A DNA stretch of 33,561 nucleotides from Deltaproteobacteria bacterium (GTDB lineage Bacteria; SAR324; NAC60-12). Below are positions 1 to 33,561 of the stretch, one piece after another; the stretch's first letter is position 1, and each line of letters opens with the position of its first letter. The DNA is taken from contig WTIF01000289.1 of assembly GCA_011522845.1 (NCBI GenBank), positions 1 through 33,561 of the forward strand, in the 5' to 3' direction. A model generated the notes under the pieces. That model searched no databases. It worked only from the letters and a program-made list of their open reading frames with translations, and had not been told where the DNA came from. The translations under genes and the position numbers were made by a program.

Positions 1-254
1 ACATAGGCCCGATCCTCATCTGAAACAATCGGACGGCTGCTTCCTTTCAAGACTTGAACAGAGGCATCAGAATTTAACCCAACAATCAATTGGTGAGCCT
101 GTGCAGCTGATTCCTGCAAATAACGGACATGGCCTGCGTGCAAAATATCAAAACAACCGTTCGTGAAACCAATCCGATGCCCAGCTTTTTTCCAGCTTTG
201 AGTGCGCTTTTTCGCTTCTTCCCAATCACAGATCTTACTGTACGAATCAGCCAT
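1..254 (-). CDS. D-glycero-beta-D-manno-heptose 1-phosphate adenylyltransferase-like nucleotidyltransferase (RfaE2/HldE C-terminal type), N-terminal part only, runs off window
   Basis: Reverse complement from ATG at 254 reads [71 protein letters not shown]..., with the cytidylyltransferase-type [11 protein letters not shown] motif; overlaps the apt stop codon by 1 nt. Confidence 0.85.
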
Positions 255-787
255 CACTCCTCTGTGAAGCGCATCAATGAAAAGGCTGGGCATGACAGTT
301 TCTGACGACCACCAAGGCCTTCCAATTCAATGATGAAGGCTGCTTCATGAACGATGGTATCCAATCGCTGAACAAGTTGTGCAGCTGCTGAAATGGTTCC
401 ACCCGTAGCCAGGAGATCGTCGGCCAGCAATACTCGCTGACCGGGTTGAAGCGCATCTTTATGAATTTCCAAAGAGTCCGTTCCATATTCCAGCGCATAT
501 TCGACCCTTTCAACAGCCGCCGGGAGTTTTCCAGGTTTACGAATAGGCACGAAGGCAACTCCCAATTCCAAGGCGAGTGGCGCTCCGATGAGAAATCCCC
601 TTGATTCAATGCCACAGACGGCGTGAAGCTCCGCATCACGATACCGACTGACAAGCAACTGAAGAGTCTCCTGAAATGCAGCAGGATTACTCAATAAGGT
701 TGTGATGTCTCTAAAAAGAATTCCAGGTTTGGGAAAGTCAGGAATCGTGCGGACAAGCGATTTGAGATGGTAGGCTGGTTCGTTCAA
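254..787 (-). CDS. apt: Adenine phosphoribosyltransferase
   Basis: 177 aa [21 protein letters not shown] and PRPP loop [13 protein letters not shown]. Confidence 0.95.
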
Positions 788-862
788 TCAACTCTCCGGG
801 GCGACTAAGAAGATAGTTAAAGAGTCTTCGAAGGTTTTGTAAAAGCAGCAAGATACAAGAGC

Positions 863-921
863 CCTTCCAAGATGCAACGCAAATACCCACATGCTTCGTA
901 GGGTCTGAGCGTTGCAGAAGG
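863..921. repeat. Imperfect nested intergenic inverted repeat / hairpin
   Basis: CCTTC(863-867)...TGCAACGC(873-880)...ACCC(885-888)...GGGT(901-904)...GCGTTGCA(909-916)GAAGG(917-921); three nested complementary arms between divergent genes. Confidence 0.6.
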
Positions 922-981
922 AATTTATTTATTTTCTCAAAGCAATCTCACATTTCATGGTATTCTGATTATTTAGCTACC

Positions 982-1119
982 GTGCCACACAAAAAATCGA
1001 ACCTACCCCAGAAAGTTTGCCCTGTTTGCCAGCGTCCATTCACTTGGAGGCGAAAATGGGCTCGTGATTGGGACCAAGTTCGCTACTGCAGTGAGCGCTG
1101 TCGGCGTCAGGGGATTTAG
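982..1119 (+). CDS. DUF2256 family Cys-rich mini-protein (45 aa)
   Basis: GTG start; [45 protein letters not shown]; CPVCxRPFTWRxKWxRDWxxVRYCSxRCR is the DUF2256 signature. Too short for the supplied ORF track. Confidence 0.85.
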
Positions 1120-1175
1120 AATCAACGTTTTGATAATCCTCTCATTTTGTTTCTCCTTTCTTTGATCAAACAGCT

Positions 1176-3740
1176 ATGCAGATCTGGTTCAAACTGGCTT
1201 GGCGAGAAATCCGTAACAACCGTAAATTCAGTGCGTTCTTCGTCCTGAATCTGGCAATTGGGTTGGTAGGTTTTTTAGCGCTCAATTCTTTCAATTCATC
1301 AATCCAAAGTCATCTGGGGCGTAATGCGAAAGGGATTCTAACCGCTGACATTGCGGTCAATGCAACTCGTCCCTTCACAGAAGAAGAACTCCGCACAATT
1401 AGCAAGAGCCTTGAACCGATCGATCAGAGTCGCCAGATCTCCTTTGTGTCAATGTCTGCCAGTGGAGTCAATTCACGCTTATCACAGATCATTGCTGTTG
1501 ATGCCGGTTTTCCTCTGTACGGAGAACTGGAACTTCAGGAAAAAGGAGTCATTGGGCCTCGCGAAGTTGCCCAAGCGCTGAAAGAGCCCGTCATCTGGGT
1601 CTATCCTGACTTGCTGACCTCCCTAGATTTGAAACTAGGAGATTCCCTGCAGATTGGCACCCAGATGTTTAAGATTGCGGACGTAGTTCTGCAGGATCCA
1701 GGAACCAGTTTCTCTACTTTTGGAGTGGCTTCCCGAATTTACATGAGCTACAAGCAGGTCCAGAACACAGGCCTGACGGCTGTTGGAAAAAGTCGGGTCT
1801 TTCACCGTCAATATTATAAGTTGGCTCCAGGAATTGATGAAGAGCTTGCCGCTAAGAAACTGCAAAAGGATCTAGATGAACTGGGTGGAGAAGCATACTC
1901 TCTCAGGGTTCAAACCCCTGCCGGAGCAAGCCAGCAGGTTGGCCGAGCATTGGGCTATCTGAATGATTATCTGGGGATGGTCTCGCTGGTTGCTTTGTTT
2001 TTAGCAGGATTGGGCGCGGCCTATTTATTCCGAGATTATCTGCACAGTCGTTTTCAGGAAATAGCAATTCTCATGAGTTTAGGAGCTGCCAGAAAGTCAA
2101 CCTATCTCCTTCTACTCAGTCAAATTTTGATTCTGGGCGGAATGGCCGTGATTGTCTCCGCCTTTGCGTCTCTAGCCTTGTTACAGATTCTACCTCATCT
2201 TGTTTCAGATTTCCTTCCGCTTGGGTTTCAACAAGAGATGCCTTGGGCCAGTCTCGGCGTGGCCATGGTGGTGGGAACCATTGGCAGTCTAATTTTCTGT
2301 TTACCTGTACTGACTTCCATCCATCGGGTTCAGCCAATTGCCCTACTACGAGATACTAGTCGTGAATTTAGTCGAGGAAATACATGGAAGCTAAAGCTGG
2401 TGAGCTACTTACCCGGTCTTTTGGTATATGGAGGGCTGACGATCTGGGTTGCCGGATTCAAAAGAGGAGGATTGTTTTTGTTGCTTTTCATGGGGGCCTT
2501 ACTGGTCCTTGCGTTGTTGGCTTGGCTACTCTTCAAGGCCTGTGGGCATCTTTCAAATCGTCAAAGACCCGTCTTCAAAATCGCTCTTCGCAGCCTGAAT
2601 CGTAACCGAGTTGCGGCGATTTCCTGTTTCTTGTCAATGTCCCTGGGCACCCTGCTAATCAATCTGATTCCACAGTTGCAGCAAGGGTTAGTCGAAGAAC
2701 TGGAACGACCTGAGGACAGTCGGGTTCCAACATTTTTTGTGTTTGATATCCAAGAAGAGCAGATCGCAGGTCTAACCGACGTGGTTGCTCAAGAAGGTTT
2801 TGCGCTTGAGAGCCTTTCTCCATTGGTGAGAGCTCGTCTCTCAATGGTCAATGGAGAGATTTATCAGGGCCAGGACAGAGATGATGTAGTACGTGATGAA
2901 AACCGTGAACGTCGACGAAGAAGTCGAACATACAATTTGTCTTATCTTTCTGCGGATCAGGTGAACCTTGGGATTGTAGTGGGGGAGCCACTCAGTGGAC
3001 GTTATGATTTCATGAGCGATCAGCCTGTTCAGGTGTCTCTGGAAAAGGAATTTGCTAGCTGGCGGGAGTGGCGAGTTGGGGACAGGTTAACCTTTGACAT
3101 CGCTGGGATTCCAATTGAAGCACAAGTGGCTAACTTGCGGAAGGTCGAATGGACAACTTTTCAACCAGACTTCTTTATTGTAATGCAGCCTGGAGCGTTG
3201 GAAGATGCTCCCAAGGTCTTCCTTGGCAGTATCCGGAATGTTCCTCCTGAAAAAAGACTTTCTCTGCAAAATAGCATCGTCCGCGCCTATCCTAATATTT
3301 CTGTAATTGATGTAACCAGAATTTTAGCAAGAGCCTTCGAAATCATTGATCAGGTCAGCTTTGCCATTAATTTTATGGCGTATTTAGCCATTCTGGCTGG
3401 TCTTGTGGTCTTGTACTCCATTGCTCGCCAGGAAGTGCAAAGCCGCGGTTGGGAGATGAATCTGCTGAAGACCTTGGGGGCACGATTCCCTCTGGTGATG
3501 CGCATTATTCAAACAGAGTTTGGGCTGCTGGCATTGTTCGCAGCAGCTTCGGGCCTGCTACTCAGCTTGATCTTTTCTTTCATCATTTCGTGGGTAGTCT
3601 TCGAGAATCTCTGGAGAATCAACTGGTGGAGCAATGGGGTTACTTTGATGGCAGTGGTAGCCCTTAGCGTTGTAACCGCTAGTCTTGCAGCACATCGAAC
3701 GTTACGTCAGAAGCCGCTAGCACTTCTGAGAACTGTTTAA
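1176..3740 (+). CDS. ABC transporter permease, FtsX/MacB_PCD superfamily, YbbP-like
   Basis: 854 aa; N-terminal WFKLAWREIRNNRKFSAFFVLNLAIGLVGF, two FtsX-like membrane blocks (around LFLAGLGAAYLF...SLGAARKSTYLLL and LAGLVVLYSIARQEVQSRGWEMNLLKTLGAR). Confidence 0.85.
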   Translation: MQIWFKLAWREIRNNRKFSAFFVLNLAIGLVGFLALNSFNSSIQSHLGRNAKGILTADIAVNATRPFTEEELRTISKSLEPIDQSRQISFVSMSASGVNSRLSQIIAVDAGFPLYGELELQEKGVIGPREVAQALKEPVIWVYPDLLTSLDLKLGDSLQIGTQMFKIADVVLQDPGTSFSTFGVASRIYMSYKQVQNTGLTAVGKSRVFHRQYYKLAPGIDEELAAKKLQKDLDELGGEAYSLRVQTPAGASQQVGRALGYLNDYLGMVSLVALFLAGLGAAYLFRDYLHSRFQEIAILMSLGAARKSTYLLLLSQILILGGMAVIVSAFASLALLQILPHLVSDFLPLGFQQEMPWASLGVAMVVGTIGSLIFCLPVLTSIHRVQPIALLRDTSREFSRGNTWKLKLVSYLPGLLVYGGLTIWVAGFKRGGLFLLLFMGALLVLALLAWLLFKACGHLSNRQRPVFKIALRSLNRNRVAAISCFLSMSLGTLLINLIPQLQQGLVEELERPEDSRVPTFFVFDIQEEQIAGLTDVVAQEGFALESLSPLVRARLSMVNGEIYQGQDRDDVVRDENRERRRRSRTYNLSYLSADQVNLGIVVGEPLSGRYDFMSDQPVQVSLEKEFASWREWRVGDRLTFDIAGIPIEAQVANLRKVEWTTFQPDFFIVMQPGALEDAPKVFLGSIRNVPPEKRLSLQNSIVRAYPNISVIDVTRILARAFEIIDQVSFAINFMAYLAILAGLVVLYSIARQEVQSRGWEMNLLKTLGARFPLVMRIIQTEFGLLALFAAASGLLLSLIFSFIISWVVFENLWRINWWSNGVTLMAVVALSVVTASLAAHRTLRQKPLALLRTV

Positions 3741-3754
3741 ATCTTTGTGACGGA

Positions 3755-4369
3755 TCAGGGTAACTCCGAACTTAGAAGGATTCGGACTCCCTGCTCCTGC
3801 AAAGCTACGAGGGCACGGTCGACATCTCCCTTTTGTAAATTCACTCCACGAGTCGCATCTGAAATCACGATAGTACGAAACCCGAGCTCAGCAGCATCTG
3901 CTGCCGTAAAGCGTACACAATAGTCGGTTGCCAGACCTACCACAAAGACTTCGTCTACCCCTTGCTCCCGTAGATACTCTCCCATTCCCGTACTGCTCTG
4001 GTGGTCGTTATCAAAGAAGCCGCTATAGCTGTCAATGCGTGGATTTTGTCCTTTGCGGAAAACTCTTTTGACCTTACTCTGATCCAGGTTGGAGATGAAT
4101 TGGGCTCCCTCCGTTTCTTGAACACAGTGAATTGGCCAGAGGACTTGCGGTATTCCATGCAGATCAATCAATTCTCCTGGTTGTCTTCCCTCATGCTGAA
4201 TTGCAAAACTCTGATGGTCAGCGGGATGCCAGTCCTGGGTTGCTACAACTAGGTCAAACTTTTGCTGAAGTTGATTGATCAGGGGAACAATGCTGTCCCC
4301 CTCAGGGACGGGGAGCGCACCACTGGGAGTGAAATCATTTTGTAGATCGACAAGAATCAAAGCATTCAT
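3755..4369 (-). CDS. pncA: Nicotinamidase/pyrazinamidase (isochorismatase-like hydrolase)
   Basis: MNALILVDLQNDFTPSGALPVPEGD, TQDWHPADHQSFA, FVVGLATDYCVRFTAADA. Confidence 0.92.
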   Translation of the reverse strand: MNALILVDLQNDFTPSGALPVPEGDSIVPLINQLQQKFDLVVATQDWHPADHQSFAIQHEGRQPGELIDLHGIPQVLWPIHCVQETEGAQFISNLDQSKVKRVFRKGQNPRIDSYSGFFDNDHQSSTGMGEYLREQGVDEVFVVGLATDYCVRFTAADAAELGFRTIVISDATRGVNLQKGDVDRALVALQEQGVRILLSSELP

Positions 4370-4386
4370 GAAGAGTGTTTTGGGAT

Positions 4387-4788
4387 TCAGTTGGCAAATC
4401 GGTCAATACGCATCGGAGTTTTTCGCTCACAGCGACGGTCCCAGTCCTCATCGTTAGATGCACAGGGAGTTGGATTGGATTCAAAGACACAATAGTGTTC
4501 GCCCGGAGGCAGCTGGGAGTCCAATGGCACTTCATACCGGCGTCCATCATAAAATTGGGCGATCACACCGTTTGAAACCGGAACCAGTTTTTGTACCCGC
4601 GAATCCAGAGAGGGAGCAACGTATCGGGAATATCGTGGAGTGTAGAGCAATTCACAAAGCTCCATCACATGCAGTCTTTTATTGGTTGGATAATTAAAAT
4701 CAACATGATTGGGTGGATTGCTACTGCAGGCAAAAATTCCGATTCCAAACAAGCTTAACAGCAAGGGTCCACGACAAAAAAACGACAT
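4387..4788 (-). CDS. Hypothetical lipoprotein
   Basis: 133 aa; signal peptide with lipobox-like LFGIGIFACSSNPPN; no recognised domain. Confidence 0.6.
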   Translation of the reverse strand: MSFFCRGPLLLSLFGIGIFACSSNPPNHVDFNYPTNKRLHVMELCELLYTPRYSRYVAPSLDSRVQKLVPVSNGVIAQFYDGRRYEVPLDSQLPPGEHYCVFESNPTPCASNDEDWDRRCERKTPMRIDRFAN

Positions 4789-4855
4789 GTGAACTCGCGT
4801 TTTTGAGAAAGTGCAAAATTATTGGATTTCAGGCAGGATAACTCCGTTGAAATGT

Positions 4856-4877
4856 CATTCAAGAATTGTTCTGAATG
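4856..4877. promoter_or_regulatory. 9-bp inverted repeat between divergent lipoprotein and ABC exporter genes (possible operator)
   Basis: CATTC(a)AGAA-TTG-TTCTGAATG, one bulged base. Confidence 0.3.
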
Positions 4878-4950
4878 GATTTGCATACATTGAGTTGGAA
4901 GCCCGCTTGGCCCAATTCAAAACTACGAGGTATTTAAGGAAAGTTACTAG

Positions 4951-6753
4951 ATGAATTCCACTCCACATCCAATGATCAGCCTGCTGTACTACATCCTACC
5001 TCACCGGGGCTGGTTTTCATGGGCTTGTTTTAACAGCATTCTGAACAAAGTTCTCGACTTGATGCCTCCAGTTCTTGTGGGCTGGGTGATAGATTCTGTC
5101 CGCCGAGAACCCCCTGAATGGATCGCGAATGTTGTGGGCACTACAGATCCATGGCCACTTGCAGTTTTCCTTGCGGTTCTTGGAGTTGTCATCTTTGGCT
5201 TTGAGAGCCTTTTTGAATGGGCCTACCAGTACGGCTTCATGAACCTTGCTCAACGAGTCCAACACAATTTGCGGACAGATGCTTACAACCACATTCAGAT
5301 GCGTGAGATTGAATTCTTTGAGAATCACCGCATGGGAGAGACCATGGCGATGCTCAATGATGACGTCAATCAGATTGAAAGGTTTTTGAACACGGGTTTC
5401 AACGAGCTGCTTCAATTGCTGGTTTTGTTTTTATTTTCTATTTTTGTACTGGTGGATGTTTCCTGGCAATTGGCGCTGATTGGCTTGATTCCTGTGCCCT
5501 TGATTCTCTGGGGAAGCTGGTTTTATCAAAACCTCATCTCACCACGTTATAAGCAAGTTCGAGAAGCAGTTGGTGGGTTGAGCAGTCGTCTGGAAAACAA
5601 CATTGCAGGTATCCTGGTCATCAAGAGCTTCACAGCAGAAGCATTTGAATCTCAACGAGTTTCTGAAGCATCACTGGAATACAAGAAAGCCAACCATGCT
5701 GCAATTCGCTTCAGCTCGGTCTATGTCCCTCTCATTCGAATGGCAGTGGCAATTGGTTTTGGGGGGGTTCTGCTACTTGGAAGTTACTGGGTTCTGGAAG
5801 ACAAAGGAGTACTGACAGTTGGTGAGTTGGTACTGTTTTCAATGCTAATCCAACGCATGTTGTGGCCCCTGACTCGGATGGGGATCACCCTTGATGAGTA
5901 TGAGCGCGCCAAGGCTAGTGCTCGTAGGACATTTGGCCTCTTGCAGACTCCAAGCAAAATTCAAGATCCCGCCGAACCTCAATTCCTTCCTGAACCGATG
6001 CAGGCGGAGATACACTTTGATCAGGTCCATTTCACCTATCGTCGAGGAGAGCCAGTCTTGCGAGGCCTCGATTTCAAAGTACGGTCTGGAGAAACGATCG
6101 GTATTGCTGGGGCAACTGGTGCTGGAAAGTCAACTCTGATCAAATTGCTCCTGCGTTTGTATGATCCATCTGGTGGAGCAATTTGCCTTGATGGGCTGGA
6201 CCTACGGGATCTAACCCTGCAGGACATTAGAAGTCATATCGCCTTGGTCAGTCAGGATGTTTACCTGTTTCACGGCACAATTGCGGAGAACATAGCCTAC
6301 GGTTCCCCGAATAGAGACCTAGACCAAATCCAAGCTGCAGCAGAATCAGCTCAGCTACATGATTTCGTCATGACCTTGCCAGATGCCTATCAAACGGTGG
6401 TGGGTGAGCGAGGTATTCGACTGTCGGGGGGACAGCGGCAGCGTCTCAGTATTGCCAGAGCGATCCTGAAAGATGCTCCAATCATGGTTTTTGATGAGGC
6501 AACCAGTTCAGTCGACACTGAAACAGAGAGAGCGATCCAACAAAGTCTTTCCAGAATCACAAAAGGGAAAACCGCGTTGATTATTGCTCACCGACTTTCC
6601 ACGATCCGACATGCCGATAGAATTTTAGTGCTGAGAGATGGCCAAGTGGTAGAGGAAGGACACCATGATGACTTGTTGGAGCTGAAGGGAACTTACGCTG
6701 AGCTGTGGCAGGTTCAGTCTGGTGAAGTTACTGCTGCTCCCATTCTTCATTGA
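4951..6753 (+). CDS. ABC transporter, fused permease-ATPase (MsbA/lipid A-drug exporter type)
   Basis: 600 aa; Walker A GATGAGKST, signature LSGGQRQRLSIARA, Walker B IMVFDEATSSVD, N-terminal TM domain. Confidence 0.92.
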   Translation: MNSTPHPMISLLYYILPHRGWFSWACFNSILNKVLDLMPPVLVGWVIDSVRREPPEWIANVVGTTDPWPLAVFLAVLGVVIFGFESLFEWAYQYGFMNLAQRVQHNLRTDAYNHIQMREIEFFENHRMGETMAMLNDDVNQIERFLNTGFNELLQLLVLFLFSIFVLVDVSWQLALIGLIPVPLILWGSWFYQNLISPRYKQVREAVGGLSSRLENNIAGILVIKSFTAEAFESQRVSEASLEYKKANHAAIRFSSVYVPLIRMAVAIGFGGVLLLGSYWVLEDKGVLTVGELVLFSMLIQRMLWPLTRMGITLDEYERAKASARRTFGLLQTPSKIQDPAEPQFLPEPMQAEIHFDQVHFTYRRGEPVLRGLDFKVRSGETIGIAGATGAGKSTLIKLLLRLYDPSGGAICLDGLDLRDLTLQDIRSHIALVSQDVYLFHGTIAENIAYGSPNRDLDQIQAAAESAQLHDFVMTLPDAYQTVVGERGIRLSGGQRQRLSIARAILKDAPIMVFDEATSSVDTETERAIQQSLSRITKGKTALIIAHRLSTIRHADRILVLRDGQVVEEGHHDDLLELKGTYAELWQVQSGEVTAAPILH

Positions 6754-6810
6754 AAGAATCGATGCCAGTCAGTTCTTCCATGGTCGACTGCCTTGGGTTG
6801 ATGTGATCCC

Positions 6811-7539
6811 ATGAATTCGACACCACAAACTGAGTTTTGGAGGGGAGTTCGGGATACCTTCCCATTGATCGTCGGAGCAATTCCGTTCGGAATTATCTTT
6901 GGAACTCTCTCTGAGAGTGGAGGACTTTCTCTCTGGGGCGCTTTGGCTTTTTCAGCGATTGTCTTCGCTGGATCAGCTCAATTCATAGCCCTCGGAATGG
7001 TCTCTGCTGGGGCCACATGGCCAGTCATTGTATTGACCACCTTCGTGGTGAATCTACGACACCTCCTCTATTCAACCACACTGCTCCAGCAGGTTCGTCA
7101 CTTGCCTCAACGTTGGCGCATACCGCTGGCTTTCTGGCTGACCGATGAGACCTTTGCAGTGGCAGTCCGCCACTATGCGGAACCTTCCCCAATCATCCAC
7201 AAGCACTGGTACTATCTAGGCTCTGCGCTCATCATGTATTTCAATTGGCAACTATGTACGATGATCGGGATTTTCTTTGGGAGGGTGGTGCCGGGTTTGG
7301 AGGAATGGGGCTTGGACTTTGCCATGTCTGCAACCTTCATCGGCATCGTTGTGCCTTATCTGAAGAATCGCCCAATGATCGCCACGGCCCTCGTTGCCTC
7401 AGGTCTAGGCTTGGCCTTGTACGGTTTGCCAAACAAACTCGGGCTGATGATCGCTGCGTTAGCTGGAGTAGCTACTGGTTTTTTTCTGGAACAAAGACTG
7501 GCTAGTAATCGAATAACTGAGGCAGATGAGGCCCAATGA
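6811..7539 (+). CDS. azlC: AzlC family branched-chain amino acid exporter large subunit
   Basis: [45 protein letters not shown]. Confidence 0.9.
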
Positions 7540-7862
7540 ATGAGTTTTTGTTGGTTGGTGGGATGTTCTTGGTGACTTTTCTAGTCCGTTATCTTCCGTT
7601 TGGACTGGCGGGGTCCTTACAAATTCCGGAGCCTCTTGAACGGGCGCTGCGGTATGTCCCAGTGGCTGTCTTGATGGCAATTGTTGCACCCGCCGTTTTG
7701 ATTCCCCAGGGAGATTCTGTCCAATTTAGTTGGCAAAATCCCCATCTTTTGGGAGCCTTTGCAGCTTTTCTAGCAGGCTGGTGGAAAAACAACCTGCTGC
7801 TAACCATCGTAGTCGGGATGGCGGCTTTTTTCATCTCAAGGTTGCTGATTGGGAGATTCTAA
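7536..7862 (+). CDS. azlD: AzlD family branched-chain amino acid transport subunit
   Basis: 108 aa hydrophobic protein, ATGA overlap with azl[13 protein letters not shown]...[18 protein letters not shown]. Confidence 0.88.
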
Positions 7863-7897
7863 AAACTACCGATAGACATATCTGACCGCGGATGGAA

Positions 7898-8683
7898 TTA
7901 TTTCCCACACCAGACAGGATGCCGCTTTTCAATGAAAGCAGAGATTCCCTCCTGAGCATCCCGAGCCTCTAGATTTCGAACCATTACCTCCTTCGTGTAA
8001 TCGTACGCTTCACTCAATGGCAGTTCAGTCTGCCGTTAATAGGCCTCCTTGCCGATAGCAACAGTCAGTGGAGACTTGGAGGCAATTTTTTGTGCTAGTT
8101 CCATCGTCTTCGTCTCCAAATCTTCGGCATCGACAACTTCGTTGACTAGTCCCATTCTGTAAGCATTCTGAGCATCAATCAGATCGCCGGTCAGTAACAT
8201 CTGCATAGCGTGCTTATTTGATAAATTACGTGAAAGAGCGACCATTGGAGTGGAACAAAATAAACCGATATTAACACCCGGAGTTGCATAGCGGGCCTCT
8301 TGTGAGGAAATTGCTAAATCGCAACTTGCCACGAGTTGGGCCCCTGCAGCGGTTGCTATTCCATGCACCTGGGCAATGACAGGTTTAGGTAGTCGAATGA
8401 TCGTCTGCATCAACTCTGCACAATCTGCAAAAAGTTGTTCTGTGTAATTTCGTGAATAATTTTGAGCCTTGATCTCTTTGAGATCGTGTCCCGCACAAAA
8501 GCCAGGGCCAGCCCCTGCCAGAATAACGACGCGGACTGCTTCATCAGTAGAAACCTCAATGAAGGCATCGAGCAACGCTCTCAGCATTCCTTGGGAGAGA
8601 GCATTCCGTGCTTGCGGTCGATTCATTGTCAGGGTGGTAACGCCTTCATCGTCGTGGCGAAGGACCAAAGCTTCTTCAGTCAT
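7898..8683 (-). pseudogene. Enoyl-CoA hydratase/isomerase (crotonase) interrupted by an in-frame TAA at 8036-8038
   Basis: ORF 8036-8683 encodes MTEEALVLRHDDEGVTTLTMNRPQARNALS...GAGPGFCAGHDLKE...GKEAY*; the same frame continues past the TAA as RQTELPLSEAYDYTKEVMVRNLEARDAQEGISAFIEKRHPVWCGK* to 7898, which is the normal crotonase C-terminus. Confidence 0.8.
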
Positions 8684-8717
8684 TTTCTTCTCAGATTGGG
8701 TTAAATTTAGAAATTGA

Positions 8718-9524
8718 TCACTTGTCTAACTGTTTGCGCAACGCTCCAGTTTCATCAACTTTCCGCAATGCTTTCAATTCATCCACGGTTGGTTCTGGAA
8801 CCACATGCACCCTTGGAGAGACCTTCAGTTCCCAACCGGTATTGGACTTGATTTCCTCGATGTTTGAGAAAGAGTAGTAGGCATCTAGTTGGAATTCTTT
8901 TGAATTGGTGTCAGGTCTGAGGATACCCAAAGTAGTGATGATAGCAGACGGGCCACCTCCTACAAAACCGTAGCGCTCACGAGTATTCCCGCCATCCAAG
9001 TATCCAGGTGAGCTGAGGTAAGTTACTTTTTCTGCAAATCTTTTTGGTTCATGGGCTACCATGATCAAAACCCTTCCCGCTCCACATGCAATATCGTTTG
9101 CCCCACCTGCGCCAGTCAGTCTAGTTTTGGGTGCTCGATAGTGATCTCCAATCTCCCCATCCCAAATTCCCGTAGTATTGACGTTTCCAAACTTATCGAC
9201 CTGAGCGGCTCCAATAATACCGACATCACAGCGTCCGGAAGCGACTAGAAAGCCTAACGCATCCACTCCATTCGTGAAGCTAGTGGCATTCGCTGAGATA
9301 CGGTTGCATTCAATCCCCCATGGGAGCCCTCCGACTGGAGTTGCCCCGTAAACTCCACCCTCTGTCATTGCACGAATATTTGGTGCATGGTGCGCTTGAG
9401 CAAAATAACCAGCCAGCATTGAGAGTCCTACACCAAAGATTGCCAGCTCGCCGTCACGTAATTCCCGGCCCGTGGCAATAGCCATCATTTCCTGGCGAGT
9501 GTATTCAAGCTTGTGACGGTTCAT
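8718..9524 (-). CDS. Class I CoA-transferase, beta subunit (glutaconate CoA-transferase/IpdB-like)
   Basis: 268 aa; TEGGVYGATPVGGLPWG, GAAQVDKFGNVNTT, LTGAGGANDIACGAGR. Confidence 0.85.
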   Translation of the reverse strand: MNRHKLEYTRQEMMAIATGRELRDGELAIFGVGLSMLAGYFAQAHHAPNIRAMTEGGVYGATPVGGLPWGIECNRISANATSFTNGVDALGFLVASGRCDVGIIGAAQVDKFGNVNTTGIWDGEIGDHYRAPKTRLTGAGGANDIACGAGRVLIMVAHEPKRFAEKVTYLSSPGYLDGGNTRERYGFVGGGPSAIITTLGILRPDTNSKEFQLDAYYSFSNIEEIKSNTGWELKVSPRVHVVPEPTVDELKALRKVDETGALRKQLDK

Positions 9525-10513
9525 GTCTCGCCCTCCAAAACTAATTTTGCAATTTCATCTGCAGAAAGAATCCACTTGCGGTAAGGATCCATCAGAAAAC
9601 TGGTTTCGGTTTGGGTGATTTTTTTTCTCGTCTCATTGCCAATCATGTCTAGATAGTCTTGGTGACTCTGGTAGCTAAATACATACTCCTTCAAATATTG
9701 TTGGGTGGTTTCTTCGGAAGCAAGTGCTTTGTTCATCGAACGCATGTGTTCTTCATCCACATCATAAAGTCCTGGTGAACTTTGTGGCCAGGCAGCAAAA
9801 GGCCAGTAGACAACGGCATCCACGACGATATCTGGAATGCGTACTAGGTTTGGAAATTGTCTCATGCAGTCTGTGTGGACAATTTCATCAGCCACCAAGA
9901 TCACCTTTTTGGCGGCACGGGAGAGTTCAAAACGGCTCCACTCTGTTCCCAACATGATGGCGTTCCCGAGTGGGTCGGCCATGGAGACATGTATTGCAGC
10001 AACTTCTGGTTGTAAACTTTGAAAGGCCCCGAGTTGTCGACCACTGAAAGGATCGGTAATCATAGGGATCTTGCTGGTTGCTGGATATTCGGCTGGTGAG
10101 AAAGCGCTGCGATACTGGATGTCAGAGCCGATATTTACTGTAGCTGGTACGAAGGGCCAGTTCATCGCACCACCCAATAGCCGGATTGCCATGGCTAGAT
10201 TGGAATAATCTTCCAGTTGGACCACCCCAGTTTCTACTGCTCTGCGCAGTCCGTTGGCAAATCCAAAAACCTCGAGACCAGAGAAACCACACTCTGCTTT
10301 ATCTACAGCTCCAGCCCCGGCCAAGAGATTGAGTTGCTGGGAATTACAGTGAAAAATCGCATGGAGCTGTTTCCGACCCTTGCGCAAAAGTTCCCGCCCG
10401 AAAACGATCGCATCAGAGCCGATTGGTAGTGCTGCACCACTCGCATATTGAACACCGTTTTGCGTGAAGCGATCAACCGCGGTTGCCAGAGAAATTAACT
10501 TAGGTTGGGGCAT
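9521..10513 (-). CDS. Class I CoA-transferase, alpha subunit (glutaconate CoA-transferase/IpdA-like)
   Basis: 330 aa; overlaps beta subunit start by 4 nt; VHVSMADPLGNAIMLGTEWSRFELSRAAKKVILVADEIV typical of CoA-transferase family I. Confidence 0.85.
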   Translation of the reverse strand: MPQPKLISLATAVDRFTQNGVQYASGAALPIGSDAIVFGRELLRKGRKQLHAIFHCNSQQLNLLAGAGAVDKAECGFSGLEVFGFANGLRRAVETGVVQLEDYSNLAMAIRLLGGAMNWPFVPATVNIGSDIQYRSAFSPAEYPATSKIPMITDPFSGRQLGAFQSLQPEVAAIHVSMADPLGNAIMLGTEWSRFELSRAAKKVILVADEIVHTDCMRQFPNLVRIPDIVVDAVVYWPFAAWPQSSPGLYDVDEEHMRSMNKALASEETTQQYLKEYVFSYQSHQDYLDMIGNETRKKITQTETSFLMDPYRKWILSADEIAKLVLEGET

Positions 10514-10666
10514 GTCTTTGGGCTAGCGTAATACTGTTCTGTGAACTGTCTATTGGACCAAACTTGTTTCCACATAAATGGAGCCGTCGAACTTATCCCT
10601 TATTTCGGGAGGATTCAAGTGTTGGAAGGTCGTTCGATCAGAAGAGATGAGGGTGCGGAGTTTATA

Positions 10667-11149
10667 TCAGGCGAGTAAATTTATTGGAGATACCGCTATT
10701 CCATCAGAATCGCAATAAATCCAATGGTTTGGTGTGAAGGAGATGTTCCCAAATTGGAGAGGTATGTTTTGGAAGCCAGATCCAGTTTTGGTACTTTTAC
10801 GAGGATTCGTACCAAGAGCCTTGAAACCAATTTGCAGATTGCCAATTGCTACGCTGTCACGAATCGCACCATACACAACGATTCCGGACCAACCATTGCC
10901 GCGGGCAAGCTCTGCGATCATATCTCCAACAAGGGCTCTGCGGAGGGAACCAGCGCCATCAATCACCAGAACCCTCCCCAGACCGCTTTCCGATAGAGTC
11001 TGGCGGATCAGACTGTTGTCTTCGTGGCACCTGATTGTCGAGATCTGGCCAAAAAAGCTCTTGATACCACCGAAATTTTGGAATGACAGTTCACAACTTT
11101 GAAGTTGATCTTCAAAATCATCGAACAAATCCGCAGTAGAAAAATTCAT
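10667..11149 (-). CDS. RraA family protein (RNase E inhibitor-like / HMG aldolase superfamily)
   Basis: 160 aa; RVLVIDGAGSLRRALVGDMIAELARGNGWSGIVVYGAIRDSVAI...PRKSTKTGSG. Confidence 0.88.
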   Translation of the reverse strand: MNFSTADLFDDFEDQLQSCELSFQNFGGIKSFFGQISTIRCHEDNSLIRQTLSESGLGRVLVIDGAGSLRRALVGDMIAELARGNGWSGIVVYGAIRDSVAIGNLQIGFKALGTNPRKSTKTGSGFQNIPLQFGNISFTPNHWIYCDSDGIAVSPINLLA

Positions 11150-11155
11150 GATGTT

Positions 11156-12262
11156 CTAAGAGAAAAAACCTTTGATGGTATTCATGAATTTGTCTCTCAG
11201 TGGGTGACTGTCTTGATCACTGATGTGCTCCATCTCTTCAAGTAGTTCTCTTTGCCGAGCAGAGAGATTTGTCGGAGTTTCAACGACAATCCGCACGTGC
11301 AAATCCCCTCTGTTGCCACCACGCAAGTTCACAATTCCTTGATTCCTCAGACGGAAAATTTTGTGGGACTGGGTGCCAGCCGGGATTTTTAAGCGAGCTT
11401 TGCCTTCTAAAGTAGGGACCTCTATTTCAGTGCCCAGGGCTACCTGTGGAAAGCTGATTGGAACCTCACAATAGATGTCGGAACCATCCCGTTCGAAGAT
11501 TGGATGTTTCTTCACACGAATCACAACGTAGAGGTCCCCCGGAGGTCCGCCGTCAATCCCATGTTCTCCCTCGCCAGAGAGTTTGATCCTGGAATTGTTA
11601 TCTACACCCGCAGGAATGTTGATTCGAATGGTCCTTGTCTTAGGAACGCGCTTTTTTCCGCGACAAGTTCCACAAGGATTACGAACAGTTTTTCCTTGCC
11701 CACCACAGGATCGGCAAGTTGTTGCGACACTAAAGAAACCTTGCTGGATTCGCTGCTGACCGGTCCCACTACAGACTCGACAGACCTCAATATCGGATTC
11801 TGATTTCGCCCCTAGTCCTCCGCAAGTTTCGCAGGTTTCCATTCTGGGAATATCAACTTCGGTCGAATGCCCAAATGCGGCTTCTTCAAAAGAAATCTCC
11901 ATATTGTACTGGAGATCAGAACCGCGTTCACCGCGGCTACGTTGCCCCCCAGTATTTCCGAAGAGATCTCCGAAAAGATCTCCAAAGATGTCACTAAAAC
12001 CACCACCGCTGAAACCACCGCTAAAGCCTTCTCCCATGCCTTCTGCTGCGTGGCCGAATTGGTCATAGCGAGAACGCTTTTGAGAATCACTGAGAACTTC
12101 ATAAGCTTCAGTAGCTTCTTTGAACTTCAACTCAGCATCTGAATCACCCGGATTACGATCAGGGTGATACTTCATGGCTACTTTTCGATAGGCCTTCTTC
12201 AGGTCTTCCGGGCTGACGTTTTGGGAGACCCCAAGTACTTCATAATAATCACGTTTGGCCAA
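11156..12262 (-). CDS. dnaJ: Chaperone DnaJ
   Basis: 368 aa; J domain [11 protein letters not shown]-rich region, [32 protein letters not shown] zinc motifs. Confidence 0.97.
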
Positions 12263-12292
12263 CAGGGCCTCCTTCCTGAGGATGCGAAAAGA

Positions 12293-14215
12293 TTACTTTT
12301 TAACTTCCTCGTACTCTGCATCAACGATGTTGTCATCATCTTGCTTGCTGCCTGAACCACCACCTTGATTTTGATCATCGCCTGGCTGATCCGAGTCAGA
12401 TGGATTTGCTGCAGTTTGGCTATAAAGTAATTCAGCAAGTTTGTGAGAAGCTTGGGTAAGAGCCTCGATGTCACTGCGGATAGCTTCGGGATCATCTCCC
12501 TCCAAGCTCTTTCGGAGTTGCTCACTGACTGCGGTAATTTTCTCTTTGTCTGCTTCTGGAAGCTTGTCACCAAGTTCTCCCATCGTCTTCTCTGTACTGT
12601 AGAGTAGTGTCTCAGCTTGGTTCCGAAGTTCTGCCGATTCACGACGCTTTTTATCGTCATCAGCATATTGTTCTGCTTCCTGAACCATACGTTCTACTTC
12701 TGAGTCAGAGAGACCGCTGGAGGAAGTGATCTTGATCGCTTGTTCCTTACCCGTACCAAGGTCTTTGGCACTGACATTGACAATGCCGTTGGCATCAATG
12801 TCAAAAGTCACCTCAATTTGAGGCATTCCTCTTGGGGCTGCTGGAATACCAACCAACTCGAAACGGCCCAGGGTCTTGTTATCACCAGCCATTTCGCGCT
12901 CACCTTGCAGTACGTGAATGCTTACCGCAGGTTGATTGTCCGCTGCTGTTGAGAAGACTTGGCTCTTCCTAGTTGGAATTGTGGTGTTGCGCTCGATCAA
13001 CTTGGTCATTACTCCACCGAGGGTCTCAATGCCGAGGGAGAGTGGTGTGACATCCAACAACAGAACATCTTTGACGTCACCTTTCAGCACTCCGCCTTGG
13101 ATTGCTGCACCGATTGCAACGACTTCATCAGGATTGACGCCCTTGTGAGGTTCTTTGCCAAAGAACTCCTTTACGATCTCTTGGATCTTGGGCATTCGCG
13201 TCATTCCCCCCACTAGGATCACCTCATCAATGTCCTTGGCGGTGCAGCCAGCATCTTTTAGCGCATCTCTACATGGTCCAAGACATCGCTGGACGAGATC
13301 ATCTACCATTTGTTCGAAGCGAGCCCGGCTAATTTTCAAATTCAAATGCTTTGGACCATTCTGATCTGCGGTGATGAAGGGGAGATTAACTTCCGTTTCA
13401 GTGCTGGAAGATAATTCATGCTTTGCTTTTTCGGCAGCTTCCTTCAGGCGTTGGAGAGCCATTTTGTCTTGGCGCAGATCTATGCTGTTTTCCTTTTTGA
13501 ATTCATCAGCCAGGAAGTTGATCAATCTGTTGTCAAAGTCGTCTCCACCAAGGAAGGTATCTCCGTTGGTTGATTTGACTTCAAAGACTCCGTCTCCAAT
13601 TTCGAGAATGGAAACATCGAATGTTCCTCCACCAAGATCAAAGACGGCAATCTTCTCATCTGATTTTTTGTCCAAGCCATAAGCCAATGAAGCCGCTGTA
13701 GGTTCGTTGATGATCCTAAGTACATTCAAACCAGCGATTTTGCCTGCATCTTTCGTTGCCTGCCGTTGGCTGTCATTGAAGTAGGCTGGAACCGTAATGA
13801 CTGCGTCAGTAACCGCCTCTCCAAGATAGTCTTCAGCTGTTTGCTTCATCTTTTGAAGAACGAAAGCTGAAATTTCCGGAGGAGAATAGCTCTTACCATC
13901 TACGCCAATGTAGGCCAGATCATTTGCTCCACCTGTAATCTCGAACGGGGCCACAGATTTCAATCGGCTGACTGCTTCTGTGTTGAACTTTTGACCCATC
14001 AAGCGCTTAGCACTGAACACGGTTCGCTTTGGATTCGTAATCGCCTGTCGCTTCGCAACTTGGCCTACTAGCCGCTCACCACTGTCATTGAAGGCAACCA
14101 TGGATGGGGTGGTTCGGACGCCTTCTGAATTTTGGATTACCTTGGGATCACCGCCTTCCATCACAGCGATACAAGAGTTGGAAGTTCCCAGGTCAATTCC
14201 AATTACCTTTCCCAT
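12293..14215 (-). CDS. dnaK: Chaperone DnaK (Hsp70)
   Basis: 640 aa; [39 protein letters not shown]-terminal [15 protein letters not shown]. Confidence 0.98.
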
Positions 14216-14256
14216 AGATCAGACTCCTTTGAGTTTTTTTGGGGTTCTTGAAGTAT

Positions 14257-14862
14257 TCAGGGTTTTTCAGCGACGCGTACCATGGCTGGCCTCACTACTC
14301 GATCATGGAGGTAGTAGCCAACCTGAAATACGTCCAGAACATGATTTTCTGGAACTTCGTCAGTCTGCACCATCCCAACTGCCTGATGGCAATTTGGATC
14401 AAACGGCTCACCCTGAGGCTCTATGCGGCTCACACCGAATTTGTTGAGACTCTCCTGCATCATGCGATTCACCATTTCAATGCCCTCTATCATGCTACCA
14501 GAGGCGTCTTCTTGCTGCTGAGAATGAGCGAGTGCTCTTTCCAGACTGTCAATGGCCGGTAACAACTCTCGAATCAATTCCATGTGATGATACTTAAGTC
14601 GATCAGCTTGCTCCCTGGCCATTCTCTTACGGAAGTTGTCCATTTCTGCGTGCTGGCGAAGGAGTTCTTCCTTCAGGGTGGCGACCTGCAGCAGAGCCTC
14701 GTTCTCTATTGCAGAAACTTCTTCCTCATCAGCCTCTAGCTCATCGAAATCTGTTGGGGAACCAGCTGCAATCGGTTCTGTTTCTTCTTCATTGATTGGG
14801 GTATCGCTATTTTCTAGCGGTTCTTCAGTGTTGCTCCCTTGTTCAGTATTTTCTTTGTTCAT
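14257..14862 (-). CDS. grpE: Nucleotide exchange factor GrpE
   Basis: 201 aa; MDNFRKRMAREQADRLKYHHMELIRELLPAIDSLERAL...PNCHQAV. Confidence 0.95.
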   Translation of the reverse strand: MNKENTEQGSNTEEPLENSDTPINEEETEPIAAGSPTDFDELEADEEEVSAIENEALLQVATLKEELLRQHAEMDNFRKRMAREQADRLKYHHMELIRELLPAIDSLERALAHSQQQEDASGSMIEGIEMVNRMMQESLNKFGVSRIEPQGEPFDPNCHQAVGMVQTDEVPENHVLDVFQVGYYLHDRVVRPAMVRVAEKP

Positions 14863-14868
14863 TTATTT

Positions 14869-15948
14869 TCAATCACAGGATGACGATTGTTGGGTGATGG
14901 TTTGTGAGAGAATTCTAGCTGTAAAATCAACTACTGGTATCACTGTTTGGTAGTCCATGTTGGTAGGCCCAATCACTCCGATGGTACCAAGGACATTGTT
15001 CTGATCACTGTATTGGGCCTTAACCATCGTACAGTCTTGGAGGCTCTCCAACTCATTTTCAATCCCTATGTAAATTTGGATGCCATCGGCTTCCACAGTG
15101 GAATCAAGCAAATTCATGATCATCGACTTGTGCTCGAACGCATCCATCAGTCCACGGGCACTATTCAAATTTCTAAAGCGCTCACTGAAAATCAGGTTGT
15201 GTTGGCCCTCAATGTACACTTCGGGTGCGTCCTCTAATTCGAAGGCTTTCTTCCCCAGTCGAACGGCTTGGGCTAACAGGCGGTCGTAACGTTCCTTATC
15301 TTCAACCATGCTTTCGAGGATCTGCTGTCGAATCTCATGAAGACTGCGATTGTGAAACTGTTCGTTTAGAAAACTGGAGACTGTGTTGAGGAAGTCCTGC
15401 GACAGATCCTCTGTCGTTGCAATGATCTTGTTCCGAACTTGGCCGTTACGAGTGACCAGAACAACTAAAATCTGCTGAGAGCTGAGCCGAATAAACTCAA
15501 TTCTCCTGAGAATGCTTGTTTCAACTCTCGGCGAACTGGTTAAGCAAACAAACTGAGTCAATCCTGCAAGCAGGCGGGTCGTACTGATTAAAAGATCTTC
15601 GACCTGGTTCATTCCACCCTCCTGGGTTGCCTCCTGTATTCTTTTTTGCAGCTTGCGAGTCAGTTGGTTGGCCACAACTACTTGATCAACATAGAACCGA
15701 TAAGCTTTGTCCGTGGGAATCCTGCCTGCGGAGGTATGCAACTGCATCAGGAAGCCCATGTCTGAGAGATCAGACATGATGTTCCGAATCGTCGCGGGGG
15801 ATAGCCCCATCTCCAACGTCTTTGAAAGGGAGCGTGACCCAACTGGTTCGTTACTAGTTATGTAACCCTCAATGATCCCGCGCAAGACTCGTTGGGTACG
15901 TTCGTCAATCGACTCTTTGGTCTCCAACCGTTGAACCGTTTTCGACAT
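14869..15948 (-). CDS. hrcA: Heat-inducible transcription repressor HrcA
   Basis: 359 aa; winged helix EPVGSRSLSKTLEMGLSPATIRNIMSDLSDMGFLMQLHTSAGRIPTDKAYRFYVD. Confidence 0.96.
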   Translation of the reverse strand: MSKTVQRLETKESIDERTQRVLRGIIEGYITSNEPVGSRSLSKTLEMGLSPATIRNIMSDLSDMGFLMQLHTSAGRIPTDKAYRFYVDQVVVANQLTRKLQKRIQEATQEGGMNQVEDLLISTTRLLAGLTQFVCLTSSPRVETSILRRIEFIRLSSQQILVVLVTRNGQVRNKIIATTEDLSQDFLNTVSSFLNEQFHNRSLHEIRQQILESMVEDKERYDRLLAQAVRLGKKAFELEDAPEVYIEGQHNLIFSERFRNLNSARGLMDAFEHKSMIMNLLDSTVEADGIQIYIGIENELESLQDCTMVKAQYSDQNNVLGTIGVIGPTNMDYQTVIPVVDFTARILSQTITQQSSSCD

Positions 15949-15969
15949 AAAGCTCCCTCAAGTAGCTTA

Positions 15970-15996
15970 TTAGCACTCATCAGCTGATAGTGCTAA
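15970..15996. promoter_or_regulatory. CIRCE element (HrcA operator)
   Basis: TTAGCACTC-ATCAGCTGA-TAGTGCTAA; matches TTAGCACTC-N9-GAGTGCTAA with one mismatch; directly upstream of hrcA. Confidence 0.93.
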
Positions 15997-16025
15997 TAGT
16001 TAACATTCGAATGGATGGTTGTCAA
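15997..16025 (-). promoter_or_regulatory. Sigma70-like promoter of hrcA-grpE-dnaK-dnaJ
   Basis: Minus strand TTGACA (16025-16020), N17, TAACTA (16002-15997); the -10 abuts CIRCE. Confidence 0.65.
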
Positions 16026-16090
16026 GGGAAATGACGGGAATCGGTGATGTTCTCCGTCGAAGTTTTTAGTGGACAAAGTCCATTGGGTTT

Positions 16091-17290
16091 TCAGGGTTCT
16101 GATAGTCCCAACAAATTTCGAAAGGTTTCTGGATCATCTAATTTTCTTTCCAGCCGCCTACGAAATTGGGGGAAGGAGATTCGATGGCTGCTTTCCACTT
16201 GGAGATCTTGACTGCTGTAAACCCGCGGATCCAAATTCTGATCAATCAACCACTCCAGCCAACTGTTGTAATCCTGATATAAATCCTCTGGAGGCAGTTG
16301 AAATCCAGTCGAAGTTTCATTGATCTCTTGTGTCAGCTCAAATGCTTCCTCTTCTGCAACTTCTGTTGCATCCGGAGTTAGCCCAGGCATCTTTGTCGTG
16401 GGTGGTGCGGGTGAAAAACCAGTTCTATAGTGAAGACGAAAGGTCTCAAGCAGATCATGCAACCTATCAGTAGGAGTAACCCGTCGCTCCAGACGATGAG
16501 AAAACTGAAGAAAGGAAATCGGTCGGGAGCTTTCAACTCTGAGATTTTCTGCTGAAAGTTCCTGAACATTCAGACCGATTGAATAGAGATGATCGCACCA
16601 TTCATTGAAGCTAAGATATGCTTCGTCTAGTGGCCTTGCAGGGAAGGCGTTATTTTCATCGAAACTTTCTGGAACATAGGCCTTAGGTTTTAGCTCTGGA
16701 GGTGGACGAAACCGCAGCTCATTTTCCAGCGTTTGACTCATCATCGGAGTGGAAGGCGGTGACGGGGGTGCTGGAGGCGGTGGCTGTTTGAGAGGACTTC
16801 CGCCTGGTAGTGGAGGTGATGGCATCGGAACACGCCTAGGCTGCTGAATGGATTGCCTTTCTATTTGCTCCAGTCGGCCCTTCACCTTGTCAACTTCCTC
16901 TGCAAGTCTCAGTAGAGCTTGGTGGGTACCAGCTAGATCTTCTTCGGTGAGATACTTATGTTGCTCTGGTTGCCCAGTTGTAGATTGTGATGATGCGAGG
17001 TGAGGAGAGGTCCAATCTGTTGGGAGCAAACAAAGACTATGAGCTTCCACCCAGTTAGGGGTAGTTAGCTTGCTTTCCCAGTCGGGTAGACGAGCCAGTG
17101 CAGTTTCACAGAAGTGTAAAAATGTCTGATAATTTATTCGATCTTCAGGAGACACCTTTTCTGGTCGGTCCACTCTCAGAGGACACTGTATTTGTTCCAA
17201 CCATTTGATCCAGTCCTGCCAGGTCTTCCGGGATTCCTTTCGTTGCCAGTGTTCGATCAGTCGTTTTTCCAGTTGGTCAAGAGCCTTCAT
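16091..17290 (-). CDS. Uncharacterised W-rich repeat protein with coiled coil and polyproline linker
   Basis: 399 aa; internal repeats EAYLSFNEWCDHLYSIGLNVQELSAENLRVESSRPISFLQFSHRLERRV and DLYQDYNSWLEWLIDQNLDPRVYSSQDLQVESSHRISFPQFRRRLERKL; polyproline SPLKQPPPPAPPSPPSTP; start overlaps upstream kinase stop by 4 nt. Confidence 0.85.
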   Translation of the reverse strand: MKALDQLEKRLIEHWQRKESRKTWQDWIKWLEQIQCPLRVDRPEKVSPEDRINYQTFLHFCETALARLPDWESKLTTPNWVEAHSLCLLPTDWTSPHLASSQSTTGQPEQHKYLTEEDLAGTHQALLRLAEEVDKVKGRLEQIERQSIQQPRRVPMPSPPLPGGSPLKQPPPPAPPSPPSTPMMSQTLENELRFRPPPELKPKAYVPESFDENNAFPARPLDEAYLSFNEWCDHLYSIGLNVQELSAENLRVESSRPISFLQFSHRLERRVTPTDRLHDLLETFRLHYRTGFSPAPPTTKMPGLTPDATEVAEEEAFELTQEINETSTGFQLPPEDLYQDYNSWLEWLIDQNLDPRVYSSQDLQVESSHRISFPQFRRRLERKLDDPETFRNLLGLSEP

Positions 17291-18741
17291 GATGCCTTCT
17301 TTGCAACTTCCATCATCAAATAAAGCGCCAACTCTTGAAGATCAACTTTCACCTGATACTGCTTCAGAAGGCCTCCGATCGAAATCAGAACTCTCCCCAT
17401 CAAAACAAAATTATCGGGAATTTTTACTTCTGCCCTTCTCATGATGCGCATATGAGTTTCCATCTGGCTAAGCCCTGCAAACTCGGCGGGATCTCTCTCG
17501 AAAAGTAATTTTAGCAGTAATGGGCCGTTGGGAACATCAAATCCAGCCTTGCGCAATAATGAATCAAAGTCTGATTGCTGACGATTGAATAGTGCCACCA
17601 AGACGTTTCTGTAAGCTTCACACTCGGAGTCTGTCAACTGAGCGACAGCACCAAAATCCAGCAGGGCTAGCTTCCCTTGAGGAGTTACAAAGAAATTTCC
17701 AGGGTGAGGATCTGCGTGGAACAAGCCGGTGACAAAGATTTGCTTGATGAAGCTTCTTACCAATGCTTTTAGCAGTGGCTCAGCAGCACTGGGCACATCA
17801 CTGAGGAAATGCCGAAGAGGCTGGCCGTCGACAAAACTCATAGCCAATACCTCTCTGCTCAGGAGATCAGGAATCAGGACTGGAAACACCCATTCCTCTG
17901 CTTCATACAGAGCAAGAAATTTTGTTAGGTTTGCTGCTTCATGGTAGTAATCCAGTTCTTGTCGGACACTCCTGCTTAATTCATCAACAGTTTGTTCAAC
18001 ATTCCAACCTTCTGCCCAGCGTTGAAGTAAGGGTGCGATGCGCTTGAAAAACAACAGGTCTGCTTCAATCTTCTCTGCAGCATCTGGCAACTGAATTTTC
18101 AGTGCGACGAGAGAACCACCTCTTGTTTTTGCTCGGTGAACTTGAGCAATAGATGCCGTTGCCAACGGTACTGGATCAACGTCATCGAATCGTAGTTTCC
18201 AATCGGCACCATAACACTGGATTAGCTGCTTTTCGAGTTCTTCCCATGACACACTTGGAGCCTGATCCTGAAGCTCTGCTAGCTGATCTACATAGGTTTT
18301 TGGGAGCCAGTCTCCTTGACAGCTAAGGAACTGCGCTGCTTTTATCCATGCACCCCCTTGTCTGCGGCAAAGCTCAGCCAGCTCGGCAGCGTTCTTCTGA
18401 TGAAGAGTTTGTGTTTCTTCAGCAATTTCATGGGGCTCAAGTACAGGAAGGCGGATTTTCTGAAACGCGTAGGTTCGGGCTGCAATGCTGAGAAGCGCTT
18501 GGCCGGCATCAAAGTAGCGGCTTCCATGAGCATACCACTGGTTCAGATTGTCTGACTGGCTGATGAGTTGTCGGAAAGCCTCAGGAGCATCTGTCCGAAT
18601 CCAGTCGAGAAACCCATCTCCCCAGCCTTTCCATCGTTTGGACCATTCCTCTGAGATACCGGTTTCGTCTGCCCAGTCAGAAACAGTTTGATGGGCTTTG
18701 ACCAGCCAACGTTGGGAATCTCGGAGCCAGTTGTCTGCCAT
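17287..18741 (-). CDS. ABC1/AarF/UbiB family atypical kinase
   Basis: 484 aa; GGAWIKAAQFLS (variant KxGQ), ATASIAQVHRAKTRGGSLVALKIQLP, GLFHADPHPGNFFVTPQGKLALLDFGAVAQL. Confidence 0.9.
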   Translation of the reverse strand: MADNWLRDSQRWLVKAHQTVSDWADETGISEEWSKRWKGWGDGFLDWIRTDAPEAFRQLISQSDNLNQWYAHGSRYFDAGQALLSIAARTYAFQKIRLPVLEPHEIAEETQTLHQKNAAELAELCRRQGGAWIKAAQFLSCQGDWLPKTYVDQLAELQDQAPSVSWEELEKQLIQCYGADWKLRFDDVDPVPLATASIAQVHRAKTRGGSLVALKIQLPDAAEKIEADLLFFKRIAPLLQRWAEGWNVEQTVDELSRSVRQELDYYHEAANLTKFLALYEAEEWVFPVLIPDLLSREVLAMSFVDGQPLRHFLSDVPSAAEPLLKALVRSFIKQIFVTGLFHADPHPGNFFVTPQGKLALLDFGAVAQLTDSECEAYRNVLVALFNRQQSDFDSLLRKAGFDVPNGPLLLKLLFERDPAEFAGLSQMETHMRIMRRAEVKIPDNFVLMGRVLISIGGLLKQYQVKVDLQELALYLMMEVAKKAS

Positions 18742-18838
18742 TGACCCAAAAATTAGTTTATGTGGTGAGCTGCAGGGTGTTAAAGCACGTTAGTTGAGAA
18801 GTCTTCTAGCAAAATTGCGATGCTAAGGGAAGCAAAGT

Positions 18839-21283
18839 TTAACAGGAAAGCTGGTAGTCCAATGTCAACAGAGCAACTTCTCGGAAGTGTTTGACAAAAT
18901 GGATTGTCAAATTTTTTCGCAAGTGTGCAGGTAGTTCCTCGAATTGCGAACGGTTTGCTTCTGGAAAAATCAGTGTATTGATGCCTGCGAGCTTTGCTCC
19001 AACAACTTTTTCTCGAACACCTCCAATTGGGAGGACTTGTCCACTGAGAGTTAATTCTCCGGTCATCGCAATGGATGCTGGAACAGCTTGTTGGATAGCA
19101 AGTGAAAGCAGGCTGGTCGCCATGGCTATTCCCGCTGAAGGGCCGTCTTTGGGTGTGGCGCCTTCGGGAACATGCAGGTGGATCGTATTTTTCTTGAAGA
19201 ATTGCATCTTGCCCGGAACTTCGCGCAGCAAGGATTGGACGTAGCTGTGTGCTATTGAGGAGGATTCCTTCATCACATCCCCGAGTTGCCCTGTCAATTT
19301 GAAATCTCCTGAGCTCCCATTGAGCATAATTGATTCAATGGGTAGAGTTGAACCTCCGGTTGGTGTCCAAGCTAGGCCCCGGACAACTCCTGGCAATTCC
19401 AAGCGCTTGTAGGCGTCTTCAGGGTACTCTGGCTGTCCCAAAAAATCGTGAAGCTGCTCCCGCTGGATGACAACTTTCTGCTTGTCTCCCTTGGCTACGC
19501 GCATTGCCACACGTCTTGTGATGGATCGAAGTTTTTTCTCCAAATTACGCACTCCAACCTCACGAGCATATTCCACTGTCAACTGCTTCAGTGTTTCTTT
19601 AGGTAGCTCAAGGTTTTCCTCTGTGAGTCCATGATCGGGGAGAATTTTTGGAATCAGGTGACGCTGGGCGATCTTCAATTTTTCTTCGATTACGTAACCG
19701 GACAATCGGAGAATCTCCATCCGATCAATCAGAACCGGTGGAATCGTATCGAGGCTGTTGGCCGTAGCTACGAAAAGCACGTTTGATAGGTCAAAACGCA
19801 GATCAAGATAGTGGTCTAGGAAATCTTTGTTCTGCTCAGGATCCAGTACTTCTAACAGAACGGAGTAGGGGTCTCCTCGGAAGCTCCGACCAGCCTTGTC
19901 CAATTCGTCCAGCATGATTACTGGATTCGCTGTCTTGGTAGTCCGTAAGGCTTGGATCAGCCGCCCAGGCATGGCTCCAATGTACGTTCGTCGGTGTCCC
20001 TTCAATTCATTTTCATCACTCATCCCGCCAACGGAGAAGCGATAAAATTCTCGACCTAGTGCGGAGGCAATAGATTTACCAAGTGATGTTTTCCCAACAC
20101 CCGGTGGTCCCACAAGGCAAAGAATCCCACCTCGCATTCCACCTCGAAGTTTGCTGACTGCAATGAATTCAAGAATGCGTTTCTTTACATCGTCCAGACC
20201 ATAGTGATCGTGGTTAAGGACACGCTCTGCTTGTGTAATTCCAAGCTTGTCTTTCGAGTAGACTCCCCAAGGCAAAGCAGCAATCCAGTCCAGATATTGA
20301 TGGACGATCTGAGATTCAGGTGAAGAGTCATCCATGAATTCATAGCGTCCCAATTCCTGAATCACTCGCTCTTTTGCTTCCTCTGTGAGAGTCAATTCCG
20401 AAAATCGTTCTCGAAAACGATCCAGCTCCATCTGCTTGCGGTCTTGCTCTAATCCTAATTCGTGCTTGATTTCCCGAAGTTGTTCTCTTAGAAAAAACTC
20501 TCTTTGATGCTTCGAGAGCCGCTCATCAATTTTCTGACTGATCTTCTCTTTCAGCAAACTCAGGTCATATTCCTCCCGCAGCAACAGCAGAGTCTGCTCC
20601 ATTCGTTCTTGGATATCGTGAGTCTCCAGGATTTTTTGCAGGGCCTTGCTTTTGGCGTTAGTCATCGAGGCAGCCAAATCAGTCAGCTTGATTGGTTCGT
20701 CAAGATTGACCTGCGATAGTAAGTGATGCATCTCCTGAGAGAAGGTTGGATTATGGGGAATCAATTCTTTTAAGGTAGAGACGATGGCAGCTGCAGAGGC
20801 ACGCAACTGCTCGGTCATTTCAGGAGGTGCTTCTTCGATGTAATCCACTTCAGCACTATAATGCTGGTCATCTGGATAGAATCTCCGGACCTTGAACCGC
20901 TTCAGAGTGCTCAGCATGAATTGGCAGCTTTCATCCGGCAATTCCACCCAGTGCAGGACGTACGCAACGGTTCCAACACGGTACAGCTGAGAAGCAGACT
21001 CGATTTGGCGTTGCTCTCCTTCCTCATCGCTCTCGTTGGGTTTAGCCATCACGAGACCGATGATTTTTTCTTCACGGATTTGATCCCGAATCCAGCGGCT
21101 GACCATACTATCAGCCCCAACCATCGTCAAAATACCAGGGAAAATTGGACGCTGATAAACCGGAAAGATTGGAATACGATTGGGCAGATCAGCCACCGTG
21201 ATGACCGTTCCTTCCGAATCAACAAGAAGAATCCGATCTTTTTTGTTGGCTTGGTTGCCGTTGGTGGCTTTTTTTCGAGCCAT
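18839..21283 (-). CDS. lon: ATP-dependent protease Lon
   Basis: 814 aa; N-terminal substrate domain, Walker A GPPGVGKTSLG, catalytic PKDGPSAGIAMATSLLS. Confidence 0.97.
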   Translation of the reverse strand: MARKKATNGNQANKKDRILLVDSEGTVITVADLPNRIPIFPVYQRPIFPGILTMVGADSMVSRWIRDQIREEKIIGLVMAKPNESDEEGEQRQIESASQLYRVGTVAYVLHWVELPDESCQFMLSTLKRFKVRRFYPDDQHYSAEVDYIEEAPPEMTEQLRASAAAIVSTLKELIPHNPTFSQEMHHLLSQVNLDEPIKLTDLAASMTNAKSKALQKILETHDIQERMEQTLLLLREEYDLSLLKEKISQKIDERLSKHQREFFLREQLREIKHELGLEQDRKQMELDRFRERFSELTLTEEAKERVIQELGRYEFMDDSSPESQIVHQYLDWIAALPWGVYSKDKLGITQAERVLNHDHYGLDDVKKRILEFIAVSKLRGGMRGGILCLVGPPGVGKTSLGKSIASALGREFYRFSVGGMSDENELKGHRRTYIGAMPGRLIQALRTTKTANPVIMLDELDKAGRSFRGDPYSVLLEVLDPEQNKDFLDHYLDLRFDLSNVLFVATANSLDTIPPVLIDRMEILRLSGYVIEEKLKIAQRHLIPKILPDHGLTEENLELPKETLKQLTVEYAREVGVRNLEKKLRSITRRVAMRVAKGDKQKVVIQREQLHDFLGQPEYPEDAYKRLELPGVVRGLAWTPTGGSTLPIESIMLNGSSGDFKLTGQLGDVMKESSSIAHSYVQSLLREVPGKMQFFKKNTIHLHVPEGATPKDGPSAGIAMATSLLSLAIQQAVPASIAMTGELTLSGQVLPIGGVREKVVGAKLAGINTLIFPEANRSQFEELPAHLRKNLTIHFVKHFREVALLTLDYQLSC

Positions 21284-21365
21284 TTTCTCGGTTGGCTGGA
21301 GTTAGTAAGTCAGAGAGAACAAATTAGTGAAGCGTTTTCTCTGTAATCAGATTTGAAGGTCTGCT

Positions 21366-23246
21366 TCAGGAGGTCAGTTGGTGAGCTGTCGCAGCTTCCA
21401 TGAAGTCATAGAGATCTGGCAGAAGTTCAGTGGGATTGTCCAACAGACCCTCCACCAGCATTGCACTACGGAAGAGCTGTTCCACGGCTTGGCCAAAAAA
21501 TTCTGATTTTGGATTTTCCTCCGCCAGCTTCGCCAAGTTCTGCAAGATCGGATGTTTCAGATTAACTTCTAAATTGCGTTTGCTGATCTGGTATTCCTCA
21601 TTGACCATCTTCATCATTCGCTCCATATGAGCGCTCATGTTCTCCTGAGGATTGATAAGGGAGCAAGGGCTATCCACCAGTCTCTTGGACGCAATCACAT
21701 CTTTAATTCGGTCACCAAGCTGCTGCTTGATCTTGTGGAGCAGAACTTCTCTCTGCTCTGTACTCATTTGAGAGGTATCTTCAACAGGATCTGGCACATC
21801 AATATCTGCCTGCGAGATGCTCTTGAAGGCTTTTCCATCATAATCTCGCAGCTCATTCATCAAGAAATCGTCGATGTGATCATGCAGGAACAACACTTCC
21901 AAGCTTTGCTTGCGGAAATACTCAAGATTTGGATGGTGTTGTAAGGATTCTCTAGACGGCCCCACAATATAATAAATCTCTTTTTGCTCGTCACGCATCC
22001 GACTCACGTAGTCTTTTAAAGAGACATCAGCCGTAGCCCCTTCACTCAATGAAGAGTTGAAACGTAGGAGATCCATGAGCTTACTGCGATTACCGAAATC
22101 AGCGGAGACTCCCTCTTTCAGCAGTACGCCAAATTCCTTCCAGAACTGGTTATAGGACTCTGAATTGTTATCAGCGAGTGTTTGCAGTTCTTTCAAGAGC
22201 CGTGTGGTGAGGCTTTTCTTGATTCGTTCCACCAATGCGTTCTGCTGAACACTCTCTCTGGAAACATTGAGGGGAAGATCTTCAGAGTCCACTACTCCCT
22301 GAACAAAGCGTAAGTACGGTGGGAGAAGGCCATTATGCTGAGGTTGGATGAGCACTTTTTGGGCGTAAAGAGCCAAGCCTTTTCCCTCGCGTGCATAGAG
22401 CACTTCATTAGTAATCTTTTGTGGAATATAAAGCAGGGCGTAGTACTGAATCGGAGCATCAATCGATAAGTGTAGATGCTGTAAGGCAGGCTGATGATCG
22501 TAACTAATCTGCTTGTAAAACTCTTCATAGTCCTTCTGGCTGACTTCCTCTTTAGACTGTGTCCAAATCGCAGTCACTTTATTGATGGTCTCCCCCTTGA
22601 GTTGGATGGGGTGGGGGACATAATTGGAATATTTGCTGACGATTGATTTCAGTCGGTATTCATTACAGAATTCTTTGGCCTCATCTTTCAGATGCAACAC
22701 GATCTTGGTTCCACGCTCTTCCTTGCTAGCTGGTGCAAGCTCGTACTGACCACTTCCACTTGAATTCCATGACCAAGCCTGGCTATCGGGACGCCAAGAT
22801 CGGGTGGTTAACTCCACCTTGTCAGCTACCATGAAGACTGCATAGAAACCGACACCGAATTGTCCAATGAGATTCTGGACTGCTTGTTTGGATTGTTGAG
22901 CCTCCCTTAAAAATTTGAGAGTTCCTGAACTCGCTATGGTTCCCAGGTTTTCTATCAACTCTTCGCGAGTCATCCCACAACCAGTATCCTCAATAGTGAT
23001 TGTTTGCTTGTCTTCATCGAAGGATAGTTCGATTTGCAAGGATGCATCTGGATTCAGCAGTTGATCTGCAGAAGTGAGCGCGAGGAACTGAACTTTACTC
23101 AGCGCATCTGCGGAATTGGACAGCAGTTCCCTCAAAAAGATTTCTCGCTCGGTGTACAGGGAGTGTACGAGAATATCGAGCAGCTTCTGCATCTCCGCCT
23201 GATACTCGTGTACCTCAGGTTGTGGCGTGGATTGGGCTGAACTCAA
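21366..23246 (-). CDS. htpG: Chaperone HtpG (Hsp90)
   Basis: 626 aa; EVHEYQAEMQKLLDILVHSLYTEREIFLRELLSNSADALSK, GQFGVGFYAVFMVAD. Confidence 0.96.
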   Translation of the reverse strand: MSSAQSTPQPEVHEYQAEMQKLLDILVHSLYTEREIFLRELLSNSADALSKVQFLALTSADQLLNPDASLQIELSFDEDKQTITIEDTGCGMTREELIENLGTIASSGTLKFLREAQQSKQAVQNLIGQFGVGFYAVFMVADKVELTTRSWRPDSQAWSWNSSGSGQYELAPASKEERGTKIVLHLKDEAKEFCNEYRLKSIVSKYSNYVPHPIQLKGETINKVTAIWTQSKEEVSQKDYEEFYKQISYDHQPALQHLHLSIDAPIQYYALLYIPQKITNEVLYAREGKGLALYAQKVLIQPQHNGLLPPYLRFVQGVVDSEDLPLNVSRESVQQNALVERIKKSLTTRLLKELQTLADNNSESYNQFWKEFGVLLKEGVSADFGNRSKLMDLLRFNSSLSEGATADVSLKDYVSRMRDEQKEIYYIVGPSRESLQHHPNLEYFRKQSLEVLFLHDHIDDFLMNELRDYDGKAFKSISQADIDVPDPVEDTSQMSTEQREVLLHKIKQQLGDRIKDVIASKRLVDSPCSLINPQENMSAHMERMMKMVNEEYQISKRNLEVNLKHPILQNLAKLAEENPKSEFFGQAVEQLFRSAMLVEGLLDNPTELLPDLYDFMEAATAHQLTS

Positions 23247-23367
23247 GGATCCTCCTTAAAATCTATAATGAAAGTAGTTTGATAGTGAGTCGGCGTTGCG
23301 ACAAAAGAAGTAAACTAAGTATCTTAACAAACGATCTTAGAAAGAGAAAGTCACTTTGCGGGATAAA

Positions 23368-23775
23368 TCAGTCAGAGGTTGGCAGGTGGTCCTGGATCCA
23401 ATCGGGAACCGGGACTGGTTTTTCCTGCCTGATGCAGACTAACTCAATCACTGCCTTGACAAGAAGTTGTTGGTCGGAGGAGCGCACAATGTTTTGTAGA
23501 AATTGAACACGATAGGGACTGGTCAGGGTTGGTTGTGTTTGCACTTCCAGGCGATCTCCCAAAACGGCACCACGTCGGAAATTCATTTCAGCTCGATAGA
23601 CTACGAAAGAGAGGTTTTCCTGCTGATGAATTTGGTAAAGGCGTTCTGCACCTAGAATCTCCGAACGGGCTCTTTCACAATATTTCAGATAGTTCGCATG
23701 ATAGACCACCCCGGTTATGTCCGTATCCTCGTAGTAGACGGTGATGGGGAAGCGAAATAGGAGACTTTCAGTCAT
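23368..23775 (-). CDS. YbgC/4-hydroxybenzoyl-CoA thioesterase family acyl-CoA thioesterase
   Basis: Likely start at internal Met (MTESLLFRFPITVYYEDTDITGVVYHANYLKYCERARSE), 8-nt overlap with upstream MFS gene; hotdog-fold YEDTD...VVYHANYLKYxERAR motif. Confidence 0.85.
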   Translation of the reverse strand: MTESLLFRFPITVYYEDTDITGVVYHANYLKYCERARSEILGAERLYQIHQQENLSFVVYRAEMNFRRGAVLGDRLEVQTQPTLTSPYRVQFLQNIVRSSDQQLLVKAVIELVCIRQEKPVPVPDWIQDHLPTSD

Positions 23776-25102
23776 GCTGTTCCAGAATTCTGGCTTCTCT
23801 TCTACCTTGCTCTTCATCAACTTTCCAAAGCAGCGCCCCTCCAATCAAGAAAAGAATGGAGATGGAAGCAATGCTCCAGCGGGCTGCCTCTTGACCAACG
23901 GATTCAAGTTCTGCTGCTGAGGGGCTGTCTCCTAACAACCAACCTTTGGCCATCAGGGCAGTCATCCCCATTAACAAAGGCCCTATGATGGCGGCGAACT
24001 TTCCAAGCGTGTTATAGAAGCCGAAGTACTCTGCAGTTTGATTTTTTGGGATGAGACGAGCGTAAAATGATCGACTGAGTGCCTGCACTCCCCCTTGAGC
24101 AATTCCAATTAGGACAGCAAGGCCATAGAACTCAAATTGACTCTTCATTTGAGTACCCCAGATGGTCACTATGAGATAAATGCCAATGCCAACTAAAATT
24201 GATTTGCGGCAGTCCCAACGTGTACCGAGTCGGCCAAAGAAAAGTGCTGCAGGAAAGCCTATGAACTGTACCAACAACAAGGCTGTGATTAAATCGCTTG
24301 ATGAAAAACCAATGGAAAGACCATAGTCGACAGCCATTCGAATCACAGTGCCCACCCCGTCAATGTAAAACCAGTAGGCTGCTAAAAAGAGGAAAAGTGT
24401 TCGGAGATGCCTTATTTTACGGAAGGTTTCAGCAAGTTGTTGAAATCCAGCGAGGACTGAGCTTCCTTTCGCTGGCGACTCCCGGCTGACTTCTGGAACC
24501 CAGAGTAGCGTGAAAACGCTGAATCCTCCCCACCACACAGCTACTGTAAGGAAAGAGAGTCTCACCGCTTCCGCAGGGCCTGCTAGTCCAAACCAATCGG
24601 GTTGCAGTGTCATTAAGACGTTGATCAGAAAAAGGAGTCCACCACCTAAATAGCCGAGGGCATAGCCAAAGCTTGAAATACGGTCGAGCTGATCATCCGG
24701 TACTAGATCTGCGAGCATCGCATCATAAAAGATGTTCCCACCAGCAAATCCCAAGGAACCCAAAACGTAGACCAAGACAGCCCATTCCCATTGACCCTGC
24801 TCAATGAAATAAAGCCCCGCACTCATGAACACCCCAAGATAGGTGAACACTGCGAGCAAGGGCTTCTTCAGGCGACCTCGATCAGCAATCGCTCCCAGGA
24901 TGGGAGCAGTCAGAGCAATCAGTAAACTGGATAAAGAATTGGCAAAACCAAGCTGAGCTGTACTGACACTGACATCTGCTCCAGCACTCCAAAATTGTTT
25001 GAAAAAAATAGGAAAGAACCCAGCGATTACAGTTGTAGCGAATACGGAGTTAGCCCAATCATAAAGTGCCCAACCCCAAATTGACTTTCGTGAGGCTTCC
25101 AT
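23768..25102 (-). CDS. MFS transporter, UMF1 (Atg22-like) family
   Basis: 444 aa; SIWGWALYDWANSVFATTVIAGFFPIFF start and GGVQALSRSFYARLIPKNQTAEYFGFYN. Confidence 0.85.
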   Translation of the reverse strand: MEASRKSIWGWALYDWANSVFATTVIAGFFPIFFKQFWSAGADVSVSTAQLGFANSLSSLLIALTAPILGAIADRGRLKKPLLAVFTYLGVFMSAGLYFIEQGQWEWAVLVYVLGSLGFAGGNIFYDAMLADLVPDDQLDRISSFGYALGYLGGGLLFLINVLMTLQPDWFGLAGPAEAVRLSFLTVAVWWGGFSVFTLLWVPEVSRESPAKGSSVLAGFQQLAETFRKIRHLRTLFLFLAAYWFYIDGVGTVIRMAVDYGLSIGFSSSDLITALLLVQFIGFPAALFFGRLGTRWDCRKSILVGIGIYLIVTIWGTQMKSQFEFYGLAVLIGIAQGGVQALSRSFYARLIPKNQTAEYFGFYNTLGKFAAIIGPLLMGMTALMAKGWLLGDSPSAAELESVGQEAARWSIASISILFLIGGALLWKVDEEQGRREARILEQHD

Positions 25103-25145
25103 AGGATTGCTATTTGAAACGAATATTTAGTGGTTGCCGAAAGTT

Positions 25146-25679
25146 TCAGAGCAACTTTTCAATATCATTCAGAAGTTGTGGATGATTTGGTGAGACTGTC
25201 GAAGGATATCGAGCAATGACCTGCCCATTCCTGTCGACGAGGAACTTTTCAAAGTTCCAGCGTACTTCTCCCCGCATTGCTGGATATGCAGATGAATTGG
25301 TGAGAAATTCATAAACGGCCTGTTTGTTGGACCCTACCACCGAAGAACTAGCAAATAACGGGAAGCTGATTCTGTAACCCTCACAGAACTCCTTGATTTC
25401 TTCATTGCTGGATAATTCCTGGTGGAAATCATTGCTTGGAAAACCCAGCACAACAAATCCTTGATTCCGGTATTTTTGAAAGATTTCCTCCATTGCTTCG
25501 TATTGTGGAGTGAATCCGCATCTGGAGGCTGTGTTGACAACCAGTACAACCTTGCCCTTAAACTCGCTGAGTGGCAGATCAGAACCATCAATGTCGGGGG
25601 CAGTTAGTTCAAAAAGATTTGAGGCGGAAACATTAGTTACAGTGGCCCAGAAAAATAGTGCGCTGAGTAGAAGACGCAT
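25146..25679 (-). CDS. Glutathione peroxidase family protein (Cys type), exported
   Basis: Start likely at internal Met with RBS-like GAAAGGA upstream: MRLLLSALFFWATVTNVSASN signal peptide; GKVVLVVNTASRCGFTPQYEAMEEIFQKY, GFPSNDF, VRWNFEKFLVDRNG. Confidence 0.87.
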   Translation of the reverse strand: MRLLLSALFFWATVTNVSASNLFELTAPDIDGSDLPLSEFKGKVVLVVNTASRCGFTPQYEAMEEIFQKYRNQGFVVLGFPSNDFHQELSSNEEIKEFCEGYRISFPLFASSSVVGSNKQAVYEFLTNSSAYPAMRGEVRWNFEKFLVDRNGQVIARYPSTVSPNHPQLLNDIEKLL

Positions 25680-25786
25680 TTGGTCCTTTCGAAGGGATTG
25701 ATTGGGATGGTGACAGGATCTACTGGATTGAGAGAAAATCTCCATATTCAAGCGTAGGAGATTATCAAAGGCGGGTCAATGATTGA

Positions 25787-25810
25787 GGACAGCTTCTGAA
25801 GAAGCCGTCC
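25787..25810 (-). terminator. Hairpin downstream of rpsA
   Basis: Minus strand GGACGGCTTC-TTCA-GAAGCTGTCC: 10-bp stem with one G-U; no strong U-tract, so termination is tentative. Confidence 0.45.
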
Positions 25811-25826
25811 ATCAAAATCAGGGTCT

Positions 25827-27524
25827 TCAGGCGGTTTCTTCTTCGTTCGTTTCTTCTTCTCCACCCTCTTCTACTTCAGCGGTTTCCTCTCCAGTGAAGT
25901 GAGCATTCTTGATCTCGATAATGCTCAACCCAAGGCGTCTTTCCTCAGGATCGATCTTGATCACACGAGCTCGCACCTCTGTGTCGACAGGATAGAAGTC
26001 AGTGATTTTGTTTTTGGGAACGCTACCATCAATTTCCGAAATGTGCACCAGTCCCTCTACTCCTTCAAGCACCTCCACGAAGATACCGAAATCTGTGATA
26101 TTGACTACTCGTCCGACCACCTCTTGATTTAGTGGGAAGCGATCATCTAAATTTCGCCAAGGATCTTCTGTTAGCTGCTTGATTCCCAATGAAAGTCGTT
26201 CTTGTTCAACATCGATGTTCAGAACCTTAACTTCAATTTCCTCACCTTTGCGAGCGATCTCTGAAGGCTTTCTTTGGCGCTGAGCCCAGGAAATATCGGA
26301 CACATGGACGAGGCCATCAATGCCTTCATCAAGTCCAACGAAGATACCGAAGTCTGTAATGTTTCTCACCCGACCAGTAACAACCGATCCGATGGGGTAG
26401 CGGTCCAAAGCAAGTCTCCAAGGATTCGGTTCGGCTTCTTTCATGGACAGAGAGATGCGCTTGCGTTCCACATCGATTTCCTTGACCACAGCATCGACCT
26501 CTTGGCCCAGTTGCACCACCTTGGAGGGATGGCGAATTTTCTTGGTCCAGGACATCTCGGAGACGTGAATCAAGCCCTCTACGCCTGGTTCCAACTCAAT
26601 GAAGGCACCATAATCCGTGAGGCTGACAATACGTCCTGTAATTTTCGTTCCAGCAGAATAATTCTCGGAAACTGATTCCCAAGGATTCTGGGTCTTTTGC
26701 TTGAGTCCCAAAGATACTTTCTGCTCATCAGGGTTGTACTTCAGAACTAGTACTTCAACTTCATCCCCAATACTGAACATTTCAGATGGGTGAACGATGC
26801 GTCCCCAAGTCATATCCGTGATGTGCAACAATCCGTCTACTCCACCCAAATCTACGAAGACACCGTAATCGGTAATGTTCTTGACGACACCGAGAATATT
26901 TGCGCCTTCATGCAGAATTTCGAGGGTCTTCTTGCGCTTCTCTTCTCGATCAATTTCCAACAATGCTCTTCGGGAGAGGACAATGTTTCCACGCTTCTGG
27001 TTGAACTTAAGAATTTTAAAGTCGAAGGACTCTCCCAGAAGTTTATCCAAGTTGCGTACTGGACGAAGATCTACCTGCGAACCTGGCAAGAATGCTTTGA
27101 CACCGATATCGACGGATAAACCACCCTTAATTCGATTGATGATTGCCCCAGTGACGATTCCATCTTCTTCGTAAATTTTGCCGATTTTCTCCCAGACTCT
27201 GAGCTTCTCAGCCTTTGTTTTGGAGATGCTTGTGATGCCATCGTCTTCTTCCAAGGCTTCAACATAAACTTCGACCTGATCACCAATATTGGCTGTCAGG
27301 ACACCTTCGGAGTTCTGGAATTCTTCAGTAGGGATCAGGCAATCTGATTTGAAGCCGATGTCGACGGTTACGTAATCCTTGCCAATTGTAGTGACTACAC
27401 CGGTGATAATCTCTTGTTCGCTGATGCCAACAAGGGTCTCGTCGTAAAGCAGGTCAAAGTCTTCGCTTTCCTCAAAGAAAACGATTGGTTCAAGTTCAGT
27501 AGAAGTGGAAATTGATTCGGTCAC
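25827..27524 (-). CDS. rpsA: 30S ribosomal protein S1
   Basis: 565 aa; consecutive S1 domains (repeated GRVxxxTDYGxFVxLxxGVEGLxHxSExSW units). Confidence 0.95.
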   Translation of the reverse strand: MTESISTSTELEPIVFFEESEDFDLLYDETLVGISEQEIITGVVTTIGKDYVTVDIGFKSDCLIPTEEFQNSEGVLTANIGDQVEVYVEALEEDDGITSISKTKAEKLRVWEKIGKIYEEDGIVTGAIINRIKGGLSVDIGVKAFLPGSQVDLRPVRNLDKLLGESFDFKILKFNQKRGNIVLSRRALLEIDREEKRKKTLEILHEGANILGVVKNITDYGVFVDLGGVDGLLHITDMTWGRIVHPSEMFSIGDEVEVLVLKYNPDEQKVSLGLKQKTQNPWESVSENYSAGTKITGRIVSLTDYGAFIELEPGVEGLIHVSEMSWTKKIRHPSKVVQLGQEVDAVVKEIDVERKRISLSMKEAEPNPWRLALDRYPIGSVVTGRVRNITDFGIFVGLDEGIDGLVHVSDISWAQRQRKPSEIARKGEEIEVKVLNIDVEQERLSLGIKQLTEDPWRNLDDRFPLNQEVVGRVVNITDFGIFVEVLEGVEGLVHISEIDGSVPKNKITDFYPVDTEVRARVIKIDPEERRLGLSIIEIKNAHFTGEETAEVEEGGEEETNEEETA

Positions 27525-27602
27525 GAAGTTAGCCTCAGTTTAAGGAAACGGAAGTGCTTGCCAATGCACGACCGGTTGAGGTTGAAAAGCGCGGCATCCG
27601 TG

Positions 27603-27618
27603 CAGGGAGTTCTCCCTG
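27603..27618 (-). promoter_or_regulatory. Leader hairpin upstream of rpsA
   Basis: CAGGGAG-AA-CTCCCTG on the minus strand, 7-bp perfect complementary arms inside the predicted 5' UTR. Confidence 0.45.
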
Positions 27619-27650
27619 ATCATTCCGCAAGTAGTGGGCAAAAGGAACTT

Positions 27651-27680
27651 ATTCTATCTGTAAAATGCTGCTTTGGTCAA
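27651..27680 (-). promoter_or_regulatory. Predicted sigma70 promoter for rpsA
   Basis: Minus strand TTGACC (27680-27675), N18, TAGAAT (27656-27651). Confidence 0.55.
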
Positions 27681-27686
27681 GTTGAT

Positions 27687-28181
27687 TCAACGGTAGTTGA
27701 TGAACTGCATATCAAAGTCAAAATCGGCATCCTTCAATCCTTGGATGACCACCTGTAAATCATCTTTGCTCTTGCCAGTCACACGAACCAGATCCCCATT
27801 CACTTGGGGTTGGACTTTCACTTTCAAGTTCTTGATTTGCTGATTAATACTTTTGCATTGTTCCTTGGAGAGCCCCTGTTGAATTGAAATTTTCTTCTTC
27901 AGGACTTTCCCAGTCGGTTCGGTCTTACCGTAGACGAGGCTTTTGACGGGCACGTTGCGTTTTAGCATCTTGGTCAAAAGGATATCGGTCACGGCCTGCA
28001 GTTTATACTCATCTTCGGCAGTCAATTGCAGACTTGGGTCTTCTTTGTCCAAATCAATTTCTGCTGTAGAACCCCGAAAGTCATAGCGATTGGTGATCTC
28101 CCGTTTAGCTTGATCAACTGCATTGGTCACTTCTTGAAGATCAACTTGGCAGACCACATCAAAGGAGTAACTGGATGCCAT
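27687..28181 (-). CDS. yajQ: YajQ family nucleotide-binding protein
   Basis: 164 aa; MASSYSFDVVCQVDLQEVTNAVDQAKREITNRYDFRGS, VRVTGKSKDDLQVVIQ. Confidence 0.95.
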   Translation of the reverse strand: MASSYSFDVVCQVDLQEVTNAVDQAKREITNRYDFRGSTAEIDLDKEDPSLQLTAEDEYKLQAVTDILLTKMLKRNVPVKSLVYGKTEPTGKVLKKKISIQQGLSKEQCKSINQQIKNLKVKVQPQVNGDLVRVTGKSKDDLQVVIQGLKDADFDFDMQFINYR

Positions 28182-28207
28182 AATAAGTTCTCGTTTAGGT
28201 TGTTCAG

Positions 28208-29312
28208 TCAGCAGACTTTCTGGGAAAGTGCTGCCTTGATAAAGCCGTCTAAATCCCCATCCAGCACGGCCTCCGAGTTTCCGGTCTCAAAGCCAGTTCG
28301 ATGATCTTTGACCATCTGGTATGGATGCAGAACGTAACTACGAATTTGACTACCCCAGGCAATGTCTTGCTTTTGACTATTTTGCTCATCTTTTTCTGCA
28401 TTGAGGAGCGCTTGCTCACGCTCATAAAGCCGAGCTTTTAGGATTTTCATTGCAGAAGAGCGGTTCTTGTGTTGGGAGCGTTCATTTTGGCACTGGACAA
28501 TGATTCCAGTTGGAATGTGTGTGATACGTACAGCGCTATCAGTAGTGTTCACATGCTGCCCACCAGCCCCACTAGCCCGATAGGTGTCTACCTTCAAATC
28601 ATCAGTCCTGATATCAATCTCAATTTCTTCATCGATGTCAGCATAGACAAATACGGAAGCGAATGACGTGTGCCTGCGCTTGTTGGCATCGAAAGGTGAA
28701 ATTCTTACGAGTCGATGCACCCCAATCTCTGCACGCAAACGTCCGTAGGCATGAACGCCTTTCACAGCAAAAGTTGCTGATTTTAAGCCTGCCTCCTCAC
28801 CCGGCTGATAATCCATCACTTCCACAGAATAATCGTGATCGTTTGCCCAGCGAAGGTACATGTTGTAAAGCATGGACGCCCAATCCGTGGATTCGGTGCC
28901 TCCGGCTCCCGGATGAATATTGACGATGGCGTCTTTGTCATCATTCTCCCCGCTGAACAGGCTAAAGATTTCAAGACTATCAAGCTTCTGTTGCAGGTTT
29001 GTGAGGTTGGTCTGGATTTCCTGAAGAAGATCGATGTCTTCTTCTTCACGATAAAGTTCTGCGGCGGTCTCTAAATCGTCTTGGAGTTGGCGCATTTTGT
29101 TGAGGTTTTCAAGCAAATCACCCAACTGCGCAGCTTCTTTCAGTAAGGTAGTACGTTCTTCGGCAGGTAATTCCCAGAAGTCTCCTCGTGAGGAGCGACC
29201 TTCTAGCTCTTTCAGATGTTCAGTTTTGGCAGGGACTTCAAAGATACCCTTCTAGCTTGCCCAAGCGCTCCGAGAGGCCGACGATTCGGCCACTAATCTC
29301 TTCGCTCAACAT
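28208..29312 (-). CDS. prfB: Peptide chain release factor 2, expressed via programmed +1 frameshift
   Basis: ATG at 29312: MLSEEISGRIVGLSERLGKLEGYL then UGA (29240-29238), continuing +1 as EVPAKTEHLKELEGRSSRGDFWELPAEERTTLLKEAAQLGDLLENL...; SPF and GGQ motifs (VRISPFDANK, GAGGQHVN). Confidence 0.95.
29238..29253 (-). promoter_or_regulatory. prfB autoregulatory +1 frameshift site
   Basis: Minus strand AGAAGGG-TAT-CTT-TGA followed by A; same layout as E. coli AGGGGG-TAT-CTT-TGA-C. Confidence 0.92.
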
Positions 29313-29371
29313 GGTGTAAACCTTTCAACGATTAGAAAATGCTGTTTAAGAATAAGTTTGTAAAACTGTTC

Positions 29372-29401
29372 ATTATCAAGAAAAATTAGATCGAACATCA
29401 A
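29372..29401 (-). promoter_or_regulatory. Predicted sigma70 promoter for prfB
   Basis: Minus strand TTGATG (29401-29396), N18, GATAAT (29377-29372). Confidence 0.4.
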
Positions 29402-29475
29402 GCTGAAACCCTCTGGTTTGATCAGGTTATTTTTCGATTATTCATATCAGTCACCTCAATCCAATTTTCCAAATA

Positions 29476-30132
29476 ATGCGTTTTCCCCACATTATCGGCT
29501 TCACACTGCTCTGCCTTTCTGGTTGTCAACTGCCCGTGATTACCGGCAAAAACAACTTCTTTGATTATCGCAATGAACGGGTAGCTATCATAGGCTTCAA
29601 GGCAGCAGATAGCGTTTCAGAGAATGTTTGGGATGGGATGCTGAATACCGCCAGGCAACAAATTCAAGATCACCCAGAAGTAAATCAGGCCTTTTTTGCG
29701 AAGGATGCACCAGCAGCTCGAGTACCCGAATCGAATCTCGCAATACGCTTACAGCGCTTCACAACGACTCTTGCTTTGACAGGAATAGCTGATCGAGACT
29801 TGGCCCTCCCCCTTCAGAAAGATTTAAATGCAAATCTCCTGTTCTTGCTGCAACTGGAGGATTATCCATGTAGCAAAGATTGTCCTGGGAAACGTCAATT
29901 CTTGATGCGATTGAAGCTGTTGGATTTTCAGTCTGGTGAGACCTTGTATCAGGCTCGCCTGAATTATCAGCTTAACGAGGACGAGGAAGAGACACAGGCA
30001 CTGTCTGAATTAATCACCAACTGGAATGGTCGTTTGTTGAATCGCTGGGCGGCAGATTTCAAAACTCCCTGGCATCGCTGGCGATACGAAAATCTGAAGC
30101 CATTGGCTGCCAATACAGGTGAATTGGAATGA
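29476..30132 (+). CDS. Hypothetical lipoprotein
   Basis: 218 aa; signal MRFPHIIGFTLLCLSGCQLP with lipobox; no family I can name. Confidence 0.7.
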   Translation: MRFPHIIGFTLLCLSGCQLPVITGKNNFFDYRNERVAIIGFKAADSVSENVWDGMLNTARQQIQDHPEVNQAFFAKDAPAARVPESNLAIRLQRFTTTLALTGIADRDLALPLQKDLNANLLFLLQLEDYPCSKDCPGKRQFLMRLKLLDFQSGETLYQARLNYQLNEDEEETQALSELITNWNGRLLNRWAADFKTPWHRWRYENLKPLAANTGELE

Positions 30133-30833
30133 GAGTTGGTCAAGAGAAGAACTTCGACTGGTTGGGTTATCAACTCTATCTTTTCGACCTGGACGATACT
30201 TTGCTGATGACTCGTGCGGCGATTCGGGCAAGTTGGCGTAAAACTCTCCAGCATCCGAATTTGACCGGGAAAACTGTAGAAGAATGGATAGAGACCCTCC
30301 GAGGATTCACTTTACTCTACGGAACCACTGCAGATCAGGAGTATTGGCAGGCATTTGCTGTTGAAGTTACCGGGGAGTTGATCAAGCCCCATCCCTTTGG
30401 AGAAGAACTCTGTAGGATCAATCGTGAGAATTATTGGCAGGTGCTCCAACCCGCCCCAAATATACCAAATGTTCTCCAGCGTCTTCGTGAAGAAGACCGT
30501 CAGTTGGCACTGATCACAAATGGACTGATTGAACTACAAACTCAGAAATTAACCAGTGTTGGGCTAGCTGATTACTTTCAAGATCATGTCTATTGCTCCA
30601 ACCAATATGCCTGGGCTCATCAAAAACCTTCTCCATATATGCTGAACCAAGTTTTGGAGAAGTGCGACCGGAGACCCGAAGAAGCCGTGTTCTTTGGGAA
30701 TGCTTCGATTGATGTGCTCGCAGGCAACATGGCTGGGGTAACCACTGTTGCAGTCGCTGAATTTAACAACCCTCGTGAGCTAAGGTTACTGACAGCAGAT
30801 TACCATCTTAGTGAGTGGCCAGCAGAGATCTGA
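30129..30833 (+). CDS. HAD superfamily hydrolase, YjjG-like pyrimidine 5'-nucleotidase
   Basis: 234 aa; YLFDLDDTLL, LALITNGLIELQTQKL, QKPSPYMLNQVLE, VFFGNASIDVLAGNMAG; ATGA overlap with preceding lipoprotein. Confidence 0.82.
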   Translation: MRVGQEKNFDWLGYQLYLFDLDDTLLMTRAAIRASWRKTLQHPNLTGKTVEEWIETLRGFTLLYGTTADQEYWQAFAVEVTGELIKPHPFGEELCRINRENYWQVLQPAPNIPNVLQRLREEDRQLALITNGLIELQTQKLTSVGLADYFQDHVYCSNQYAWAHQKPSPYMLNQVLEKCDRRPEEAVFFGNASIDVLAGNMAGVTTVAVAEFNNPRELRLLTADYHLSEWPAEI

Positions 30834-30906
30834 CTCAACTTGCGTCTGCGATCTCCAGAACTGGAACTCCTGCTTCTCCTCCTTCACTCATAATCAATTT
30901 CTTCAA

Positions 30907-31971
30907 ATGAAACTAGAACACAGTTGGCGCATGCCTGCTGAATGGGCCCTACATCAATGTTGTTGGATCGCTTGGCCATGCAGAGAGGCAACGTTTCATG
31001 GTAGGTTTGAAGAAGCAAAGAGAGAGGTAGCAGCAGTTGCGCGGAGTATTGCCAGTGCTGAAAGAGTCAAATTACTCGTGAGAGGAACAGACTTTAAGGA
31101 AGCCACTCAACTTTGTGGTCCTGCAGTGAACCTTGTCAAATTTGAACTAAGTGACTCTTGGACGAGGGATTCTGGACCTAGCTTTGTCTTAAACAAACTC
31201 TATGAATTGGCGGGAGTTGATTGGTACTTCAATGCCTACGGAAGTCTTCCTCTTCAAGAAGATGGTTCACCTGTTTCAGATCCCGAATTCAACAATGATC
31301 AAACTTTGGCAAAACGGATTCTGGAGAGTGAGGAAATTCCCCGTTTGATTGCTCCCTTGGTTTTGGAGGGAGGCAGCATTCATGTAGACGGGAACGGGAC
31401 TTTACTTACCACGGAACAGTGCTTATTGAGCCGAAATTCTAGGAAGACCCAGCTGGAAATTGAAGGATTGCTATCGGAGTTTCTAGGGATTTCTAGGACC
31501 ATCTGGCTGGGCGAGGGACTGCAAGATGATGAAACCAATGGTCATGTAGATAATCTTGCTTGCTTTGTCAAAGAAAGGGTCGTTTTGGCTCTGAACTGCG
31601 AAGATTCGCTCGATCCAAACTATGAACCTCTCAAAGACAACTTGCGGCGTCTTCGGTTGGCAACGGACGCACAAGGGCGTTCGCTAGAGGTCTTTACGAT
31701 TAATCAGCCGCCTGCAGCCTTTCGAAGGAATGGAGATCGGCTGAGTCAATCCTATTTGAATTTCTATCTAGCCAATGGTGCGGTGATCTGTCCAGCATTC
31801 GGATACCCAACAGAAGATGAGGCTGCTGTCGAGCAATTAAAAAGTTTATTTGCACATCGAAGAATCATACAGGTTCCTATCTCGAACCTGATTCATGGTG
31901 GTGGAGGAATCCATTGCATCACTCAACAGCAGCCATTTGGGCGAAATTCAGTCCGTCATAAAACATTTTGA
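30907..31971 (+). CDS. aguA: Agmatine deiminase (peptidyl-arginine deiminase family)
   Basis: MKLEHSWRMPAEWALHQCCWIAWP, SDSWTRDSGPSFV, LEGGSIHVDGNGTLLTTEQCLLS, DDETNGHVDNLACF, GGGGIHCITQQQP; start moved from 30811 to the Met matching the family N-terminus. Confidence 0.93.
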   Translation: MKLEHSWRMPAEWALHQCCWIAWPCREATFHGRFEEAKREVAAVARSIASAERVKLLVRGTDFKEATQLCGPAVNLVKFELSDSWTRDSGPSFVLNKLYELAGVDWYFNAYGSLPLQEDGSPVSDPEFNNDQTLAKRILESEEIPRLIAPLVLEGGSIHVDGNGTLLTTEQCLLSRNSRKTQLEIEGLLSEFLGISRTIWLGEGLQDDETNGHVDNLACFVKERVVLALNCEDSLDPNYEPLKDNLRRLRLATDAQGRSLEVFTINQPPAAFRRNGDRLSQSYLNFYLANGAVICPAFGYPTEDEAAVEQLKSLFAHRRIIQVPISNLIHGGGGIHCITQQQPFGRNSVRHKTF

Positions 31972-32685
31972 CTACAAACGTAACCAGCTCATTTCATGAG
32001 GTACGTTGCCCAATTCGATGATCCGCTTGATACCTGGATCATCATGATTGGCGACTAAGTCCAAAGGCTGAATTACTGTATTATCCTCATCAACCCTGCC
32101 GACTACTGCAGTGTGGTATCTTGCTGATAGAGGCAAGAGTTTTTCCCCATTATCCCCTTGTAAATCAGCCTGCCCGTAACACAGACAAAAGTACGATTGA
32201 TCAGGTTCACCAAGCCAATCAGCTTCTGCATGGAATACCGTTCCCCTCACACCTACCTGAAGCGCAGGCATTCGAAGTTGGTACTTTCGATTTCTTTTCT
32301 GAGTGATGGCAACTGTAACACTTCCCCTTTCTAAGTTGATTTGTCCACCTTCCTTCTCAAGAATCGGCTGTACTTTAGCGTAGCTGTTTAGTTGGAAGGC
32401 ACTTTGGTCGGGGGCCCCCAGAATCACCTCACTGTCCTTATCCAATTCGACGACCTCACCACTGAACACCTGATCACCAACCTTCAGTAGCTTTTGTGTC
32501 TGTGCTATTCCACGTACAGCCAGAACTTGCAGAGTGTCCGCTTGTATTTTGGAAGATTCCTGAGCCCTCAGATCGATTGGTGAGACCAAAGAACTACTTT
32601 TCTGGCAAGAACCCAATGCTAAGAGTGAGATAGCTTGAAGGCTTCTCTTCAGCAATTTTCGACGGTTACAGCAACTGGAACACAT
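31972..32685 (-). CDS. FecR domain-containing exported protein (lipoprotein-like signal)
   Basis: 237 aa; RRKLLKRSLQAISLLALGSCQ signal, GEVVELDKDSEVILGAPDQSAFQLN...GGQINLERGSVTVAI...VGVRGTVFHAE FecR-type beta repeats. Confidence 0.75.
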   Translation of the reverse strand: MCSSCCNRRKLLKRSLQAISLLALGSCQKSSSLVSPIDLRAQESSKIQADTLQVLAVRGIAQTQKLLKVGDQVFSGEVVELDKDSEVILGAPDQSAFQLNSYAKVQPILEKEGGQINLERGSVTVAITQKRNRKYQLRMPALQVGVRGTVFHAEADWLGEPDQSYFCLCYGQADLQGDNGEKLLPLSARYHTAVVGRVDEDNTVIQPLDLVANHDDPGIKRIIELGNVPHEMSWLRL

Positions 32686-32689
32686 AAAA

Positions 32690-33232
32690 TCAATCTTCGA
32701 AGACCTGTTGATAAGCGCAATGGTCCGTCAAGGCTTTTTCTTCACAACGAATTCGATGAGCGAGAAGAATGGCATTGGCAATCGAGAAGAAGATGGCGGT
32801 CCAGATTGCAGAATGCAGCAAAGGGAAAAAAGCGATTTCCAGGACTACACCGAGGTAATTGGGATGACGAAAGTAGCGATAGAGGCCACTACGAAGAGCT
32901 GCTTTTCCAGGTACCAGAACAATTTTAGTGTTCCAATGCGTTCCTAAAGTCAAAATGGCATGATAGCGAAGGCTTTGACCGATGATGACAAGAATCATTG
33001 ATGGCCCAGCGAGTTGCCATGAAAATTCCCTCTCCAGGGTCCAAACTTCCAAGAGCATCGATAGGATCCAGCCACTATGCAGAGCAACCATCACTGGATA
33101 ATGTCTCGGAAAAAACTCCTCACCCCCACTTTCCAGCAAAATTTTGATGTTTTGCTGGCTCCGCTTGAGTTCCCAAAAGCGTTGTAGAACGAGTAATCCA
33201 ACGAATCCACTGAACAGTAGAGCGCTGTTCAT
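32690..33232 (-). CDS. Isoprenylcysteine carboxyl methyltransferase (ICMT)/phospholipid methyltransferase-like membrane protein
   Basis: 180 aa multi-TM; LRSGLYRYFRHPNYLGVVLEIAFFPL and RIRCEEKAL. Confidence 0.82.
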   Translation of the reverse strand: MNSALLFSGFVGLLVLQRFWELKRSQQNIKILLESGGEEFFPRHYPVMVALHSGWILSMLLEVWTLEREFSWQLAGPSMILVIIGQSLRYHAILTLGTHWNTKIVLVPGKAALRSGLYRYFRHPNYLGVVLEIAFFPLLHSAIWTAIFFSIANAILLAHRIRCEEKALTDHCAYQQVFED

Positions 33233-33561
33233 GCGGACTTACGCCACCAAAGGCGTTCAGATTCAGGTGTGCTAAGCGGTTCTTGTTTTGTGGGATTTGC
33301 TGGAAGCTCACAGAGCCAGTTTAGCAAACCTGAGGGATCCCAGTGGCGAGAATCTTTTCCATAACAGTAACGGTCCAAGTCTTTCAAAAGGGCTTGCGCA
33401 TCGGGAAATTCGCCGCAGAGATCAGTCCAGCTAGGTTTGGGCGAAGGATGCCACGAGCGAAGCCAAATCATCAGCGCATTTCTACTTTGGAGAGCATTGC
33501 CACTTCGCAGCGCATTCAAAGCATCCCGGTAGGCTTGACGAACTCTTGGAGATTCCTCCTG
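33229..33561 (-). CDS. C-terminal part of an uncharacterised protein, possibly BatD-like; continues past window edge
   Basis: Frame is open upstream of the annotated TTG start to the window end (QEESPRVRQAYRDALNALRSGNAL...); RALLxWxR-like / ALLKDLDRYCYG...WDPSGLL pattern recalls BatD C-termini; ATGA overlap with ICMT-like gene. Confidence 0.35.
   Translation of the reverse strand, partial: QEESPRVRQAYRDALNALRSGNALQSRNALMIWLRSWHPSPKPSWTDLCGEFPDAQALLKDLDRYCYGKDSRHWDPSGLLNWLCELPANPTKQEPLSTPESERLWWRKSA

Follow-up and report, generated by a model that had tools for sequence, protein, structure and literature searches.

A core protein of one SAR324 family carries repeats of an apparently undescribed small module and may act as a multivalent tether

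Modular bacterial scaffold and adaptor proteins are the closest described parallel to the protein that we report here as X, which likewise has repeated folded modules, a predicted oligomerising helix, flexible linkers and a short conserved helix; the likeness is one of way of working, the module of X showing no relationship, in sequence or in fold, to the families searched. The UbiJ/UbiK and PhaE/phasin proteins offer a second comparison, since X likewise combines a coiled coil with proximity to a UbiB-like gene in one genus, but it differs from them in matching no Pfam or NCBIfam family and in having a kinase association that is not conserved. A third is the EF-hand pair, as found in a calmodulin lobe, which the module recalls through a pair of strand-helix units in which the short strands pair up.

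X lies in the window, the whole 33,561-nucleotide stretch of SAR324 DNA that was analysed, where the original prediction had given its open reading frame, its coordinates and the quoted residues exactly. It is a real gene under selection: within its genus, overall dN/dS is 0.08-0.11 and third codon positions account for most of the differences. The features on which the following account draws are these.

16091..17290, minus strand: ORF X, 399 amino acids; its start and the stop codon of the AarF-like gene share 4 bp (ATGA)
17287..18741, minus strand: ABC1/AarF/UbiB-like kinase gene (Pfam ABC1, E 2.7e-60), adjoining X only in the window's genus (g1)
17021..17290, minus strand: N-terminal helix and module N (residues 1-90), from the N versus B profile comparison and a predicted element order as in A and B
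16850..16945, minus strand: coiled-coil helix (residues 116-147), a helix in the model, kept in all genera, dN/dS 0.01-0.04
16739..16840, minus strand: Pro-rich disordered linker (residues 151-184), 47% Pro, pLDDT <50
16715..16738, minus strand: short conserved helix SQTLENEL after the Pro-rich linker (residues 185-192), helical in the model, with L188 and E191 near-invariant across genera
16418..16636, minus strand: module A (residues 219-291), from the AF2 module model, in every aligned orthologue
16103..16297, minus strand: module B (residues 332-396), from the A versus B profile comparison, dN/dS 0.00-0.03, missing in g7 orthologues

The repetition is clearest at the C-terminal end, where copy A (residues 222-281; 16627-16448) and copy B (residues 335-394; 16288-16109) align without gaps at 22 of 60 identities, with a BLOSUM62 score of 106, where the best of 100,000 shuffles reached 32 (0 as good), and where family profiles of the two copies match at E 4e-22. 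This bears out the predicted pair of gapless copies of about 60 residues; the residues quoted for them were right and the spans assigned, 16433-16627 and 16094-16288, slightly overshoot those residues. The diverged third copy suspected at the N terminus is weak to marginal within the single window protein (215 of 5,000 shuffles as good against A, 96 of 5,000 against B); family profiles relate it to A at E 8e-5 with low probability (33) and support it through the match to B (E 3.5e-8, probability 93.5), together with matching predicted secondary structure.

Structure prediction of full-length X (pLDDT 67) gave three folded regions, a long helix at 116-147 and disordered, low-confidence linkers, with a pTM of only 0.29, too low to define how the domains are arranged; pLDDT in the coiled-coil helix block is about 45-78. 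Modules N, A and B share one element order in this model, strand-helix ... strand-helix-helix, where differing predicted folds would have counted against a common module. An AF2 model of a single module, built from 51 module sequences, reached a pLDDT of 88.8 and a pTM of 0.79; because N modules were among the aligned sequences, it is no independent test of N, as the full-length model is. Up to three domains of this one predicted fold occur per chain, their number varying among genera. The coiled coil and Pro-rich linker expected between the modules were both found (the model helix and the 47% Pro stretch listed above), and an acidic linker also separates the domains.

Searches returned no credible match for X in Pfam, NCBIfam, PHROGs or PADLOC, those in PHROGs and PADLOC being at chance level, and Foldseek against the PDB and the viral-protein library BFVD found no significant relative of the module; the initial view that X belongs to no known family therefore stands for these four collections and for the PDB. 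Profile scans of Pfam and NCBIfam, taken to an E of 5, returned no match to the suggested PhaE/phasin and UbiJ/UbiK families. PPR matches to the whole-protein profile covered about 24 residues, had no independent stretch and vanished with the module profile; they were set aside. No mention of X was found in the literature. The module is apparently a small, undescribed domain.

An alternative identity for the module would be a degenerate, calcium-free EF-hand-like pair, which would make X calmodulin-like in architecture. The top five matches of the module profile to the PDB were yeast calmodulin (E 0.0015-0.033) and the reversed profile, in a control made with 19 of the 51 rows, gave no calmodulin match; ISFxQF aligns to EF-loop positions 8-13, where strands precede helices in the module model, and the weak Foldseek matches include several EF-hand proteins. 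The calmodulin sequence match, however, spans only about 40 residues, and the hhalign score against an EF-hand profile (10.2) lies below the best column-shuffled controls (13.4 and 13.6). Scored against the two calmodulin lobes alone, the module reached 16.4 at a probability of 3.5%, and no Pfam EF-hand hit passed the cut-off, the best (E 0.085) occurring in 1 of 19 members. Examined for helix-loop-helix pairing, each module has two strand-helix units whose entering helices are short or missing, and the Foldseek comparison with EF-hands is non-significant (TM about 0.33, E >2). The acidic residues that would bind calcium at positions 1, 3, 5 and 12 of the loop are absent, the aligned stretch being RVESSRPISFLQ in A and QVESSHRISFPQ in B. 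With the reversed-profile control passed and the hhalign shuffle controls failed, EF-hand membership was rejected; the calmodulin resemblance is local and unproven, and we regard a degenerate EF-hand pair as quite unlikely.

Orthologues of X occur in 29 of the 31 genomes of one SAR324 family (f1), across eight genera (g1 to g8); the two genomes without a match are 75% and 54% complete, and a further match, in G016, is fragmentary and lies at the end of a contig. X is a single-copy core gene of this family. A search by profile alone found orthologues in 0 of 21 genomes from the rest of the phylum, and three other phyla (17, 4 and 291 genomes sampled) gave a single match, L144 (E 3.9e-6), which is limited to positions 107-168, in the coiled coil and linker, and was put down to low-complexity chance. 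X was likewise not found in phages and plasmids by tblastn or in a scan of viral contigs. In the module profile search, no protein other than X credibly contained the module. Weak partial matches at E 0.003-0.011 fell in three other proteins (G045:C88:2848-2952, G007:C167:12360-12518 and G022:C174:19479-19580).

The number of modules changes within the family. In g7, its largest genus, X proteins are about 300 residues long and are without module B. In a tree of LpxA rooted on other SAR324 families, g7 forms a single group (97/97) beside genera that have B, the fork uniting them being only moderately supported (82/95); a single loss of B in g7 is therefore the likeliest history. The LpxA of f1 itself (loci L080-L105) is set off from the LpxA of other SAR324 families by a very long branch, of 1.27 changes per site, a possible sign of replacement or fast evolution.

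Gene order around X is far less constant than X. Members of g1 have it after the AarF-like kinase gene, with the 4-bp overlap, and before hrcA-grpE-dnaK-dnaJ. A CIRCE element at 15970-15996 (TTAGCACTC-N9-TAGTGCTAA, with a single mismatch; chance would give none) lies between X and hrcA, upstream of the heat-shock genes, and X is therefore probably in a transcription unit separate from them. The ATGA overlap in the window, together with the same adjacency in those g1 members whose contigs show it, invites the reading of X as an accessory protein or scaffold for the kinase, as the original prediction had considered. As a general function this is unsupported: adjacency is confined to g1, kinase and X lie on different contigs in g2-g6, and no AarF/UbiB-like kinase was detected at E 1e-30 in any of the 17 genomes of g7, X being present in at least 15 of them. 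That g7 is the only genus without module B and also without a detected kinase leaves room for a link between the two, but the sole g8 genome (89% complete) speaks against it, having kept X with module B and yielding no detectable kinase. The adjacency is local to g1, and a kinase-dedicated role for X is highly improbable.

The commonest place of X is instead beside lpxA and pheS: the order lpxA-X-pheS holds in g3, g4, g5 and g7, lpxA-X in g2 and X-pheS in g6, lpxA is directly upstream of X in g8, and at locus L064 the end of lpxA touches the start of X. (Upstream of lpxA, most genera have a divergently transcribed gene with an LNSGESLxGxI motif and no Pfam hit; L064:4286-4999(-), L065:4310-4999(-) and equivalents.) This arrangement would suit a role in lipid A synthesis or with phenylalanyl-tRNA synthetase, for instance as a tether of LpxA or PheS, yet X lies away from lpxA in g1 and from the best lpxA match in g6 and is conserved all the same. 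PheS and LpxA elsewhere, to our knowledge, need no such partner, and we consider this role unlikely. Because the neighbourhood changes between genera while X stays, its partner is not necessarily the product of a neighbouring gene.

What selection has preserved is the set of folded parts. Within the window's genus, dN/dS is 0.00-0.12 in the modules and as low in the coiled coil (0.01-0.04), whereas the linkers at residues 91-115 and 301-331 show 0.17-0.63; the modules are under strong purifying selection and the linkers are looser. Most of the residues invariant among aligned orthologues are aromatic, hydrophobic, Pro or Gly (W24, W27, L58, W71, P78, W80, Y225, L226, W231, I258, F260, F284 and G291) and few are polar (E19, S259, Q262 and R266), so that no catalytic-type set is apparent; as support for a non-enzymatic X, this is negative evidence. 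Hydrophobicity nowhere reaches the level of a membrane helix, the highest 19-residue mean being 0.26. The SQTLENEL helix, as TLExEL, is a possible short binding motif. Nucleic acid as the ligand of the modules would fit their short helical build and Arg-rich stretches (RRRLERK in B), but X has a pI of 5.2 and a net charge of -17, its modules are neutral to acidic and it matches no DNA-binding family or fold, which makes such binding very unlikely.

We favour, at a probability of about 0.5, X as a soluble, non-enzymatic, oligomerising multivalent tether. Repetition, the concentration of selection in the modules and the setting apart of folded modules by low-confidence linkers all support it, and the loss of module B in g7 is as expected of modular valency. 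The coiled coil, judged from sequence and an uncertain helix, would oligomerise the chain; the oligomer would then present four to six or more modules on flexible arms, each of which may bind a partner protein, or other modules, through an aromatic-rich surface, and X would in this way hold a cytosolic assembly together. Of the multivalent adaptor or scaffold first proposed, the repeats, coiled coil and flexible linker fit all measurements, and the part that falls away is the adjacent kinase as a general associate.

SAR324 bacteria occur widely in the dark ocean. The striking operon overlap of X with a kinase gene shows that such an arrangement can be a local accident, and a module that is predicted with confidence and has no match in the PDB offers a definite target to those seeking new folds. 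We suggest, tentatively and at less than even odds, that a new small domain fold originated inside a single SAR324 family and was triplicated in one core protein, which would organise a lineage-specific cytosolic assembly. As a core gene of one whole family that was found nowhere else searched, X is a marker for lineage-specific cell biology.
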